This document shows positions 1 to 64,000 of a DNA stretch of 64,000 nt, piece after piece. Where the stretch lies: assembly GCF_003269425.1 (NCBI RefSeq), contig NZ_CP030104.1:1793501-1857500 (forward strand), in the 5' to 3' direction. Under the pieces are notes generated by a model, which ran no database searches, was not told the origin of the DNA, and saw nothing but the letters and a program-made list of their open reading frames with translations. This stretch comes from Flagellimonas maritima (GTDB lineage: Bacteria > Bacteroidota > Bacteroidia > Flavobacteriales > Flavobacteriaceae). Positions within the stretch are counted from its first letter, which is position 1, and each line of letters begins with the position of its first letter. The position numbers were made by a program, and so were the translations under genes.

Positions 1-20
1 TGTTTACGTTTTAAAACTAT

Positions 21-53
21 TTTGATGGGGTCAAATCCTATTTTCTATATTTG
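21..53 (+). promoter_or_regulatory. Bacteroidota-type promoter for the XRE/S24 regulator
   Basis: A TTTG at 21-24 is followed after 21 bases by TATATTTG at 46-53. This fits the Bacteroidota sigma consensus TTTG-N19-TAnnTTTG. Transcription would begin near 60, ahead of both candidate start codons at 76 and 136. Confidence 0.55.
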
Positions 54-135
54 ATTGTAATTCAATTACAGAAATGTGATTTTTTGCTGCGCAAGAATTT
101 TTATGCGTAAAAATTTTACACAATATAGTAATTAT

Positions 136-843
136 ATGTACGCGATTAAACAATTACGACGTAAAAAAAACATGAGTCAATCAGATTTGGCCAAAGAAAT
201 TGGTGTTAGCCTTAGAACCATACAGCTTTATGAAAAAAGAGATGCCAATATTCCTATCAAAAATCTTTCAAGAATTGCGGCATATTTCGATTTAAGCATA
301 GCTGAACTATACCTACAAGAAGTTAACGAAAGCCAAGCAAGTTATTCGAAAAGAAAACCATTTACGAAAAGGGGGAGTGTATTTTACCCTCTAGATCACG
401 GTAAATTTTCGGTAATGTTGCCATTGGTCTTAATGGAATACCAAAAAGACTATATTGAGTTTTTGACCAGTGACATTAAAGAAGAGAAAATTTTTCAAAC
501 GGGATTTATTATCGATTTTATACCTGAAGAAACCTTAAGGGCATTTGAGGTCAAAGGTGATTCAATGAATGATAAGAGTATTGAAGGAATACCTAATAAA
601 GCATTTGTTTTGGGAATGGAATTACAAAAAAATATGCTCAGCAACGCTCATAGTACAATCTGGAATAAAGCGTATATGTTGGTCTGTAAGGATAGAATTA
701 TCTGTAAATGGCTTACAGGGTTTAATCCCGAAAAAAATACGGTCTATTGTCAAAATTTAAATAAGTCTCCAGAATATCAAGACTTTGAACTCGCCTTAGA
801 TGATATTTTAAAGACGTTTGTAATAATCAAGAAACAGTTTTAA
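136..843 (+). CDS. XRE-family regulator with S24/LexA-like C-terminal domain
   Basis: Predicted DNA-binding repressor. Counting from the ATG at 136, the first ~60 residues form a Cro/C1-type helix-turn-helix (IKQLRRKKNMSQSDLAKEIG, then a recognition helix with RTIQLYEKR). The C-terminal half contains FEVKGDSM, the S24/LexA fold motif whose Ser is catalytic in self-cleaving repressors. I cannot see from sequence whether this one cleaves itself. An upstream in-frame ATG at 76 would add 20 Cys/Phe-rich residues that do not resemble the family, so 136 is preferred. It is a stand-alone gene, convergent with the aminotransferase and only 5 bases from it. Such regulators often control stress or phage functions, but no phage genes are in view and the target is unknown. 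Confidence 0.8.
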   Translation: MYAIKQLRRKKNMSQSDLAKEIGVSLRTIQLYEKRDANIPIKNLSRIAAYFDLSIAELYLQEVNESQASYSKRKPFTKRGSVFYPLDHGKFSVMLPLVLMEYQKDYIEFLTSDIKEEKIFQTGFIIDFIPEETLRAFEVKGDSMNDKSIEGIPNKAFVLGMELQKNMLSNAHSTIWNKAYMLVCKDRIICKWLTGFNPEKNTVYCQNLNKSPEYQDFELALDDILKTFVIIKKQF

Positions 844-848
844 AGCTT

Positions 849-1994
849 CTAAATTCGATTTAGAATTTCAGCGGCTCGGTCCAATGTATCGTTTGTTTTG
901 GCAAAACAAAAACGGAGTTGCTTATTATCTTGATTGTTTAAATTAAAGACCGAAACTGGAATGCTTGCCAATTTATGTTCTTTAACAAGTCTTTCCGCAA
1001 AATCTGTATCGGTCTCATTTGTAATTTCAGAATAATCGAGCAATTGAAAATATGTGCCGGATGATGGAGTTAACCGGAATCGTGATTCTCTGATAGCCTC
1101 TAAAAAATAATCTCGTTTTTCTTGATAAAATGAACTCAGATGGAGATAGTGCCGAGGCGTTTGCAAATAAGTGGCCAATGCCTTTTGAATGGGATGGTTT
1201 ATACAGAATACATTAAACTGATGTACTTTCTGGAATTCTTCCATTAAAACCTTTGGGGCAACACAATAACCAATTTTCCACCCGGTAACGTGGAATGTTT
1301 TTCCAAAGGAAGAGCAAATAATACTCCGTGACGCCAAATCTGGAAACTTGGAAACACTCTGATGAAATTTGCCATCAAAAACAATATGCTCGTATACTTC
1401 ATCGCTCAGCAATATAATATGGGTTCCTTTGAGAATATCCTGCAACCGAAGCATATCTTCTCTGGACCAAATAGTTCCGGATGGATTGTGCGGCGTGTTG
1501 ATAATCACCATTTTTGTATCACTGTTTATAGCAGATTCAAATTCTTTCCAGTCTACCTTAAATTCCGGACCGTTCAACTGAACGGGAACGACCGTGCCAC
1601 CAAATAGCTCAATCGTGGGTTCATAACAATCATAAGCGGGTTTCAGGACAATAACTTCGTCGCCTTGTTGGACAAAGGCAGAAATTGCAGTAAAAATGAC
1701 TTGTGTTGCACCCGCGGTAATCGTTATTTCAGATTCAGGATTGTATGATTTTCCATAAAGATTTTCTGTTTTTTCTGAAATAATTTCACGAAGTGAAAAA
1801 ATTCCTTGCATCGGGGCATATTGGTAATGGCCCGTTTTTATAGCTTTTTCCACCAGTTGTAAAAGTTGGGGGTCTAGAGAAAAATTTGGAAAGCCCTGGG
1901 ATAGGTTGACGGCCTTATGTTTATTGGCCATTTTACCAATATGGCTAAAAATATTAGTTCCCACATTGGGTAACTTTGAATTAATTTGCACCAT
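849..1994 (-). CDS. Pyridoxal-phosphate aminotransferase, methionine/kynurenine type
   Basis: Fold-type I class I/II aminotransferase of 381 residues, closest in pattern to YbdL-like methionine aminotransferases and kynurenine aminotransferases. These transaminate Met, Phe or aromatic keto acids in the cytosol. Visible landmarks are LSQGFPNF near residue 31, NTPHNPSG with the PLP-contacting Asn near 170, SDEVYE near 197-202, and the Schiff-base Lys at about 232 in SSFGKTFHVTGWK. The carboxylate-binding Arg is likely in QLRFCFAK near the C-terminus. The start codon lies inside the end of the upstream vsr gene (14-base overlap), suggesting translational coupling. Exact substrate cannot be decided from sequence; methionine is the best guess. 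Confidence 0.85.
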   Translation of the reverse strand: MVQINSKLPNVGTNIFSHIGKMANKHKAVNLSQGFPNFSLDPQLLQLVEKAIKTGHYQYAPMQGIFSLREIISEKTENLYGKSYNPESEITITAGATQVIFTAISAFVQQGDEVIVLKPAYDCYEPTIELFGGTVVPVQLNGPEFKVDWKEFESAINSDTKMVIINTPHNPSGTIWSREDMLRLQDILKGTHIILLSDEVYEHIVFDGKFHQSVSKFPDLASRSIICSSFGKTFHVTGWKIGYCVAPKVLMEEFQKVHQFNVFCINHPIQKALATYLQTPRHYLHLSSFYQEKRDYFLEAIRESRFRLTPSSGTYFQLLDYSEITNETDTDFAERLVKEHKLASIPVSVFNLNNQDNKQLRFCFAKTNDTLDRAAEILNRI

Positions 1995-2466
1995 TATTTG
2001 AATATTTTTCCAGATGGAAAATTACTTTTTGTAGGCAAGATTGCAGGTTTTTTTTGATGTCGCTTTCCCAAAATCGAAATACAGTATACCCCAACTGTTT
2101 TAATTCTTCATTTACCTCCCTGTCCCTTTGCATGTTCCGTTCAATTTTTGGAATCCAAAATTCACGATTGGTCTTTATCTTGGTTTTTCGTTCTTCCCAA
2201 TTATAGCCATGCCAATACTCGCCATCAATAAAGATTACGGTTTTATATTTATTTAAGACGATGTCCGGTTTTCCTATCAACTTTTTGTAGTCAATTCTAT
2301 AACGATAACCTGCTTTCCACAGCGCTTTTCTAAATGCAAGCTCAGGCTTGGTGTTCTTACCACGTATTTTGCTCATGATCTTGGAGCGCTGCGGTGTAGT
2401 ATAGAACCCTGCTTCTTCATTAAACCGGGGAACTTTTATAGGCTCTTCTAAATAATTTTTCGGCAT
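1981..2466 (-). CDS. vsr: Very-short-patch-repair (Vsr) DNA endonuclease
   Basis: Vsr nicks DNA 5' of T in T:G mismatches left by deamination of 5-methylcytosine. The 161-residue protein has the family layout: TTPQRSKIMSKIRGKNTKPE with catalytic-type Glu near 42, then GKPDIVLNKYKTVIF with the metal-binding Asp near 68, then DGEYWHGYNW with His near 86, then EFWIPKIERNMQRD and the closing FRFWESDI. The structural zinc cysteines of E. coli Vsr are absent; DGEYWHGYNW replaces the Cys-containing segment. No cytosine methyltransferase, the usual partner, is nearby. Its 3' end overlaps the aminotransferase start by 14 bases. A role as a general mismatch nuclease or as a relic of a lost modification system is possible. 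Confidence 0.85.
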   Translation of the reverse strand: MPKNYLEEPIKVPRFNEEAGFYTTPQRSKIMSKIRGKNTKPELAFRKALWKAGYRYRIDYKKLIGKPDIVLNKYKTVIFIDGEYWHGYNWEERKTKIKTNREFWIPKIERNMQRDREVNEELKQLGYTVFRFWESDIKKNLQSCLQKVIFHLEKYSNNGAN

Positions 2467-2480
2467 ATTTCAAGATAACG

Positions 2481-2519
2481 AAAAACCCGAACTCCCTTTG
2501 AATGGAATCCGGGTTTTTT
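2481..2519 (-). terminator. Rho-independent terminator after sdhCAB
   Basis: Inverted repeat AAAACCCGAACTCC / GGAATCCGGGTTTT followed by T-runs on both strands. It lies between the 3' end of sdhB and the start of vsr, so it most likely ends the sdhCAB transcript. Confidence 0.65.
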
Positions 2520-2540
2520 ATAAGCTAAAAAATAATGGTC

Positions 2541-3287
2541 CTATCCTTTTATACTGGCAGAAAGATATTCGCGATTCATCCGTGCTATATTTTCCAAAGA
2601 AATCCCTTTAGGGCATTCAACCTCGCATGCTCCGGTATTGGTACAGTTTCCAAATCCTTCCAAATCCATTTGCCGGACCATATTCTCAACACGCTCCGCA
2701 GCTTCTACCCGTCCTTGTGGCAATAATGCGAACTGTGATACTTTCGCAGAAGTAAATAGCATAGCGCTCGCATTTTTACAAGCAGCTACACAGGCACCAC
2801 AGCCAATACATGTTGCAGCGTTAAAAGACTTGTCCGCCATGTCTTTCTCAATGGGGATGGCATTGGCGTCTACAGGCCTTCCAGAAGTATTAACGGAAAT
2901 ATAGCCCCCAGCTTGTTGAATTCTATCAAAAGCAGTTCTATCCACAATTAGGTCTTTTACTACGGGGAATGCTTTTGCTCTCCATGGCTCAATTACAATT
3001 TCGTCACCATCATTAAAGCTGCGCATGTGCAATTGGCAAACGGTAATCATGGAATCGGGTCCGTGCGGCCTTCCATTTATTTGTAATGAACAGGTGCCAC
3101 AGATTCCTTCTCGGCAATCATGGTCAAATTCAACAGGTTCCTCCCCTTTGGAAATCAGTTCCTCATTTAGGATATCCAACATTTCCAAAAAAGACATATC
3201 GCTTTCCACACCATCCAAAGTATAATCTACCATTTGACCTTTGGTGGAAGTATTCTTTTGTCTCCAAATCTTCAAATATAATTTCAT
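2541..3287 (-). CDS. sdhB: Succinate dehydrogenase / fumarate reductase iron-sulfur subunit
   Basis: Electron-transfer subunit of complex II, carrying electrons from the FAD of SdhA to quinone and haem in SdhC. The 2Fe-2S ligands are seen in CREGICGTC (Cys 58, 63, 66) with a further Cys near 84. The C-terminal part has [11 protein letters not shown] (Cys 160, 163, 166, 170) and [15 protein letters not shown] (Cys 215, 221, 225) for the 4Fe-4S and 3Fe-4S clusters. Length of 248 matches the Bacteroidota family. It is the last gene of sdhCAB, 8 bases after sdhA. Whether the enzyme works mainly in the oxidative or the reductive direction cannot be read from sequence. Confidence 0.95.
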
Positions 3288-3295
3288 AGCTATTT

Positions 3296-5299
3296 TTATT
3301 TGTAAGAACGAGTTTTTACTTTAATGTTTTCATAGACCAAATCTTCCTTATGCAGTTTTGCATCACTTGGCTCCCCCATGTATTCCCAAGCGGATACAAA
3401 TTTGAAGTTTTCGTCATCACGTAATGCTTCTCCTTCCGGTGTTTGGTATTCTTCCCTAAAGTGTCCTCCACAAGATTCGTTACGTTCTAAAGCATCTTTT
3501 GCAAAAAGTTCTCCGAGTTCCAAGAAATCGGCAACTCTTCCAGCTTTTTCAAGTTCTTGGTTCTTGCCGTTAGGACTGCCGGGAATTTTTACGTTTTCCC
3601 AGAAATCCTTTCGCAATTCAGCAATTTCCTTAATGGCTTCTTTTAATTCTTTGGCATTACGGGACATGCCACATTTGTTCCACATAATTTTACCCAATTT
3701 CTTGTGGTAATAATCTACAGAATGTATTCCTGTTCCGGACATCAATTTCTCCAGTCTATCCTTTACATTCTTTTCGGCGGCATCAAACTCTAGAGAATCG
3801 ATTGGGATTGCTCCTGTTCTAATATCATCTGATAAGTAATCACCGATTGTATACGGCAATACAAAATATCCATCTGCCAGCCCTTGCATCAAAGCAGATG
3901 CCCCAAGACGATTTGCTCCGTGGTCACTAAAATTGGCTTCTCCGGCAGCATAACAGCCAGGGATAGTGGTTTGCAGATTATAATCCACCCAAAGTCCGCC
4001 CATGGTATAATGTACGGCAGGATAGATCATCATTGGGGTTTTGTATGGATTTTGATCTACTATTTTTTCGTACATCTGAAAAAGGTTTCCATACTTTTCT
4101 TCTACAATTTTTTCGCCCAAGTCACGAATGGTATCATCGTCTACATCCTTCATGCCGGATGTTAATGCTTTTTCTTTTCCATAGCGCATAATTGCAGCTG
4201 AGAAATCCAAGTAAACTGCTTCTCCTGTTTTGTTTACGCCAAACCCGGCATCGCAGCGTTCTTTTGCAGCTCTTGATGCAACATCCCTGGGAACCAAGTT
4301 TCCAAATGCGGGATAACGTCTCTCCAGATAGTAGTCGCGTTCTTCTTCACCAAGTTGTGTTGGTTTTAATTTCCCTTCACGAATGGCTTGGGCATCTTCC
4401 AAACGTTTTGGCACCCAAATACGTCCATCGTTTCGTAAAGATTCTGACATTAATGTCAGTTTGGATTGATGATCTCCTGAAACCGGGATGCACGTTGGAT
4501 GGATTTGTGTAAAACAGGGATTGGCAAAGAAAGCCCCTTTTTTATGTGCCTTCCATGCAGCCATTACGTTGGCTCCCATACAATATGTTGAAAGGAAAAA
4601 TAGATTACCATAACCACCTGTTGCCAATACTACGGCATGTGCGGAATGTCTTTCAATTTCTCCACTGACCAAATCCCTTGCGATGATACCTCTTGCTTTT
4701 CCATCAACCAATACCAAATCCAACATCTCATGACGGGTATATGACTTTATTTTCCCTCTTTGGATTTGTCTGTTCATTGCGGCATAAGCCCCCAACAACA
4801 ATTGTTGTCCGGTCTGTCCTTTGGCATAGAAGGTTCTTGAAACAAGTACGCCACCAAATGAACGGTTATCTAAAAGGCCACCGTATTCGCGTGCAAAAGG
4901 GACACCTTGGGCAACGCACTGGTCAATAATATTGGTTGAAACTTCAGCCAAGCGATATACATTGGATTCACGGGAACGGTAATCCCCTCCTTTTATGGTA
5001 TCATAGAACAAACGATATACACTATCTCCGTCTCCTTGATAGTTTTTGGCGGCGTTCACACCCCCTTGTGCAGCAATTGAATGTGCCCTTCTGGGTGAAT
5101 CTTGATAGCAGAACGTTTTTACATTATATCCCAATTCGGCCAAAGTTGCTGCTGCCGAACCTCCCGCCAGACCTGTACCAACAACGATAATATCGATATT
5201 GCGTTTGTTGGCAGGGTTAACAAGATCTATTTCGTTTTTATGTTTTGTCCATTTATCGGCCAATGGTCCTTGCGGCTCTCTAGAATCCAATACTCCCAT
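3296..5299 (-). CDS. sdhA: Succinate dehydrogenase / fumarate reductase flavoprotein subunit
   Basis: Catalytic subunit of complex II, oxidising succinate to fumarate on a covalent FAD. The dinucleotide-binding motif is at residues 41-57 ([17 protein letters not shown]). [14 protein letters not shown] follows, with His 73 as the likely covalent FAD attachment site. [10 protein letters not shown] and the closing [20 protein letters not shown] segment belong to the FAD/substrate domain. Length of 667 is typical of the Bacteroidota b558-type complex. It is flanked tightly by sdhC (2 bases upstream) and sdhB. Confidence 0.95.
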
Positions 5300-5301
5300 A
5301 A

Positions 5302-5970
5302 TTAATGTGTTATTGGGTTAAGGTGATGATATAGGGCGATGAAAATAAAACCCAAAGGAATCACCACTGAAAATATATTTGTAAATAATTTAATTCCGGC
5401 GGAATACTTGTTATTGACCCCCATACTTTGGAAAGAAGATGAGAAACCATGCCATAAGTGCAAGCTCAATAGAACAAATGAGATAACGTAGATTATGGTA
5501 CGCCAGACAGGTGCAAATTTCTCAACTGTTTCTTCATGGTAACGTGTTGGGTCTTCGGGGTTGGCTTCAATGTATTTAAAAGCCATTTCATGTACCCAAA
5601 AATCATAAAAATGCAGTCCTAGAAATGCAAGCACTACCAAACCCGTGTAGATCATATTTCTAGATACCCAAGGAGCATTTGCACTACCCTTATATTTTAC
5701 GTAGCCTACACCTCTTGCCCTTCTATTTTGTATTTCTAAAATGAAACCCATTACAAAGTGAATAATAACTCCTGCAATAAGAATTGGTTGTAAAATGAAT
5801 TGTACCAATGGATTGTATCCCATAAAATGGGACCACGAGTTAAAAACATCCGGGTCGATCACGGACGTAATGTTAATGACAAAATGTTGTGTTAGGAAAA
5901 CAACCAAGAAGAGTCCCGAAAGTGCCATTACTATTTTACGGGCTATCGAAGATTTTAACAATCCGCTCAT
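5302..5970 (-). CDS. sdhC: Succinate dehydrogenase cytochrome b subunit (b558 family)
   Basis: Membrane anchor of complex II: binds b-type haem and reduces menaquinone. The 222-residue protein shows five hydrophobic segments, starting with [20 protein letters not shown]. Histidines sit within or beside the membrane segments ([36 protein letters not shown]), as needed for haem ligation. A single large anchor subunit instead of separate SdhC and SdhD is the usual state in Bacteroidota. It is first in the sdhCAB operon, with a plausible promoter directly upstream. Confidence 0.93.
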
Positions 5971-5988
5971 TGAAGTCAGTTTTACTTA

Positions 5989-6019
5989 CAAATTTACGGC
6001 ACAAACAAGTTTTTAACAA
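5989..6019 (-). promoter_or_regulatory. Predicted sdhCAB promoter
   Basis: Reading the minus strand, TTG (6019-6017) is followed after 20 bases by TAAATTTG (5996-5989), matching TAnnTTTG. The start codon of sdhC at 5970 would leave a very short leader. Confidence 0.45.
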
Positions 6020-6123
6020 GCTTTCAACAATGCAAGACGCCTTATTTAGATTGATTATAATGTGAGTTTGTGTTTGTTGAATGTCTGTGTCGTTTTTTAA
6101 AAACATTCAGCAATACCCTTCAA

Positions 6124-6150
6124 CAAAAAAACCCTTTTTAAAGGGCTTTT
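6124..6150 (-). terminator. Terminator after the SIMPL-domain gene
   Basis: On the minus strand AAAAGCCCTT-TAAA-AAGGGTTTTTTT forms a stem followed by a T-run, 97 bases beyond the stop codon of the SIMPL-domain gene. The rest of 5971-6246 holds only the sdh promoter; I see no gene there. Confidence 0.6.
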
Positions 6151-6246
6151 AAAATAGAAATGATTACTATTGAATCCGATTTTAAAAAAAGGAAACATCA
6201 CTATATCGATTATAAGGCTTTAAACTCCAATATCTCTAATAATATT

Positions 6247-6861
6247 TTAATCATTCTTAAGAGCAAACGTCACAACAACTTCATATTGAAAATGACCCAA
6301 GGGTTTATCATAGTAGAGCCCTCTAATAATTTCTTCATCCAAATAGTTTCTGTTGTCATCTATGCTTATTACTTTGCCTAAATCCAATTCAATGTTCTTG
6401 GTCATAGCTTCTGCTTTCTTCTTTGCATTTTCAAAAGCCTTTTTGGAAAGCGATGCAATTTCTTCCTCATCAAGTGTTATAACCTGATCAAATTGTAGCC
6501 GCTGTACACCAAAGGACTTGGATTTCATGAATTTTCGAAAGTCTTCCAATGTGGATGTTTCAAATTCATAGATGGTACCTTCTTTATCATACCCCAATGA
6601 TTCATAAGCAAATTTATCTTCTTTTAATTGTGCTAAAGATATGCCATTGCTCTTAAGGGCTGCATCGTACTTTTCTTTCATTTGGGATAACGTAAAAGTT
6701 TCTGATGGAAGACTGGAATAGGCAGAACTCAAGGTCACGGAACCTTTGAACATAGGCGTCTTGTCAATGTGCACTGCTCTGCCAATAACTTGTATGGATG
6801 GTTGCTTTTGGCCAAACCCGAAATAAGATATTAGTATAAGAAAGAATATTATTTTTTTCAT
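6247..6861 (-). CDS. SIMPL-domain (DUF541) secreted protein
   Basis: Periplasmic or envelope protein of 204 residues with an N-terminal Sec signal (MKKIIFFLILISYFGFGQ). The rest fits the SIMPL/DUF541 fold: an N-terminal IQVIGRAVHIDKTP strand region and the typical C-terminal helix and strand AFENAKKKAEAMTKNIELDLGKVISID. Family members (for example YggE) are tied to oxidative stress, but the molecular activity is unknown. It is flanked by terminators on both sides and is probably monocistronic. Confidence 0.7.
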   Translation of the reverse strand: MKKIIFFLILISYFGFGQKQPSIQVIGRAVHIDKTPMFKGSVTLSSAYSSLPSETFTLSQMKEKYDAALKSNGISLAQLKEDKFAYESLGYDKEGTIYEFETSTLEDFRKFMKSKSFGVQRLQFDQVITLDEEEIASLSKKAFENAKKKAEAMTKNIELDLGKVISIDDNRNYLDEEIIRGLYYDKPLGHFQYEVVVTFALKND

Positions 6862-6924
6862 GATTATTTTTTTTGAACACTTGCTAAAGTGATTTGAACT
6901 CCTTCAACGGATTATACGACCAAA

Positions 6925-6955
6925 GAAAGGCCCCCAGGGATACCCGGGAGCCTAT
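6925..6955 (-). terminator. Terminator after the collagen-like lipoprotein
   Basis: On the minus strand AGGCTCCCGGG-TATC-CCTGGGGGCCT is a strong GC-rich hairpin followed by TTCTTT. It begins 6 bases after the stop codon of the collagen-like gene. Confidence 0.75.
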
Positions 6956-6960
6956 TTGGA

Positions 6961-7584
6961 TTATTCTTCTATACCAAAAAGTTCAGTAATTTCTTTATAG
7001 GACATTTTGGAATAGTCCAAAGAACTATTCTTGGTAGTAATGTCTCCTGGCCCAGAACCTCCAGAGGGAGTTCCTCCAGGAATCAAAACGTAGCGGTATT
7101 CGCCAAAAAATGGCACCCCTGTAGGATTACCCTCTTCGTTTGCAGATACGATGATGAATAACTGCCCAGCTTCTTCCGCTCTAAAATAGTAGGATTGCTG
7201 CCGTGATGCACCAAAAACAATGGGTAGCGGGTACACATCCGTGTCTTCGGTAATAGGATTGGGCGTGGAACGCCCAAAAACCAATATTACACCTTCGTTT
7301 ATAATATCGTCTGTCATCAACGGGGCATCTATGGAGAATGAGGCAGAAGTTGCTATAATATTATCATCAAATTCCGAATCTATCCAATCTGAATAAATGA
7401 CATTGGCCGTACCTGTCTCTCCCTGTTCGCCCTGAGCTCCGTCCGCGCCGGCAGGTCCTTGTTCACCTTGTGGCCCAGCTGGGCCGGCAGGTCCTGTTTC
7501 ACCGTCTTCGGCGGAGCATGATATTACTAATGCCCCTAAAAACAACATTGAAAATAGATGTAAAAATTTTCTTCTTTTTTGCAT
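6961..7584 (-). CDS. Lipoprotein with short collagen-like Gly-X-Y tract
   Basis: Signal peptide with lipobox VISC (Cys 23), followed directly by about 11 Gly-X-Y triplets (residues ~28-60; GPA, GPQ, GEQ, GAD types). A non-repetitive ~145-residue domain comes next, beginning NVIYSDW. Collagen-like tracts in bacterial surface proteins form trimeric stalks. This tract is short, so it is probably a trimeric tether lifting the C-terminal domain off the outer membrane. The C-terminal domain is unknown to me, though similar lipoproteins are common in Flavobacteriia. It ends with a disordered Gly/Ser-rich stretch and SYKEITELFGIEE. Confidence 0.7.
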   Translation of the reverse strand: MQKRRKFLHLFSMLFLGALVISCSAEDGETGPAGPAGPQGEQGPAGADGAQGEQGETGTANVIYSDWIDSEFDDNIIATSASFSIDAPLMTDDIINEGVILVFGRSTPNPITEDTDVYPLPIVFGASRQQSYYFRAEEAGQLFIIVSANEEGNPTGVPFFGEYRYVLIPGGTPSGGSGPGDITTKNSSLDYSKMSYKEITELFGIEE

Positions 7585-7665
7585 AACTAAATGAGGTTAA
7601 AATTAGTCAGCAAACCTATAAACCAAAAAAATTCTAGATGTCCGGTATTTTTCAATTTTAAAGAA

Positions 7666-9351
7666 TCAGGACATCATCAAATGCATTTGTCGGTATTCCG
7701 ATGGAGTGATTCCTATCTTTTTCTTGAACGCATTATAAAAAGTGGATTTTGAGTTGAAACCGGATTCCAGTCCGATGGCTATTATGGTATAATTGGAAAA
7801 ACTAGGATTGGCAAGCATATCCTTAGCTTCGTTGAGACGGTACATATTGATAAAATCCGAAAAATTCGTACCGCTTAATTTATTTATGATTTGGGACAGA
7901 TACCCTACGCTTATTTTTAAATAGTTGCTTACCGAAAGTAGGTCCAAATAAGGATCCAAATATGGTCTTTCCTCTTCAAACCAATTTAGGAGTTCTTTGT
8001 AATATGCATTGTCATCCGTAAGCTCGAACAGGGATTGTTTGCCAATATGTGATAGTTTGGTCGCCGTTAGCTTGGCTATCAATTGAAACAGCAACAAGTG
8101 TTTTTCATTAAAAAAATCTTTTTCGGAATTCTCGGAATCCAATACACCGATAAGTTCACCATTATTAATTATGGGTACGGCCAACTCCGACTTTCTGTTT
8201 TTGTCGTCCAAAATATAGCGTCCGTCCCGCTCTATATTTTTCACCATCTCCCATTCTCCTTTTTTTGCTGCGGAACCAACAATTCCTTTGCCTAGGGGTA
8301 TTTCCAAAGGGCTTAGAATTTTTTTGTCCCCATTGTCCTTATTTCCATAAGCCGCTTTTTGCACCAGCACATTTCTATTTTTATCGAAAATATAGATAAC
8401 ACAATCTTCCAGCCCAAGTTTGGCGATACAATTTTTAGTGATGTCCCAAACTACGTCCTCCTCATTTTTTTTATCGAAAAGCGACGTTGCAAAGTAGCTG
8501 AGAATTTCGGTTATATAGTCTTGGCTTTCATGAATTGATATTAGCTCATTTGTACTGAAAATATTCCTGAGGGCCGATACCTGAAAATTTCCGTTAATCG
8601 ATTTTAACTCACTTTCCTGAAGGGTTTTTTTCTGTCCCAATTCCTTTAAATGTTTTTCGCCCTGAAATAAGAAGGAATAGTAAAAAGCTATGAAAAGCGT
8701 CCATAAAGGATAATAGGGCACATGACCGCTCCATGAGTCAAAAAGTTTAATTGACATGATGACCAACAACCAAATAAAACATAAAAAAACCATGACGATA
8801 TAGGTTTTTTTTAACCATCTGGTTTTCTTTAGTACCACTTTATAGGGCAACCTACCTATGCTACTTTCATATTCTTTTATGACCCTATGATTCCAGATTG
8901 CCATTAGGAGTGAAAAGGCCACCGCACTGTTTTCGTCAAATTCTGCTCCAATATTTGCCGCCACTCCCATGGAAAGGAATGCATAGTCCATGATGACATT
9001 TATCTTCAAGAAGGTATAAAGTCCTAGAAAGAGAATAAACGGAATCAAAAAATAAACAAGACTTTTTTTAAAAATTTCTGATTTTCCCAAATAACTATAG
9101 GTAAAACCTGTAAAAAGAGCAGGGCATAGAAACTGGAATGGCATATATAGTATTAATAGCAAAGGATAAAGCTTGGTCAGACCAATATCGATAAATAGAA
9201 CCTGGACAATGACTAGATTGGATAACAAAATAAACCAATACATGTATTGGTAAGTGCTGTCTTTTTTGTGAACAAAGATTTTATAAATGCATAGGAGAAC
9301 AATGGGTAGGGTGGTCGATAAAACAATACCGTTGAAAAGATTCCAGTTCAT
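7666..9351 (-). CDS. Membrane-bound GAF-AraC transcriptional regulator
   Basis: A 561-residue one-component regulator. Roughly residues 1-240 hold about seven hydrophobic segments ending in an FLFQGEKHLKEL linker. Residues ~285-430 read as a GAF domain (LGLEDCVIYIFDKNRNVL, GIVGSAAKKGEW, SELAVPIINNGELIGVLDSE). The C-terminal ~100 residues are an AraC/XylS double helix-turn-helix (VGYLSQIINKLSGTNFSDFI, GFNSKSTFYNAFKKKIGITP). DNA binding would therefore be tethered to the inner membrane. The ligand sensed by the 7TM or GAF part is unknown. No obvious target operon is adjacent; rimK is divergent. Confidence 0.8.
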   Translation of the reverse strand: MNWNLFNGIVLSTTLPIVLLCIYKIFVHKKDSTYQYMYWFILLSNLVIVQVLFIDIGLTKLYPLLLILYMPFQFLCPALFTGFTYSYLGKSEIFKKSLVYFLIPFILFLGLYTFLKINVIMDYAFLSMGVAANIGAEFDENSAVAFSLLMAIWNHRVIKEYESSIGRLPYKVVLKKTRWLKKTYIVMVFLCFIWLLVIMSIKLFDSWSGHVPYYPLWTLFIAFYYSFLFQGEKHLKELGQKKTLQESELKSINGNFQVSALRNIFSTNELISIHESQDYITEILSYFATSLFDKKNEEDVVWDITKNCIAKLGLEDCVIYIFDKNRNVLVQKAAYGNKDNGDKKILSPLEIPLGKGIVGSAAKKGEWEMVKNIERDGRYILDDKNRKSELAVPIINNGELIGVLDSENSEKDFFNEKHLLLFQLIAKLTATKLSHIGKQSLFELTDDNAYYKELLNWFEEERPYLDPYLDLLSVSNYLKISVGYLSQIINKLSGTNFSDFINMYRLNEAKDMLANPSFSNYTIIAIGLESGFNSKSTFYNAFKKKIGITPSEYRQMHLMMS

Positions 9352-9530
9352 TTTGGGGCAAGCTGAGGTTGAACATTAAAAATAATCCCCAATGGGTTTT
9401 CAAAAAAGATTTATCTTCTGATTGGTAAGTAAAAATGTATAAATGGCATGTAAATTTTCTTTTAAGAAAAAAAAAGGATTATTTTTTGACCGATATTACA
9501 TGAATATAAACCAACGTATCCAATTCAGTA

Positions 9531-10421
9531 ATGGACATCGCCATTTTATCAGTTAGCCTCAACGTACATTCTACAAGAAGGATAGTTGAAGAAGCCCAGA
9601 AAGCAGGTCATTATGTAGAGCTGATAGATCATACCAAATGCTCTGTAAAATTAGGTGACGGAAAGCCGCAGATCTATCTGGGTGAAGAAAACGTTACCGA
9701 TGAATTTGATGCGATTGTTCCTAGAATAGGGACAAAGGTAACCAGGCACGGTGCGGCCATAGTCAAACAATTTGAAATGAACAATGTTTTTAGTACGGCC
9801 CGTTCTCTGGGAATTACACGTGCAAGAAATAAGATCAGAACCCTACAGATTATGGCACGAAAGGGAATTCCAATACCTGAAACCGTATTTTCCATCAATC
9901 CAGACAATATTGAAGAGCAGATAAAATTGCTGGGCGGACCTCCCGTAATTATAAAATTACAAGAAGGAACACAAGGTTTGGGAGTTATTCTGGCAGAAAG
10001 CAAAAAATCCGCAAAATCAATCATAGATACCTTTTATAAAATGGATACCAGTATCCTCCTGCAGCAATATATTGAAGAAGCCAACGGGGAGGATATTCGT
10101 ATTATCATTGTTGGCAATAAAGTTGTGGCCAGCATGAAACGTTCCAGTGATTTGGATGACTTTAGATCTAATATGCACAGAGGAGCGGATGCCGTTGCCA
10201 TAAAGCCCTCTGCCAAAGAACAGTTTATAGCGCTAAACGCAGCCAAATATTTAGGTTTGGGAGTAGCAGGTGTGGATTTGATGCGATCTAGAAAAGGACC
10301 TGTGTTAATAGAAGTAAATGCTTCTCCAGGCCTTAAGGGCATAGAAGCGGCTACAGGCATAAATGTTGCAAAACATATTATTCAATTTGTTGAAAATAAT
10401 GGACCCAGAAGCAGAAGATAA
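9531..10421 (+). CDS. rimK: ATP-grasp alpha-L-glutamate ligase, RimK family
   Basis: RimK adds glutamate residues to the C-terminus of ribosomal protein S6; relatives make other poly-alpha-glutamate tails. The 296-residue protein has the ATP-grasp core: PVIIKLQEGTQGLGVILAE (nucleotide-binding loop near residue 145), LLQQYIEEANGEDIRIIIVG, and the metal-binding VLIEVNASPGLKGIEAATG near the end. It starts at the first ATG, which gives the expected N-terminus MDIAILSVS. The retropepsin-like zinc-protease partner often found beside rimK is not present. The substrate could be S6 or another protein. Confidence 0.88.
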   Translation: MDIAILSVSLNVHSTRRIVEEAQKAGHYVELIDHTKCSVKLGDGKPQIYLGEENVTDEFDAIVPRIGTKVTRHGAAIVKQFEMNNVFSTARSLGITRARNKIRTLQIMARKGIPIPETVFSINPDNIEEQIKLLGGPPVIIKLQEGTQGLGVILAESKKSAKSIIDTFYKMDTSILLQQYIEEANGEDIRIIIVGNKVVASMKRSSDLDDFRSNMHRGADAVAIKPSAKEQFIALNAAKYLGLGVAGVDLMRSRKGPVLIEVNASPGLKGIEAATGINVAKHIIQFVENNGPRSRR

Positions 10422-10433
10422 AAAAATCCCAAA

Positions 10434-10496
10434 ATGAGTTCAAAGATATTTTTCTGTGATGACCATCAAGTTATGATAAACGGAAAAAGGCCCTAA
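10434..10496 (+). pseudogene. Remnant of a response-regulator receiver domain
   Basis: A 20-codon frame starting 12 bases after rimK reads MSSKIFFCDDHQVMINGKRP and then stops. KIFFCDDHQVMINGxx is the standard N-terminus of NarL/LuxR-family receiver domains (first strand plus the acidic Asp pair). Nothing downstream in 10497-10616 continues the domain in any frame. I read it as the 5' stump of a deleted response regulator. Chance similarity is possible at this length. Confidence 0.5.
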
Positions 10497-10616
10497 ACAA
10501 CCAATCAATTCCTTAGCTATCCGTTAATGCATTTTTTGCTTGTGCCGAAAGGCTCCCGAAAAATTAAACTAAAGTCTTTAACAAAAGTGGAGGGATTTTC
10601 TTCCCAAAGAGAGTAA

Positions 10617-11042
10617 TTAAGCAAGTTCCTTTTGGGTTGCAATTTTAGTAAGACTCCAATCAATAGCGTCTTCTACATCGGAAAATTGTTTTATGGAGTT
10701 TTGAAAGAACATGCGTTCAAGAACAAGACTTGTAAAACTACCTTTAGTATTTCCTACAACCGAATAGAAACTTAACTTATGCCTGTTTCTATAAAATTTG
10801 GCCCAATCTCCGGGAACCACAAAATAATCATTGACTCTGTTTGAGATATAGGCAATGGGAATATTCTTCCCGTAAAACTCATGAGCTGCGTCAACCACTT
10901 TTTGAGCCATGTTCCAATTGAAAGTAACGCCACTATGGATTTCTGAAATAACAAGACCATCAAAAAAATAGAAAAGACCAAATTCGTATTCCCTTATTTC
11001 CCTTATCTTTTTGAAATATGCGATATCCCTAACACGTTTCAT
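10617..11042 (-). CDS. Conserved hypothetical protein, possibly SpoIIAA/STAS-like fold
   Basis: A 141-residue soluble protein with no signal or membrane segment. The alternating pattern suggests an alpha/beta fold: strands in EFGLFYFFDGLVISEI, IPIAYISNRVNDYFV and LSFYSVVGN, helices in WNMAQKVVDAAHEFY and SFTSLVLERMFF, and an ending VEDAIDWSLTKI. This resembles the SpoIIAA-like family, where the last helix carries a similar DxxDAxxWL pattern, but the match is loose. It stands alone in AT-rich flanks. Function unknown. Confidence 0.6.
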   Translation of the reverse strand: MKRVRDIAYFKKIREIREYEFGLFYFFDGLVISEIHSGVTFNWNMAQKVVDAAHEFYGKNIPIAYISNRVNDYFVVPGDWAKFYRNRHKLSFYSVVGNTKGSFTSLVLERMFFQNSIKQFSDVEDAIDWSLTKIATQKELA

Positions 11043-11276
11043 GACAAAACCGTTTTTAAAAAAGTGCTAGTAAAGGTATTAATATTCCTAGATTTTGCAC
11101 GAAAGGATAAGATTGCCAAGTTGGGTAAACTTTCTGACTTTTATTAAGGAAAACCAAATCCATTTTTGATTATTAGAATTTCCTAATGCTTTTTCTTAGC
11201 TGTAGAGATTAAAATCATAACATATATAACGATTAAGGGCCAAGATTAATTCTGCCAATCATTTCATAAAGACCGT

Positions 11277-11666
11277 TTATTTATCCATAGTATTCAACTG
11301 TATGGCCAACGCCTTTGTTGACAATTGTACCTCTATCAATGATAAGAGCAAGGAGATGATCAGAGCCATCAAACTGGCACTGAAAATGATGTTGGCCCAA
11401 ATGGTAAGTTCAATATAAATTAGGGACATTGTAATAACGGCCAATAAGAAACTGATAATGGCCATGGCCTGCATATTTTTAATAATACCTAATCTTCTTC
11501 TTAATTGGGCTATTTGCTTTTCCAGTGGAGGAGTGGCATCCTCTGCGTATTGCTTGTGCAATTGCCTGATCAATGCAGCAATTGCCAAATAACGGGCATT
11601 GTATGCCAACATGGTCAGTGAAATTGCTGGAAACAATAAGGCCGGAATGCTTAGGGTTAATTGCAT
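11277..11666 (-). CDS. DUF2721 membrane protein
   Basis: A 129-residue integral membrane protein with an N-terminal hydrophobic helix (LSIPALLFPAISLTMLAYNAR), a charged cytosolic section with EKQIAQLRRRLGIIKNMQ, and two C-terminal transmembrane helices. This is the standard layout of DUF2721, which has no known function. Its start codon abuts the stop of the upstream beta-propeller gene, so the two are co-transcribed, but they need not be functionally linked. Confidence 0.75.
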   Translation of the reverse strand: MQLTLSIPALLFPAISLTMLAYNARYLAIAALIRQLHKQYAEDATPPLEKQIAQLRRRLGIIKNMQAMAIISFLLAVITMSLIYIELTIWANIIFSASLMALIISLLLSLIEVQLSTKALAIQLNTMDK

Positions 11667-14510
11667 TTATTCAATCTTAAATTCAACTTTCTCCGTTTGT
11701 CCATTCCCTGAAATCTCAATTATATAATTTCCTTTGGGCAAGTATGTTTTACCATTTTTAGCTTCTGTCAATTTCATTTTATTCTTCTTTAAAAAGCTAC
11801 TCTTCCCTTTTTTACTGAAAGCCAAATCATAAGAAAGAATATTCAATCCCTTGTCGGCTTCAATTTCCACGTAGCTTACTTCTGTTCCGCTGGCAGTCAT
11901 GATTTTTGCCAAGTAACTTCCCGTTTTGCTGGAATAGAATGTAATGTCCAATCCTGGGGTGTCCGGTTTGGACCATGAGCTCCAAGAGTTGCCCCAGTTT
12001 TTGGAATGTTTTATATTTTCAACATCAAAGACTACCAATTCTTCGGAAAGTACGTCCAATGTAATCTGCTGTAGTGCCCTAATATCTGCTTTATAGATGC
12101 TTCGGCCATGTGTACCGACCAAGAGATGTTTTTCTTCGGGATGAATAACTAAATCGTGAACGGCAACATTGGGCATGCCGTTCTGGAGCAATTCCCAAGA
12201 TTCCCCCCGATCAAAACTTGCGTACAACCCATTATCGGTGCCTACAAACAATAGATTTTCATTTTCTGGGTCTTCCACAAAGGCATTTACCGGAGAGGTC
12301 GGGATGTTGCTTGAAATGCTCTTCCAACTTTTACCATAATCATCACTCATAAAAACATACGCTGTAAAGTCGTCGGAACGATATCCGTTCAAAGTAACAT
12401 AAACCCGTTCTTTTTTGTGCTTGGATGCTGCAACTTCGGTCACCCATAGATTTTTTCGAAGAGTAGTAGAAATATTTTCCCAACTTCCACCACTACTTTT
12501 GGATATGTGTACCAAACCGTCATCACTTCCAGTATATAATAATCCAAATTTGAATGGGGATTCTGAAATGGTGGTCAAGGTACCATAGGCTACATTTCCC
12601 GTCTTACCGCCCTGAGTCAGGTCATTGGAAATAGCTTCCCAATCATCACCTTGGTTTAAGGAGCGGTGTAATTTGTTTCCGCCCAAGTACAAGATATCTT
12701 GATTGTGTTTAGATAGTAAAATAGGTGTTTGCCAATTAAATCGATATGGCGATTCGCCCAGTTCATGTTTGGGCTGAATGTATTTTCTGCCACTATTTTC
12801 TAAATCCAAACGATAGTAATTGCCAAATTGAAAACCGGTATAAACCACATTGGAGTTTCGATTGTCGATTTGTACTTGCATACCATCACCGCCCATAATC
12901 ATTTCCCATGGATTCTTTCCCGTTTGGTGCCAACGACTATTCTCTTCATTATTATGGGGTCCTTTCCATACGCCATTATCTTGCAGCCCACCATAGACAT
13001 TATATGGTTTTTCATTATCTATATTGATGGCATAGAACTGTCCTACTTTTGGTGAATTGTTTTTCATCCAATTTTCACCATCATCGTACGTAATGTTTAC
13101 GCCGCCATCATTTCCATTGATGAGGTGTCCCGGCATTTTTGGATTAATCCATAACGCATGATGATCTGCATGTACGTTTTCTTTCCCTATGGATGTATAG
13201 GTGTTTCCTCCATCTTCCGATTTTATTAAGGGAACACCGGCCAAATAAATACGGTCCTTATTATTGGGATCAACTCGTATTTGCGCAAAATAGTATCCGT
13301 AGCTGTAAAAAAGGTCATCTATGTAATTTTCGTTCATTTTCATCCACGTTTTTCCAGCATTATCACTTCGGTAGACTTCTGCACCCACTACTGGTGTATC
13401 GAACAACAGGGAATTTGCATTTTCCAGATACTTAGCTAGGTCAATTGGCTTTACTGCACCACTGCGAACCATTTGTTTCACATTTTCTGCCCTGTATTTT
13501 TCTTGAAAACCGTTAGTTTTCAGGTAGTCGTTTAGTTTTTTATTATCAAGAGCAAGAAAAGCATCCTTATCCATCGATTTAAAATCATCTTTGGTGAGTT
13601 CTTCTTTTTTTTCGGCATCCTTCTTTTCGCGCCTAAACTGACTGTCATGAATAGCATAGACCGTATTTTCATCAAGAACCGCTAAACCAATTCTACCGAC
13701 ACCATCACCGGTTGGAAAACCACTTTCCGCTTTCGTAATCAAGGTCCAATTGCTTCCACCGTCAACACTTTTGTAAACTCCCGATCCAGGACCATTTCCT
13801 GAAAAATTCCATGCTTTTCTATCTTTTTCCCACGCTGCGGCATACTGAATATTAAAATTGTTTGGTGCATGGGCCACGTCGATAATTCCCGTTCTATCAT
13901 TTACAAAAAGGGTTTTCTGCCACGATGCTCCTCCATCCGTGGTTTTATAAATACCCCTTTCTTCGTTAGAAGTATATAAATGTCCTGTAACCCCCACCAC
14001 AACTTCATCAGGATTATTAGGATTAATAATGATACGACCAATATGGTGGGAATCTGGCAAGCCCATATTTTGCCATGTTTTTCCTTTGTCCGTGGATTTT
14101 AAAATACCGATACCCGCATAGGAAGAGCGTGAGGAATTGTTTTCACCAGTACCTACCCACAAAGTTCCATTGGTCCAATCAACAGCAATATCCCCAATAT
14201 TTTGGGTGTCGGAACCATCTAAAACCGGGGTAAAGGAAATTCCATTGGTATTTGTGTGCCAAAGTCCGCCAGAAGCGTAGGCCACATAGAATTCCGTTGG
14301 ATTAATCGGGTTGACCTCTAGATCTACCACACGACCGCTCATTACAGAAGGGCCAATATTTTTTAGCGGTATATTTTTAACCAAAGAGGTTTCGGCCATT
14401 TTACCCTTTTGCTCTAAAGCCTGCATTACTTTTTCAGCAGGGGTTGAGGTCTGTTGCCCGATTACATGTTGAAATAATAGAATAAAAAGAGGAAGTAAAA
14501 ACCGTTTCAT
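11667..14510 (-). CDS. Secreted sortilin/VPS10-type beta-propeller protein
   Basis: A 947-residue exported protein with an N-terminal signal (KRFLLPLFILLFQHVIGQ). Many BNR/Asp-box-like repeats follow (for example STDKGKTWQNMG, TTDGGASWQKTL, SVDGGSNWTLIT, SDDYGKSWKSIS, SFDRGESWELLQ), typical of a ten-bladed sortilin-like propeller. Family annotations range from glycosyl hydrolase to WD40/YVTN-like; the Asp-boxes are structural and do not prove sialidase activity. A charged insertion sits around residues 295-360 (EKKDAEKKEELTKDD). The C-terminal ~110 residues form a beta-rich domain ending GNYIIEISGNGQTEKVEFKIE. It is transcribed away from pepP. Confidence 0.75.
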   Translation of the reverse strand: MKRFLLPLFILLFQHVIGQQTSTPAEKVMQALEQKGKMAETSLVKNIPLKNIGPSVMSGRVVDLEVNPINPTEFYVAYASGGLWHTNTNGISFTPVLDGSDTQNIGDIAVDWTNGTLWVGTGENNSSRSSYAGIGILKSTDKGKTWQNMGLPDSHHIGRIIINPNNPDEVVVGVTGHLYTSNEERGIYKTTDGGASWQKTLFVNDRTGIIDVAHAPNNFNIQYAAAWEKDRKAWNFSGNGPGSGVYKSVDGGSNWTLITKAESGFPTGDGVGRIGLAVLDENTVYAIHDSQFRREKKDAEKKEELTKDDFKSMDKDAFLALDNKKLNDYLKTNGFQEKYRAENVKQMVRSGAVKPIDLAKYLENANSLLFDTPVVGAEVYRSDNAGKTWMKMNENYIDDLFYSYGYYFAQIRVDPNNKDRIYLAGVPLIKSEDGGNTYTSIGKENVHADHHALWINPKMPGHLINGNDGGVNITYDDGENWMKNNSPKVGQFYAINIDNEKPYNVYGGLQDNGVWKGPHNNEENSRWHQTGKNPWEMIMGGDGMQVQIDNRNSNVVYTGFQFGNYYRLDLENSGRKYIQPKHELGESPYRFNWQTPILLSKHNQDILYLGGNKLHRSLNQGDDWEAISNDLTQGGKTGNVAYGTLTTISESPFKFGLLYTGSDDGLVHISKSSGGSWENISTTLRKNLWVTEVAASKHKKERVYVTLNGYRSDDFTAYVFMSDDYGKSWKSISSNIPTSPVNAFVEDPENENLLFVGTDNGLYASFDRGESWELLQNGMPNVAVHDLVIHPEEKHLLVGTHGRSIYKADIRALQQITLDVLSEELVVFDVENIKHSKNWGNSWSSWSKPDTPGLDITFYSSKTGSYLAKIMTASGTEVSYVEIEADKGLNILSYDLAFSKKGKSSFLKKNKMKLTEAKNGKTYLPKGNYIIEISGNGQTEKVEFKIE

Positions 14511-14546
14511 TTAGCCAAGGATTTAATTTGCTACGGAAGGTATGAA

Positions 14547-14578
14547 TTTGTCTTCGGTATCGCAATTAACTACTTTTG
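14547..14578 (+). promoter_or_regulatory. Strong Bacteroidota-type promoter for pepP
   Basis: TTTG at 14547-14550, a 20-base spacer, and TACTTTTG at 14571-14578 fit TTTG-N19-TAnnTTTG closely. Transcription would start near 14585, which rules out the upstream in-frame ATG at 14542 and supports translation from 14599. Confidence 0.6.
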
Positions 14579-14598
14579 AAGAAATCGATTTTAGCCTT

Positions 14599-15891
14599 AT
14601 GAAATACCGCCAAATAGACAGCAAACTTTTTATAAAAAACCGCAAAAAATTCATGGCTCACATGAAACCTAAGAGCATTGCGGTATTCAACTCCAACGAT
14701 GTCTACCCCGTTAGTGCGGATAGCACCATGCCTTTTGAACAGCACAGGGATATTTTTTATTTGAGCGGGGCCGACCAAGAGGAAACCATCCTGTTGCTTT
14801 TCCCGAATGCTATGGATAAAAAACACAAAGAAGTACTGTTTGTTCGTGAGACCAATGCACATATTGCTGTTTGGGAAGGTGAAAAATTAACTAAGGAAAA
14901 AGCTACGGAGGTTTCTGGAATTGAAACTATTTATTGGTTGTCGGATTTTGATAAAACCTTTTTTGATTTGATGACCGAAGCGGAAACGATTTATTTCAAT
15001 ACCAATGAGCATTATAGGCAAGCCGTAGAGACCCAAACCCGGGAAGACCGTTTTATTGAAAAGTGTAAAAAAGATTTTCCAGCGCACCAATGGGCCAAGA
15101 GCAATCCAATTTTACAAAAGATACGTGGTGTAAAAGAGCCTGAAGAAATTGAACTTTTGCAACAAGCTTGCGACATCACTGAAAAAGGATTCCGACGTAT
15201 TTTACAGTTTACAAAACCTGGTGTTTGGGAATATGAAATGGAGGCCGAATTTCTGCATGAATTTATTCGCAATCGTTCTAAAGGCTTTGCCTATACCCCA
15301 ATTATTGCTTCTGGCAACAATGCCAATGTGCTGCATTATATAGAGAATAACCAGCAGGTAAAGGACGGGGATTTAATTTTAATGGATGTAGGTGCGGAAT
15401 ATGCCAACTATTCCAGTGATATGACGAGAACTATCCCTGCCAATGGAAAATTCACAGATCGACAGAAACAAGTATACAATGCAGTGCTTCGGGTAAAAAA
15501 TGAAGCTACAAAACTTTTAGTGCCAGGGAGCATTTGGGCAGAATACCATAAGGAAGTAGGCAAAATCATGACCTCAGAATTATTAGGTCTGGGATTATTG
15601 AACAAGGCCGATGTACAGAACGAGGATAAAGATTGGCCTGCCTATAAAAAGTATTTTATGCACGGCACCAGTCATCACATTGGGTTGAACACCCATGATT
15701 ATGGGGAACTGAAAACACCGATGAAACCTAATATGGTCTTTACCGTTGAACCAGGGATTTATATTCCGGATGAGCAAATGGGAATTCGAATTGAAGATGA
15801 TGTGGTGATTCGGGAAACCGGAGAGCCTTTTAATTTGATGCAAAATATCCCTATTGAGATTGAGGAGATTGAAGAACTGATGCTTGGATGA
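14599..15891 (+). CDS. pepP: Xaa-Pro aminopeptidase (aminopeptidase P, M24B)
   Basis: Cytosolic metallopeptidase releasing N-terminal residues that precede proline. The N-terminal creatinase-like domain (KYRQIDSKLFIKNRKKFMAH onward) is followed by the M24 pita-bread fold with all five metal ligands visible: MDVGAEYANYSSDMTRT (two Asp), GTSHHIGLNTHD (His), FTVEPGIYI (Glu) and GIRIEDDVV (Glu). From 14599 the protein is 430 residues, normal for the family. An upstream ATG at 14542 lies inside the predicted promoter and would add 19 unrelated residues, so it is rejected. Confidence 0.9.
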   Translation: MKYRQIDSKLFIKNRKKFMAHMKPKSIAVFNSNDVYPVSADSTMPFEQHRDIFYLSGADQEETILLLFPNAMDKKHKEVLFVRETNAHIAVWEGEKLTKEKATEVSGIETIYWLSDFDKTFFDLMTEAETIYFNTNEHYRQAVETQTREDRFIEKCKKDFPAHQWAKSNPILQKIRGVKEPEEIELLQQACDITEKGFRRILQFTKPGVWEYEMEAEFLHEFIRNRSKGFAYTPIIASGNNANVLHYIENNQQVKDGDLILMDVGAEYANYSSDMTRTIPANGKFTDRQKQVYNAVLRVKNEATKLLVPGSIWAEYHKEVGKIMTSELLGLGLLNKADVQNEDKDWPAYKKYFMHGTSHHIGLNTHDYGELKTPMKPNMVFTVEPGIYIPDEQMGIRIEDDVVIRETGEPFNLMQNIPIEIEEIEELMLG

Positions 15892-16046
15892 CAGATAACG
15901 GATGATTTTTGTTGGTTGTTCGAGCGTTATGAGCTTGAGTCTTTTTTCTCTTCTCTAGTTTCTCGTGTTTGATGAAGGGTGAAAGTTTGGAGGTAAGTGG
16001 GAAGTTATAATTTTAGGGCTGTAAGTTTCAGATTTTTTTCTAAATA

Positions 16047-16067
16047 CTGACTCCTGACACCTGAATA
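16047..16067. repeat. Heptamer array, three CTGAxxx units
   Basis: CTGACTC, CTGACAC and CTGAATA follow one another with a 7-base period directly upstream of a small membrane-protein gene. The preceding 15935-16046 shows more degenerate 7-base periodicity (for example TTGAGTC, TTTTTTC, TCTTCTC, TAGTTTC from 15935). Confidence 0.6.
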
Positions 16068-16098
16068 AAATTAATTCGATATAAAAACGAATCAAGGT

Positions 16099-16275
16099 AT
16101 GAAACCAATTTTCTTTCTACTCGCACAACAACCCAATATCGAGGAAAAGATAAACAAGGCTCCAGACAGTGCCTACCAAATTGGGGTGGTGATTGGAAGC
16201 TATTTGCCTTTTGTAGTTTTAATCAGTGTCGCCTATGCTATTTACTATTATAATAAAAAGAAAAGAGGGTCTTGA
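16099..16275 (+). CDS. 58-residue single-span membrane protein
   Basis: Short ORF starting ATG AAA CCA. The product begins MKPIFFLLAQQPN, has a mildly charged stretch IEEKINKAPDSAYQ, a clear hydrophobic helix from about residue 29 to 50 (VVIGSYLPFVVLISVAYAIY) and a basic end YNKKKRGS. One membrane span with a positive C-terminus suggests N-out/C-in. It looks like small flavobacterial membrane proteins seen near pepP, from memory only. It is bracketed by inverted heptamer arrays (16047-16067 and 16294-16321). Function unknown. Confidence 0.6.
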   Translation: MKPIFFLLAQQPNIEEKINKAPDSAYQIGVVIGSYLPFVVLISVAYAIYYYNKKKRGS

Positions 16276-16293
16276 TGGTCATTTAATAGTATC

Positions 16294-16321
16294 AGTTATC
16301 AGTTGTCAGGTGTCAGGTGAC
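16294..16321. repeat. Heptamer array, four AGxTxxC units
   Basis: AGTTATC, AGTTGTC, AGGTGTC and AGGTGAC run consecutively with a period of exactly 7. In reverse complement the units resemble the CTGACAC-type array at 16047-16067, so the two form an imperfect inverted pair around the 58-residue membrane protein. Confidence 0.65.
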
Positions 16322-16485
16322 TGATTCAGAATTTCGAAAAAGAATCTCAAGTTTTTCGGGAAAAGTTGTAATGGGCGTATAAGTGGTGGAGAACCGATAG
16401 CAATTAGCTTTCTGCTTAAAGCGAATACCCAAACCACAAAGTTTTTCTTAGAAGATTAAGAATATAAGTAAAATAAGACATTTTT

Positions 16486-16534
16486 GAACAATGAACAATG
16501 AACAATGAACAATGAACAATGAACAATGAACAAT
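16486..16534. repeat. Perfect tandem array of GAACAAT x7
   Basis: Seven exact copies of the heptamer GAACAAT occupy 49 bases. The array ends 64 bases before the start of the sua5-like gene. Exact identity suggests recent slippage-type expansion; copy number may vary between isolates. Confidence 0.9.
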
Positions 16535-16598
16535 CAACCTTGCAAAATCTTTGAAAAACACCAACCTTTGCCGACTAGTTTTCAGAAGTTAGATTAGG

Positions 16599-17561
16599 AT
16601 GACCAAAATATCCAAGGACATATTAAAAGCGGTTGAAATCTTAAATCGCGAAGATGTAGTGGCCATTCCCACAGAAACTGTTTACGGACTGGCGGGAAAT
16701 ATTTATAGCGAAAAAGCTATTAAAAAGATATTTCAGTTGAAGCAAAGGCCTTTGTTTAATCCCTTGATCGTTCATGTTCATTCTCTAGCTCAAGCCGAAG
16801 AAATTGTGACACACATTCCAGAAAAAGCAAGGTTATTAGCCAAAGCTTTTTGGCCAGGTTCTTTGACCTTGATTTTACCAAAAAAAGATACTGTTCCTGA
16901 TTTGGTCACGGCAAAAAAGGATACGGTTGCAGTTCGAATTCCAGGACATCCAGTTACATTAGAACTTTTGAAGAATTTAAATTTTCCATTGGCAGCTCCA
17001 AGTGCAAATCCGTTCGGATCTATCAGTCCAACCCAAGCATCACATGTAGCCAATTATTTTGAAGATGGACTTTCTTTGATATTGGATGGCGGGAACTGCG
17101 AAAATGGAATTGAATCCACCATCGTAGGTTTTGAAGATGATAAACCCGTACTGTATCGATTGGGTTCCATTGCCCTAGAAGAAATCACAAATGAGGTGGG
17201 TGAAATTGAAATCAAAAACAAAAAAGAGAAATCCCCAGATGCTCCTGGGATGCTTTCGCGACACTATGCCCCAAATACAAGCACTTTTCTGGTGGATGAT
17301 GTAGCATCTTTCATAAAGAATAAGACCGATAAAAAAATCGGGCTTTTGCTCTTCAAGGATGAAATAGAAAATCCAATTATTTTTCATCAAGAAGTTTTGT
17401 CAAGCTCTGGAAGCCTTAAAGAAGCTGCTTCAAGGCTATATGGCGCTTTGCACAAAATGGACAAATTGAATTTGGATATGATTATTGCGGTACGTTTTCC
17501 GGATACCGGATTGGGAAAATCAATCAACGACCGGTTGCAAAGGGCAACGAAGAAAGAATAA
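16599..17561 (+). CDS. sua5: L-threonylcarbamoyladenylate synthase (Sua5/YciO/YrdC family)
   Basis: Makes threonylcarbamoyl-AMP from threonine, bicarbonate and ATP, the first step of t6A formation at position 37 of ANN-decoding tRNAs. The YrdC domain (residues ~8-190) shows KAIKKIFQLKQRPLFNPLIVHV, VAVRIPGHP and LAAPSANPFGSISPTQASHV. At 320 residues it is longer than TsaC and includes the extra Sua5 C-terminal Rossmann domain, joined by SPDAPGMLSRHYAP. ATG at 16599 is the natural start. It is monocistronic, with converging brnQ 11 bases downstream. Confidence 0.9.
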   Translation: MTKISKDILKAVEILNREDVVAIPTETVYGLAGNIYSEKAIKKIFQLKQRPLFNPLIVHVHSLAQAEEIVTHIPEKARLLAKAFWPGSLTLILPKKDTVPDLVTAKKDTVAVRIPGHPVTLELLKNLNFPLAAPSANPFGSISPTQASHVANYFEDGLSLILDGGNCENGIESTIVGFEDDKPVLYRLGSIALEEITNEVGEIEIKNKKEKSPDAPGMLSRHYAPNTSTFLVDDVASFIKNKTDKKIGLLLFKDEIENPIIFHQEVLSSSGSLKEAASRLYGALHKMDKLNLDMIIAVRFPDTGLGKSINDRLQRATKKE

Positions 17562-17572
17562 TTCCTCAAAAA

Positions 17573-18844
17573 TTACTTAGGTCGTTTTGAAATGAAATTC
17601 ACTAAAATAAAAATTATCAAAGCTGGTAATACCCAGCCCATATGAAATTGGCTTAAAGGAATCCATGGGGCAATCCCCGAAACGGATTCTCCCCACCCTA
17701 TACTTCCTAAAAAATCGGGAATACTAAATATAATCGTAGTTATGACAACCCCTTTAAAAACTTTTGAGGGAGCAAATTTTTCCGGGAGTACGTTCAATAG
17801 AATCAAAACAATCGTGATAGGGTAAATGAACATTAGTGCCGGTAGTGCCACGGCAATAATATAGTCTACGTTGAACTGCCCCATCAATATGCCAATAACG
17901 CAACCTAAAATAGCCGTAATTACGTAAGCCCGTTCCGAATTATTAAAGCGTCCCTTAATAAAATCTGCGGTACCCGTCACTATGCCCACGGCAGTAGTGA
18001 AACAGGCCAAACCCACCAAAATACTTAAAAATAGATTGGCCGTATTCCCTAAGGTTTTCGAACTGATGTTGCTTAGAAGAGCAGTGCGGGATATTTCAAC
18101 GTCAAAAGAATTATGGAACAAAGCACCTGTGACGATGAGTCCGGTATAAATTAAAAACAAACCTAGCCCAGCTAACCAACCAGCTTTTCTAATTACATTT
18201 TTTTTGGATTCGTAAGAAGCCTTGCTGTCTTTCAAATTGATGGAGATAATGATAACACCTCCTACAACTACGGCTCCTATGGCATCGAATGTTTGATAGC
18301 CTTCCAAAATGGCATGTGTAAACGGATTTGTGAATTCTGTTAAGCCAAAATCAAAATGCGCATTAAAAAGAGTTGTTCCAATAATAAGCAGTAGAATTAT
18401 AAGAATTGCTGGAGTAAGGAGTTTGCCGACAACGTCTAAAATCCTGGAACGGTTTACCACAAAAACATAGACCAGTGCAAAATAGATAATACTCGTTAGC
18501 AGATATGACGAATCCCATATGGGTTGAATGGCCATTTCGTGTGTCACGGATGCCGTTCGAGGGGAAGGTAATGTTATAGAAATGGCATATACTATATAAC
18601 AATATATAAGACTGAATGTTGGGGATACTTTTTTGGCAAAGTCGAACATGGTGCCCTGGAGTTTGGCATGTGCCAAAATTCCCAGAATAGGAATTAAAAC
18701 AGCAGAAAGACAGAAACCCAAAGCAACCAACCACCATAGGTTACCCGATTTAAATCCGAGTTGTGGTGGAAGAATCAGATTGCCTGCCCCAAAGAACAAA
18801 GAAAAAAGTGCAAACGCAGTTATTGCAATCGATTTTTTATTCAT
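17573..18844 (-). CDS. brnQ: Branched-chain amino acid carrier, BrnQ/LIVCS family
   Basis: Inner-membrane cation-coupled importer for Leu, Ile and Val. The 423-residue protein has about twelve hydrophobic helices. It starts with the family signature SIAITAFALFSLFFGAGNLILPPQLG and contains the typical SPRTASVTHEMA loop near residue 95 and FLSILVGLACFTTAVGIVTG near residue 280. The Na+ or H+ coupling cannot be decided. Upstream, 18845-19117 holds no gene I can support. Confidence 0.9.
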   Translation of the reverse strand: MNKKSIAITAFALFSLFFGAGNLILPPQLGFKSGNLWWLVALGFCLSAVLIPILGILAHAKLQGTMFDFAKKVSPTFSLIYCYIVYAISITLPSPRTASVTHEMAIQPIWDSSYLLTSIIYFALVYVFVVNRSRILDVVGKLLTPAILIILLLIIGTTLFNAHFDFGLTEFTNPFTHAILEGYQTFDAIGAVVVGGVIIISINLKDSKASYESKKNVIRKAGWLAGLGLFLIYTGLIVTGALFHNSFDVEISRTALLSNISSKTLGNTANLFLSILVGLACFTTAVGIVTGTADFIKGRFNNSERAYVITAILGCVIGILMGQFNVDYIIAVALPALMFIYPITIVLILLNVLPEKFAPSKVFKGVVITTIIFSIPDFLGSIGWGESVSGIAPWIPLSQFHMGWVLPALIIFILVNFISKRPK

Positions 18845-18938
18845 TTATTGTTAATAATTTCTTTGTTAAGGTAAATTAAAAAACTATATTTAAGCAATGC
18901 ATTTTGACCTCTGAAAACAACAATTTGTCGATAATTAC

Positions 18939-18952
18939 GCATTTCATCGAAA
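18939..18952. promoter_or_regulatory. Shared 14-base motif, copy 1
   Basis: GCATTTCATCGAAA occurs here in the brnQ/zinc-ribbon intergenic region and again, identically, at 35543-35556 upstream of the secreted protease. A TCGATAA lies nearby at both places. It may be a regulator-binding site. Confidence 0.35.
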
Positions 18953-19117
18953 AAAACCTCTCTGAAACAAGTCCATATAATAAAAAGTTATTAACAGGCG
19001 TTCCTAAAGTAAATGTTCATTCAAAATTCAAGTATATAAAATAAAATTACAGTAAATAGTTTTTGCGTTTTTCGATTCCCAAATCGTACTAATGCTCTCC
19101 CAAACAAAACCAAGCTT

Positions 19118-19372
19118 ATGAATAGATCTACTACCCACCATGGCAAAAAATTTTCTTCTTTTTTCTGTAACCTGTTCGGACATCATTATATAGTTTCCAA
19201 AAAGGTTACACAACACATCAAAGAGTACAAATGCTCTCATTGTCAAAAACAAGTTACTACGGACGTAAGTGGTAAACTATCAGAATTGACTCCACAAATG
19301 CAAGAGATCAACAGTACTTTAGAAGATATGTATCGTAAAAGACATAATAGACAAGTTCCTCAAGTAGCTTAA
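19118..19372 (+). CDS. Small zinc-ribbon-like protein
   Basis: An 84-residue soluble protein. SSFFCNLFGHHYIVSKKV supplies a Cys and a His pair. YKCSHCQKQVTTD supplies a CxxC pair, so a four-ligand zinc ribbon can be assembled. The second half (LSELTPQMQEINSTLEDMYRKRHNR) is a predicted amphipathic helix. The layout is reminiscent of small DUF1660-like zinc ribbons but I cannot assign it firmly. It has long non-coding flanks on its upstream side and no operon partner. Confidence 0.65.
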   Translation: MNRSTTHHGKKFSSFFCNLFGHHYIVSKKVTQHIKEYKCSHCQKQVTTDVSGKLSELTPQMQEINSTLEDMYRKRHNRQVPQVA

Positions 19373-19496
19373 TTTACAGTATACTTTAGATAGCATAATT
19401 TCGAAGGTTTATTCCCGGAAATTAAGAAAGCGTTTTGTCTATTCAGTCGCGTGCCCCAAGACCGTTTAGCAAGAAATGTTCTTGTTTTCGGGTTTT

Positions 19497-20543
19497 TTAT
19501 GGATTAAAAGAGTTCCATCCTTGTGCCGATACCGGAATCTTTGTGTCACCCCTTGTAATTAAATGCGCCCCTTCTCCTTTGTCCGTAATATGTCCTATAA
19601 CGGTCAAGTTCGGATTGCCCTTTATCTTTGGAAAATCAGACTGATCGATCGTAAATAATAACTCGTAGTCCTCACCTCCACTCAAGGCAATCGTGGTAAC
19701 ATCCATTTTAAACTCTTCCGAGGTCGACATGACTGTAGGATCTAAAGGAATTTTATCTTCAAAAAGATTGCAACCTGTACTGCTTTGTTCGCACAAATGT
19801 AGAATCTCAGAAGATAATCCATCGCTGATATCGATCATGGCAGTTGGTTTAACATCAAGCTTTTGAAGTAGCGCTACAATATCCTTTCTGGCTTCTGGCT
19901 TTAATTGCCGCTCAACGATATAAGAATAAGGCTCTAAATCTGGCTGATTGTTGGGGTTTACTTTAAAGACTTCCTTTTCACGTTCCAACACTTGGAGTCC
20001 TAGATAAGCTCCGCCAAGGTCGCCACTGACCACTAATAGATCATTTGGTTTTGAACCACTTCGAGGTACTATTTCGTTTTCTTCGGCAATACCAATAGCT
20101 GTAATACTAATAAGCATTCCAGTTGTTGAAGATGTAGTATCTCCTCCAACTAAATCCACATTGTACATCTTACATGCCATAGCTACTCCCTCATAAAATT
20201 CTTCCAAGGCTTCAAGGGGAAACCTATTGGAAACCGCTATTGAAACTGTAATTTGAGTTGCATTTGCATTCATGGCATAGATATCGGAAAGATTAACGAT
20301 GACCGATTTATAGCCCAAATGCTTCAACGGCATGTAGCTGAGGTCAAAATGAATGCCTTCCACAAGCATATCTGTAGTGATTATTGTCTTTTTCCCTTTG
20401 AAATCAAGAACGGCGGCATCATCGCCTATTCCCAGAACAGATGAGTCATGGTTCAATTTAAAATTTTGGGTAAGATGTTTTATCAGCCCAAACTCTCCCA
20501 AATTTTCCAGTGTTGTTCTTTGAGGATTTTTATCTTCTAGCAT
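19497..20543 (-). CDS. thiL: Thiamine-monophosphate kinase
   Basis: Phosphorylates thiamine monophosphate to the active cofactor thiamine pyrophosphate using ATP, in the cytosol. The AIRS-type N-domain shows LGIGDDAAVLDF near residue 40, TTDMLVEGIHFDLSYMP, and VGGDTTSSTTG. The C-domain shows MIDISDGLSSEILHLC and ALSGGEDYELLFTI. Length of 348 is normal. No TPP riboswitch was recognised upstream and no other thi genes are nearby. Confidence 0.93.
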   Translation of the reverse strand: MLEDKNPQRTTLENLGEFGLIKHLTQNFKLNHDSSVLGIGDDAAVLDFKGKKTIITTDMLVEGIHFDLSYMPLKHLGYKSVIVNLSDIYAMNANATQITVSIAVSNRFPLEALEEFYEGVAMACKMYNVDLVGGDTTSSTTGMLISITAIGIAEENEIVPRSGSKPNDLLVVSGDLGGAYLGLQVLEREKEVFKVNPNNQPDLEPYSYIVERQLKPEARKDIVALLQKLDVKPTAMIDISDGLSSEILHLCEQSSTGCNLFEDKIPLDPTVMSTSEEFKMDVTTIALSGGEDYELLFTIDQSDFPKIKGNPNLTVIGHITDKGEGAHLITRGDTKIPVSAQGWNSFNP

Positions 20544-20606
20544 CTTGCAAAAATAAAAGGATAATTATAAATCGTATCTTTAAAATAAACTTAATAGCAC
20601 TCTTGA

Positions 20607-21872
20607 ATGCTGAAACATTCTTTATTCTTAGTACTCGTAGGAGTCTTTCTTTTTGGATGTTCCGGGGATGATCCTGAAAATCCCGATACAAACAATGATG
20701 GAGGTGGTGAACAGGCCGATTCGGAAATCGGTACTGGAGCAGTTGCAGTATCTTTTTCGCTATGTGAAAGCGGTCGAGCATCAAACTTTCCTTGCAATGG
20801 ATATGATCTTTTGTTTCAAATGGACCTGTCTGCGTTTTCTGCAACTTCGGCAAATGATATTTGGGGGTGGACGGACACAGCGAACAATAGGGAGTATGCT
20901 TTGATTGGATTGGACAATGGAACAGCCTTTGTGGATATTACCAACAGTCAAAATCCTGTGTACTTAGGTAAACTTTTGACCGCAACATCAGCCAGTTTTT
21001 GGAGGGATGTAAAGGTATATGGTGATTACGTTTTTATAGTTGCCGAAGCGCCAAATCATGGCATGCAAGTTTTTGACTTAAAAAAATTGAGAAATGTTGA
21101 AAATCCGCCCCAAGTTTTTGTGGCCGATGCCAGATATACCGGAATAGGAAATGCACACAATATTGTAATCAATGAAGATTTAGGATTTGCTTATCCAGTG
21201 GGTACGGCAAGAAACGATGCATTTAACGGGGGAGTTCATTTTATTGATATTCAAAACCCCACAAATCCCCAAGGAGTCGGGGGATATGGTACAAATGGTT
21301 ATACGCATGATGCGCAGGTAGTAACCTATTCAGGACCGGATATGGACTATACGGGACGTGAGATTTTTATCGGTGCAAACGAGAATCAAATTGCGATTGT
21401 GGATATAACGGACAAATCCAATCCTATTGAGATAGAAACACTTGTGTATGGAAATTTGGCGTATACCCACCAAGGTTGGTTTACAGAAGACCAGCGTTAT
21501 TTTATTTTAGGTGACGAATTGGACGAAGTGGATTTTGGTTTCAACTCTAGAACACTGGTTTTTGATATGAACGATTTGGACAACCCTTTACTTCATACAA
21601 CCTACTCGGGACCTACAAGTGCCATTGATCACAATGGATATGTACTGGATGATGAATTTTTCCTGGCCAATTATACGGCAGGAATGCGTGTTTTGGATAT
21701 TTCCGATATTGAAAATGAGAATATTTCTGAAAAAGCTTTTTTTGATACATACCCTGCCGGTAACGTTACGGGATTTAATGGGACCTGGAGTGTTTACCCC
21801 TATTTTGAAAGTGGAAAAATCTTGATTAGTGATATTAATTCTGGATTGTTCGTTGTCCAAAAGTCAAACTGA
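20607..21872 (+). CDS. Choice-of-anchor B family lipoprotein (LVIVD repeats)
   Basis: Surface or periplasmic lipoprotein of 421 residues with lipobox FLFGC (Cys 18) and an acidic, Asn-rich linker. The body is made of blade-like repeats such as ALIGLDNGTAFVDITNSQNP, VHFIDIQNPTNPQ, IAIVDITDKSNPIEI and MRVLDISDIENENI, i.e. LVIVD-type propeller repeats. HNIVINEDLGFAYPVGT is the usual family segment. These proteins are common in marine Bacteroidota; no enzymatic role is established. It is followed after 8 bases by another repeat lipoprotein and is probably co-transcribed with it. Confidence 0.75.
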   Translation: MLKHSLFLVLVGVFLFGCSGDDPENPDTNNDGGGEQADSEIGTGAVAVSFSLCESGRASNFPCNGYDLLFQMDLSAFSATSANDIWGWTDTANNREYALIGLDNGTAFVDITNSQNPVYLGKLLTATSASFWRDVKVYGDYVFIVAEAPNHGMQVFDLKKLRNVENPPQVFVADARYTGIGNAHNIVINEDLGFAYPVGTARNDAFNGGVHFIDIQNPTNPQGVGGYGTNGYTHDAQVVTYSGPDMDYTGREIFIGANENQIAIVDITDKSNPIEIETLVYGNLAYTHQGWFTEDQRYFILGDELDEVDFGFNSRTLVFDMNDLDNPLLHTTYSGPTSAIDHNGYVLDDEFFLANYTAGMRVLDISDIENENISEKAFFDTYPAGNVTGFNGTWSVYPYFESGKILISDINSGLFVVQKSN

Positions 21873-21880
21873 TCCAGATT

Positions 21881-23221
21881 ATGAAAAAGGTTTTTATACT
21901 TATTTTTTTATTTATGTATTTCTCATGCAATGATGACGATTCCCAATCAGGTTCAAATCAAAAAAATTCCTTTAAAGGAGAGGTTGATTGGATAAGAAAT
22001 TTTGGCGGTTCAGGAGATGAGACGGCCCAAGCAGTTATCCAAACATCAGATGGGGGATTTGCTGTTTTGGGATACACCAATAGCATGGATGGGGAGTTAA
22101 CGGGTAAAGATACTCCTGTCAATGATTATTGGCTAGTTAAATTGGATGCTAATGGAGATATGCAGTGGAACAAAACTTACGGGGGCAGTAAAGACGATAG
22201 AGGACAGTCCATAATACAAACTACAGATGGAGGTTATGCCATTGTTGGTTATGCTATGAGCGATGATGGTGATGGAAGTAATAATGAGGGTTTTCATGAC
22301 AATTGGATAGTACGTCTGGATGCTTTAGGAAATATTCTTTGGGAGAAAAGTTTCGGTTTTTCTGGTCACGACCATTCTTATGACGTAGTAGAAACTTCTG
22401 ATGGGGGATTTTTCTTTGCAGGTTTTTTAGATGTTACGCAATCTGAAGGAGCTGGGAATTTTGGTAAAGGAACTTACTTGACCCGGCATGGCGTTGGTGA
22501 ATTTTGGGGAACTAAATTGGATGAGTCCGGGAATTTGGAATGGCGTAGATACTTTGGGGGCACCAACAATGATCGCGCGCATGGTGCAGTACAGGCAGAT
22601 GATGGTGGTTTTGTTATGGCCGGTTTCTCTGAAAGTGATGATTTTGATATATCCAATACAAAAGGAAGTTATGATTTTTGGGTAGTTAAGGTAGATGAAA
22701 CCGGAACTATGCTTTGGGAAAAATCATTTGGCGGTTCGGGAATCGAAATTTCCTATGATATTACCAAAACCAGGGACGGAGGGTACGCAATTATAGGGAA
22801 TACCTTTAGTTCAGATCTAGACGTTTCCAAGAATAATGGCGAATCGGACGTTTGGCTTATAAAAATTGATAATGACGGAAATTTAGTATGGGAGAAAACA
22901 TTTGGAGGCTCTGGATTTGATGCTGCAAGAGGGATAAAAACAACCTTGGATGGGGGCTTTATTATTGCAGGGAATTCTAAAAGTACTGATGGCATTATTG
23001 AAGAAAACAGGGGGGAAAATGATTTTTGGGTAATAAAGACAGATGCTTATGGAAATTTGGAGTATCAGCAAACATTTGGCGGCTCAGATTTGGATTTTGG
23101 ATTTGATGCTCTGGAAACGTCCAACGGAAACATTCTTCTGGTAGGTGAAACTACAAGCAAAGATTTAATGGGAATTGATCATAAAGGTGGAGTCGATTTG
23201 ATTATAATCTATATAAGATAA
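21881..23221 (+). CDS. Repeat-propeller lipoprotein (FGGSxxD / DGGFxxxG repeats)
   Basis: Lipoprotein of 446 residues with lipobox YFSC (Cys 16). The mature part is seven tandem ~55-residue units, each opening with FGGSGxD-type turns (FGGSGDE, YGGSKDD, FGFSGHD, FGGTNND, FGGSGIE, FGGSGFD, FGGSDLD). Each unit continues with xxTxDGGFxxxGxTxS and closes with WxxKxDxxGNxxWxKxF. Seven units imply a seven-bladed beta-propeller closed on itself. Binding partner unknown. It follows the LVIVD lipoprotein by 8 bases. Confidence 0.7.
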   Translation: MKKVFILIFLFMYFSCNDDDSQSGSNQKNSFKGEVDWIRNFGGSGDETAQAVIQTSDGGFAVLGYTNSMDGELTGKDTPVNDYWLVKLDANGDMQWNKTYGGSKDDRGQSIIQTTDGGYAIVGYAMSDDGDGSNNEGFHDNWIVRLDALGNILWEKSFGFSGHDHSYDVVETSDGGFFFAGFLDVTQSEGAGNFGKGTYLTRHGVGEFWGTKLDESGNLEWRRYFGGTNNDRAHGAVQADDGGFVMAGFSESDDFDISNTKGSYDFWVVKVDETGTMLWEKSFGGSGIEISYDITKTRDGGYAIIGNTFSSDLDVSKNNGESDVWLIKIDNDGNLVWEKTFGGSGFDAARGIKTTLDGGFIIAGNSKSTDGIIEENRGENDFWVIKTDAYGNLEYQQTFGGSDLDFGFDALETSNGNILLVGETTSKDLMGIDHKGGVDLIIIYIR

Positions 23222-23296
23222 TGATTCCACTATATAAGCACTGGGTTTTATAATTTGTGGCTTTATTTTGTTTATAAATACTAAAACCAAATAATT

Positions 23297-23509
23297 ATGA
23301 GAAAATTATTCTTATTAATACCAGTTTTAATGCTTTCCTTGAGCACATTTACTTCGTGCAGGGAAACGAAGGAAAAAACTGTAGTTATTGAAAAAGAAGC
23401 GGAAAAGGAAGAAGAAAAGGGGATACTTGAAAGAGCAGGTGAAAAGGCTGATGAAGAAGTAAATGAAGAAGTGGACGAAGCAATAGACAATATTGGTGAC
23501 GACAATTAA
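23297..23509 (+). CDS. Short acidic lipoprotein
   Basis: A 70-residue lipoprotein: signal RKLFLLIPVLMLSLSTFTSC with Cys 21 as the likely lipidated residue. The remaining ~49 residues are almost entirely Glu, Lys, Asp and Ala (EKEAEKEEEKGILERAGEKA), probably a helical or disordered tail. No family recognised beyond generic envelope lipoproteins. A strong terminator follows. Confidence 0.7.
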   Translation: MRKLFLLIPVLMLSLSTFTSCRETKEKTVVIEKEAEKEEEKGILERAGEKADEEVNEEVDEAIDNIGDDN

Positions 23510-23534
23510 ACACCAGCTTTTTAGTACCAATACA

Positions 23535-23572
23535 AACGACCACTGATTTAAAATCAATGGTCGTTTTTTTTA
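23535..23572 (+). terminator. Rho-independent terminator
   Basis: AACGACCACTGATTT and AAATCAATGGTCGTT form a long stem followed by a run of T. It ends the transcript of the acidic lipoprotein and separates it from the suf operon. Confidence 0.85.
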
Positions 23573-23640
23573 TAGGCAAAGTCTATGGTATCATTCGTTA
23601 TTATAATGTTAGGAATTATGATAAAACCCTCCTTATAGGC

Positions 23641-23648
23641 TATATTTG
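23641..23648 (+). promoter_or_regulatory. Candidate -7 element of the suf operon
   Basis: TATATTTG matches TAnnTTTG, 30 bases before the sufA start. The -33 region is weak (TTATG near 23616). Confidence 0.4.
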
Positions 23649-23677
23649 TATGCTATTTAGAATAAATCCAAGTAAGA

Positions 23678-24007
23678 ATGATTAAAGTTTCGGAAACAGC
23701 AAAACAAAAAGTAGTGGCTTTAATGACCGAAGAAGGTTTTGATGCCACTGATGATTTTGTTCGTGTGGGTGTAAAAAGCGGTGGATGCAGTGGGTTGTCC
23801 TACGAACTGACCTTTGACAAAAACATAGCTGAGACCGATAAGGTTTTTGAGGATAATTCAGTACGTATTATAGTTGATAAGAAAAGCTTTTTGTATTTAG
23901 TGGGTACAACTTTGGAATATTCAGGGGGACTTAATGGAAAAGGCTTTGTTTTTAACAATCCGAATGCCCAGAGGACTTGTGGTTGTGGGGAAAGTTTTTC
24001 TTTATAA
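23678..24007 (+). CDS. sufA: A-type iron-sulfur carrier (SufA/IscA/ErpA family)
   Basis: Accepts Fe-S clusters from the SufBCD scaffold and hands them to apo-proteins. The 109-residue protein carries the three conserved cysteines: Cys 37 in SGGCSGLSY and Cys 102 and 104 in TCGCGESFSL. VSETAKQKVVALM at the start and VDKKSFLYLVGTTLEY in the middle are family features. It opens the suf operon. Confidence 0.92.
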   Translation: MIKVSETAKQKVVALMTEEGFDATDDFVRVGVKSGGCSGLSYELTFDKNIAETDKVFEDNSVRIIVDKKSFLYLVGTTLEYSGGLNGKGFVFNNPNAQRTCGCGESFSL

Positions 24008-24035
24008 TGGAAGTAAAAAAATTACAAAAAGAAAC

Positions 24036-24070
24036 GAGTAAAGAGAGAAGAGTTAAAAAGTTAAGATTAA
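24036..24070. repeat. Degenerate heptamer array before four-helix-bundle gene
   Basis: GAGTAAA, GAGAGAA, GAGTTAA, AAAGTTA and AGATTAA run in 7-base register up to the start codon at 24071. A T-rich counterpart (CTTTTTA, ACTTTTT) lies after the gene near 24451-24464, in opposite orientation. Confidence 0.45.
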
Positions 24071-24437
24071 ATGTATAAATCGTTCGAAGATTTAGATGTT
24101 TATAAAACGGCCATAAAGTTTACAGGTAAGATTTATAGATTATTGGATAAGAATCCTTTGAAAAAAGATTTTGCAATGGTAGACCAATTAAGAAGAGCAA
24201 CTATTTCAATTTTAAATAATATTTCTGAAGGATTTGAAAGAGAAACAGATAAAGAATTAGTTAGGTTCCTTTATTTTTCAAAGGGTTCGGCTGGAGAGGT
24301 AAGGAATCTTTTCAATTTAATGAACGAGATTGGTTACTTTGAGGAAAATGGAGTTAATAGAATATAGAGAGGAAGTTTTGAATATTTCAAGACAACTTGC
24401 TAATTATATCAAGTTTGTTAAAAAGAGGATTGTTTAA
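24071..24437 (+). pseudogene. Frameshifted four-helix-bundle protein (S23/IVP family)
   Basis: Member of the four-helix-bundle family (TIGR02436, related to ORFs in 23S rRNA intervening sequences); function unknown. The intact frame gives YKSFEDLDVYKTAIKFTGKI, DQLRRATISILNNISEGFER and ELVRFLYFSKGSAGEVRNLF, then stops early at residue 98. The missing last helix (ELIEYREEVLNISRQLANYI followed by KFVKKRIV) is present immediately after in the next frame and ends with TAA at 24435-24437. One extra base, probably in the GGAAAA run near 24345, explains this. The gene sits between sufA and sufB. Confidence 0.75.
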
Positions 24438-24478
24438 TTCTATTCGTTTCCTTTTTAACTTTTTTACTAGATTAAGAC

Positions 24479-25924
24479 ATGGCTTACACAGAAGAGGAAT
24501 TAAAGAAAGAACTGGAAACCAAGGAATATGAGTACGGTTTCTATACAGATATCGAGTCTGATACTTTTCCAAAAGGGTTGAGTGAAGATATTGTACGAGC
24601 GATTTCCAAAAAGAAGAATGAACCGCAATGGATGACCGATTGGCGATTGGATGCGTATCGTGTTTGGGAACAAATGAAAGAACCGGAATGGGCGAACGTC
24701 AACTATGAAAAACCTGATTTTCAGGAAATTTCATATTACTCTGCTCCAAAAAAAGCAGACCCCAACAAATCTTTGGATGATGTTGACCCCGAGTTATTGG
24801 AAATGTACAGAAAGCTTGGAATTTCCGTTGATGAACAAAAGAAATTACAGAACGTCGCCGTAGATATTGTAGTGGACTCTGTTTCTGTTGCAACAACCTT
24901 CAAAAAAACATTGGCAGAAAAGGGAATTATTTTTATGCCCATTTCCGAAGCCATTCAAGAACATCCAGAATTGGTCAAAAAATATATGGGCACCGTTGTC
25001 CCCAAAACTGATAATTTTTACGCTGCTTTAAATTCTGCGGTATTTACAGATGGGTCTTTCTGCTATATACCAAAAGGCGTAAGATGTCCAATGGAATTAT
25101 CTACCTATTTCAGAATCAATGAAGGAGGTACTGGCCAGTTTGAACGGACATTGGTTATTGCAGATGAAAGCAGTTATGTAAGTTATTTGGAAGGTTGTAC
25201 TGCACCATCACGCGATGAAAATCAATTGCATGCCGCAGTTGTGGAACTCATTGCACTGGATGATGCTGAAATTAAATATTCTACGGTTCAAAATTGGTAC
25301 CCCGGAAATAAAGAAGGAAAAGGAGGAGTATACAATTTTGTTACAAAAAGAGGCATATGCGAGAACAATTCCAAAATTTCCTGGACCCAAGTGGAAACCG
25401 GTTCAGCAGTAACTTGGAAATACCCTTCATGTATTTTAAAGGGGAATAATTCAGTAGGAGAATTCTATTCCATTGCGGTAACCAATAATTTTCAGCAAGC
25501 GGATACAGGCACAAAAATGGTCCATTTGGGAAAAAACACCAAGAGCACAATTATTTCCAAGGGGATTTCTGCCGGTCAATCGCAAAATAGTTATCGTGGA
25601 TTGGTTCAAGTGAACAGTAGGGCAGAAAATGCCAGAAACTTTTCGCAATGCGATTCTCTATTGATGGGTAATCGCTGTGGCGCACATACCTTCCCATATA
25701 TTGAGGCAAAAAACAAAACAGCCCAGATAGAGCATGAAGCAACTACCAGCAAGATCGGCGAAGACCAAATCTTCTATTGTAACCAACGTGGAATTGATAC
25801 AGAAAAAGCAATTGCACTGATCGTAAATGGTTTTAGCAAAGAAGTCTTGAACAAATTGCCTATGGAATTTGCAGTTGAAGCTCAAAAATTATTGGAAATA
25901 AGCCTTGAAGGGTCTGTTGGATAA
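24479..25924 (+). CDS. sufB: Fe-S cluster scaffold subunit SufB
   Basis: Core scaffold of the SufBC2D complex on which clusters are assembled from SufS/SufE sulfur. The 481-residue protein has the family N-terminus ([17 protein letters not shown]) and the beta-helix body ([40 protein letters not shown]). The C-terminal section has [37 protein letters not shown] and a Cys in FYCNQRGI for sulfur handling. Normal length, intact. Confidence 0.96.
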
Positions 25925-25940
25925 TAATTTAATAACGTTC

Positions 25941-25961
25941 CCCTCGAGCGTAGTCGAGAGG
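25941..25961. repeat. REP-like palindrome, single copy
   Basis: CCCTCGAGCGTAGTCGAGAGG forms a CTCGA...TCGAG stem-loop between sufB and the MBL-fold lipoprotein. It is the same family as the palindromes at 30848-30920 and 54239-54305. Confidence 0.7.
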
Positions 25962-26003
25962 ACATTAAATTTTATCGGCCGTCCTCAAACTGATATTTGA
26001 AAG

Positions 26004-26879
26004 ATGAAAAAAATAATACTATTTATATTGACATTTGCAGTAATCAGTTGCAAACAAGAAAAAAAGGAAGCTAAACCTGAAGAAGGTAAAGTAGAAGAAG
26101 TTTCAAAGCCAGAACTTAAACTTTATACTTTTAGCGGAGGCACCGTAATTGCCAATAAATTGGAACTGTTTTCCCAAGATACTACGTACACAGGTCAATC
26201 CAAAGAATTTGCAGATGCTTTTTACGTAGTGAGCCATCCCAAAGGTAACCTGATGTGGGATGCCGGCCTTCCAGAATCTTTGGTTGGTTTGGAAGAACCT
26301 TTTACAGACCCTAGTGGCGCTTTTACCGTTTCAAGAAAGGATTCAGTAACCAATCAATTGTCACGTATTGGAATGAAAGTTGACGATATTGATTATATAG
26401 CCCTTTCCCATACACACTTTGACCATTCGGGTCATGCAAATGTTTTTAATAGATCAACTTGGTTGGTTCAAGAAGCGGAGTACGATTTTATAACGAGCGA
26501 AGAAGTTCAACAGAACAACCCCGATAACTACAATGCCATAAAAGAACTTCAAAAAACAAAAAAACTAAATGGCGATTTTGATGTGTTTGAAGATGGTAGT
26601 GTGATTATAAAATCAATGCCGGGCCATACACCGGGCCATCAAGTACTTTATTTGGATTTGAGCGAACACGGACCATTACTGCTCTCTGGCGATATGTATC
26701 ATTTTTATGAGAACCGTACTCATAAGAGAGTGCCCAGTTTCAATTTTGACGTTGAACAAACAAGGGCCAGTATGGAAATTTTTGAGGACTTTGCAGAAGA
26801 AAATGGAGCAACAGTATACCTACAACACGCCAAAGGTGACTTTGAGAAATTACCCAAAGCACCCAAATTTTTAAAATAA
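26004..26879 (+). CDS. MBL-fold lipoprotein, N-acyl-homoserine-lactonase-like
   Basis: Metallo-beta-lactamase-fold hydrolase with a lipoprotein signal (KKIILFILTFAVISC, Cys 16), so it is exported. The di-zinc motif is SHTHFDHSGH. Further ligands are expected in MPGHTPGHQVLYLD (His), SGDMYHF (Asp) and YLQHAKGDF (His). The arrangement matches the AttM/AiiA-type lactonase subfamily, but substrate range in this subfamily is broad and lactonase activity is only a guess. It lies between sufB and sufC in the same direction, which is a strange place for an exported enzyme. Confidence 0.75.
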   Translation: MKKIILFILTFAVISCKQEKKEAKPEEGKVEEVSKPELKLYTFSGGTVIANKLELFSQDTTYTGQSKEFADAFYVVSHPKGNLMWDAGLPESLVGLEEPFTDPSGAFTVSRKDSVTNQLSRIGMKVDDIDYIALSHTHFDHSGHANVFNRSTWLVQEAEYDFITSEEVQQNNPDNYNAIKELQKTKKLNGDFDVFEDGSVIIKSMPGHTPGHQVLYLDLSEHGPLLLSGDMYHFYENRTHKRVPSFNFDVEQTRASMEIFEDFAEENGATVYLQHAKGDFEKLPKAPKFLK

Positions 26880-26896
26880 TATTGAATTAAAATAGA

Positions 26897-27649
26897 ATGC
26901 TAAAGATTAAGGATTTACACGCAAGCATAGAAGACAAGAAAATTTTGAACGGTATCAACCTTGAAGTAAACTCAGGCGAGGTTCACGCTATTATGGGCCC
27001 AAACGGTTCTGGAAAAAGCACCTTGGCATCCGTAATTGCAGGAAAAGAGGAATTTGAAATAAAAAAGGGCAGTATAGCTCTAAATGGCGAAGATTTGGAA
27101 GAACTGGACCCAGAAGAAAGAGCGCATAAAGGAATATTTCTATCATTTCAATACCCTATTGAAATTCCAGGAGTATCCGTGACCAACTTTATGAAGACAG
27201 CTATAAACGCCTCAAGAAAAGCAAGGGGACTTGAAGATATGCCGGCCAATCAAATGCTGAAATTGATTCGGGAGAAATCTGAAATGTTGGAGATTGACCG
27301 TAAGTTTTTATCGCGATCTCTTAATGAGGGGTTTTCGGGCGGTGAGAAAAAACGGAACGAAATTTTTCAAATGGCAATGTTGGAGCCAAAACTTGCCATT
27401 TTGGACGAGACCGATTCGGGTCTGGATATTGATGCCCTTAGAATTGTCGCCAACGGTGTTAACAAGCTTAGGGGAAAGGATAATGCGATAATCGTAATTA
27501 CACACTACCAAAGGTTGCTGGAATATATTGTTCCCGATTTTGTGCATGTGCTACACGAAGGAAGGATTGTAAAGTCGGGTACCAAAGAGCTAGCTTTGGA
27601 ACTGGAAGAGAAAGGTTACGATTGGATCAAACAAGAAGCAACGGTATAA
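26897..27649 (+). CDS. sufC: Suf system ATPase SufC
   Basis: ABC-type ATPase that drives conformational change in SufBC2D. Walker A IMGPNGSGKSTLAS (around residue 34), Q-loop SFQYPIEIPGV, signature EGFSGGEKKRNEI, Walker B LAILDETDSGLD and the H-loop VITHYQRLL are all visible. 250 residues is normal. It starts 17 bases after the MBL lipoprotein. Confidence 0.96.
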   Translation: MLKIKDLHASIEDKKILNGINLEVNSGEVHAIMGPNGSGKSTLASVIAGKEEFEIKKGSIALNGEDLEELDPEERAHKGIFLSFQYPIEIPGVSVTNFMKTAINASRKARGLEDMPANQMLKLIREKSEMLEIDRKFLSRSLNEGFSGGEKKRNEIFQMAMLEPKLAILDETDSGLDIDALRIVANGVNKLRGKDNAIIVITHYQRLLEYIVPDFVHVLHEGRIVKSGTKELALELEEKGYDWIKQEATV

Positions 27650-27652
27650 TTA

Positions 27653-27715
27653 CAGTAAGCAGTAGCAGAAAGCACTGATAAGCTGCCAACTGTGACTGAT
27701 AACTGCCAACTGAAA
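27653..27715. repeat. Nine-unit heptamer array between sufC and sufD
   Basis: CAGTAAG, CAGTAGC, AGAAAGC, ACTGATA, AGCTGCC, AACTGTG, ACTGATA, ACTGCCA and ACTGAAA fill 63 bases in strict 7-base register. This is almost the whole gap between the sufC stop and the sufD start at 27720. Confidence 0.7.
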
Positions 27716-27719
27716 TATA

Positions 27720-29036
27720 ATGGATTTAAAGGATAAATTACTTTCTTCGTTTTTGGCTTTTGAAAACAATGTGGATTTAGATCACCCAGTCCATGATGTA
27801 CGCTCAGAAGCAATAAAGAATTTTGAGGCAAAGGGCTTTCCCTCTAAAAAAGAAGAAGCTTGGAAATATACTTCTCTGAATAATATTCAAAAAGTGGATT
27901 TCAGTATTTTTCCCAAACAGGAAAATACGCTGGAATATAAAGATATCAAACAATATTTCCTTCATGAGATAGATACCTATAAAATTGTTTTTATCGATGG
28001 TGTATACAGTTCCTATCTATCTGAGACCACCCATGATGGTGTTGATGTATGTCTGATGAGTGCTGCACTCACCAAACCGCAATACAAACAGGTTATAGAT
28101 GTCTACTTCAACAAAGTGGCTTCAAAAGATGAATCCTTGACAACCTTGAATACTGCCTTTAGTAAAGAAGGGGCTTACATTTATATTCCAAAGAACAAGG
28201 TCCCAAAAAAGCCTATTCAAATATTGCATCTGGCAACAGGTACCGAAGCGGCATTAATGTTGCAGCCAAGGAATTTGGTCATTGTAGAGGAAAATGCCGA
28301 AGTACAGATTATAGAGCGTCATCAAAGCTTAACGGGCAACGAAGTTCTGACTAACTCCGTTACCGAAATCTTCGCCGCTAAAGACGCTAACGTAGACTAT
28401 TATAAAGTTCAGAACGATGTGAATACAGCATCCCTGATCGACAATACATACATTTCCCAAAAAGATAAAAGCATCGTTCGTGTCCATACATTCTCCTTTG
28501 GCGGAAAATTGACGCGTAACAACTTGAACTTCTATCAAAATGGAGAATATATGGACTCTGTGTTAAAAGGAGTTACTATTCTAGGGGAAAAACAACATGT
28601 GGATCACCATACTTTGGTACACCATGCACAACCCAATTGCGAAAGCCATCAAGATTATAAAGGAATTTTTGGTGAAAAATCCACGGGAGTTTTTAATGGA
28701 AAAATCATCGTTGATAAAATTGCCCAAAAAACCAATGCATTCCAGCAGAACAATAATATATTGATAAGCGACAAAGCAACTATAAATACAAAGCCCCAAT
28801 TGGAAATCTTTGCAGATGACGTAAAATGCTCCCATGGATGCACCATTGGTCAACTGGATGAGGATGCCTTATTTTATCTTCAATCTAGAGGAATTCCAAA
28901 AAAAGAAGCAACAGCGTTATTGATGTATGCATTTGCAAATAATGTATTGGAAAGCGTACGTATTCCGGAATTAAAGACTCGAATCAACAAACTGATTGCA
29001 AAAAAGCTCGGTGTTCGTGTAGGTTTCGAGTTATAG
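27720..29036 (+). CDS. sufD: Fe-S cluster assembly subunit SufD
   Basis: Partner of SufB in the SufBC2D scaffold, needed for iron entry. The 438-residue protein has the N-terminal helical region (GFPSKKEEAWKYTSLNNIQ) and a beta-helix core ending QLEIFADDVKCSHGCTIGQL, DEDALFYLQSRGIPKKEATA, then LLMYAFANNVLE. The conserved HxC segment CSHGCTIG is present. Intact. Confidence 0.95.
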   Translation: MDLKDKLLSSFLAFENNVDLDHPVHDVRSEAIKNFEAKGFPSKKEEAWKYTSLNNIQKVDFSIFPKQENTLEYKDIKQYFLHEIDTYKIVFIDGVYSSYLSETTHDGVDVCLMSAALTKPQYKQVIDVYFNKVASKDESLTTLNTAFSKEGAYIYIPKNKVPKKPIQILHLATGTEAALMLQPRNLVIVEENAEVQIIERHQSLTGNEVLTNSVTEIFAAKDANVDYYKVQNDVNTASLIDNTYISQKDKSIVRVHTFSFGGKLTRNNLNFYQNGEYMDSVLKGVTILGEKQHVDHHTLVHHAQPNCESHQDYKGIFGEKSTGVFNGKIIVDKIAQKTNAFQQNNNILISDKATINTKPQLEIFADDVKCSHGCTIGQLDEDALFYLQSRGIPKKEATALLMYAFANNVLESVRIPELKTRINKLIAKKLGVRVGFEL

Positions 29037-29100
29037 ATTGTTCCAATAGTTTTTATGATTACCTAGATTTTCATTTCATTTTAAAAAAGCTAATGCAATC

Positions 29101-30327
29101 ATGACAGAAACAAGCTTTGATGTCAAAACAATTCGACGAGACTTCCCAATCCTCAATAGAGAGGTCAACGGAAAACCTTTGGTATATCTTGACAATGCTG
29201 CTACTTCCCAAACCCCCCAACAGGTCATTGATGTTATTGTAGATTACTATCAAAACTATAACGCCAACATCCATAGAGGTGTACATAGTCTATCACAAGA
29301 AGCTACTGATGCCTACGAAGCTGCTAGAATAAAAATCCAAAAGCACTTCAACATTGCCAAATCCCATGAAGTGATTTTTACTTCGGGAACCACCCACGGT
29401 ATCAATTTGGTTGCAAATGGATTTAGCTCGTTTATAAAGGAAGGCGACGAGATATTGGTTTCTGCGATGGAACATCATTCCAATATTGTGCCTTGGCAAA
29501 TGTTGGCCGAACGCACAGGGGCGGTTTTGAAAGTTATTCCAATGAACCAAAATGGAGAGTTGGTCATGGAAGAGTTTTACGCACTGCTTTCCAACAAAAC
29601 AAAACTTGTTTTTTGCAATCATATTTCCAATGCCTTGGGAACCATCAACCCCATTGAAGAAATCATACATGCCGCTCACAATATTGGAGCAGCGGTATTG
29701 GTTGACGGGGCACAGGCCGCACCACATATAAAAGCGGATCTACAAGCTTTAAATGTGGATTTTTATACGATTTCTGCCCACAAGGTTTGTGGCCCAACAG
29801 GTGTGGGAATGCTTTATGGAAAGGAAGAATGGCTCAAAAAATTACCTCCATACCAAGGTGGTGGCGAGATGATTGCCGAGGTAACTTTTGAAAAGACCAC
29901 ATATGCAGACCTGCCCCATAAATTTGAAGCGGGCACACCAAATATTTGTGGAGGTATTGGTTTTGGTGCTGCTTTGGATTATATGAACCGGATAGGTTTT
30001 GAAAACATTGCAAGCTATGAGGATGAACTGCTTCAATATGCTACGGAACAATTGTTGGCTATTGAAGGATTAAAAATTTACGGAACGGCTAAAAATAAAA
30101 CTTCCGTTATATCTTTCAATATACAAGACATTCATCCGTACGATATAGGAACCATTCTGGACAAACTTGGTATAGCTGTCCGTACAGGACACCACTGCGC
30201 CCAACCCATTATGGATTTTTATCAAATTCCGGGAACAGTTAGGGCAAGTTTCTGTTTTTACAATACCAAAGAAGAGGTCGATATTTTGGTGAAAGGTGTT
30301 GAAAGAGCCAAGAACATGTTGCTTTAA
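29101..30327 (+). CDS. sufS: Cysteine desulfurase SufS
   Basis: PLP enzyme taking sulfur from cysteine as a persulfide and leaving alanine. The 408-residue protein shows VYLDNAATSQTPQQVID, RGVHSLSQEATDAYE, TSGTTHGINLV, ILVSAMEHHSNIVPW, the PLP lysine in TISAHKVCGPTGVGMLYG, and the catalytic cysteine in VRTGHHCAQPIM. It is a group II (SufS-type) enzyme. It lies upstream of its partner sufE. Confidence 0.96.
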   Translation: MTETSFDVKTIRRDFPILNREVNGKPLVYLDNAATSQTPQQVIDVIVDYYQNYNANIHRGVHSLSQEATDAYEAARIKIQKHFNIAKSHEVIFTSGTTHGINLVANGFSSFIKEGDEILVSAMEHHSNIVPWQMLAERTGAVLKVIPMNQNGELVMEEFYALLSNKTKLVFCNHISNALGTINPIEEIIHAAHNIGAAVLVDGAQAAPHIKADLQALNVDFYTISAHKVCGPTGVGMLYGKEEWLKKLPPYQGGGEMIAEVTFEKTTYADLPHKFEAGTPNICGGIGFGAALDYMNRIGFENIASYEDELLQYATEQLLAIEGLKIYGTAKNKTSVISFNIQDIHPYDIGTILDKLGIAVRTGHHCAQPIMDFYQIPGTVRASFCFYNTKEEVDILVKGVERAKNMLL

Positions 30328-30400
30328 GCCAGTCCGTTATCTTTATCTTAAAGGCTTGATTGGCAACCGTCCTAATCGTATTTTTGAATAAAATTGATAC

Positions 30401-30823
30401 ATGACCATAGAAAAGATACAGGATGAGATTGTAGATGAGTTTTCCATGTTCGATGATTGGATGCAACGTTACGAATATATGATCGAACTGGGAAAATCAC
30501 TTCCATTGATAGACGAGCAATATAAAACTGATGATAATATTATAAAAGGATGTCAGAGCAAGGTATGGGTACACGCAGAACTAGATGGTGATAAGTTGGT
30601 TTTTACAGCTGATAGCGATGCAATTATCACCAAAGGAATCATTGCAATTTTGATTCGGGCCTTTAGCAATCAAAAACCACACGAAATTATTGATGCAAGC
30701 ACGGGTTTTATAGATGAGATAGGTCTCAAAGAACATTTATCTCCGACAAGGGCCAACGGCTTGGTAAGTATGGTAAAACAGTTGAAACTTTATGCTGTGG
30801 CTTACCAAACACAGCTTAATTAA
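30401..30823 (+). CDS. sufE: Sulfur acceptor protein SufE
   Basis: Accepts persulfide sulfur from SufS and passes it to SufB. The 140-residue protein starts with the helical DEIVDEFSMFDDWMQRYEYM and has the acceptor cysteine in NIIKGCQSKVWV (about residue 51), plus IITKGIIAILIRAFS and LSPTRANGLVSMVKQLK. All family features are present. Confidence 0.94.
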   Translation: MTIEKIQDEIVDEFSMFDDWMQRYEYMIELGKSLPLIDEQYKTDDNIIKGCQSKVWVHAELDGDKLVFTADSDAIITKGIIAILIRAFSNQKPHEIIDASTGFIDEIGLKEHLSPTRANGLVSMVKQLKLYAVAYQTQLN

Positions 30824-30847
30824 AGTAAGGTCAATAAAATAGAACGC

Positions 30848-30920
30848 GTCAACTCGAGCGCAGTCGAGAGGGCATTAAAACTTTGAATTTCAATATGGTC
30901 TCGACTGCGCTCGACCTGAC
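30848..30920. repeat. REP-like palindrome doublet in inverted orientation
   Basis: CTCGAGCGCAGTCGAG at 30853-30868 and CTCGACTGCGCTCGA at 30900-30914 are inverted copies of one unit. Together GTC...GAC forms a cruciform-like structure of about 70 bases in the sufE to sufT gap. The paired layout resembles BIME-type REP doublets. Confidence 0.8.
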
Positions 30921-30973
30921 ATAAATGATATATTTTAAAATTTGTGCAGGACTGATTTTAATCTAGAAGGAAA

Positions 30974-31306
30974 ATGAGCGAAGAAATAACTGCAATAGAT
31001 ACCGCAGAATTAGGAGAAAAAATAGTTAGGGTTCTAAAAACGATTTATGACCCTGAAATCCCTGTTGACATCTATGAGCTGGGTTTAATTTACGATGTTT
31101 TTATAAACGAAGATTATGACGCAAAAATATTGATGACACTCACCTCTCCAAACTGCCCTGTTGCTGAAACACTTCCTGTAGAGGTAGAGGAAAAAGTGAA
31201 GTCTTTGGATGCTCTAAAAGATGTTGAAGTGGAAATCACCTTTGATCCGCCATGGACACAAGAATTGATGAGTGAAGAAGCAAAATTGGAATTGGGGCTT
31301 TTATAA
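30974..31306 (+). CDS. sufT: SufT-like MIP18/DUF59 protein
   Basis: Fe-S maturation helper of the MIP18 (DUF59) family. The 110-residue protein has the hallmark LKTIYDPEIPVDIYELGLIY and MTLTSPNCPVAETLPVEVE with the conserved Cys, then VEITFDPPWTQELMSEEAK. It resembles SufT associated with suf operons. Exact client proteins unknown. Downstream of the REP-like doublet, likely still within the suf transcript. Confidence 0.85.
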   Translation: MSEEITAIDTAELGEKIVRVLKTIYDPEIPVDIYELGLIYDVFINEDYDAKILMTLTSPNCPVAETLPVEVEEKVKSLDALKDVEVEITFDPPWTQELMSEEAKLELGLL

Positions 31307-31344
31307 AATAGATGTTAGACACTGGTATTGAGTATTTAGAAAAT

Positions 31345-31372
31345 CTCAATACTCAAATCTCAATACTCAAAT
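31345..31372. repeat. Two perfect 14-mers (four heptamers) before DUF2480
   Basis: CTCAATACTCAAAT is repeated twice head to tail; each 14-mer is itself two related heptamers (CTCAATA, CTCAAAT). An inverted relative (GAGTATTTAGA) at 31330-31340 can pair with the first copy, giving a hairpin just before the start codon at 31376. Confidence 0.75.
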
Positions 31373-31375
31373 CTT

Positions 31376-31879
31376 ATGTCCGAAATCATAAACAGAGTAG
31401 CACAAAGCAATCTGATTACTTTCAATCTTGAAGATTTATACCCAAATGGTAGGCGTGTCTTACTAGATATAAAGGACTGGCTGCACGAAGGTTTTATCCT
31501 AAGGGAAAAGGAGTTTAGAAAATTTCTTGAAGGAGTTGATTGGAGTTTCTACCAAGACAATTATGTAGCCTTAACCTGCTCTACGGACGCAATAGTACCA
31601 GGTTGGGCATTTATGCTGGTTACATCCAAACTAGCTCCTTTTGCTAAAAAAGTTGTTGTTGGCAACTTGGCAGATTTAGAAACGGCATTGTACCAAACCA
31701 TTTTAGATAATTCTGATATTTCAGAATTTAAGGACAAATCAGTAATTATAAAAGGGTGCTCCAACAAACCAGTGCCTGAAAATGCGTACATTATGGCTGT
31801 ATGTAAATTACAACAAGTGGCCAAGAGCGTAATGTATGGTGAAGCCTGTTCTTCAGTTCCTTTGTTTAAGAAGAAATAA
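31376..31879 (+). CDS. DUF2480 family protein
   Basis: A 167-residue cytosolic protein of the Bacteroidota-specific DUF2480 family, which regularly follows suf genes. Features: FNLEDLYPNGRRVLLDIKDW near the start, TCSTDAIVPGWAFMLVTSKL in the middle, and IIKGCSNKPVPENAYIMAV near the end. Two cysteines in CSTDA and KGCSN are conserved-looking. Function unknown; operon position hints at a role in Fe-S maturation. Confidence 0.85.
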   Translation: MSEIINRVAQSNLITFNLEDLYPNGRRVLLDIKDWLHEGFILREKEFRKFLEGVDWSFYQDNYVALTCSTDAIVPGWAFMLVTSKLAPFAKKVVVGNLADLETALYQTILDNSDISEFKDKSVIIKGCSNKPVPENAYIMAVCKLQQVAKSVMYGEACSSVPLFKKK

Positions 31880-31906
31880 TTATAGCTACTTAAATGTGAC
31901 ATTTCT

Positions 31907-31914
31907 TATTTTTG
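31907..31914 (+). promoter_or_regulatory. Candidate -7 element for the DUF3078 gene
   Basis: TATTTTTG matches TAnnTTTG 28 bases before the start of the DUF3078 gene. No clear -33 TTTG is seen. Confidence 0.3.
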
Positions 31915-31941
31915 GGTTCTAAACATTAAACTCCATACGCT

Positions 31942-32874
31942 ATGAAAAAACTACTTTTTACAGTGGCGGCATTCTTTTTTATTGTTGCTGCCCAATCTCA
32001 AACAGCAGAAGAATTAAAATCCCAGATTGCTCCAAAGAAAGATTCCATTGCAGCCATTCAAGCACGTGTAAGTGCTCTACAAGCCAAACTTGATGCTCTG
32101 CCAGGTTGGAAAGTAGGTGCCTTTGGAACCATAGGGGGGAGCATCTCTGAATTCAACAATTGGTTCGCCCAAGGTATTCCCAATAACTCATCTGGCAATA
32201 TAGGTTTTACTGTAAATGCATACGCCAATCTGAAAGAGGAAAAATTCTTTTGGAGAAACGCGGTCAATGTAAATCTGGCATGGGTGAAACTGGACGATAA
32301 AGATGACCCTACTGATGATGATAGCTTTAGAGAGGCAACGGATGTTTTCAATATTTCATCTTTATATGGAAGAAAACTAAACGAGAAATTCGCTTTATCA
32401 GGTTTAGTTGAATACCGTACTACCCTTTTAAGCAACTTGAACGATCCTGGTTATTTGGACGTAGGGATAGGAGCCACGTGGACCCCAATCGAAGATTTGG
32501 TGGTGGTGATCCATCCACTTAACTATAATTTTGTATTTAGTGACGAGGATGCCATTTTCGAATCTTCGGCAGGTGCCAAAATTGTTGCAGACTATACTAA
32601 AAAGCTAGGAGCCATAAATTTTAAGAGCAATCTATCAATGTTTCAAAGCTATGAAGATGGTGATTTAAGCAATTGGACTTGGACCAATTCTTTTGCATAT
32701 ACATTTTGGAAAGCAGTAGGCGTAGGATTTGATTTTGGATTACGGAACAATAGGCAAGAAACCCTTAATTATATCGTAAACCTTGCTCCAACCCCTAATC
32801 CTGATGCAACTTTTGATACTATTGATAATGAATTACAAACATATTGGACGCTGGGTTTAAGCTATGCCTTTTAA
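31942..32874 (+). CDS. DUF3078 outer-membrane-type protein
   Basis: A 310-residue exported protein: signal peptide KKLLFTVAAFFFIVAAQSQ, a short charged coiled-coil-like segment (ELKSQIAPKKDSIAAIQARV), then alternating amphipathic strands. It ends in an aromatic LQTYWTLGLSYAF, the usual C-terminal signature of outer-membrane beta-barrels. KVGAFGTIGGSISEFNNWFA is the DUF3078 opening. Function unknown. A terminator follows directly. Confidence 0.8.
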   Translation: MKKLLFTVAAFFFIVAAQSQTAEELKSQIAPKKDSIAAIQARVSALQAKLDALPGWKVGAFGTIGGSISEFNNWFAQGIPNNSSGNIGFTVNAYANLKEEKFFWRNAVNVNLAWVKLDDKDDPTDDDSFREATDVFNISSLYGRKLNEKFALSGLVEYRTTLLSNLNDPGYLDVGIGATWTPIEDLVVVIHPLNYNFVFSDEDAIFESSAGAKIVADYTKKLGAINFKSNLSMFQSYEDGDLSNWTWTNSFAYTFWKAVGVGFDFGLRNNRQETLNYIVNLAPTPNPDATFDTIDNELQTYWTLGLSYAF

Positions 32875-33218
32875 AAAAGCGCTATAAAAAAGCCGTTCTC
32901 ACTGAACGGCTTTTTTTATGGGGTTATCTGATATCTTAAGTGAATTTTTTAAAAACCAAAAGCTTTAAGTAGGTTAAGTTTATGAAAGACTTGGTTTGTA
33001 ACACTAACACTTAAACACAATGTAAAACTAGCTTTTATGGAGATTGTTCTTAAACTTTTGTTGTGAACGATCAAAAAACTGTGGTAGAAAATGTTAACGC
33101 GTGTATTTCATCGGTCTACACGTACTGATAGTCTAAAACATGCCTTTTACTTTGTGGCAAACCAATCAAAAGCGGTGGTTGAAATAGAAGCTCTGTACAT
33201 AGTAAAACCAAACAATAT
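32875..33218. other. 344-base gap with terminator and one doubtful small ORF
   Basis: Apart from the terminator at 32886-32917 and a possible 43-codon ORF at 33091-33222, I see no recognisable gene, RNA or repeat here. Confidence 0.6.
32886..32917 (+). terminator. Rho-independent terminator after suf/DUF3078 genes
   Basis: AAAAAGCCGTTC-TCACT-GAACGGCTTTTTTT: a 12-base-pair stem with a T-run. It starts 11 bases after the DUF3078 stop codon and ends the suf region transcript. Confidence 0.92.
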
Positions 33219-33222
33219 TTAA
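33091..33222 (+). CDS. Possible 43-residue protein
   Basis: ATG at 33091 opens a 43-codon frame ending in TAA that overlaps the last bases of the opposing hflX. The product (LTRVFHRSTRTDSLKHAFYF onward) has a protein-like composition, with DSLKHAFYFVANQSKAVVEI. No family is recognised and no ribosome site is obvious. It may be noise. Confidence 0.3.
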   Translation: MLTRVFHRSTRTDSLKHAFYFVANQSKAVVEIEALYIVKPNNI

Positions 33223-34433
33223 AATTCATCCAAATGCTCTGGATATAAAAAATTATTATAGGGAAAACGGGTTACATGTATATCACGGACCTCATCGTAC
33301 ACACGTTTTCTAAATTCATCAAGGTTTTCCTTATTCAGTGCCGAAATGAAAAGTGCCCTGTCCCCCATTTTATTGTACCATGTTTTTTTCCAATCCTCTA
33401 TTGTAAAATGTGCTTTGGTTCGCTGTGTAATCAAATCATCTTCATCAATGGTTTCAGCCTTATATAGGTCGATTTTATTAAAGACCATGATGGTTTTTTT
33501 ATCGGCACTTTTAATTTCATCCAATATTTGATTGACCGAGGCGATATGCTCTTCAAAATTAGGATGGGAGATATCAACAACGTGTAATAAAAGGTCAGCC
33601 TCGCGAACTTCATCCAAAGTACTTTTAAAACTTTCTACCAACTGGGTTGGCAATTTTCTGATGAAACCAACGGTATCACTTAACAAAAAGGGCAGATTGC
33701 CAATTACGACCTTTCTGACCGTGGTATCCAATGTAGCAAACAATTTATTTTCGGCAAAAACATCACTTTTACTTATCACGTTCATTAAAGTGGACTTGCC
33801 AACATTGGTGTAACCTACCAAAGCTACTCTGACCAAAGCTCCTCGATTTCCTCTTTGGGTCTCCATTTGCCTATCTATTTTAGCAAGCTTCTTTTTCAAT
33901 AAGGAAATTCTGTCACGAACAATACGCCTATCCGTTTCAATTTCGGTTTCACCTGGGCCACGCATCCCAATACCACCTCGTTGACGTTCCAAGTGTGTCC
34001 AAAGCCCTGTTAATCTTGGCAGAAGATACTCGTATTGAGCCAGCTCCACTTGCGTTCTAGCATAGCTCGTTTGGGCGCGCTGGGCAAAAATATCCAATAT
34101 AAGACTTGTTCTGTCCAGGATTTTACAACGGAGAATTTTTTCAATATTGTTCTGTTGGGCAGGTGAGAGTTCATCATCAAAAATTACCGAACCTATTTCA
34201 TTTTGCTTTACATACTGCTCAACTTCTTCCATTTTGCCACTGCCAATGTAAGTTTTGGGATTAGGGATGTCCACACGTTGTATGAACCTCTTGGTAACTT
34301 CACCCCCTGCAGTAAATGTCAAAAATTCCAGCTCGTCCAAGTATTCTTTGACCTTTTTTTCATCTTGGCTTTTATTGATAACACCAATAAGTATCGCCTT
34401 TTCATAATCTATATTCTTTTTTTCTAGCATCAA
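33219..34433 (-). CDS. hflX: Ribosome-associated GTPase HflX
   Basis: GTPase that splits stalled 70S ribosomes under stress. N-terminal HflX domain (GGEVTKRFIQRVDIPNPKTY, IGSGKMEEV) is followed by the long helical hinge with ERQRGGIGMRGPGETEIETD. The G domain has G1 GYTNVGKSTLMN, G3 DTVGFIRKLP and G4 NKID, then a C-terminal extension. 404 residues, normal. Starts MMLEKK; the second Met (34430) is equally possible. Divergent from the EEP nuclease with only 31 bases between; TAGATTTG on the minus strand (34455-34448) is a candidate -7 element. Confidence 0.94.
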   Translation of the reverse strand: MMLEKKNIDYEKAILIGVINKSQDEKKVKEYLDELEFLTFTAGGEVTKRFIQRVDIPNPKTYIGSGKMEEVEQYVKQNEIGSVIFDDELSPAQQNNIEKILRCKILDRTSLILDIFAQRAQTSYARTQVELAQYEYLLPRLTGLWTHLERQRGGIGMRGPGETEIETDRRIVRDRISLLKKKLAKIDRQMETQRGNRGALVRVALVGYTNVGKSTLMNVISKSDVFAENKLFATLDTTVRKVVIGNLPFLLSDTVGFIRKLPTQLVESFKSTLDEVREADLLLHVVDISHPNFEEHIASVNQILDEIKSADKKTIMVFNKIDLYKAETIDEDDLITQRTKAHFTIEDWKKTWYNKMGDRALFISALNKENLDEFRKRVYDEVRDIHVTRFPYNNFLYPEHLDEF

Positions 34434-34464
34434 AATGAATTAATGTACAAATCTAAACAATGTT

Positions 34465-35472
34465 TTGAAAGCCTTTTTTGTACTTTGGATTTTATTATTA
34501 CGAAAGTTTCCTAAGCCTCCTTTTAAATTGAGAAGCAAAAAAAATCTGTTTGCTATTGCATTCTATAATCTCGAAAATTTTTTTGACACTAAAAATGACC
34601 TTCATGTTTTGGATGATGACTTTACCCCCAATGGATCTAAAAAATGGGATGATGATAAATACAAAAAAAAGGTAAAGAAGCTTGCAAAAACAATTTCGTG
34701 TATTGGATATGAAGAAAGTGGGATGCCCCCTGTTCTGGTAGGGATTGCAGAAGTGGAAAATAAAAACGCCATTAATGCACTTGTTAATTCTAAAGGATTA
34801 AAAAAACATAATTACGCTTTCGTTCATTTTGATTCACCCGATGAAAGGGGTATAGACACCGCGCTACTTTATCATAAGCAGCATTTTAAAGTATTGAATG
34901 CAGAAACCATTCCTCTAATAATAAAGAATATTAATGGGGACCGCGATTTTACTAGGGACATTCTTTATGTACATGGAAAATTGCACAAAGAAGAAATTCA
35001 TGTATTTGTCAATCACTGGCCGTCCCGTAGAGATGGACAGAACGTAACAAGTTATAAAAGGGTAAAAGCGGCCGCAACTGTACTTCAAAAGATAAATAGT
35101 TTAAAAAATGAAAATTTGAACTGTGTTATAATGGGAGACTTCAATGATGATCCCAATTCCGAAAGTATAAAAACACTAATGGCTACGGGAAACTTTATAA
35201 ACCCATTACAAAAGTTATTTTCTCCCAATACCGGAAGTGCCAACTATAGGGGAAAATGGAATCTCTTTGACCAAATTTTAATATCGCACAGTTTTTTAAA
35301 CCATGAAAAAGAAACGCATTCTTTTATGAAAACAGATATTTTTACTCCAAAGTTTCTTAGGGAATGGAAAAAGAAATATAAAGGTTTTCCTTTTAGAACG
35401 TTTGTAGGAAAGAAGTATTTAGGAGGCTACAGCGACCACTTTCCAGTTTATATTATATTGAAACAAAATTAA
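34465..35472 (+). CDS. Endonuclease/exonuclease/phosphatase (EEP) family protein
   Basis: DNase I-like metal-dependent phosphodiesterase fold of 335 residues. Motifs in order: FYNLENFFDTKND (metal-binding Asn region), VGIAEVENKNAI (catalytic Glu), DERGIDTALLYH, VFVNHWPSRRDG, IMGDFNDDPNSES (Asp/Asn) and GGYSDHFPVYI (catalytic Asp-His). A short hydrophobic N-terminus (KAFFVLWILLL) could be a membrane anchor or weak signal. The only in-frame start before the domain is TTG at 34465; the next ATG falls after the first motifs. Substrate, nucleic acid or phospholipid, is unknown. Confidence 0.82.
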   Translation: MKAFFVLWILLLRKFPKPPFKLRSKKNLFAIAFYNLENFFDTKNDLHVLDDDFTPNGSKKWDDDKYKKKVKKLAKTISCIGYEESGMPPVLVGIAEVENKNAINALVNSKGLKKHNYAFVHFDSPDERGIDTALLYHKQHFKVLNAETIPLIIKNINGDRDFTRDILYVHGKLHKEEIHVFVNHWPSRRDGQNVTSYKRVKAAATVLQKINSLKNENLNCVIMGDFNDDPNSESIKTLMATGNFINPLQKLFSPNTGSANYRGKWNLFDQILISHSFLNHEKETHSFMKTDIFTPKFLREWKKKYKGFPFRTFVGKKYLGGYSDHFPVYIILKQN

Positions 35473-35542
35473 ATTTGTAAGAAAAAACTTCATTTGACCA
35501 CAAAAAAATATAGTTTCACAACAACTTCTTTTCATGAAGTGT

Positions 35543-35556
35543 GCATTTCATCGAAA
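35543..35556. promoter_or_regulatory. Shared 14-base motif, copy 2
   Basis: GCATTTCATCGAAA, identical to 18939-18952, lies about 45 bases ahead of the protease promoter element. ATCGATAAA follows at 35571-35579. Confidence 0.35.
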
Positions 35557-35594
35557 TAATAAGTGTTTTTATCGATAAAGTTTCAAATCAATAT

Positions 35595-35602
35595 TATGTT
35601 TG
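35595..35602 (+). promoter_or_regulatory. Candidate -7 element of the protease gene
   Basis: TATGTTTG matches TAnnTTTG, 28 bases before the ATG at 35630. A weak TTTTTA sits about 23 bases further upstream. Confidence 0.4.
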
Positions 35603-35629
35603 TAGTCCAAATCTTACTAGACCTACAAA

Positions 35630-37825
35630 ATGTATTACAAGAAACCTACTTACAGTTATGGATTAATTTCATCCCTTATCTTTTCTTTATTTGGATTTCT
35701 GACTGTCTATGGGCAGTCAGAAACCAAAAAGGAATTGATTCGAATTAATTCGAACCAATATGAAATGCGTTCTTTTGTATCAGAGTTGGAAGCCGACCTA
35801 CAATCTAAGGAAGCCAAAATAAACCAAGTATTAAAAACAAAGGGTTGGAAAAAAACTGAAAAGTTAAAAGATGGTTCTATTGTAGAGTTAAAGGATATTG
35901 GAACAGATGGAACACCTCTTTATTATACTACTCTAAATGACCCTTCAAAACAAGTATCAAGGGCAAATGCACTTTACTCAGATGGACTTTTAGATTTAGG
36001 TCTTGATGGGAATGGCCTTCAAGTAGGCGTTTGGGATGCTGGCGTGGCACTTACCACACACCAAGAATTTGATACCCGTGCAAAGAGTGGGGATGGTACT
36101 ACAGAAGTAAGTTCACATGCAACTTTGGTAACTGGAAATCTAATTTCTTCAGGAGTAAAACCAAATGCCAAGGGTGTTGCCTATGGCGCACAAGTCTTAT
36201 CCCATAACTGGACAAAAGATAAAATAGAAGTTGCCGAGGCTGCTGCCAACGGATTACTTTTAAGCAACCATTCTTATGGAATAAAGTCGGACCGTGTACC
36301 GGACTGGTATTTTGGATCATATATCAAGACTTCTAAGGATTGGGACAAGATAATGCATAACGCCCCCTATTATTTAATGGTTACGGCTGCGGGGAATGCA
36401 CAAAAATCTTTTGATAATGAATCTCCAAATTTTGGTAAAACGGCTGATGGATTTGATCTGTTACTTGGATTTGCTACTTCTAAAAATGGACTTACCATTG
36501 CAGGGGCAAATACCAAAATAGGTAATAAGGGAGAATTGAAAGAAGCAAGAGTTGCAAGTTACAGTAGTTTAGGACCTGTTGATGATGGTAGAATAAAACC
36601 GGATTTAGCTGGTGACGGATCTTCAATTTTTTCTACAAATTCCACTACGAACACAAGTTATGATACTTCTGCCGGAACATCTATGGCAGCTCCTGGAGTA
36701 ACAGGTTCTTTGTTACTATTACAACAATACCATGAGGAACTGTATGGCGATTATATGAAAGCAGCTACCCTTAAAGGACTTGCACTTCATACTGCAGATG
36801 ATGTAGATTCGCAAGGACCTGACTATAAAATGGGTTGGGGCGTTATGAACGCAAAGGCTGCTGCCGTAACATTGCAAAATAAAGGGTATAGTACACTTGT
36901 AGATGAAGAAACTCTTTTAGAGGACACAACTTTTTCAATAACTGTTAATGCCAATGGAACAGAAAATTTGATGGCTTCAATCTCTTGGACGGACGCTGAA
37001 GGAGAATATATCAATAGAGGGGATTTAAACAATATGACACCAGCTTTGGTAAATGATTTGGATATTAGAATCACAAAAAATGGAAAAACCTACTTTCCAT
37101 GGAAATTGAACCCGAAGAAAGCAAGCAGTGCAGCTACAAAAGGTGATAATTTGGTAGATCCCTTTGAAAGAGTTGAAGTTGAAAATGCCAAAGGTGAATA
37201 TACAATCACCGTTACACATAAAGGAAGATTGAAAAATGGATTTCAGGATTTTTCCCTTATCGTTTCTGGAGCCCAGATATCAAAATGTAGTATTGATGCA
37301 CCTTCTAACATAGGTTTACTTTTATCATCTACAAACAGTTCAACAATTTCTTGGTCAGATGCAGAGGAGACGCTTTATGAGATTCAGTATAAAAAGTTCA
37401 ACGGCGACAATTGGAAAAGTGAATTTGTTTGGGAGAACAACTTTGAGATTACTGACTTGGAAGCTGGTATTGTTTATGAAGCTAGAGTTCGCTCTATCTG
37501 TACGGAGAACATGCTTTCCGATTTTTCTGAGACAATCAGTTTTGAATTCAATGGTTACGAAACAGAGCTATATGCTTATGAGCCTTTTGGGTTTGGCGAA
37601 AGCTTGAAAATAATGGTATATCCCAATCCAGCAACGGAATGGATAAAAGTAGAGGCAGAACTTTCAAAAGATGCGGTTTATTCTATAGTTACTACTTTGG
37701 GTAACACCCTTAGAAAGGGTAGTGCTATAGAAAGTATCGATGTTTCTGATCTAGCCTCTGGTCTATATATACTAATGGTGGAAGATCACTCTGGAATGAA
37801 AAGCACCAAATTCTATAAAGATTAA
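35630..37825 (+). CDS. Secreted subtilisin-like protease with type IX sorting domain
   Basis: S8-family serine protease exported by Sec and then the type IX secretion system. Signal peptide to about residue 29 (LISSLIFSLFGFLTVYGQ). Catalytic triad: Asp 136 in GVWDAGV, His 163 in VSSHATLVTG, Ser 351 in SAGTSMAAPGVTG; oxyanion Asn 256 in VTAAGN. A beta-sandwich domain follows (TFSITVNANGTENLMASISW), then a fibronectin III-like domain (~550-640). The C-terminal ~80 residues starting IMVYPNPATEWIKVEAE are a type A T9SS sorting signal. Starts at 35630 because this gives the signal peptide at the N-terminus. Confidence 0.9.
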   Translation: MYYKKPTYSYGLISSLIFSLFGFLTVYGQSETKKELIRINSNQYEMRSFVSELEADLQSKEAKINQVLKTKGWKKTEKLKDGSIVELKDIGTDGTPLYYTTLNDPSKQVSRANALYSDGLLDLGLDGNGLQVGVWDAGVALTTHQEFDTRAKSGDGTTEVSSHATLVTGNLISSGVKPNAKGVAYGAQVLSHNWTKDKIEVAEAAANGLLLSNHSYGIKSDRVPDWYFGSYIKTSKDWDKIMHNAPYYLMVTAAGNAQKSFDNESPNFGKTADGFDLLLGFATSKNGLTIAGANTKIGNKGELKEARVASYSSLGPVDDGRIKPDLAGDGSSIFSTNSTTNTSYDTSAGTSMAAPGVTGSLLLLQQYHEELYGDYMKAATLKGLALHTADDVDSQGPDYKMGWGVMNAKAAAVTLQNKGYSTLVDEETLLEDTTFSITVNANGTENLMASISWTDAEGEYINRGDLNNMTPALVNDLDIRITKNGKTYFPWKLNPKKASSAATKGDNLVDPFERVEVENAKGEYTITVTHKGRLKNGFQDFSLIVSGAQISKCSIDAPSNIGLLLSSTNSSTISWSDAEETLYEIQYKKFNGDNWKSEFVWENNFEITDLEAGIVYEARVRSICTENMLSDFSETISFEFNGYETELYAYEPFGFGESLKIMVYPNPATEWIKVEAELSKDAVYSIVTTLGNTLRKGSAIESIDVSDLASGLYILMVEDHSGMKSTKFYKD

Positions 37826-37921
37826 AAGCTCTATATATGTATTTACTAAAAACAGGAGGTATCGTTTCAAACAAGTTTGGGAAATTGAATTTTTCAAAAA
37901 AAACCTTGCTTCACCTTGCCG

Positions 37922-38635
37922 TTATACTTTTTTGATTTCATCTCGTCCCAACAATTCTTCATTCCGCAATTTCAGAAAAACTTGTGCGGTTGTAATCACA
38001 TCCAGTTCACAATAAGAAACAATTCTGTCCAGATTATTTTCATTATAATAAACGTCTTTTACCATACTGCCGTCCATATCCTCTTTTGGTGAAGGAATGC
38101 CCAATACATGAGCTAAAAGTTTTAAAGAAGTGTAGTGCTTGTAATCTCCAAACTTCCATAGCTCCATAGTATCCAAATGTGGTACATCCCAAGGTTTCTT
38201 TCCGAACAGATCTAATTTATAGGGGAGATTCATCCCATTGATGACCATGCGGCGAGCAATGTATGGAAAATCGAATTCCTTACCATTGTGGGCACACAAA
38301 AGATGCTTAGCTAGATTAAAATGTTCTTGGAGCAGTTGTTTAAATTGTTTTAGCAACCGGGTTTCTTCACCGGAAAAGGACGTGACCCTAAAATTGCGCT
38401 CATTATCTTTTAAGGTAAAATATCCAACGGAAATACATACTACTTTCCCAAATTCCGCCCAAATTCCTGCACGTTCGTAGAAATCTTCAGCAGTTATTTC
38501 GTTTTTTCTTTGATATTGGGATTTTTGTTCCCAGAGCATTTGGGAATTCTCATCTAAGTCTGCAAAGCTCGGTCTTTGGGGTACGGTCTCAATATCCAAA
38601 AATAGGATATGTTCTAGGTTAAGTTTATAAAGCAT
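37922..38635 (-). CDS. PolB-like 3'-5' exonuclease (DNA_pol_B_exo2 type)
   Basis: Ribonuclease H-fold DEDD exonuclease of 237 residues. Exo I is ILFLDIETVPQ (Asp 14, Glu 16), Exo II is LCAHNGKEFDFPYIARR, and Exo III is VSYCELDVITTAQVF with YCELD. LDTMELWKFGDYKHYTSLKL is a family segment. No polymerase domain is attached, so it is a free-standing proofreading-like or RNA/DNA-trimming enzyme. Role unknown. Confidence 0.82.
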   Translation of the reverse strand: MLYKLNLEHILFLDIETVPQRPSFADLDENSQMLWEQKSQYQRKNEITAEDFYERAGIWAEFGKVVCISVGYFTLKDNERNFRVTSFSGEETRLLKQFKQLLQEHFNLAKHLLCAHNGKEFDFPYIARRMVINGMNLPYKLDLFGKKPWDVPHLDTMELWKFGDYKHYTSLKLLAHVLGIPSPKEDMDGSMVKDVYYNENNLDRIVSYCELDVITTAQVFLKLRNEELLGRDEIKKV

Positions 38636-38767
38636 TGTTCTAAGTAAGTAAAATCTGTAGGAAAGATAAATATTTTAGGATTAATCGATAACTGGTAAAA
38701 GAAATTGATTAAGTGAAACGTTTTAAAATAAGATGAATTTTTCAAAATATAACCCTAATCTATCTAT

Positions 38768-39580
38768 ATGAATTCCCCAAACCTTAACTGTCCCGATAGA
38801 ATTTTAAAATATTTACCCATATTGATTTTGTTGGCTTATACTGTTTCCTGTTCAGATTCTTCCAATGATGATATGCAAACCGAAAGTGAATTAGCCAAAG
38901 AAGAAGGTTCCGGAGAATCAGAAACACCAACAGCGCCCAGTAGTGAATGTTCGGACGCCGGCAATTTTGTTTTCAATGAAAAAGATGGGTTGGTAAACGT
39001 TGAATTTGAAGATGCCGAGTTTTCTGGAGATTGGGAATTGAAAAGCTCAGATGTAGATCATACCGGCAAAGGGTATATGGTTTGGACAGGAAATCAATCT
39101 TTGGGACAACCAGGAAATGGGCTGACAACTTTTAAAATCAATATCTCCTCTACAGGAACATATCAGTTTTTATGGAGGTCTGCTGTTACCCAAGGGAATA
39201 GCGGCAGTGACCATAACGATACTTGGCTTCGCTTTGATGACGCGGACAATTTCTTTGGTGAAAAGGGCAATGGCAGTATCGTATACCCGGCAGATAGAGA
39301 CAAATTGCCAACTCCCGAAGGTTCAAGTAAAGATGGCTGGTTTAAAATTTATAGAAGCGGAAACGATTTAGGGTTCAAATGGCAATCATCCACTTCGGAT
39401 AACGATGCACACGATATCTATGTGCAATTTGACAGTCCGGGAATCTACACTATGGAAATATCAGCACGTTCTTCAGGTCATGCCATCGATAAATTTGTAC
39501 TTTTCAATGAATCATCTACCAAAAATCAGGCGATTGAAAGTGCAAATGCTATGAGCGAGATTACTTGCGGAAATCAATAA
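38768..39580 (+). CDS. Lipoprotein with carbohydrate-binding-like beta-sandwich
   Basis: A 270-residue lipoprotein; a somewhat long n-region precedes the hydrophobic stretch KYLPILILLAYTVSC (Cys 28). An acidic low-complexity linker (~30-60) leads to a beta-rich domain with VNVEFEDAEFSGDWEL, GTYQFLWRSAVTQG, DTWLRFDD and YTMEISARSSGHAIDKFVLF. The pattern resembles C-terminal carbohydrate-binding domains found on GH115-type and related polysaccharide enzymes. No catalytic domain is present. Binding of a glycan is an inference. Confidence 0.6.
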   Translation: MNSPNLNCPDRILKYLPILILLAYTVSCSDSSNDDMQTESELAKEEGSGESETPTAPSSECSDAGNFVFNEKDGLVNVEFEDAEFSGDWELKSSDVDHTGKGYMVWTGNQSLGQPGNGLTTFKINISSTGTYQFLWRSAVTQGNSGSDHNDTWLRFDDADNFFGEKGNGSIVYPADRDKLPTPEGSSKDGWFKIYRSGNDLGFKWQSSTSDNDAHDIYVQFDSPGIYTMEISARSSGHAIDKFVLFNESSTKNQAIESANAMSEITCGNQ

Positions 39581-39587
39581 AAGCGTT

Positions 39588-40058
39588 CTAAAATAAAGAG
39601 GTCTGTTTTACAGGACTTTCGTGTTCCAACAACCATTTCTTTCGATGTAGCCCACCTGCATAGCCAACCAGATCACCGTTGCTTCCAATTACGCGGTGAC
39701 AGGGAATTACGATCCATAACGGATTTTTACCATTTGCCGAGGCCACTGCGCGAATCGCCTTTACATCGCCCAGAGAGTTGGATAGTTCTAAATAAGAAAC
39801 TGTTTTGCCAAATGGGATTTTTATCAGTGCGTTCCATACTTTTTTTTGAAAATCGGTCCCGTTCGGGTTCAATTTGAGGTCAAATTTTTTTCGACTTCCT
39901 TCAAAGTATTCCTCAAATTGATAAATAACATCCTCTAAAACTTCTGGGACTATACCAATTGGTTTTTCTTCTTCCAAAATGGAGATGGATGCCAATCCAT
40001 TTTCATCTCCATGGAATTCTGCCAAGCCTATAGATGTTTGTAAATAAGCTACTTCCAT
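39588..40058 (-). CDS. ogt: Methylated-DNA--protein-cysteine methyltransferase
   Basis: Suicide repair protein removing O6-methyl groups from guanine. The 156-residue protein has KIPFGKTVSYLELSNSLGD, RAVASANGKNPLWIVIPCHR with the acceptor Cys in PCHRVIG, and GYAGGLHRKKWLLEHE. No Ada N-terminal domain, so it is the constitutive Ogt type. Its start overlaps the stop of the CNNM-domain gene by 1 base. Confidence 0.93.
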   Translation of the reverse strand: MEVAYLQTSIGLAEFHGDENGLASISILEEEKPIGIVPEVLEDVIYQFEEYFEGSRKKFDLKLNPNGTDFQKKVWNALIKIPFGKTVSYLELSNSLGDVKAIRAVASANGKNPLWIVIPCHRVIGSNGDLVGYAGGLHRKKWLLEHESPVKQTSLF

Positions 40059-41179
40059 TAATCCACCTCATTTTTTCCTTCAATTATTCCTAAACGCTTT
40101 GCTCTATTTTCCCAGTTTCTTCTGGCCAGAACTTGAAGGTCCTCAACGTTATCGCTTTCATCCATAATCTCAAGCCCCAATAAAGTTTCGATTACATCTT
40201 CCATAGTAACAATTCCACTTACAGAACCATACTCGTCCACTACTAGGGAAACGTGTTCTCTTTTTTCTATGAACTTTTCAAATAGTTCTGGAATGGGTTT
40301 GGATCTATCGCTAACCAAAATTTCTCTTTTTAAGGTTTCGAGGGTTTCATTGCCTTTTTCGGCAATAATGGTTTCCATTAATTCGTCTTTGAGAAAATAA
40401 CCCGTTATATTATCCATACGGTCTTTGTAAAGTGGAATACGTGAAAACCGTAACGGTCTGTTCGATTCAAAGAAATCTTGAATAGTAGTTTCTTCAGAGG
40501 CAATTTTCATTACGGCCCTTGGTGTCATAACATCCTTGGCAAGGATTTCATCGAACTTTAATAAATTTTTAATAACAGTCGATTCAGATTCCTGAAAAAC
40601 CCCTTCTTCATGGGCAATATCCGTCATTGCAGTAAAATCTTCCCTGCTCAATATACTGCCATGGGGACCTTTTTTCCCGATTAGTTTGGTAAATAATTGT
40701 AATAACCATAGCAAACCTGTCCATTTTAATACGAATACCATTGCATTCAATGCTTTTGAGGTAAAATTGGCCAATCGTTTCCAATAGGTGGCCCCAATCG
40801 TTTTTGGAATTATCTCGGACGCGACCAAAATCAGGATTGTCATTGCCGTGGATACGAGACCGACCATGAGATCCTCCGTAAATTCAATACCTAGAATGCT
40901 ACGTGTTGATGTACCATAAGATTCCACATAGGCAACTTTTGCCTGTACCCCTACAAGGATTGCACCTACGGTATGCGCAATGGTGTTGAGGGTCAAAATG
41001 GCAATCAGGGGTTTGTCCACATCCTTTTTCAGCTTTTCGAGTTCGATGGCATACTCCTTGCCTTCCTGTTTTTTGACATTGATAAAAGTTGGCGTAATGC
41101 TTAGCAAGACGGCTTCTAGGATGGAGCACAGAAATGAAAAGAAGATAGAGATAAAAGCGTAAAATAAAAGAAGTCCCAT
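40058..41179 (-). CDS. CNNM/DUF21 transporter with CBS domains (CorC/HlyC-like)
   Basis: Membrane protein of 373 residues. The N-terminal CNNM (DUF21) domain has about four hydrophobic helices, with FLCSILEAVLLSITPTFIN and IPKTIGATYWKRLA. A CBS pair follows (VMTPRAVMKIASEE, FSRIPLYKDRMDNITGYF, HVSLVVDEYGSVSGIVTMED). The C-terminus is short, lacking a full CorC_HlyC domain. Family members export or sense Mg2+ and other divalent ions. Part of a minus-strand run with the serine hydrolase and ogt. Confidence 0.85.
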   Translation of the reverse strand: MGLLLFYAFISIFFSFLCSILEAVLLSITPTFINVKKQEGKEYAIELEKLKKDVDKPLIAILTLNTIAHTVGAILVGVQAKVAYVESYGTSTRSILGIEFTEDLMVGLVSTAMTILILVASEIIPKTIGATYWKRLANFTSKALNAMVFVLKWTGLLWLLQLFTKLIGKKGPHGSILSREDFTAMTDIAHEEGVFQESESTVIKNLLKFDEILAKDVMTPRAVMKIASEETTIQDFFESNRPLRFSRIPLYKDRMDNITGYFLKDELMETIIAEKGNETLETLKREILVSDRSKPIPELFEKFIEKREHVSLVVDEYGSVSGIVTMEDVIETLLGLEIMDESDNVEDLQVLARRNWENRAKRLGIIEGKNEVD

Positions 41180-41217
41180 TGGTTATGTCTAGAAGCACCA
41201 AGATAATGAATACCTAT

Positions 41218-42525
41218 CTATTTCTTTACCTCATTCGGTAAGAAGGCTTTATAAAAAACATCTTGTAAAGCTACCCTAATCTTTAAATCGTATAGATTTC
41301 GGTGGTCTCTAGTAGGATAAACACGATTGGAAAGAAAAATAAACGTCATTTGATTTTCTGGGTCGGCCCACGCAAAAGTCCCCGTAAACCCTGAGTGTCC
41401 AAAACTTGTTTGGCTCGCCAAAGGGGATGGATATGCATCTTTTAGGCTAAGGGTGTCATTACCGAGCAAAGGCTTATCAAAACCCAATCCCCTTCGGTTT
41501 TCGTTCTCGGGGAACTGGACTTTTGTAAATTCCTCAATGGTCTTTTTGGAAATAAACTGTTTTCCATCATAAAGCCCATAATTTTGATACATCAGCATCA
41601 TTTTTGCCAAATCATCAGCAGTACCAAACAACCCTGCGTTACCTGAAACACCGCCCATTAGGGATGCATTCTCGTCATGAACCCAGCCCTGTACAAAGGC
41701 TTTTCTAAAAAGGGTGTCATTTTCTGTTGGAACAATTTTATTGGGAAATTCCTTTAATTTTGGATTGAAGCCCAGCGTATAACATCCCAATGGAAAATAA
41801 AATGTTTTCTTCAAATAGTTTTCGTAGGTAGTTCCCGTAAGTTGTGAAATCAGCTCAGGGAAAATAAGAAATGTAAGCCCTGAATATTTATAGACTTTAT
41901 CATTAGATACTTTTGAGCGATTAATGATGCGGTACATTTTTCGTTGAAATCGATTTTTAATATAGAGTCCTTTATAAACTTGGTTTTGAAATCGCGCATT
42001 TGGTTTTTCTTTAACAAAGCGTTTTTTTAGTTCGCCATTTTTAATAACCTTTCCCAAAAAAACAATGTAGGGAACCAGACCTGCCTGATGGCTCAATATT
42101 TGCCTTAGGGTAATATCCTTTTTGTTTTTTCTTTTGCCCCAAGGCTTCCAATAGGTTCTGAATGGGACATCCAAATCGAGTTTTCCATCATCCACTAGTT
42201 TCATAAGGGCAGGCAACGGACCTAAAATTTTGGTAACGGAGGCCAAATCGTATAAATCCGTCAACCCTACTTTTTGAATACTATCGTAGGTATGATATCC
42301 GTAGGCTTTATGAAACACTATTTTGTTGTCTTTGGCAACCAACAACTGTGCTCCTGGAAAAGCATGATTTTGTATGCCGTTGGTGATTATTGAATCGACC
42401 TGAAGCTCAATCTTTGTTTTGTCAAAATTAAATCCATTTGGCGAGTTCTTTTCTACAGATTGTTGTGGAAGTAGTAGCTGCGCAAACAATAGGAGTGGAA
42501 CAATGATCAAAACTAATTTTTTCAT
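41218..42525 (-). CDS. Exported serine hydrolase, class C beta-lactamase fold
   Basis: Penicillin-binding-protein/beta-lactamase-fold hydrolase of 435 residues with signal peptide (KKLVLIIVPLLLFAQLLLPQ). SxxK is SVTK (Ser 96, Lys 99) in DLASVTKILG. The second motif is YSG in YKYSGLTF, where most relatives have YSN. The third is HSG in FGHSGFTG. These could be esterases, D-aminopeptidases or peptidoglycan enzymes; a true beta-lactamase role is unlikely. Lies 21 bases after hemB and is likely co-transcribed. Confidence 0.8.
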   Translation of the reverse strand: MKKLVLIIVPLLLFAQLLLPQQSVEKNSPNGFNFDKTKIELQVDSIITNGIQNHAFPGAQLLVAKDNKIVFHKAYGYHTYDSIQKVGLTDLYDLASVTKILGPLPALMKLVDDGKLDLDVPFRTYWKPWGKRKNKKDITLRQILSHQAGLVPYIVFLGKVIKNGELKKRFVKEKPNARFQNQVYKGLYIKNRFQRKMYRIINRSKVSNDKVYKYSGLTFLIFPELISQLTGTTYENYLKKTFYFPLGCYTLGFNPKLKEFPNKIVPTENDTLFRKAFVQGWVHDENASLMGGVSGNAGLFGTADDLAKMMLMYQNYGLYDGKQFISKKTIEEFTKVQFPENENRRGLGFDKPLLGNDTLSLKDAYPSPLASQTSFGHSGFTGTFAWADPENQMTFIFLSNRVYPTRDHRNLYDLKIRVALQDVFYKAFLPNEVKK

Positions 42526-42546
42526 AGTATAATCTCTTCAAAAAGA

Positions 42547-43536
42547 TTAGCTGATTGTTCTGACAAAGTCTTTTGCAAAATAACTGGCAATAATGTTAGC
42601 ACCCGCTCTTTTGATAGCGGTTAGTTGTTCCAACATCACCGCATCATGATCTAACCAACCTTTTTCCGAAGCCGCTTTTAGCATGGCATATTCACCTGAA
42701 ACCTGATAGACGGCAACTGGGACATCAACTTCATTCTTAATTTCACGGACAATGTCCAAATAGCAAAGTCCAGGTTTGATCATAACAATATCGGCTCCTT
42801 CATCAATATCCATTTGGGTTTCCTTGAGAGCCTCGAACCGGTTGGCATAATCCATCTGATACGTTTTTTTATCTTTTGGTACGTTGGCGATATCCACGGG
42901 AGCTGAATCCAAAGCATCTCTAAATGGCCCATAAAAAGCACTTGCATATTTGGCAGAATAACTCATGATTCCCGTATTTTGAAACCCTTCGTTTTCCAGC
43001 GCTTCTCGAATGGTGAGTATACGACCATCCATCATGTCGCTGGGAGCAACAAAATCGGCACCAGCTTTCGCATGTGAAACACTCATTTCCGCTAAAACCT
43101 CTGAAGTTTCATCGTTCAAAATTTGCCTATCGGCAACAATGCCATCGTGCCCATAGGAAGAGAAGGGGTCTAGGGCGACATCGGTCATGACCAACATTTC
43201 TGGACAGGCATTTTTTACGGCTTTGATAGCGCGTTGCATCAGTCCTTCAGGATTTAAGGCTTCCGTACCTTTGTTGTCCTTCAAATCATCTGGTACTTTC
43301 ACAAAAAGTAACACTGCGCGTAGCCCCATTTGCCAAAGTTCCTTTACTTCTTTTTCAAGATTGTCCAGACTCAAACGATAATAGTTTGGCATTGAAGGAA
43401 TCTCTTCTTTTACGTGCTTTCCTCCAACCAGAAATAATGGTACTAGAAAATCATCTGGTGTAACAATAGTTTCCCTAACCAATCTTCGTATGGATTCCGA
43501 TGTGCGTAGTCTTCTGTTGCGTATGAGTGGGTACAT
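42547..43536 (-). CDS. hemB: Porphobilinogen synthase (delta-aminolevulinate dehydratase)
   Basis: Condenses two 5-aminolevulinate molecules to porphobilinogen. The 329-residue TIM barrel shows PLIRNRRLRTSESIRRLVRE at the N-terminal arm, the metal region VALDPFSSYGHDGIV, SYSAKYASAFYGPFRDAL with a Schiff-base Lys, and DIVMIKPGLCYLDIV with the second. The Cys-rich zinc motif is replaced by an Asp-type segment (DVALDPFSSYGHDG), suggesting the Mg-type enzyme. Separated from hemF by a heptamer array and a broken four-helix-bundle gene. Confidence 0.95.
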   Translation of the reverse strand: MYPLIRNRRLRTSESIRRLVRETIVTPDDFLVPLFLVGGKHVKEEIPSMPNYYRLSLDNLEKEVKELWQMGLRAVLLFVKVPDDLKDNKGTEALNPEGLMQRAIKAVKNACPEMLVMTDVALDPFSSYGHDGIVADRQILNDETSEVLAEMSVSHAKAGADFVAPSDMMDGRILTIREALENEGFQNTGIMSYSAKYASAFYGPFRDALDSAPVDIANVPKDKKTYQMDYANRFEALKETQMDIDEGADIVMIKPGLCYLDIVREIKNEVDVPVAVYQVSGEYAMLKAASEKGWLDHDAVMLEQLTAIKRAGANIIASYFAKDFVRTIS

Positions 43537-43542
43537 ATTTTT

Positions 43543-43647
43543 AGTTCTAAGTTCTAAGTTCTGAGTTCTGGGTTCTGGGTTCTGGGTTCTGGGTTCTGGG
43601 TTTTTGGTCTTTGGTTCTTGGTTCTTGGTTCTTGGTTCTTGGTTCTG
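43543..43647. repeat. Fifteen-unit heptamer array (AGTTCTA to GGTTCTT series)
   Basis: Fifteen consecutive heptamers in perfect register: AGTTCTA x2, AGTTCTG x2, GGTTCTG x4, GGTTTTT, GGTCTTT, GGTTCTT x4, GGTTCTG. The gradual drift from one end to the other is the pattern expected from repeated local duplication plus point mutation. The array starts 7 bases upstream of the hemB start codon, so it forms the hemB leader. Confidence 0.92.
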
Positions 43648-43664
43648 AAAGTTATATGTTTTTG

Positions 43665-43692
43665 TTTTAAGCTGTAAGCGTTTAGTTGAAAG
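43665..43692. repeat. Heptamer array at 3' side of broken four-helix-bundle gene
   Basis: TTTTAAG, CTGTAAG, CGTTTAG and TTGAAAG end exactly at the stop codon of the gene. In reverse complement they match the array on its other side (44065-44099). Confidence 0.6.
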
Positions 43693-44057
43693 TCAGTGTC
43701 TAGAATGTTTTTTGATAGTTTTTATAAGTGCTGCCAACATTTTTTTGATTTCATCTATTTCCATTAATAAGTCTTCAGCTTTCTTAGAGTCGATAAGACC
43801 GAGTTCTTTTGAAACTAAAATAAGGTAATCCAATTCATGCGCAGAGCCAGATGAAATATATAAAAATCGAATCAGTTCTTTCTGCGTTTCCCTACCACAA
43901 CCTTCGGCGATGTTGGTTGGAATTGAAACGGATGCCCTATTCATTTCGAAACCAATCCAAATTGCTTAGATTTAGGATATTGTTCAGTTACTTTGTAAAT
44001 TTTAAGAACTAAGCTATGGGAACGTTGCCACATTTTGTAGTTTTTATAATTCACCAT
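43693..44057 (-). pseudogene. Frameshifted four-helix-bundle protein (S23/IVP family), second copy
   Basis: Same family as the ORF at 24071 but clearly divergent in sequence. ATG at 44057 gives NYKNYKMWQRSHSLVLKIYK and then KSKQFGLVSK, and stops. One base overlapping, the next frame continues MNRASVSIPTNIAEGCGRET and then IRFLYISSGSAHELDYLILV to 43693. Adding one base at about 43945 restores SQMNRASVS, the standard family sequence, so this is a single-base deletion. Bracketed by inverted heptamer arrays and located between hemF and hemB. Translation of an 83-residue C-terminal fragment from 43944 is possible. Confidence 0.75.
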
Positions 44058-44064
44058 AGCTCGT

Positions 44065-44099
44065 AAAACTTAAAACTTTTCACTTAAAGCTTAAAACTA
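44065..44099. repeat. Heptamer array at 5' side of broken four-helix-bundle gene
   Basis: AAAACTT x2, TTCACTT, AAAGCTT and AAAACTA in strict 7-base register. CACTTAAAGCTTAAAAC (44081-44097) is an imperfect inverted match to GTTTTAAGCTGTAAGCG (43664-43680). Confidence 0.7.
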
Positions 44100-44107
44100 A
44101 TCATAAT

Positions 44108-45010
44108 TTACATCCATTCCTTTGGGTTTCGTAATACTTCAACCAATCTTTCTTCTTCACTTCCTTTTTCTGGATGATGGTCATATTTCCATTGTACATG
44201 TGGGGGAAGACTCATTAAAATACTTTCAATACGTCCATTTGTTTTTAATCCGAACAAGGTTCCTTTGTCGTGAACAAGATTAAACTCCACATACCTTCCC
44301 CGTCTAACTTCTTGCCAGTCTCTTTGTTTTTTAGTGTATGGAAGCCCTTTTCTTTTTAAAACAATCGGTATATATGCCTGTAAGAAGCTATCACCTACTT
44401 CAGTGACAAAGTTATACCAATCCTTCATGGTCATGGCGTCGGTTGCTTTACAATAATCAAAAAAAAGTCCGCCGAGCCCTCTTGCTTCGTTGCGATGGGA
44501 GTTCCAGAAATAATCATCACAGCGTTTTTTATAATTGGAATAGAAGTCAGGATTGTGGTTGTCGCATGCTTTTTTGCAAATGGCATGAAAGTGTTTCCCA
44601 TCTTCTTCGAATAAATAATATGGAGTAAGGTCTTGACCGCCCCCAAACCATTGGTCAATGCTATTTCCGTTCTTATCATACATTTCAAAATACCGCCAAT
44701 TGGCGTGAACGGTCGGCACCATTGGATTTTTAGGGTGTAAAACCAAACTCAGTCCACAAGCAAAAAAATCAGCATTTTCAACATTAAAATATTGCTGCAT
44801 ACTTTTTGGCAGTTCTCCGTGCACACCAGAAATGTTGACCCCTCCTTTTTCAAAAATAGCTCCGTTTTCTATGACACGTGTTCTACCACCCCCGCCCTCG
44901 GGACGTTTCCAAATGTCCTCTTGGAATTTGGCTTTCCCATCAACTTCTTCAAGCTCATTTGTAATGGTATCTTGAAGGGTTTGTATATATGAGTAGAATT
45001 TATCTTTCAT
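44108..45010 (-). CDS. hemF: Oxygen-dependent coproporphyrinogen III oxidase
   Basis: Converts coproporphyrinogen III to protoporphyrinogen IX with O2. The 300-residue protein shows VHANWRYFEMYD, QWFGGGQDLTPYY, ARGLGGLFFDYCK, RYVEFNLVHDKGTLFGL and LMSLPPHVQWKYDH. The aerobic HemF rather than the radical-SAM HemN fits an aerobic marine organism. Its start overlaps the preceding gene by 4 bases. Confidence 0.95.
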   Translation of the reverse strand: MKDKFYSYIQTLQDTITNELEEVDGKAKFQEDIWKRPEGGGGRTRVIENGAIFEKGGVNISGVHGELPKSMQQYFNVENADFFACGLSLVLHPKNPMVPTVHANWRYFEMYDKNGNSIDQWFGGGQDLTPYYLFEEDGKHFHAICKKACDNHNPDFYSNYKKRCDDYFWNSHRNEARGLGGLFFDYCKATDAMTMKDWYNFVTEVGDSFLQAYIPIVLKRKGLPYTKKQRDWQEVRRGRYVEFNLVHDKGTLFGLKTNGRIESILMSLPPHVQWKYDHHPEKGSEEERLVEVLRNPKEWM

Positions 45011-45501
45011 GATTCATCGTTTATATGAACTAATTTGTTTTTAAAGTTAGCAAAGTTGGAATTTTCGTTCACTTTTATTGATTTTGAGGTCATTGCCGTT
45101 AAAATTATGATTGTTTCAGGAATAGTTTTATTTGAATAGTCTTTAAAAATAGATCTACCAACGGCATTATTGTGCAAATCCATCTCCTTTGCCAATTTTC
45201 GGTTAGGGAATGCATGTTCATGCCAATCCGTAATTTTTTCTGACCAGCTTAGGATTTTGATTTCATTTTTAATCCAACGATAACACTCTTTAGAAATCAA
45301 ATAATTCCAAAGGGCATGTCTAAAGGCATTGGCAGGACCGTTTTTATAGTGCGCACGACCATAATGTTGTGTGGAAATTGACAAACATTTTTTTGTGGCG
45401 GACAATGTAGGAAAAACGAACAAAGGAAATTGAAAACATAATTTGACCAAAATCCAGATATTTTTTGAATCCAGTTGCTTTAATGCCTTGATTGCATTCA
45501 T
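45007..45501 (-). CDS. DUF6973-like protein in the haem operon
   Basis: A 164-residue protein without clear signal peptide. The recognisable core is GPANAFRHALWNYLISKECY, then DWHEHAFPNRKLAKEMDLHN and NAVGRSIFKDYSNKTI. Conserved His and Asp (FRHALWN, DWHEH, MDLHNN) suggest a small metal-binding or hydrolase-like helical domain such as DUF6973. Family assignment is from pattern memory. It lies 3 bases after the GNAT gene and overlaps hemF by 4 bases, so it is firmly inside the operon; its job there is unknown. Confidence 0.6.
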   Translation of the reverse strand: MNAIKALKQLDSKNIWILVKLCFQFPLFVFPTLSATKKCLSISTQHYGRAHYKNGPANAFRHALWNYLISKECYRWIKNEIKILSWSEKITDWHEHAFPNRKLAKEMDLHNNAVGRSIFKDYSNKTIPETIIILTAMTSKSIKVNENSNFANFKNKLVHINDES

Positions 45502-45504
45502 TGT

Positions 45505-46059
45505 TTAAGTTATAGCTTTTGGATTGTGGAGTTCGTATAATTCCATGTCCAAAATTTCTCCACTACCTGTTGTGTGCACATTTGGCAAAGTCCGCTTCCA
45601 TACAAATCCGTTTTTTTCTGCAATTAGTTTGCTCGGCAAATTATTATGGTGAACTATAATCTGTAAAGTTTGTAACTTAAGCTCCCTAAAACACCACGGG
45701 ATAATTTTTTCCACACTGGTTTTTATAATCCCCCTTCCCTCAAAGCGATAGCTAATACAATAGGCCAACTCCCCTTGGCCTTCTGTTTTTTTAAGCTCTT
45801 TTACATAGAGCAGGCCAATAATAGACCTATTGGTATTTTCTTTTATGGTAAATAGGAATTCTTCATTGCGCATAAATTCCTTAACCTTTTTGCCAACAAA
45901 CAATTCGGCCAAGGTGGGTGTTAGGTTTTGTTGCAAGGTTTGAGGAAAATATGATTTAAATCGTTCCGAATTTGAAACCATAAGGTCACAAAGTCTCCAA
46001 GCATCCTTTTCTTGAATGGGACTGATACTATAGTTTTCAAAATCGATTTGCATCATCAA
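45505..46059 (-). CDS. GNAT-family N-acetyltransferase, RimJ/RimL type
   Basis: A 184-residue acetyl-CoA-dependent transferase. Motifs: EKDAWRLCDLMVSNSERF at the start, RSIIGLLYVKELKKTEGQGE and LAYCISYRFEGRGIIKTSVE (motif A with RFEGRGI), LQIIVHHNNLPSKLIAEKNG. This pattern fits enzymes acetylating N-terminal or small amino substrates. Placed 5 bases after hemE in the haem operon; substrate unknown. Confidence 0.85.
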   Translation of the reverse strand: MMMQIDFENYSISPIQEKDAWRLCDLMVSNSERFKSYFPQTLQQNLTPTLAELFVGKKVKEFMRNEEFLFTIKENTNRSIIGLLYVKELKKTEGQGELAYCISYRFEGRGIIKTSVEKIIPWCFRELKLQTLQIIVHHNNLPSKLIAEKNGFVWKRTLPNVHTTGSGEILDMELYELHNPKAIT

Positions 46060-46064
46060 TAAAG

Positions 46065-47090
46065 CTATTCGGTATACTCTTTTACGGCATCAATAAAAGC
46101 TCTTGCATTTTCGACAGGTATATGAGGAAGGATGCCATGACCCAAATTCACCACATATTTGTCCTTACCAAATTCACGAATCATTTGATCGACCATTTTT
46201 TTGATGGTTTCTGGTGGGGAAAGTAATCGTGCAGGATCAAAATTGCCTTGCAGTGTTATATTTCCTCCCGTTAAATATCTAGCATTTTGTGCGGAACAAG
46301 TCCAATCAACACCCAATGCCGATGCACCTGATTGTGCCATTTCTTTTAGCGCAAACCAGCAACCTTTTCCAAAAACGATGACGGGTGCATCATCTTTAAG
46401 CGCATCTACGATTTGCTGAATATATTGAAAGGAAAATTCTTGATAATCCACTGGCGATAACATTCCTCCCCAAGAATCAAAAACCTGAACGGCATTTACA
46501 CCCGCTCTTACCTTAGCTTTTAAATAAGCAATTGTAGTGTCCGTAATTTTTTGAAGTAGTTGATGAGCAGCTTCTGGTTGGGTAAAACAAAATCCGCGGG
46601 CCTTATCGAAACTTTTACTTCCCTGCCCTTCTACGCAATAACAAAGTATGGTCCATGGTGAGCCTGCAAAACCAATCAATGGAATTTCATCTTGCAACTT
46701 TTCTTTGGTCATTGTAATCGCATTCAAAACGTATCCCAATGATTCTTCAATATTTGGAATGATGACCCTATCTAAATCTTTTGGAGATTTAATGGGATTT
46801 GGTAAATAAGGACCAAAGTTAGGTTTCATCTCTACCTCAATATTCATGGCTTGCGGAATAACCAAAATATCACTGAAGAGTATGGCTGCATCCATTCCAT
46901 ACCGGCGAATGGGCTGGACAGTTATTTCCGAAGCCAATTCTGGAGTCTGGCATCGGGTAAAGAAATCGTATTTTGCTTTCAATTCCATAAATTCAGGAAG
47001 ATATCGTCCAGCTTGGCGCATCATCCAAACGGGGGGTCTATCTACAATTTCACCTTTTAGAGCTCTTAGGAACAGGTCATTTTTAATCAT
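46065..47090 (-). CDS. hemE: Uroporphyrinogen decarboxylase
   Basis: Removes four carboxyls from uroporphyrinogen III to give coproporphyrinogen III. 341 residues with the N-terminal signature [30 protein letters not shown] (catalytic Asp), [10 protein letters not shown], and the C-terminal GNFDPARLL and [18 protein letters not shown]. Overlaps the end of hemD by 8 bases. Confidence 0.96.
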
Positions 47091-48192
47091 GTTTCTTAAA
47101 ATATTTTATAGCTTGAACCAACAAATTTTCTATTGTTGGCTTGTTGGCAATTATAATTTGATCCGTATACTTTTTAGCTTCAGTGGCAGTGGTATTGCCA
47201 ATACAGAAAGCCAAGCTTTTTGAGATACTATTTTCTTGTATGTAACTTTTTATACCACTTGGACTAAAAAAAAGGATGCCATTAAATACGCGATCAAATC
47301 TTCTTGGAATCAAATGGGTTTTATAAATCTTAACTTCTGTATACCGAACATTATTTTTTGATAGGATATTAGGCAATTCTTCTCTTCTTAAGTTCCCACA
47401 TAAGAACAAAAACTTCTCATTTTGATGTTTTTTAATAATAAAATCACCTAAATCCAAGGCATTTTCAGTAGTAGCAATAATTTTTAACCCATTTTCTTCC
47501 AATACTGCTTTGGTCTTTTCACCGACGCAAAAAGCATTGCATTCGGACATGTCCAGTTTTTTAGAATACTTCAAAAAGGCTTTTACGGCATTTTTACTGG
47601 TGAAAATATAATTTTGAAAATTATTGGGGATAGGTACATCCAAAAATTCAATATCCAATGCATTATATTCCACCAAACCCAGTCCAGAATGGAGAAATAA
47701 TTCTTTTTGTGAGGGGGAAAGTATTTTAGTGGAGAGCACTGTTATACTGCTCCCTCTACTTAAGGTGAGGGATGGGGTGAGGTGTTTTTTCGTGTTCTCG
47801 CTATGTTTTTTTAAATGTTCTTTACGTTCACTAGCGTAGGATTCTTGTTTTTCTTTGGCAGCTATAATATACTGAAATACGATATCAACATTTTCAAAAA
47901 CCATTCTATTCTCAAAACGTAAAATTTTATAGCCTAAGCTTTGTAAGTGAATGTCCCTCCTTCTGTCCTTTTCAGCTTGATTTATTTGTTTGTGATACTC
48001 GCCATCCAATTCAATTATTATTCCATATTCAACACAAAAGAAATCTACAATATAACTTTTTATTGGGTGTTGTCTTCTAAATTTCAGATTTTTAAGTTTA
48101 CGATTTCGAAGGTGGCTCCAAAGCTTTTTTTCAGCCTTAGTTTGATTTTTGCGTAATAATCTTGCTATTTGAATTTTATTGTTCATCCCCAC
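47083..48192 (-). CDS. hemD: DUF559 endonuclease-like domain fused to uroporphyrinogen-III synthase
   Basis: Two unrelated parts in one 369-residue frame. Residues ~1-110 are a complete DUF559 domain (Vsr/restriction-endonuclease fold): [33 protein letters not shown] with Asp 50, [10 protein letters not shown] with Glu 61 and Asp 63, and GYKILRFEN. Residues ~120-149 ([10 protein letters not shown] to TLSRGSS) are a linker encoded by the element's terminal repeat. From ~150 the HemD synthase begins ([56 protein letters not shown]), closing the tetrapyrrole ring with D-ring inversion. The listed start is GTG at 48192; ATG at 48186 is more likely. The original hemD start was probably the GTG at 47739, still available for internal initiation. 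Confidence 0.85.
47746..47749. repeat. Target-site duplication, hemD side
   Basis: ACTG on the plus strand (CAGT in gene sense) directly abuts the left end of the DUF559 element and matches the copy at 48221-48224. Confidence 0.55.
47750..47782. repeat. Left terminal inverted repeat of the DUF559 element
   Basis: CTCCCTCTAC-TTAA-GGTGAGGG followed by ATGGGGTGAGG. The internal palindrome is weaker than in the right copy. Confidence 0.65.
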
Positions 48193-48220
48193 TCCCTAAC
48201 CCTCTCCCCCGGGAGAGGGA
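48187..48220. repeat. Right terminal inverted repeat of the DUF559 element
   Basis: CCCCACTCCCTAACCCTCTC followed by CCCCGGGAGAGGGA; contains the palindrome CCCTCTCCC-CCGGGAGAGGG, which encodes the last residues of HemC and its TAG stop. Confidence 0.7.
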
Positions 48221-49140
48221 ACTGTTTCTTGATTATTTCTAATAGCTTTCATTAGTCTATCTCCGCCCATTTCCAATAGCTCTTTGGCACAAGCCTTTCC
48301 AAAACCACTTGAATCGGTTAAGTCACTACTTTTCTTAATTGCAACCTTTTGTTTGCCATCCAAGGAAAAAACTGATCCTTCAAAATAAATCGATTGATTT
48401 TTTATTTGTGCTAAAGCTCCGATGGGAGCAGTACAACCGCCCTCAAGTGTTCTTAAAAAATCACGTTCAATTGCAGTTGTTATCTCAGAATCCTGATGAT
48501 TAAGCTTATGTGAGGCCTCCTTTGAAAACGCATCTTTCTCCAGGGCCACTACCAACATTGCTCCTTGAGCGGGCGCGGGTATCATCCAGTCCAGTTCTAA
48601 AGCATCTTTGGGCAATAGTTTAATGCGTTCCAATCCAGCCTGTGCAAAAATGGCCCCTTGCCAATCATTTTCGATAAGTTTTAAAATTCTCGAATTTACG
48701 TTGCCCCTCAAATCCACTATGTTATGATGCGGATATTTATGCAACCATTGTGCTTTTCTCCGTAAGCTACCTGTGGCAATGGTAGCTATGTTTTCAGATT
48801 CTAGAAAATCCAATCCTTTGTGAACCAGAATATCATTGGTTACGGCACGTTCCAAAACTGCGGTTTGTACAATGCCTTTCGGCAATTGTGTAGGGACGTC
48901 CTTCATGGAATGTACCGCAATATCTATTTGACCTTTTAGTAGTGCAACATCCAACGTCTTGGTGAAGATTCCTGTAATCCCTAGTTCGTAGAGTGGTTTG
49001 TCCAAGATCTGATCCCCTGTTGATTTTATTGGAATCAAAGTCGTATCATGCCCTAATGCTTCCAGTTTTTGCTGTACTGTGGTCGCTTGCCACAACGCCA
49101 ATTCGCTATCGCGGGTTCCGATTCGTATGATTTTGCTCAT
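48196..49140 (-). CDS. hemC: Hydroxymethylbilane synthase (porphobilinogen deaminase)
   Basis: Polymerises four porphobilinogens into hydroxymethylbilane. 314 residues with IRIGTRDSELALWQATTVQQ, SMKDVPTQLPKG, TGSLRRKAQW, APAQGAMLVVALE and the dipyrromethane-cofactor Cys in LEGGCTAPIGA. The last residues, PSPGGEG, are encoded by the DUF559 element; the ancestral end was most likely ...NNQETV. The tail is short and unlikely to harm the enzyme. Overlaps the hemA stop by 4 bases (ATGA). Confidence 0.95.
   Translation of the reverse strand: MSKIIRIGTRDSELALWQATTVQQKLEALGHDTTLIPIKSTGDQILDKPLYELGITGIFTKTLDVALLKGQIDIAVHSMKDVPTQLPKGIVQTAVLERAVTNDILVHKGLDFLESENIATIATGSLRRKAQWLHKYPHHNIVDLRGNVNSRILKLIENDWQGAIFAQAGLERIKLLPKDALELDWMIPAPAQGAMLVVALEKDAFSKEASHKLNHQDSEITTAIERDFLRTLEGGCTAPIGALAQIKNQSIYFEGSVFSLDGKQKVAIKKSSDLTDSSGFGKACAKELLEMGGDRLMKAIRNNQETVPSPGGEG
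48221..48224. repeat. Target-site duplication, hemC side
   Basis: ACTG on the plus strand (CAGT in gene sense) directly abuts the right end of the DUF559 element. Confidence 0.55.
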
Positions 49141-50393
49141 TTTGAACCGATTTCTAACTGAAAAACTTTTTGGATGAGTTCCAGACTATCTTCGGTATCA
49201 ACCTCGGAACTCTTTAAATGGTTGGCAAACTGCTTGGTTATCTTTTGAATGATGCGTTCCGAAATGATTTCTGCCTGATCTTCGTTAAAATCGGATATTT
49301 TTCTGGAATGAAAGTCGATTTCCTCTGCTTTCATCGTTTTAAGTTTTTCCTTGAGCGCATTGATTACTGGAGCAAACTTTCTTGTCTCCAACCATTTTAA
49401 AAATTCTCCCCTTACCTGATCGATTATTTTCTCTGCTTTGGGAACAAATTCTTTTCTCTTGTTTAAGGTGTCATCGGTAATTTGGGAAAGTTGGTCCAAG
49501 TGAACCAAGGAAACATTTTCAAGCTCCAAAACATCATTGGATACATTTTTGGGAACGGAAAGATCCAAAATAAGAAGGGGCTTTTTTGTATAGATCAAAG
49601 CTTTTGAGATAGTGGGCAGTTGTGCGCCCGTAGCAACAACAAAGATATCGGCCCGTCTAATTTCAGTTTGTAGATCACCATAGTCTTTTACGGTTAAATC
49701 AAACTTTCCTGCAATGACCTCAGCTTTCTCACGGGTTCTATTAATGAGCGTGATCTGGGAATTTTTGGAGTGTTTTACGAGATTTTCACAGGTGTTCCTA
49801 CCGATTTTCCCAGTACCAAAGAGCAGGATATTTTTTTCTGATATGTCAGGAACTTTGTTTAGAATATATCTTACAGAAGCAAATGCTACAGAAGTGGCAC
49901 CAGAAGAGAGTTCTGTTTCGTTTTTTATACGCTTGCTGGCTTGGATAACTGCATTGCACAAACGTTCCAGGAACGGATTGGCCATTTCGTGCTTTTTGGA
50001 ACGAAAAAAACCTTGCTTTATCTGGCTAATTATTTCAAAATCACCTAAAATTTGACTATCCAAACCAGTTCCCACTCTAAAAATGTGGGAAATAGCATCA
50101 TGATTTTTATAGACGTAGGCAACCTCCTGAAATTCTTCCACACTGCCTTGGGTATGGTCGCAGAGCATCTTTATGAGTTGATAGGGATGTTGGGCAAAAC
50201 CATATAGTTCGGTTCTGTTGCAAGTAGAAATTGCCAAAAGTCCATCAATATCCTGTTCCTTGGCTTGCACCATTATTTTGTCAATCGCAGGAACATCCAA
50301 ACTAAATTTCCCCCTTATTTCAGCATCAGCTTTTTTGTAGCTGAGCCCAATGGCATAAAAAGAGTTGTGTTTGGAAATATGGTAATTCCTCAT
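49137..50393 (-). CDS. hemA: Glutamyl-tRNA reductase
   Basis: First committed step of C5-route haem synthesis: reduces Glu-tRNA to glutamate-1-semialdehyde with NADPH. Shows FYAIGLSYKKADAEIRGKF, the catalytic Cys in STCNRTELYG, LDSQILGDFEIISQIK, and the NADPH loop LLFGTGKIGRNTCENL. From ATG at 50393 it is 418 residues. A longer frame from 50432 exists but would start upstream of the predicted promoter and adds 13 unlike residues. It heads the operon hemA-C-D-E-GNAT-DUF6973-hemF. Confidence 0.93.
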   Translation of the reverse strand: MRNYHISKHNSFYAIGLSYKKADAEIRGKFSLDVPAIDKIMVQAKEQDIDGLLAISTCNRTELYGFAQHPYQLIKMLCDHTQGSVEEFQEVAYVYKNHDAISHIFRVGTGLDSQILGDFEIISQIKQGFFRSKKHEMANPFLERLCNAVIQASKRIKNETELSSGATSVAFASVRYILNKVPDISEKNILLFGTGKIGRNTCENLVKHSKNSQITLINRTREKAEVIAGKFDLTVKDYGDLQTEIRRADIFVVATGAQLPTISKALIYTKKPLLILDLSVPKNVSNDVLELENVSLVHLDQLSQITDDTLNKRKEFVPKAEKIIDQVRGEFLKWLETRKFAPVINALKEKLKTMKAEEIDFHSRKISDFNEDQAEIISERIIQKITKQFANHLKSSEVDTEDSLELIQKVFQLEIGSK

Positions 50394-50412
50394 AAAGGAT
50401 ATAATCGCGACA

Positions 50413-50420
50413 CAAAAATA
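50413..50420 (-). promoter_or_regulatory. Candidate -7 element of the hemA operon
   Basis: Minus strand TATTTTTG fits TAnnTTTG. Transcription would start near 50406, just ahead of the ATG at 50393. The -33 region is weak. Confidence 0.4.
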
Positions 50421-50527
50421 GGGGTGCAACATTTTAAAAAATAACGCTAGCGGAACTATAAATAACAGCCTTTGTCCATTTATGGGTATTTTTCGGTCAA
50501 ATTCTTCAAAAACACCGCATTTATTGA

Positions 50528-50535
50528 TAAATTTG
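50528..50535 (+). promoter_or_regulatory. Candidate -7 element of the AraC regulator
   Basis: TAAATTTG fits TAnnTTTG, 66 bases ahead of the preferred ATG at 50601. No strong -33 element. Confidence 0.35.
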
Positions 50536-50600
50536 AATTATCGAAAACAATTTAGAGTCATTCTAAATAGAATTAATCATCTAAAAATTTGTATTCGGAA

Positions 50601-51479
50601 ATGGAAAATGTCGCCAAAGGTTCATATAAGGAAATTTTATTGGAAGAAGGATTTTATATACTTAAAATTCAGAACGATACAGAAGATATAAAGAGAATAG
50701 AAAGAGAAATCAATAGCTCGTTCATTCAATTTCATTTTTGCCTAAAAGGGAAGTCCCAGTTTTATTTTAACGATGGGCAATACCATCTTGAAGTGTCCGA
50801 AGAAAACTCGCTCTTGCTTTACAATACCCAAAAAGATTTGCCTTTACATTTAAATGTATCCCCAGATACGTGGTTATTGTCCATAATTATGACGATAAGG
50901 AAATTCCATTCGCTTTTTTCCAACGAGGCAGATTATATCCCTTTTTTAAGTGAAGGGAACAAAGAAAAGAAATACTATTCCCAAGAGGCGGTTTCTCCAG
51001 CAATAGCAGTAGTCTTGAGCCAGTTGATGAACTATAACCTGCACCCCTCCATAAAAGAGCTGTACGTAAAGGGGAAGGTGTATGAATTAATTTCCCTGTA
51101 TTTTAACAAAACCCAGAACGCAGATTTGGAACAGTGCCCTTTTTTAGCGGATGAAGAGAACGTAAGGCGCTTAAAAATGGCAAAGGAAATCATGATTTCC
51201 AGAATGTCCGAACCACCCACTTTGGCGGAACTTTCCAAGGAAATAGGACTTAGTCTAAAGAAATTAAAGGAAGGTTTCAAACAGATTTACGGGGATTCCG
51301 TTTATGGCTTTTTGTTTGATTATAAAATGGAATATGCAAGAAAAATGTTAGAGACCGGAAGCCATAATGTCAATGAAGTAGGTTTACGTGTAGGGTACAG
51401 CACGGCAAGCCATTTTATTGCATCGTTCAAGAAGAAATATGGGACCACACCAAAAAAATATTTAATTTCAAATGCTTAA
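50601..51479 (+). CDS. AraC-family regulator divergent from the haem operon
   Basis: A 292-residue regulator. The N-terminal half is a cupin-like sensor (SSFIQFHFCLKGKSQFYFND, SLLLYNTQKDLPLHLNV). The last ~95 residues are the AraC DNA-binding domain (PPTLAELSKEIGLSLKKLKE, VNEVGLRVGYSTASHFIASF, KKKYGTTPKKYL). A TTG at 50589 would add four residues; ATG 50601 is preferred. It is divergent from hemA with ~200 bases between. Such pairings suggest control of haem or iron functions, but ligand and targets are not shown by sequence. Confidence 0.88.
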   Translation: MENVAKGSYKEILLEEGFYILKIQNDTEDIKRIEREINSSFIQFHFCLKGKSQFYFNDGQYHLEVSEENSLLLYNTQKDLPLHLNVSPDTWLLSIIMTIRKFHSLFSNEADYIPFLSEGNKEKKYYSQEAVSPAIAVVLSQLMNYNLHPSIKELYVKGKVYELISLYFNKTQNADLEQCPFLADEENVRRLKMAKEIMISRMSEPPTLAELSKEIGLSLKKLKEGFKQIYGDSVYGFLFDYKMEYARKMLETGSHNVNEVGLRVGYSTASHFIASFKKKYGTTPKKYLISNA

Positions 51480-51488
51480 ACAGCAAAT

Positions 51489-52244
51489 ATGAAATTTTAT
51501 TTAATAGTCCCTTTTATCTTTTGTTCAATACTATTTGTAAATGCGCAAGAAAACCCCACTCCAGAAGATGTTCCAAAACCTCCGGAACTTGTTTTAGTAT
51601 TTAGCAAGACGACAGGCTATCGCCATAAATCCATAGAAAAAGGTGTTGAAACTTTAAGAAAATTGGGAAGGGAGAACGGTTTTATTGTATTGCAGACGGA
51701 AAGCTCATCTGACTTTAATCCACAGAACTTAAACAACTATAGATTAGTAATATTCCTCAATACCACAAAGGAAGTTTTGGATGATGTTCAGCAAAAAGCT
51801 TTTGAGAAATATATTAGGAATGAGGGGAGTTTTATGGGAATACATGCTGCCACAGATACCGAATACGACTGGCCTTGGTACGGAAAGTTGGTAGGAGCTT
51901 ATTTTGAAAGCCATCCGAACGACCCCAATATTATAAATGCGAAAATCGATGTCCTAAACAGAGAACATCCTTCCACAGCGCACTTGAACGACACATGGAA
52001 GCGCAGTGATGAATGGTATAATTACAAAAATTTAAATCCTGATGTTTCTGTTTTGCTCAACTTGGACGAAACCAGTTATGAAGGTGGAAAAAACGGCAAA
52101 AATCATCCTATTGCTTGGTTCCATGAATTTGATGGTGCCCGTGCATATTATACTGGCGGCGGCCATAGCAAAGCTTCTTTTGATGAGCCAGACTTTCAAC
52201 AGCACCTACTGGGAGCGATAGAATGGTGTCTAGGGAGAAAGTAA
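51489..52244 (+). CDS. ThuA-domain exported protein
   Basis: A 251-residue protein with signal peptide (KFYLIVPFIFCSILFVNAQ). The ThuA (trehalose-utilisation, class I amidotransferase-like) fold is seen in ELVLVFSKTTGYRHKSIEKG, FMGIHAATDTEYDWPWYGKL, EWYNYKNLNP and ARAYYTGGGHSKASF. Family members are linked to sugar or keto-sugar metabolism in the periplasm; the reaction is unclear. Starts 9 bases after the AraC gene and overlaps the convergent DUF1460 gene by 15 bases. Confidence 0.85.
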   Translation: MKFYLIVPFIFCSILFVNAQENPTPEDVPKPPELVLVFSKTTGYRHKSIEKGVETLRKLGRENGFIVLQTESSSDFNPQNLNNYRLVIFLNTTKEVLDDVQQKAFEKYIRNEGSFMGIHAATDTEYDWPWYGKLVGAYFESHPNDPNIINAKIDVLNREHPSTAHLNDTWKRSDEWYNYKNLNPDVSVLLNLDETSYEGGKNGKNHPIAWFHEFDGARAYYTGGGHSKASFDEPDFQQHLLGAIEWCLGRK

Positions 52245-53099
52245 GGTCGGTCTTGCTACAATAATCCCAATATTGTATTTTATTTTTTTGAGGTAGTCCA
52301 CCAAGGGTTCTTTGGAAATCATTACAGATCCTGCACTGGATGCATGTAGTAGATAGATTCTTTCATCGGGTTGCTTTATGGCTATTCCAGTATGTGTAAC
52401 GTCCAATCCCTTTATAGAGGTTGCTAGCGCAACAATATCACCGGATTGAATTAAATTTTCATTTTGCTCAATTTGGTCTTGGGGCAAAATACATAGGTTT
52501 TCTTTGGCAAGGGTTTCTTCTACTTCCAAAATGGCCTTATAGTTTTCTTCTTCTCCTAAAAAAGGATACAAATTTCTGTGCGTACCCATAAAGTTGATGC
52601 TCTTTTCTGTTTGGATTCCACCCAATTCCGAAGTAATATCGGTGACCAGACCTTTCTTTTCGTTATTTCGAATCCATTCCGTAAAATAATGTAAACGAGA
52701 AGGATACCCATTGATTTTTCCATCTCTATACCGAATTTTCTCAAGATTTTCAATAAAATCCAAGAACTGGAACTGCTGATTTTCATACATTAAACCAAAG
52801 GCAAGGACATTCTCCACAAATGTGGTACAATCCAACCCCCTTAGATTGACAACTAAACTTTCGCTTTCGCCAAGTTCCAAGGTTTTTTCTACGTAAGGAG
52901 TTTCCAAAAACGTTTTTCCTATAGCCACAATGATATTTTGATGGGCATTCGTTTCAAAATTTTCAAATGTTTTTAACTTGGAATAAAACAAGGTTGAATC
53001 TTCAGCCGTGTACAAGACTTGGGCATTGGTTTCAAATCCAAAAAACAAAAGAATAAAGAGTAAAATCTTAGGAAACATGAACAATTTTGGGTTTATCAA
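52230..53099 (-). CDS. DUF1460 exported amidase-like protein
   Basis: Cell-wall-amidase-like protein (NlpC/P60-related, DUF1460), 289 residues. LVVNLRGLDCTTFVENVLAF carries the putative catalytic Cys. DVTHTGIAIKQ carries the His, and YLLHASSAGSVMISKEPLVD is a family segment. A signal peptide starts at the second Met (MFPKILLFILLFFGFETNAQ), so translation from 53081 may be correct. Likely acts on peptidoglycan stem peptides. Confidence 0.82.
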   Translation of the reverse strand: MINPKLFMFPKILLFILLFFGFETNAQVLYTAEDSTLFYSKLKTFENFETNAHQNIIVAIGKTFLETPYVEKTLELGESESLVVNLRGLDCTTFVENVLAFGLMYENQQFQFLDFIENLEKIRYRDGKINGYPSRLHYFTEWIRNNEKKGLVTDITSELGGIQTEKSINFMGTHRNLYPFLGEEENYKAILEVEETLAKENLCILPQDQIEQNENLIQSGDIVALATSIKGLDVTHTGIAIKQPDERIYLLHASSAGSVMISKEPLVDYLKKIKYNIGIIVARPTLLSP

Positions 53100-53200
53100 A
53101 CTAAATTAGGATTATCTATGGAATTATAAAGAAACAAATTGTTGGAATCAAAAATTAAATCATCCTCAAGTAGTATTTTTACTGCTCTTAATAAATAGCT

Positions 53201-54232
53201 ATGAAAGGAGTGTTATTGGTCAATTTGGGTTCGCCGGATAGTCCAACTGCAAAGGATGTAAAGCCATATTTGGATGAATTTCTTATGGATGAACGGGTCA
53301 TTGATGTTCCAAACATATTGAGAAACATATTGGTTCGTGGCATAATCTTGCAGACCCGCCCCAAAAAGTCTGCAAAAGCCTATGCCAAAATATGGTGGGA
53401 CGAGGGGTCGCCCTTGATCGTTATTTCTGAAAGATTTACCGAAAAGGTCCGTCAACATACCAACATGCCAGTAGCTCTTGGTATGCGTTACGGGTCCATA
53501 ACCATAAAAAAAGCGCTCCAAGAACTTAAAGATAAAGGAGTTGATGAGGTTTTGTTGGTGCCATTATATCCACATTACGCCATGTCTTCGTATGAAACTG
53601 TCGTTGTTAAAGCAATGGAAGAGCAGCAAAAACACTTCCCCCAAATTAATTTGACCACATTGCCGGCATTTTATAGCAATGCGGATTACATAAAAGTTTT
53701 ATCCGAAAGCATTGCCGATGGGTTGAAGGATTTTGAATATGACCATATTCTCTTTTCGTACCACGGTATCCCGGAACGACATATTAGAAAATCGGACCCG
53801 ACCAAGTTTCATTGTAAAATTGATGGTAGCTGTTGTAAAATAAATTCGGTGGCGCACCATACCTGTTATAGGCACCAATGTTACGATACTACGGAATTGG
53901 TAAAAGCATACCTGGACCTTCCCGAAGATAAGGTCAGTTCTTCGTTCCAATCGCGTTTGGCAGGCGACCCATGGCTAAAACCCTATACCGATTACGAATT
54001 TGAACGGCTGGCGAAAGAAGGGAAAAAGCGATTGGCCGTAATTACTCCTGCGTTCGTAAGTGATTGTTTGGAAACTTTGGAAGAAATTGCCATGGAAGGC
54101 AAAGAACAATTTGAAGAAGCAGGTGGCGAACGCTATAAACATATTCCTTGCCTGAACGATAGTGATGCTTGGGTTACTTTAATGGCCAAGTGGGTCAACG
54201 AGTGGAAATCCAAGGGGACTCTTCCAGTTTAA
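53201..54232 (+). CDS. hemH: Ferrochelatase
   Basis: Inserts Fe2+ into protoporphyrin IX, the last step of haem synthesis. 343 residues with GVLLVNLGSPDSPTAKDVKP, VALGMRYGSITIKKAL, the active-site His in LFSYHGIPERHI, and Glu in FVSDCLETLEEIAME. Intact. Monocistronic, across the AraC/ThuA/DUF1460 block from the main hem operon. Confidence 0.95.
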   Translation: MKGVLLVNLGSPDSPTAKDVKPYLDEFLMDERVIDVPNILRNILVRGIILQTRPKKSAKAYAKIWWDEGSPLIVISERFTEKVRQHTNMPVALGMRYGSITIKKALQELKDKGVDEVLLVPLYPHYAMSSYETVVVKAMEEQQKHFPQINLTTLPAFYSNADYIKVLSESIADGLKDFEYDHILFSYHGIPERHIRKSDPTKFHCKIDGSCCKINSVAHHTCYRHQCYDTTELVKAYLDLPEDKVSSSFQSRLAGDPWLKPYTDYEFERLAKEGKKRLAVITPAFVSDCLETLEEIAMEGKEQFEEAGGERYKHIPCLNDSDAWVTLMAKWVNEWKSKGTLPV

Positions 54233-54238
54233 TTACTT

Positions 54239-54305
54239 GTCTGGTCTAGCGCAGTCAGGCCCTAAATAAAATTGTTGTCAATATCTTGACTGTGCTGGAT
54301 ATGAC
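54239..54305. repeat. Degenerate REP-like doublet between hemH and the MATE gene
   Basis: GTCTGGTCTAGCGCAGTCAG and ATCTTGACTGTGCTGGATAT...GAC are inverted relatives of each other and of the CTCGAGCGCAGTCGAG units at 25941 and 30848-30920, with several mismatches. Layout (GTC...unit...AT-rich spacer...inverted unit...GAC) matches the sufE/sufT doublet. Confidence 0.65.
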
Positions 54306-54316
54306 AGCTTAAAATT

Positions 54317-55708
54317 ATGGCAAAAGTTTCATCAGATCAGTTAGGACAAGAACCCATAGGCAAGTTGCTTATAAAACAGGCCGTTCCTGCCTCTATTGGC
54401 ATATTGGTAATGTCCTTGAATATTTTGGTGGATTCAATTTTTGTGGGGAATTGGATCGGACCCATTGCCATTGCCGCAATCAATGTGGTATTGCCCGTAT
54501 CTTTTTTTATTGCCGCGTTGGGTATGGCAATCGGTATTGGCGGGTCCAGTATAATTTCTAGAGCATTGGGAGCCAATAATAAGGAAAAAGCCCTTAAGAC
54601 TTTTGGAAACCAAATTACCCTTACCCTTTTGGTGACCATAACCATGGTTGCCTTGGGACTTTATTTTGTGGATGGGCTAATTCCCGCATTTGGTGGCAAA
54701 GGAAGCATTTTTGATCCCGCAAAAATTTATTATACCATTATTTTATATGGAGTGCCTTTCTTGGCACTTTGTATGATGGGCAATACGGTAATACGGGCAG
54801 AGGGAAAACCAAAATTTGCCATGATAGCCATGATTATTCCTTCCGTTGGAAACCTGCTCATGGACTATATTTTTATCTATGTTTTTGATTGGGGCATGCA
54901 CGGAGCAGCATGGGCAACAACGGCAGGTTATCTAATGTGCTTTGGTTATATACTTTATTTTTTTCTATCAAAAAATTCTGAATTAAGAATAAGTCTACCA
55001 CATTTTGGATTGGACGTACCGATTTTAAGGGAAATCGGTTCACTTGGTTTTGTGACCTTGGCAAGACAGGCTGTAACGAGCATCACCTATCTATTGATGA
55101 ACAACATTTTATTCAATTTGGGGGGTGAGGCCATGGTTGCCGTGTATGCCATTATCGGTAGAATGTTAATGTTCGCTTTGTTCCCGGTTTTTGGCGTTAC
55201 CCAAGGGTTTTTGCCCATCGCAGGGTTTAATTATGGTGCGTTAAAGTATGATCGTGTAAAGGAATCTATTTACACAGCAATTAAATATGCAGCATTGGTA
55301 GCTACATTGGTTTTTATCGGGTTGATGATTTTTCCCGAAGCAATCACATCTCTCTTCCTAAGCAGTCGTGAAGATTTGCCCGTAAAGGAATTGATCACCA
55401 ATACCTTTGTTTTGGAGCGTGCCCCAACAGCCATGCGCTGGGTTTTTGCAGCAACACCAATTATTGCCTTACAATTGATTGGAGCGGCCTATTTTCAGGC
55501 AGTGGGCAAAGCAATTCCTGCATTATTGTTGACCTTGACCCGACAGGGTTTCTTTTTTATTCCGCTTATATTGGTTTTGCCCTATTATTTAGGTGAGTTT
55601 GGTGTTTGGATTTCCTTTCCAATAGCCGATGTTCTAGCTACTATCGTTACGGGATTCTATTTGTGGAAAGAGATTAAGACAAAACTGCAAAAACCGACCG
55701 ATATATAA
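54317..55708 (+). CDS. MATE-family multidrug exporter
   Basis: Inner-membrane Na+- or H+-driven exporter, 463 residues, about twelve hydrophobic helices. GKLLIKQAVPASIGILVMSL, SIFVGNWIGPIAIAAINVVL, GIGGSSIISRALG, and the mirrored second half with AVYAIIGRMLMFALFPVFGV are family features. Substrate unknown. Confidence 0.9.
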   Translation: MAKVSSDQLGQEPIGKLLIKQAVPASIGILVMSLNILVDSIFVGNWIGPIAIAAINVVLPVSFFIAALGMAIGIGGSSIISRALGANNKEKALKTFGNQITLTLLVTITMVALGLYFVDGLIPAFGGKGSIFDPAKIYYTIILYGVPFLALCMMGNTVIRAEGKPKFAMIAMIIPSVGNLLMDYIFIYVFDWGMHGAAWATTAGYLMCFGYILYFFLSKNSELRISLPHFGLDVPILREIGSLGFVTLARQAVTSITYLLMNNILFNLGGEAMVAVYAIIGRMLMFALFPVFGVTQGFLPIAGFNYGALKYDRVKESIYTAIKYAALVATLVFIGLMIFPEAITSLFLSSREDLPVKELITNTFVLERAPTAMRWVFAATPIIALQLIGAAYFQAVGKAIPALLLTLTRQGFFFIPLILVLPYYLGEFGVWISFPIADVLATIVTGFYLWKEIKTKLQKPTDI

Positions 55709-55711
55709 TAT

Positions 55712-56137
55712 TTATTGGGTTATTTGAGTAGCCGCTTTACTGATGATTTTCCACTCACCCTCAAGCTCTTTCAACAAGAATATGTCAATAAACTTTAAAT
55801 CCCGTTTTGGAATGAGGATTTCAGCTTTTGCGCAAGCAATGTTGTTGGCATAATCTATCATCAGTATTTTACCTACCCTTCCATTAAATTTACCTTGTTC
55901 CCTATCTTTAAAAAGATTACTGTATTCTTTTGGGGTTAAAATCCACAGCTCTTGGTCCTTTTTGGATAAAAACAGATCGGCGTCTTCAAAAAAGGCCGAT
56001 TCTATCAATGCTTGGTTATTATAAGACGAGCCATCAATATATTTTTGAAGTGTTTCACGGATCGCTTTTTCTTCGTTTTGCGCCTTAATAGTGATGTAGC
56101 TTGCAAATAGCATAAGGATAAGTACAAATTTTTTCAT
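55712..56137 (-). CDS. Exported NTF2-like / putative lumazine-binding protein
   Basis: A 141-residue protein with signal peptide (KKFVLILMLFASYITIKAQ) and an NTF2-like fold. The typical opening is KAIRETLQKYIDGSSYNNQA, followed by IESAFFEDADLFLSKKDQEL and EGEWKIISKAA. Similar small proteins are annotated as lumazine-binding-like. Function unknown. Follows the GSDH-like gene by 4 bases, same strand, likely co-transcribed. Confidence 0.7.
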   Translation of the reverse strand: MKKFVLILMLFASYITIKAQNEEKAIRETLQKYIDGSSYNNQALIESAFFEDADLFLSKKDQELWILTPKEYSNLFKDREQGKFNGRVGKILMIDYANNIACAKAEILIPKRDLKFIDIFLLKELEGEWKIISKAATQITQ

Positions 56138-56141
56138 GATA

Positions 56142-57317
56142 TTATTGTGTTTTTGAATAGATTTTAGGTTGAATCCGAATCAACTTACCATCGTCTTCGT
56201 CGGTAAGCATATAGAGTTTACCATCAGGACCTTGCATCACTTTTCTTGAGCGGACCCTATCATGGATAAAAAGTTCTTCGGCACTCTCTATAGTTTCATT
56301 TTCAATACGGAAGCGCCATAAGCTTCCTCTGGACAATCCGGGAACGATCAAATTGTTTTTCCATTCGGAAAATTCATTACCAGTATAAAAAGTGAGCCCT
56401 GTTGGAGCTACGGTATGTGACCAAAACCAAGCGGGAGGCGTGAAGGCAACACCTTCAATAGTAGGAGGTTTATAATCTTTACTTCGGAGTTTTCCCGAAG
56501 TAACATTGGGCCAACCATAATTAGCGCCAGCTTCCAAAATGTTGATTTCATCACCCTGAATGGTGCCATGCTCACTAAACCATATCTTGCCTGTCCTAGG
56601 TTCAACAGTTATTCCCTGTGCTGCACGAATTCCCATGGCGTACAATCCAAGGACAGCATCTGGTCCAAAATCGGGATTATCCTTTGGAATGCTTCCGTTT
56701 GGGTTTATCCTGTAAATCTTGCCTCTTTTATCGGTTACATTTTGGGCTATGGGAATTTCTGGCTCGTCCCGTTCCCAAAAAAGCCGTTCCCCGATTGTTA
56801 CGTATAGTTTTTTATCTGTTCCGAAGGTCATTCCGCCACCATAATGGTAGTATTCTCTAGTAAATGGAGCAGCTTCAATCAAGGTCTGATGATTGGTCAA
56901 AGCATCATTTTTCAATTGGGCCCGTATCACTTTCGTGGTTGTTCCAAAAGCTTTTTTAGCTGTATACGAAACATAGACCCATTGGTTATTTTTAAAATCT
57001 GGGTCGACCAAAACATCAAAGATTCCTGAATTGTCGCCAAAGTGAATGGCACGTATGCTGTCTGTCAAGTCAGTAGGGAATCCTTTGATAATTTGTTTTT
57101 CCTTGGATTCAAGGTTCACACGCAGTAAATCGCCATCTTTTTCAGATATGAGTGCCTCAACATTAGAAATAAAGGCAATACTCCATGGATGGTTGAGACT
57201 ATCCAGAACCACTTCCTTAACCGGAATTGTAGGATAGTTTTTTTCATCGGCGATGGTTCTTTCCTTACAACCGAATGTTGCTAGAATCAATATGGAAATT
57301 AGGGTATAGGTTTTCAC
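56142..57317 (-). CDS. PQQ-dependent sugar dehydrogenase-like lipoprotein
   Basis: Six-bladed propeller of the soluble aldose dehydrogenase (GSDH) family, 391 residues, with lipobox ATFGC (Cys 17). LDSLNHPWSIAFISNVEALI is the usual N-terminal blade. HYGGGMTFGTDKKLYVTIGE and GIRAAQGITVEPRTGKIWFS, then EHGTIQGDEINIL, carry His/Asp/Glu residues expected around PQQ and Ca2+. GANYGWPNVTSG and PDGKLYMLTDEDDGKLIRI end the fold. Sugar substrate unknown; PQQ would have to be supplied from elsewhere. Confidence 0.85.
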   Translation of the reverse strand: MKTYTLISILILATFGCKERTIADEKNYPTIPVKEVVLDSLNHPWSIAFISNVEALISEKDGDLLRVNLESKEKQIIKGFPTDLTDSIRAIHFGDNSGIFDVLVDPDFKNNQWVYVSYTAKKAFGTTTKVIRAQLKNDALTNHQTLIEAAPFTREYYHYGGGMTFGTDKKLYVTIGERLFWERDEPEIPIAQNVTDKRGKIYRINPNGSIPKDNPDFGPDAVLGLYAMGIRAAQGITVEPRTGKIWFSEHGTIQGDEINILEAGANYGWPNVTSGKLRSKDYKPPTIEGVAFTPPAWFWSHTVAPTGLTFYTGNEFSEWKNNLIVPGLSRGSLWRFRIENETIESAEELFIHDRVRSRKVMQGPDGKLYMLTDEDDGKLIRIQPKIYSKTQ

Positions 57318-57405
57318 TAAATTTTTCTAATATTTTAAAGCAAATATGACCAAGCATTTATCAAAATCCTTTAAAAATCATGATTCTTAAAACGAAAATG
57401 CCCAA

Positions 57406-58416
57406 TCAAGCATTAAACTGGCTTCTATATGCTGAAGGGGTCAATTGGGTTGCGGCCTTAAACGCCAAATTGAAGGAAGTCACGTTCCCAAATCCACAAT
57501 CATACGCTATTGTTGCTATTTTTTGTTTCATGGAATCTGGTTCTGACAACAATTGCTTGGCCTTTTCTATTCGATAATGGTTTACGAATTCTGAAAAATT
57601 CTTTAGCTCGTTCTCGTTAATGGCCTGTGATAATTTTCTTGGGGAAGTATTTAATTTTTCTGCAATTATTTCAAGGGAAATAGTTTTATGCAAATACATC
57701 TCTTCTTGTACAAAGAGATTTTTTAAGGAAGAAACCAATTGTCTGGAGGTTTCACCATCTAAAGTTGATTTGGTATATTTTCCCAATTGAAAGGCATGCT
57801 TCTGTAAAAAGAGAAAGGAAAAAATGTAGATCAAAAAGGAGAAGAAAACAGCTCCACCAATATACCAGGAGAAGATTCCTGCAAGATGTCCCATATAAAA
57901 AAACCATATAACACCAATACCAATAATCAAGTTTCTATACCAGTTGTGAAGTTGTTGGTGCACTGATTTGCCAATTACATATAATATATAAATAGACAGC
58001 CCAATGTACAGGCCTAAATGTAAAAAAACAGCAATGTAAATCACATAGGACAATGCATCGCCCCGGTTAGGAATAAATGTGCTCAGCAATGCAAAAACAG
58101 CAAATGGGACAAGGTGTAGATAATTTTTCTGCAAAAACGCATTTGATCTATCAAAAAGTGTTTTTCCATAAAACCACAAAAATGGCCCTGTTAAGAGAAT
58201 ACCGGAAATGCCTAGATTGCGTTGCCAAGGCTCCAAATGAAAGTAGGTATTGAGAACCGATTTCCCAATGCGAATGGTAACACCAAGAATTAAAAAAGCC
58301 AAAAATATATTTGCTTTTCGTTTTCCCTTTTTAAGGGTAATCAGATAAACAAACAGGAAAAGTGCCTGGACAAGCCCCAAACAACTTAAAACTAAAATTA
58401 CGGTATCTTGTTTCAC
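57406..58416 (-). CDS. Membrane-anchored AraC-family regulator
   Basis: A 336-residue regulator with roughly seven N-terminal membrane helices (from LVLSCLGLVQALFLFVYLIT to YIFSFLFLQKHAF), then a C-terminal AraC domain (LEIIAEKLNTSPRKLSQAIN, IATIAYDCGFGNVTSFNLAF, KAATQLTPSAYRSQ). No GAF domain, unlike the regulator at 7666. Divergent from the lactonase gene with 89 bases between, so it may control that gene. Confidence 0.85.
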   Translation of the reverse strand: MKQDTVILVLSCLGLVQALFLFVYLITLKKGKRKANIFLAFLILGVTIRIGKSVLNTYFHLEPWQRNLGISGILLTGPFLWFYGKTLFDRSNAFLQKNYLHLVPFAVFALLSTFIPNRGDALSYVIYIAVFLHLGLYIGLSIYILYVIGKSVHQQLHNWYRNLIIGIGVIWFFYMGHLAGIFSWYIGGAVFFSFLIYIFSFLFLQKHAFQLGKYTKSTLDGETSRQLVSSLKNLFVQEEMYLHKTISLEIIAEKLNTSPRKLSQAINENELKNFSEFVNHYRIEKAKQLLSEPDSMKQKIATIAYDCGFGNVTSFNLAFKAATQLTPSAYRSQFNA

Positions 58417-58505
58417 GCCCTAAAATTACTGATTGATCGGTTTACTATTTATAATGAAGCCAGAAAAAGAACGATTTCTTATTTTCGCCAGAAACGATAG
58501 CTGTT

Positions 58506-59606
58506 TTGAAAAAATGGACAATAATATTCATGATGGCAATAGTTGCCTTTAACTGTAAAAAAAATGAAGTGGACATGAAAGCGCACACATTATTTGTGAG
58601 CACGTATACGGATGGTGAAAGCAAGGGCATATATAAGCTTGTTTTTGACCCCAATACGGGTAAATTATCAGATTTAACTTTAGCTGCAGCATTGGAAAAT
58701 CCTTCATTTTTGACAATCTCAAAAGATGGAAACAATCTATATGCAGTCCAAGAGACCGCTGATTTTGATAGTTTAGGTGGCGCCGTTTCCGCTTTTAAAT
58801 TAAAAGACGGTATTCTAGAGCTTCAAAACAGTATGGGAACGGGCGGGGCACACCCTTGCCACGTTGCATTATCTGACGATGGGCATTTGGCAGTGTCAAA
58901 TTATACTGGAGGTAACCTATCGATTTTCGATTTGAAAAACGATGGAGCCTTAAAACAAAATCCACAGATGATAAATCACAGTGTGCTGGACACATTAAAA
59001 AAGGCACACGTTCATAAAGCAAATTTTAATGCAGAAGGTCTTTTTGCGTCTGATCTAGGATTGGACGCTTTGAAAAGATACCGTAAGCAAGATGGAAATT
59101 GGAAACCTGCACATCAATCTTCATTGGATTTGCCCGATGGTGCAGGACCCAGGCACTTCGTCTTTGATTCCAACGGAAATTATCTTTATGTAATCAATGA
59201 ATTGAACTCTACCATCTCTGTTTTTAAAAGAGATGATGAAGGCAATTTTAATAAAATCCAGACCGAAAACACTTTAGCGGCCGATTATAATGGACAAAAT
59301 GCATGTGCCGATATACATTTATCTCCAGATGGTAAATTTTTATATGGTTCAAACCGTGGTGAAAATACTATTGTGGTTTTTTCGGTTGATACAAAAAATG
59401 GTCAAATTAGCTTAATGGGAAGAACTTCTGTATATGGTGATTTGCCTCGGAACTTTACGATTGATCCTTCTGGAAATTTTGTATTGGTTGCAAATCAAAG
59501 AAGCGAAAATATTGTGGTTTTTCAGAGGAATACGGAACTGGGAACACTAACTTATCTCAATGAAACATCTTTGCCGGCACCTGTTTGCTTAGAGTTTCTA
59601 GAGTAA
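58506..59606 (+). CDS. Lactonase-family (6-phosphogluconolactonase-like) lipoprotein
   Basis: Seven-bladed propeller lactonase of the YbhE/Pgl type, 366 residues, with a lipoprotein signal (KKWTIIFMMAIVAFNC, Cys 17). Features: LFVSTYTDGESKGIYKLVFD, GGAHPCHVALSDDGHLAVSN, GAGPRHFVFDSNGNYLYVIN, ADIHLSPDGKFLYGSNRG and DLPRNFTIDPSGNFVLVANQ. Export argues against 6-phosphogluconolactone as substrate; a periplasmic sugar lactone, perhaps the product of a GSDH-like enzyme, is more likely. Divergent from the AraC regulator. Confidence 0.85.
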   Translation: MKKWTIIFMMAIVAFNCKKNEVDMKAHTLFVSTYTDGESKGIYKLVFDPNTGKLSDLTLAAALENPSFLTISKDGNNLYAVQETADFDSLGGAVSAFKLKDGILELQNSMGTGGAHPCHVALSDDGHLAVSNYTGGNLSIFDLKNDGALKQNPQMINHSVLDTLKKAHVHKANFNAEGLFASDLGLDALKRYRKQDGNWKPAHQSSLDLPDGAGPRHFVFDSNGNYLYVINELNSTISVFKRDDEGNFNKIQTENTLAADYNGQNACADIHLSPDGKFLYGSNRGENTIVVFSVDTKNGQISLMGRTSVYGDLPRNFTIDPSGNFVLVANQRSENIVVFQRNTELGTLTYLNETSLPAPVCLEFLE

Positions 59607-59654
59607 ACTCATTTAATCAACTGCATTATTCTAATAAATAAAATTATTATACGG

Positions 59655-60743
59655 TTACTTTGCAAAGTAAACGATTACCCCTAAAATGATCACTCCTAAG
59701 AGTACCGCAAAGAATATTTTCCAAAAACTGTAGGGTCTGGTTCCTGAAATCTGTCCATTTTCACCATTGATAAAAAAATTGTACTCTTTTCCTTTAAAAC
59801 GATAGGCACTAATATAAATAGGCAATAAAATGTGCTTAAAAGTCTCTTCTGATAAACTCATGTTCATACTGCTAACCTGTTGTGTATCCCCACCAATGTC
59901 TTGTTTGCACCAGCGGGTCGCAATATTGCGAGCCACATCTTTGGAAAGCAAATGACCTTCTTTTAAAGGAATTGTATATTTTTCAGTAACAAAACCGGAT
60001 AAAAAACCACTGTTAAAGGGTTGTAATTTTTTTAAGTTCCAATAAGCGATTTTTTTTGGGATTCTGCCTGTTTTTTGTTGGGATGCCTCGATCAATGTAT
60101 CATCTACAAAGCCTGAAACATTACCCGAAGCTGGGTACCATCTAGTTTTACGAACCCTTCGGGTCTGTTTTTTACCCTTACTGTCCCGGTAGCTTTGGTT
60201 TTCGTAATAATATTCTCCACGTTGTCCAGTATACGAAGCGGAAAGTTGCGCATCAAAAGTCCAATAGGGAAGATATAGGCCTTTGGTAAATTGTGGGTCT
60301 AGCGCTGCTTTTTTCAATTTATTGGGGGCCCACCATAATTTACCGACCCACTTCTGAAAAATAGCAAACGATTTTTCTTTTTCAATCTGAAAAGGCAGAA
60401 CTGCACCTGGTAAAATCCATTCTTCTTTATAAGCGTCCTCAATAACCAAGGGCATACTACAGTATATACAATGCAACGATTTGTAATTTTCCTCGACATG
60501 CTGGTTGGCACCACAATTTTTGCAATGAAGCATAGAAATTTCCTCGCTATGCTTTTGTGCCCCCATTTTTTTTAGATAAGGAGAAAGTTCTAACTCCTTA
60601 AAACCACGTTCATCAATGGTTATGACCTCTTCATGGCCGCAATATTCACAAGTGATATTGGTTGTGCCCGGCTTGTACTTGAGCTCTGCTCCACAATTAG
60701 CACAGGATTTTTTAAGCTCAGTTTTTTGGATAGGTTTCTCCAA
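59655..60743 (-). CDS. Zinc-ribbon protein with C-terminal membrane anchor
   Basis: A 362-residue protein. Two N-terminal zinc ribbons: CANCGAELKYKPGTTNITCE with CEYCGHEEV, and CKNCGAN with CIYCSMPLV. Then a mixed domain with AVLPFQIEKEKSFAIFQKWV, LYLPYWTFDAQLSASYTGQR and HILLPIYISAYRFKGKEYNF, and a single transmembrane helix at the end (FWKIFFAVLLGVIILGVIVY). Database names such as PriA/TFIIB-like are misleading. It lies 36 bases after the SPFH gene on the same strand. Probably functions with it at the membrane. Confidence 0.75.
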   Translation of the reverse strand: MEKPIQKTELKKSCANCGAELKYKPGTTNITCEYCGHEEVITIDERGFKELELSPYLKKMGAQKHSEEISMLHCKNCGANQHVEENYKSLHCIYCSMPLVIEDAYKEEWILPGAVLPFQIEKEKSFAIFQKWVGKLWWAPNKLKKAALDPQFTKGLYLPYWTFDAQLSASYTGQRGEYYYENQSYRDSKGKKQTRRVRKTRWYPASGNVSGFVDDTLIEASQQKTGRIPKKIAYWNLKKLQPFNSGFLSGFVTEKYTIPLKEGHLLSKDVARNIATRWCKQDIGGDTQQVSSMNMSLSEETFKHILLPIYISAYRFKGKEYNFFINGENGQISGTRPYSFWKIFFAVLLGVIILGVIVYFAK

Positions 60744-60779
60744 TGACTTTTCTTATTTATGGATTGCCAAGTAGAAAAC

Positions 60780-61919
60780 TTATTCTGTAGGGAGTGGCGG
60801 TGGAGTGCTTCCTCCTAAAAATGACTTCAATTCCTCGACCTCTTTTAGCGCGGTCCATGAAGTCATCCCTTGCTTCCAAACCAAACTGTCCCTATTGATG
60901 GTACGCCCTGCAAAAAGAGCTTGCAGTTGCTCAAAAGAAACCGGGCCTTGTTGTGTTCCGTTAACAGCGTAAAAATATTGAACAGAAGCTGGCATTGGTG
61001 GAGGAAAACTGCCTGCCTGTTGTTGGTTTCCCATTTGAATATTTGCTTGCGGGGCTCCAGTCATCATTCCACCCATTTGTTGGGCCAATACAAAGCCCAT
61101 TCCCATTCCCATTCCTGCGCCTGCCGTACCGCCTTCGTTTTTAGCGGCAGCTTCTATTGCTTTGGCAGTCTTAAATTTGGTCAACTTATCCAAATCCAGT
61201 TTGTCGATACGGCTATACTCGAAGATTTCTTTTTTAAGGTCTTCGGGCATGGAAACATTTTCGATATAGAATTTTTCAAGTGAAATACCTACGGAAAGAA
61301 ATTCGGGCTTCATGACTTCCCGGCAAGTCTCAGAAAGCTCCGAAGTGTTCGCGGCATATAGCTCAATGGGTAAATTGGCTTCGCCAACGGTGTCCGTAAA
61401 GCGAGTGGCTATCAAACTCTTTAGATGTTCATTAATTTCAAAATTTGTGAAATTGCTATCCGTGCTCACAATGTCAACGATAAATTTTCCAGCATCGGAG
61501 ATTTTAAAAGCGTAGGTCCCAAAAGCACGAATTTCTACCAATCCAAAACGATCATCGCTTAAGGTTATTGGGTTTTTTGTTCCCCACTTTTCATCCGTAA
61601 AGAGATGGGTATTCACAAAATATACCTCAGCTTTAAACGGAGAGTTAAAACCATATTTCCAACCTTTCAACGTAGTGAGAATAGGTAAATTTTGTGTGGT
61701 AAGGTCGTAAGTTCCAGGAGTAAAGACATCCGCCAATTGTCCTTCATTCACAAAGACCGCGGTCTGCCCTTCGCGTACAATGAGCTTAGCTCCATTTTTA
61801 ATTTCGTTTTGGTAGCGTTCAAACCGATGTGCTATGGTATCGTCTGTATAGTCGAGCCACTCGACAATATCAATAAATTCATTGGTTAGTTTCTCCTTTA
61901 TTTTGCCAAAAATATCCAT
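60780..61919 (-). CDS. SPFH-domain protein with C-terminal GYF_2 domain
   Basis: A 379-residue YdjI-like SPFH/band-7 protein. MDIFGKIKEKLTNEFIDIVE and LIVREGQTAVFVNEGQLADV open the SPFH domain (to ~residue 240), with KTAKAIEAAAKNEGGTAGAG and a Gly/Met-rich linker (MGMGMGFVLAQQMGGMMTGA). The last ~65 residues (QYFYAVNGTQQGPVSFEQLQ, LFAGRTINRDSLVWKQGM) are a GYF_2 protein-interaction domain. Names such as virion core protein or antifreeze protein are historical. Scaffold for membrane microdomains is the likely role. Confidence 0.8.
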   Translation of the reverse strand: MDIFGKIKEKLTNEFIDIVEWLDYTDDTIAHRFERYQNEIKNGAKLIVREGQTAVFVNEGQLADVFTPGTYDLTTQNLPILTTLKGWKYGFNSPFKAEVYFVNTHLFTDEKWGTKNPITLSDDRFGLVEIRAFGTYAFKISDAGKFIVDIVSTDSNFTNFEINEHLKSLIATRFTDTVGEANLPIELYAANTSELSETCREVMKPEFLSVGISLEKFYIENVSMPEDLKKEIFEYSRIDKLDLDKLTKFKTAKAIEAAAKNEGGTAGAGMGMGMGFVLAQQMGGMMTGAPQANIQMGNQQQAGSFPPPMPASVQYFYAVNGTQQGPVSFEQLQALFAGRTINRDSLVWKQGMTSWTALKEVEELKSFLGGSTPPPLPTE

Positions 61920-62046
61920 GATAACGTGTTTCAGTATTAATTTTCTAAAACTATAAAAAAGGATGAAAGGAAGGAAGAAAAATCCTGATTTAAAGAATAT
62001 AAGAGTTTTCTCTAAAGCGAAAAACTTGTGAAATAATCAAGGATGC

Positions 62047-62424
62047 TTAGAAAATTCCGTAAGAGTTGGCAAGGATCAACAAAGAAAGGAGTAGAAAAAA
62101 TAAAGCGGGCAATGATTTTTTTAATGCATCACTTACCTTTATGTGCATACCGATAGCTCCTAACATAAGCAATGCCATAATTGCTGCTGCAGGGACTGCT
62201 AGAATTGGAATCCATATAGAAATTAGCAATAATGTGGCACTAATGATTTTAAGTCCTCCAACAATATACATTATCGTATCGTTTAAACCATAAGCTTCAA
62301 ATTCAGCTTTCATACTTTTTGCATTGCCTGCGCGCCACTCTGTAGACTTATTAAAACGAAAAAACCAAACATTTATAATGCTGATAAAAATTATAATTTT
62401 AGCGGCAATGACAATATATTCCAT
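62047..62424 (-). CDS. DoxX-like membrane protein
   Basis: A 125-residue protein with four hydrophobic helices. RFNKSTEWRAGNAKSMKAEF and EAYGLNDTIMYIVGGLKIIS form the loop and second-helix region typical of DoxX-like proteins; GIHMKI-type and KKSLPALFFLLLSLLILANS segments follow. Function unclear. Divergent from a paralogue at 62470 with 45 bases between. Confidence 0.75.
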   Translation of the reverse strand: MEYIVIAAKIIIFISIINVWFFRFNKSTEWRAGNAKSMKAEFEAYGLNDTIMYIVGGLKIISATLLLISIWIPILAVPAAAIMALLMLGAIGMHIKVSDALKKSLPALFFLLLSLLILANSYGIF

Positions 62425-62469
62425 TTGTTTAATGATTTATAAGTAAATTTAAACAAAATATTTTAAATA

Positions 62470-62850
62470 TTGAATTTACAACTTTTACCGGTAGGTGTCT
62501 CCAATTTATTGCTGGTCACAATGATTTTTTCTGGCGTGTCGTTTATCGTATTTGGGATAAGCTGTTTAATTTCAAAATATATGAGGTTGGAATTTAAGCG
62601 CTACGGTCTGGAAAAATTTAGAATTGCCAATGGATATCTTCAAATCCTAGGAGGGACTAGTCTTTTGGCAGGTATTTATTACCTTCCACTGGCCCTAATT
62701 TCAAGTTTTTGTCTTTGCTTATTGATGATGTGTGGATTTATAGTGAGAATAAAAATAAAAGATGGTCTTATAAAATCGTTTCCAGCTCTATTTTATATGT
62801 TACTTAATTTGGGAATATTCATAAAATTGTGGGAATTTTACAATGTTTAG
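62470..62850 (+). CDS. DoxX-like membrane protein, diverged paralogue
   Basis: A 126-residue, four-helix membrane protein. RLEFKRYGLEKFRIANGYLQ and ILGGTSLLAGIYYLPLALIS align in layout with KAEFEAYGLNDTIMYIVGGL of the neighbour, and both end ...KSFPALFYMLLNLGIF / KKSLPALFFLLLSLLIL. It starts at TTG 62470, since the next in-frame ATG at 62521 would cut the first helix. Function unknown. Confidence 0.65.
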   Translation: MNLQLLPVGVSNLLLVTMIFSGVSFIVFGISCLISKYMRLEFKRYGLEKFRIANGYLQILGGTSLLAGIYYLPLALISSFCLCLLMMCGFIVRIKIKDGLIKSFPALFYMLLNLGIFIKLWEFYNV

Positions 62851-62992
62851 TTATTTAATTACAATGATAAACAAAAAGTATAAAGATTTTGAAGAAGAAA
62901 GAAAATAGAATCCCTATTGTTGAACAAGCATAATGATAAAACTCACTTTGACCAAAAGATTGCTTAAAGGCTAAAACAATAAAAACCAAATA

Positions 62993-63379
62993 TTGAAAAC
63001 ACAAACAAAATCAAGGAATAAAAATGTGTTGGGTACTGAGCTACAAGCTTGTTGTCATACTCCTAAAACGGGGTTTTATCGCGATGGATTTTGCAGAACG
63101 GGACCCGAAGATGTAGGAACCCACGTGGTATGTGCCATCATGACCGAAGAGTTTTTAATTTATACAAAAGCTCAGGGCAACGACTTGAGCAGCCCAATGC
63201 CGATGTATGATTTTCCCGGTCTTCAACCTGGTAACAAATGGTGTTTGTGCGCATCACGCTGGAAACAGGCTCAGAAGGCTGGAAAAGCCCCTGTAGTAGT
63301 TCTGGAAGCTACCCATGAAAAAGCCTTACAGATTATTGATTTTGAACTGTTATTGGAACATAAATATAGTAATGCCTAA
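62993..63379 (+). CDS. DUF2237 family protein
   Basis: A 128-residue cytosolic protein with the DUF2237 signature: NVLGTELQACCHTPKTGFYR, DGFCRTGPEDVGTHVVCAIM, FPGLQPGNKWCLCASRWKQA and VLEATHEKALQII. Many conserved Cys. The start is TTG at 62993; no ATG precedes the conserved region. Function unknown. Its end overlaps the converging FAD oxidoreductase by 4 bases. Confidence 0.85.
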   Translation: MKTQTKSRNKNVLGTELQACCHTPKTGFYRDGFCRTGPEDVGTHVVCAIMTEEFLIYTKAQGNDLSSPMPMYDFPGLQPGNKWCLCASRWKQAQKAGKAPVVVLEATHEKALQIIDFELLLEHKYSNA

Positions 63380-64000
63380 AGTTCTTCCATAAGTTTTATG
63401 GCCGCAGACTCTCCAGAAGCCATTGCTGCATTCAACGAACCGTTCAATACATAATCACCTGCCACATAGACATTCTCGGACACTTTAATTTTATTGGGTG
63501 AAAGCTCCTTTTTTAAATTATCAATATCGGGTAGCGCTTGTTTTATGGTATATTTCCTAAGAAAACTTTTAGTGGCGATTTTACAATGTTTCAATAATTC
63601 GGAACTAACGGTTTCCACTAAATCTTTTTCGTTTAGCGTGTGATTCTTAACAATGGTTACTGATAATATTGGGTCGCCAGAAACAGTTTGATCGAAAGGA
63701 TAATAAAGGTTATTTGTAAAAGCGTCTTTATCTGCAACCAATCCTATAATTCCTTCATCAAAGGTCTTCTTTTCAACGGTAAAATACAGGTTGTCGCAGC
63801 TTTTCCATCCAAGGTTGTTCAAATCGTGCTCTCCAGTTTCAATGGTAATAGGCGTAGTCACCAAAATGGCGTCACTTTGCAGTACTTCACCATTTTCCAA
63901 ATGAATTTTATTTGAACTTATTTTAGAGACGCGATGCCCAAATTTGATTTCACTATTTTTTAGTTGATTCGCCAACTGTTCTGAAATCGCTCCTATTCCG
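63376..64000 (-). CDS. FAD-dependent amine-oxidase/desaturase-type oxidoreductase (partial)
   Basis: The C-terminal ~208 residues of a flavin oxidoreductase; the gene runs off the right edge. The first visible residues GIGAISEQLANQLKNSEIKF are the internal family segment (GGIGAIPxxLA), so the TTG at 63975 is not the start. SDAILVTTPI, then SENVYVAGDYVLNGSLNAAM and ASGESAAIKLMEEL near the end is the FAD-binding C-terminal motif. It resembles phytoene-desaturase-like or amine-oxidase proteins; substrate unknown. Confidence 0.75.
   Translation of the reverse strand, partial: GIGAISEQLANQLKNSEIKFGHRVSKISSNKIHLENGEVLQSDAILVTTPITIETGEHDLNNLGWKSCDNLYFTVEKKTFDEGIIGLVADKDAFTNNLYYPFDQTVSGDPILSVTIVKNHTLNEKDLVETVSSELLKHCKIATKSFLRKYTIKQALPDIDNLKKELSPNKIKVSENVYVAGDYVLNGSLNAAMASGESAAIKLMEEL

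Follow-up and report, generated by a model that had tools for sequence, protein, structure and literature searches.

The element between hemC and hemD

Between hemC and hemD of the window (the whole stretch of 64,000 nucleotides that was analysed, G000:C1:1793501-1857500, taken from the genome G000, a single contig of 3.77 Mb) lies a 469-nt block on the minus strand that is bounded by palindromic repeats and holds a single copy of the DUF559 domain (PF04480; profile match of 124 bits). Each end of the block consists of a palindromic repeat and a G-rich tail, and the two ends are mutually inverted, with their tails pointing inward (Table 1). The preliminary description of this DNA had recognised a DUF559-bearing block with inverted terminal repeats and the letters CAGT on both sides, all of which are indeed present. 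It had further taken the DUF559 frame to be self-contained and the block to be a clean intergenic insert, and here the sequence reads differently: no stop codon closes the DUF559 frame, which passes through the hemD-side repeat and on into HemD to give one frame of 369 amino acids, and the hemC frame enters the insert from the other side and finds its stop codon within the hemC-side repeat, the unit being read in frame with its host gene. The same stop-less DUF559-HemD frame is found in the genomes G021, G042 and G140.

Among the GC hairpins of the window the hemC-side one ranks first; of 2558 scoring windows (50 nt, step 25, across the 64 kb) no other reaches its score. The hemD-side hairpin is weak, with a stem of 4 GC pairs and a score matched by 74 of the 2558. 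A genome-wide search of G000 for the strict hairpin returned one place, the DUF559 element at hemC/hemD.

Table 1. Features of the DUF559 element and its host genes (positions in the window)
Feature	Position	Strand	Remark
Whole DUF559 element, hairpin to hairpin	47752..48220	-	469 nt
hemC-side hairpin TCCCTCTCCCGGGGGAGAGGG	48200..48220	-	top GC hairpin of the window
G-rich tail of the hemC-side repeat, TTAGGGAGTGGGG	48187..48199	-	points inward
DUF559 nuclease domain (PF04480)	47860..48177	-	genome 1841360-1841677
DUF559-HemD single open frame	47083..48192	-	369 aa, no intervening stop
Tail of the hemD-side repeat, CCTCACCCCAT	47772..47782	-	translated as protein
hemD-side hairpin CCCTCACCTTAAGTAGAGGG	47752..47771	-	weak stem
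CAGTATAACAGTG, right copy of the duplicated hemC/hemD overlap	47737..47749	-	native ATG of hemD lost
AAACAGT, probable decayed left copy of the duplicated overlap	48221..48227	-	
Native HemD portion of the fusion	47083..47739	-	
hemC	48196..49140	-	frame runs into the element, stop inside the repeat

Comparison within the genus shows the hemC/hemD junction to be insert-free in 26 of 30 hemC loci (G000 included), with sequences like ...AAATGAAAACAGTGCTCTCCACTAAA in which the two genes overlap. Three loci are occupied (G000, G021 and G042), and the junction of G030 is unreadable. In G021 an exact 24-bp duplication of the overlap, AAAACAGTGCTATCCACTAAAATA, flanks the element on both sides, so that hemC and hemD both keep their ends. 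The left copy of this duplication is partly decayed in G042 and shrunk to AAACAGT in G000, and this AAACAGT, judged from the comparison with G021, is probably what is left of the 24 bp and the source of CAGT. The 26 empty loci and the duplication in G021 rule out the proposed 4-bp footprint CAGT, and the old junction is not the one obtained by removing the block and one CAGT, as had been suggested, but an overlap of hemC and hemD. G042 has kept neither the native ATG nor the GTG of hemD in its right-hand copy, and fusion would therefore be the nearest route to HemD. The view of DUF559 and its repeats as a unit gains from these comparisons: empty-site alleles exist, and other copies share the architecture. 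These copies have hairpin ends and show no consistent 4-bp duplication; the preliminary description had named the absence of consistent repeats or duplications elsewhere as counting against it, and half of this was thus found. More generally, neither a consistent target duplication nor a target motif was found across DUF559 insert sites, the junctions in recG and metH being ambiguous because target and repeat tail are both C-rich.

The nuclease, its host proteins and its palindromic ends

An alignment of 27 diverse DUF559 copies has ten invariant residues (E21, W25, Q41, D50, F51, E61, D63, G64, H67 and D76), among which the E, the D, the E-x-D and the H are presumably catalytic. A structure search with the AlphaFold2 model of this domain from the window (pLDDT 92.9) has as its top match 3hrl, an endonuclease-like protein of Neisseria, followed by the catalytic domain of I-Bth0305I (3r3p; Foldseek E 8.5e-5, prob 1.00); E. 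coli Vsr comes lower in the list. Sequence profiles agree with kinship to I-Bth0305I (profile E 1.5e-6). Going by the model, the DUF559 of the element is a single predicted nuclease domain of the Vsr/EDxHD type, with the fold and the active-site residues of the EDxHD family. Inside foreign proteins the pN of the nuclease lies well below its pS, as expected under purifying selection. Weak matches were also seen in PADLOC, one of them to a model named 'homing endonuclease' (E 0.0008), and in PHROGs, where HNH endonuclease and homing endonuclease are among the family names.

Machinery of other mobile elements was searched for as well. In 58 fused or long-frame proteins Pfam (with E limits of 1e-4 or 1e-8) matches no Hint/intein family, and Rfam introns, of group I or group II, are absent from nine loci at gathering scores and from the window region at E 1; the insert is one open frame. 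The Y1_Tnp/RAYT transposase is absent from 47 of 59 genomes, among them G000, G012, G018 and G054, and is matched in the 12 others, which include the occupied G001, G013, G021 and G034.

Matches to PF04480 are found in 106 of 196 relatives and in 198 of 345 genomes of the phylum, counts that take in partial matches of low score (20-31 bits), a good many of which seem to be to a separate Vsr-like protein. Many DUF559 copies sit inside long open frames, of which 30 were scanned with Pfam and 10 of these also with NCBIfam. The proteins that carry DUF559 in frame, either inside or at an end, include MetH, LeuRS (at two sites), RecG, RnpA, HemD, HemF, RNase HI, HisF, HisD, chorismate synthase (AroC), a GATase_5 protein that is probably PurL-like, UvrD-like helicases, IcmF, N-formylglutamate amidohydrolase and an M23 peptidase. 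Restriction-modification proteins are also among the hosts (HsdR, HsdM, type ISP, MmeI-like, N6/N4-methylase and Eco57I-type proteins), and in four of the 30 scanned frames (L267, L297, L298 and L324) a host domain was not found. Scanning named genomes with a peptide pattern confirmed at least 572 relatives, and the best 80 of these span Chloroflexi, Proteobacteria, Planctomycetes, Cyanobacteria, Bacteroidetes and others. Among these best 80 of at least 572, 30 frames exceed 230 aa; 28 of them were scanned (all except L377 and L399), and 22 of the 28 have a host domain, adding ValRS, PriA, MetG, RimM, HsdS, a radical-SAM protein and riboflavin synthase (with two lumazine-binding domains). A hand count from the domain tables gives about 28 host protein families in total.

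In a deduplicated set of 157 DUF559 domains 74 are stand-alone, 79 fused and four unclassified, a sample enriched for long frames by design, whose fused share is not a prevalence; the fused domains are internal (59), N-terminal (16) or C-terminal (4). The peptides at the joins are largely translated repeats, and conserved stretches adjoin many of the sites, such as EVFTTRPDTIFG in LeuRS, LVMTATPIPRTL in RecG and HTQGSGKS in HsdR. The only LeuRS found in each of the congeners G001, G007, G034, G041 and G045 bears the insert (one match each), as does the sole MetH of G000. The LeuRS loop also holds unrelated palindromic inserts that have no nuclease. Shared sites are therefore in part a matter of tolerance and not of targeting, and tolerance influences the places at which the element turns up.

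C-rich/G-rich hairpins near the domain (within 150-180 nt) far exceed those in control windows from the same loci, an excess common to fused (n=82; 246 control pairs) and stand-alone (n=71; 213 control pairs) copies (Mann-Whitney p of 1.9e-27 and 1.8e-19, and of 6.2e-19 and 5.2e-30; four of the 157 domains with short flanks were dropped, and upstream windows of 180 nt were set against 150-nt controls). Inspection by eye of 24 genomes of the genus places CCCCTCTN2-12AGAGGGG within 310 bp of a DUF559 match in 12 of 13 cases, the exception being G016:C6:34711. In G054, which has no DUF559 match, there are nine similar hairpins, several of them as close inverted pairs.

A hairpin with a G-rich tail is also the build of the TM_ECO intrastrand triplex motif (the earlier PIT elements), for which we scanned as CCCTCNCCC N3-6 GGGNGAGGG N3 GGGNGAGGG with up to three substitutions, within 300 bp. 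The motif stands beside DUF559 in 51 of 101 loci that were fetched by the DUF559 peptide alone (80 genomic, being the best 80 of at least 572, and 21 viral); these cases cross phyla, 32 have it on both sides, and its density near DUF559 is 51 times that of the remainder of the 101 loci. In the Bacteroidota set it is found in 17 of 157 (on both sides in seven), at 24 times the density. The ends of the window's own element stay below the scan threshold at three substitutions, and are relatives of the motif by eye; the hemC-side hairpin with its tail shows the resemblance. Motif no. 9 of Table 1 in PMC4666352 occupies 1351205-1351239 of the E. coli MG1655 genome, 168 bp from ycjD, which is annotated in K-12 as a DUF559 protein. 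The authors of that work, in the part of it available to us, see no link of the motif to transposons, phages, plasmids or other mobile elements and interpret it as a cause of instability, and neither words beginning 'DUF' nor 'endonuclease' occur in its main text. A search of the accessible parts of the non-subscription literature found nothing that ties DUF559 to flanking repeats or to in-frame insertion.

Occupied and empty alleles among species

Occupancy in the genus, read from open-frame lengths and PF04480 matches (a few frames being cut by contig ends), is patchy, with the insert in 6 of 69 genomes that have recG, 5 of 69 for leuS, 9 of 71 for rnpA and 2 of 70 for metH, and in 3 of 47 at hemC/hemD. 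In a leuS tree of 23 genomes (the recG-occupied G086 was dropped) the recG-occupied G001, G012, G047 and G095/G018 fall in four places among recG-empty relatives. Five of the six recG alleles that were printed without a nuclease are clean; the sixth, in G022, carries an in-frame scar left by the right end of the element, and remnants of the element are also seen in rnpA.

Synonymous differences give the relative ages of inserts and flanks (500 flanking codons for recG). For recG the insert is significantly younger than its flanks in 6 of 15 species pairs, a significant difference being absent from the other nine; examples are G012-G018 (pS 0.17 in the insert vs 0.66 in the flanks) and G086-G018 (0.18 vs 0.76). 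For leuS this holds in 6 of 10 pairs (0.23-0.39 vs 0.55-0.70), four showing no significant difference. One of three hsdR pairs has a younger insert (G079-G089, 0.04 vs 0.31), and the other two are reversed, with an insert more diverged than the flanks. Bootstraps were made for RecG, for LeuRS and, among the four HsdR loci, for three. The RnpA pair G095-G101 also looks young (0.09 vs 0.27). In recG the tract of high identity has one edge at the left hairpin and the other at the right, both to within about 30 nt. MetH copies, which are mostly saturated, give no signal of recent transfer in the synonymous comparison (locus L081, having no anchor, was left out), and the hemD copies likewise show no sign of it, with a pS of 0.52-0.66 in the insert vs 0.58-0.74 in hemD. 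A tree of hemC with 900 nt upstream joins G000 to the empty G034 (100/99) and makes G021 and G042 sisters. Empty and occupied alleles with a spread faster than that of the host lineage are thus seen at RecG and LeuRS and not at HemD and MetH, and the mobility of the window's copy is for this reason argued from its kin. The pattern at RecG and LeuRS fits homing without splicing.

In the nuclease tree (Bacteroidota set, 115 columns) DUF559 lineages mostly group by host site across genera, and those of MetH across families and classes. Clades are formed by RecG (100/98), MetH (99/86; 11 MetH rows and one of M23), LeuRS CP1 (100/98) and HemD (100/98). The HsdR and UvrD inserts each occur in two places, the M23 insert falls within the MetH clade, and stand-alone copies are found among the RnpA inserts.

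The ycjD locus of E. coli was considered as an empty-site test and rejected. Among the 5375 E. coli genomes with a match, 3333 cover at least 80% of the ycjD stretch, and in two genomes that lack ycjD behind fabI its place is taken by a regulator and an efflux operon, so that these sites are uninformative on precise excision. The E. coli genome among our 14 controls has no PF04480 match, which would fit with ycjD missing from part of the species.

Explanations and related systems

We think that the hairpin-bounded DUF559 element of the window probably belongs to a non-splicing homing family, which occupies fixed sites in conserved genes and would seed empty alleles of these genes across species. 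Insertion points would fall in loops, in domain linkers or at the ends of conserved host proteins, in a frame that would let host protein and nuclease be made as one polypeptide, and the host enzyme presumably works with the insert in place. The predicted nuclease, made within or beside the host enzyme, would cut or nick the empty allele when both alleles share a cell, and repair would then copy the hairpin-bounded cassette into the cut allele; an occupied allele may in this way pass the element on to empty alleles of its gene in another species, and the window's own copy probably arrived by a homing-type transfer of this kind. The repeats appear by eye to be poor in stops in most frames, so that the host protein would stay open, and loss of the element would leave repeat-coded linkers. 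A new gene may first be colonised through breaks close to C-rich stretches that resemble the repeat tail.

The strongest competing explanation, unlikely in our view, is that DUF559 is a passenger and that the hairpins are REP/MITE ends mobilised either by RAYT (a Y1 transposase) or through general recombination. There are known cases of RAYT genes with palindromes on their flanks (PMC3733652, consulted in part), Y1_Tnp is matched in a minority of the genomes, some of them occupied, and hairpins without DUF559 in G054 and palindromic inserts without a nuclease in LeuRS would agree with it; the same transposase is, however, missing from G000, G012, G018 and G054, all but one of the CCCCTCT..AGAGGGG hairpins lie close to a DUF559 match, and purifying selection keeps the nuclease inside foreign proteins. 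Still less probable are ancient domain fusions, inherited vertically with many losses and no present mobility. In-frame loss is attested by the scar in G022 recG and the remnants in rnpA, and the MetH and HemD copies lack recent transfer, but inserts several times younger than their flanks (in RecG, LeuRS and one HsdR pair), the edges of the young RecG tract near the hairpins and the mostly clean empty recG alleles speak otherwise, and at RecG and LeuRS this reading is already contradicted. A Vsr-like repair or restriction nuclease flanked by terminators or regulatory elements seems very improbable: the Caulobacter DUF559 protein VsrA has a link with DNA damage and with the methylation of cytosine (PMC12907096), the hosts include several restriction-modification proteins, and CCCTCTCCC palindromes of Enterobacter sp. 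638 were read as terminators (PMC2869309; of both papers a part was available), yet the in-frame copies in MetH, LeuRS, ValRS, MetG, AroC, RimM and HisD and the flank-free transfer between species are left unexplained, and terminators within open frames would make no sense. A transposon-like element with CAGT as its 4-bp target duplication is hardly credible, since these letters do flank both sides but the relatives' empty allele differs and the most intact footprint is the 24-bp duplication of the overlap.

The homing reading can be set beside several known systems, the papers on which are cited here from the parts accessible to us. EDxHD I-Bth0305I (3r3p) shares with the DUF559 element the nuclease fold, a detectable sequence kinship, being bound to a site and interspecies transfer, and a cyanobacterial DUF559 gene has already been filed under EDxHD in a section on inteins (PMC9403480). 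However, the PDB entry of I-Bth0305I is titled 'Mobile intron protein', and neither intron nor intein was found here; I-Bth0305I also has a long multi-domain DNA-binding build (PMC3943268), whereas no added domain was found in the DUF559 element, whose nuclease stays in the frame of the host protein. LAGLIDADG genes in fungal mitochondrial rps3 are likewise homing-type genes fused in frame (PMC7902536). They differ in nuclease family, in residing in an organelle and in having one host gene, against about 28 for DUF559. LAGLIDADG-rps3 fusions duplicate host sequence and are not known to have palindromic ends. The DUF559 element works like a Rickettsia palindromic element, in that palindromic DNA sits in frame in many unrelated genes, the Rickettsia elements being about 150 bp in length as opposed to 469 nt (PMC10969869). 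RAYTs (REPtrons) resemble it in placing a DNA-processing gene between palindromes, and many intragenic REPs lie in replication and repair genes, but RAYTs are HUH Y1 transposases with GTAG-tagged REPs (PMC3733652), and both repeat and enzyme differ from those of the DUF559 element. With a Vsr/EDxHD-type fold and no Y1_Tnp in G000, the element does not belong to the REPtron class; of the earlier suggestion of a homing-like or REP-associated element, the homing-like, palindrome-associated life fits.

Beyond this locus, we suggest tentatively that DUF559 elements may form a mobile-DNA class of their own, non-splicing homing elements that enter essential bacterial genes in frame and have triplex-forming palindromes at their ends, and may be the source of the orphan TM/PIT repeats of more than 260 bacterial genomes, E. 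coli included. If so, solitary triplex repeats would be scars or nuclease-less derivatives of DUF559 elements, and repeat-coded linker peptides in host proteins (for example LPLGEGLGEG) would be fossils of them. The domain boundaries of many annotated enzymes become suspect, and for a widespread nuclease family whose label is 'unknown function' there is now a likely lifestyle that can be tested. Such elements would be an example of a homing gene that endures in essential genes with neither intron nor intein, by staying in the protein, and they would provide a probable origin of a G/C-rich triplex repeat for whose spread a carrier was lacking.

Hairpins with and without the nuclease

The genome of the relative G054 contains nine CCCCTCT..AGAGGGG hairpins, several of which are paired, with 41-78 bp between them; no DUF559 of G054 occurs in the PF04480 listing over the relatives, and a search of this genome for a Y1 transposase found none. 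These hairpins are possible nuclease-less derivatives. DUF559 is also present in 21 viral contigs of IMG/VR, many of them just 6-9 kb in length, and in several a TCCGCCCCC..GGGGGCGGA hairpin adjoins it.

Comparison of the repeat of the window's element with Rfam whalefall-1 gave a weak, sub-threshold match (19.1 bits, E 0.16), and the two repeats may be related. The window's genome also has a stand-alone DUF559 copy; by eye, it has longer similar stretches on either side, with its ends arranged differently.

Features with their positions
Feature	Location	Position	Remark
Match to Rfam whalefall-1	window	48185-48221 (-)	repeat of the element
Stand-alone DUF559 copy	L003	1300-2100	window's genome
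SAM riboswitch	L069	961-1099	upstream of insert-carrying metH, window's genome
LeuRS loop inserts	L135-L164		LDAERSRSD, SSAVEKS, AERLPAGQAGS, ELKTQNS; resemble translated palindromes

Inserts and their surroundings in host genes

In the HsdR loci (L092, L094, L095), the insert has diverged more than its flanks in two pairs, which is the reverse of the direction seen in RecG and LeuRS. In the fabI-ycjD-sapF region of E. coli (L435-L438), two of the genomes read lack ycjD at this place and have a regulator and an RND efflux operon behind fabI.

Many of the 30 congeneric loci read carry other inserts, in frame and resembling translated palindromes, in the editing-domain loop of LeuRS; this loop is a hot spot of coding repeats.

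Leaders and nuclease-like pieces upstream of RnpA

Upstream of rnpA (L198-L224), leaders such as TPLKSPQGD are retained in several congeners without the nuclease, and in three of them (G005, G007 and G094) pieces resembling the nuclease C-terminus precede RnpA. Both the leaders and the nuclease-like pieces are fossil inserts.
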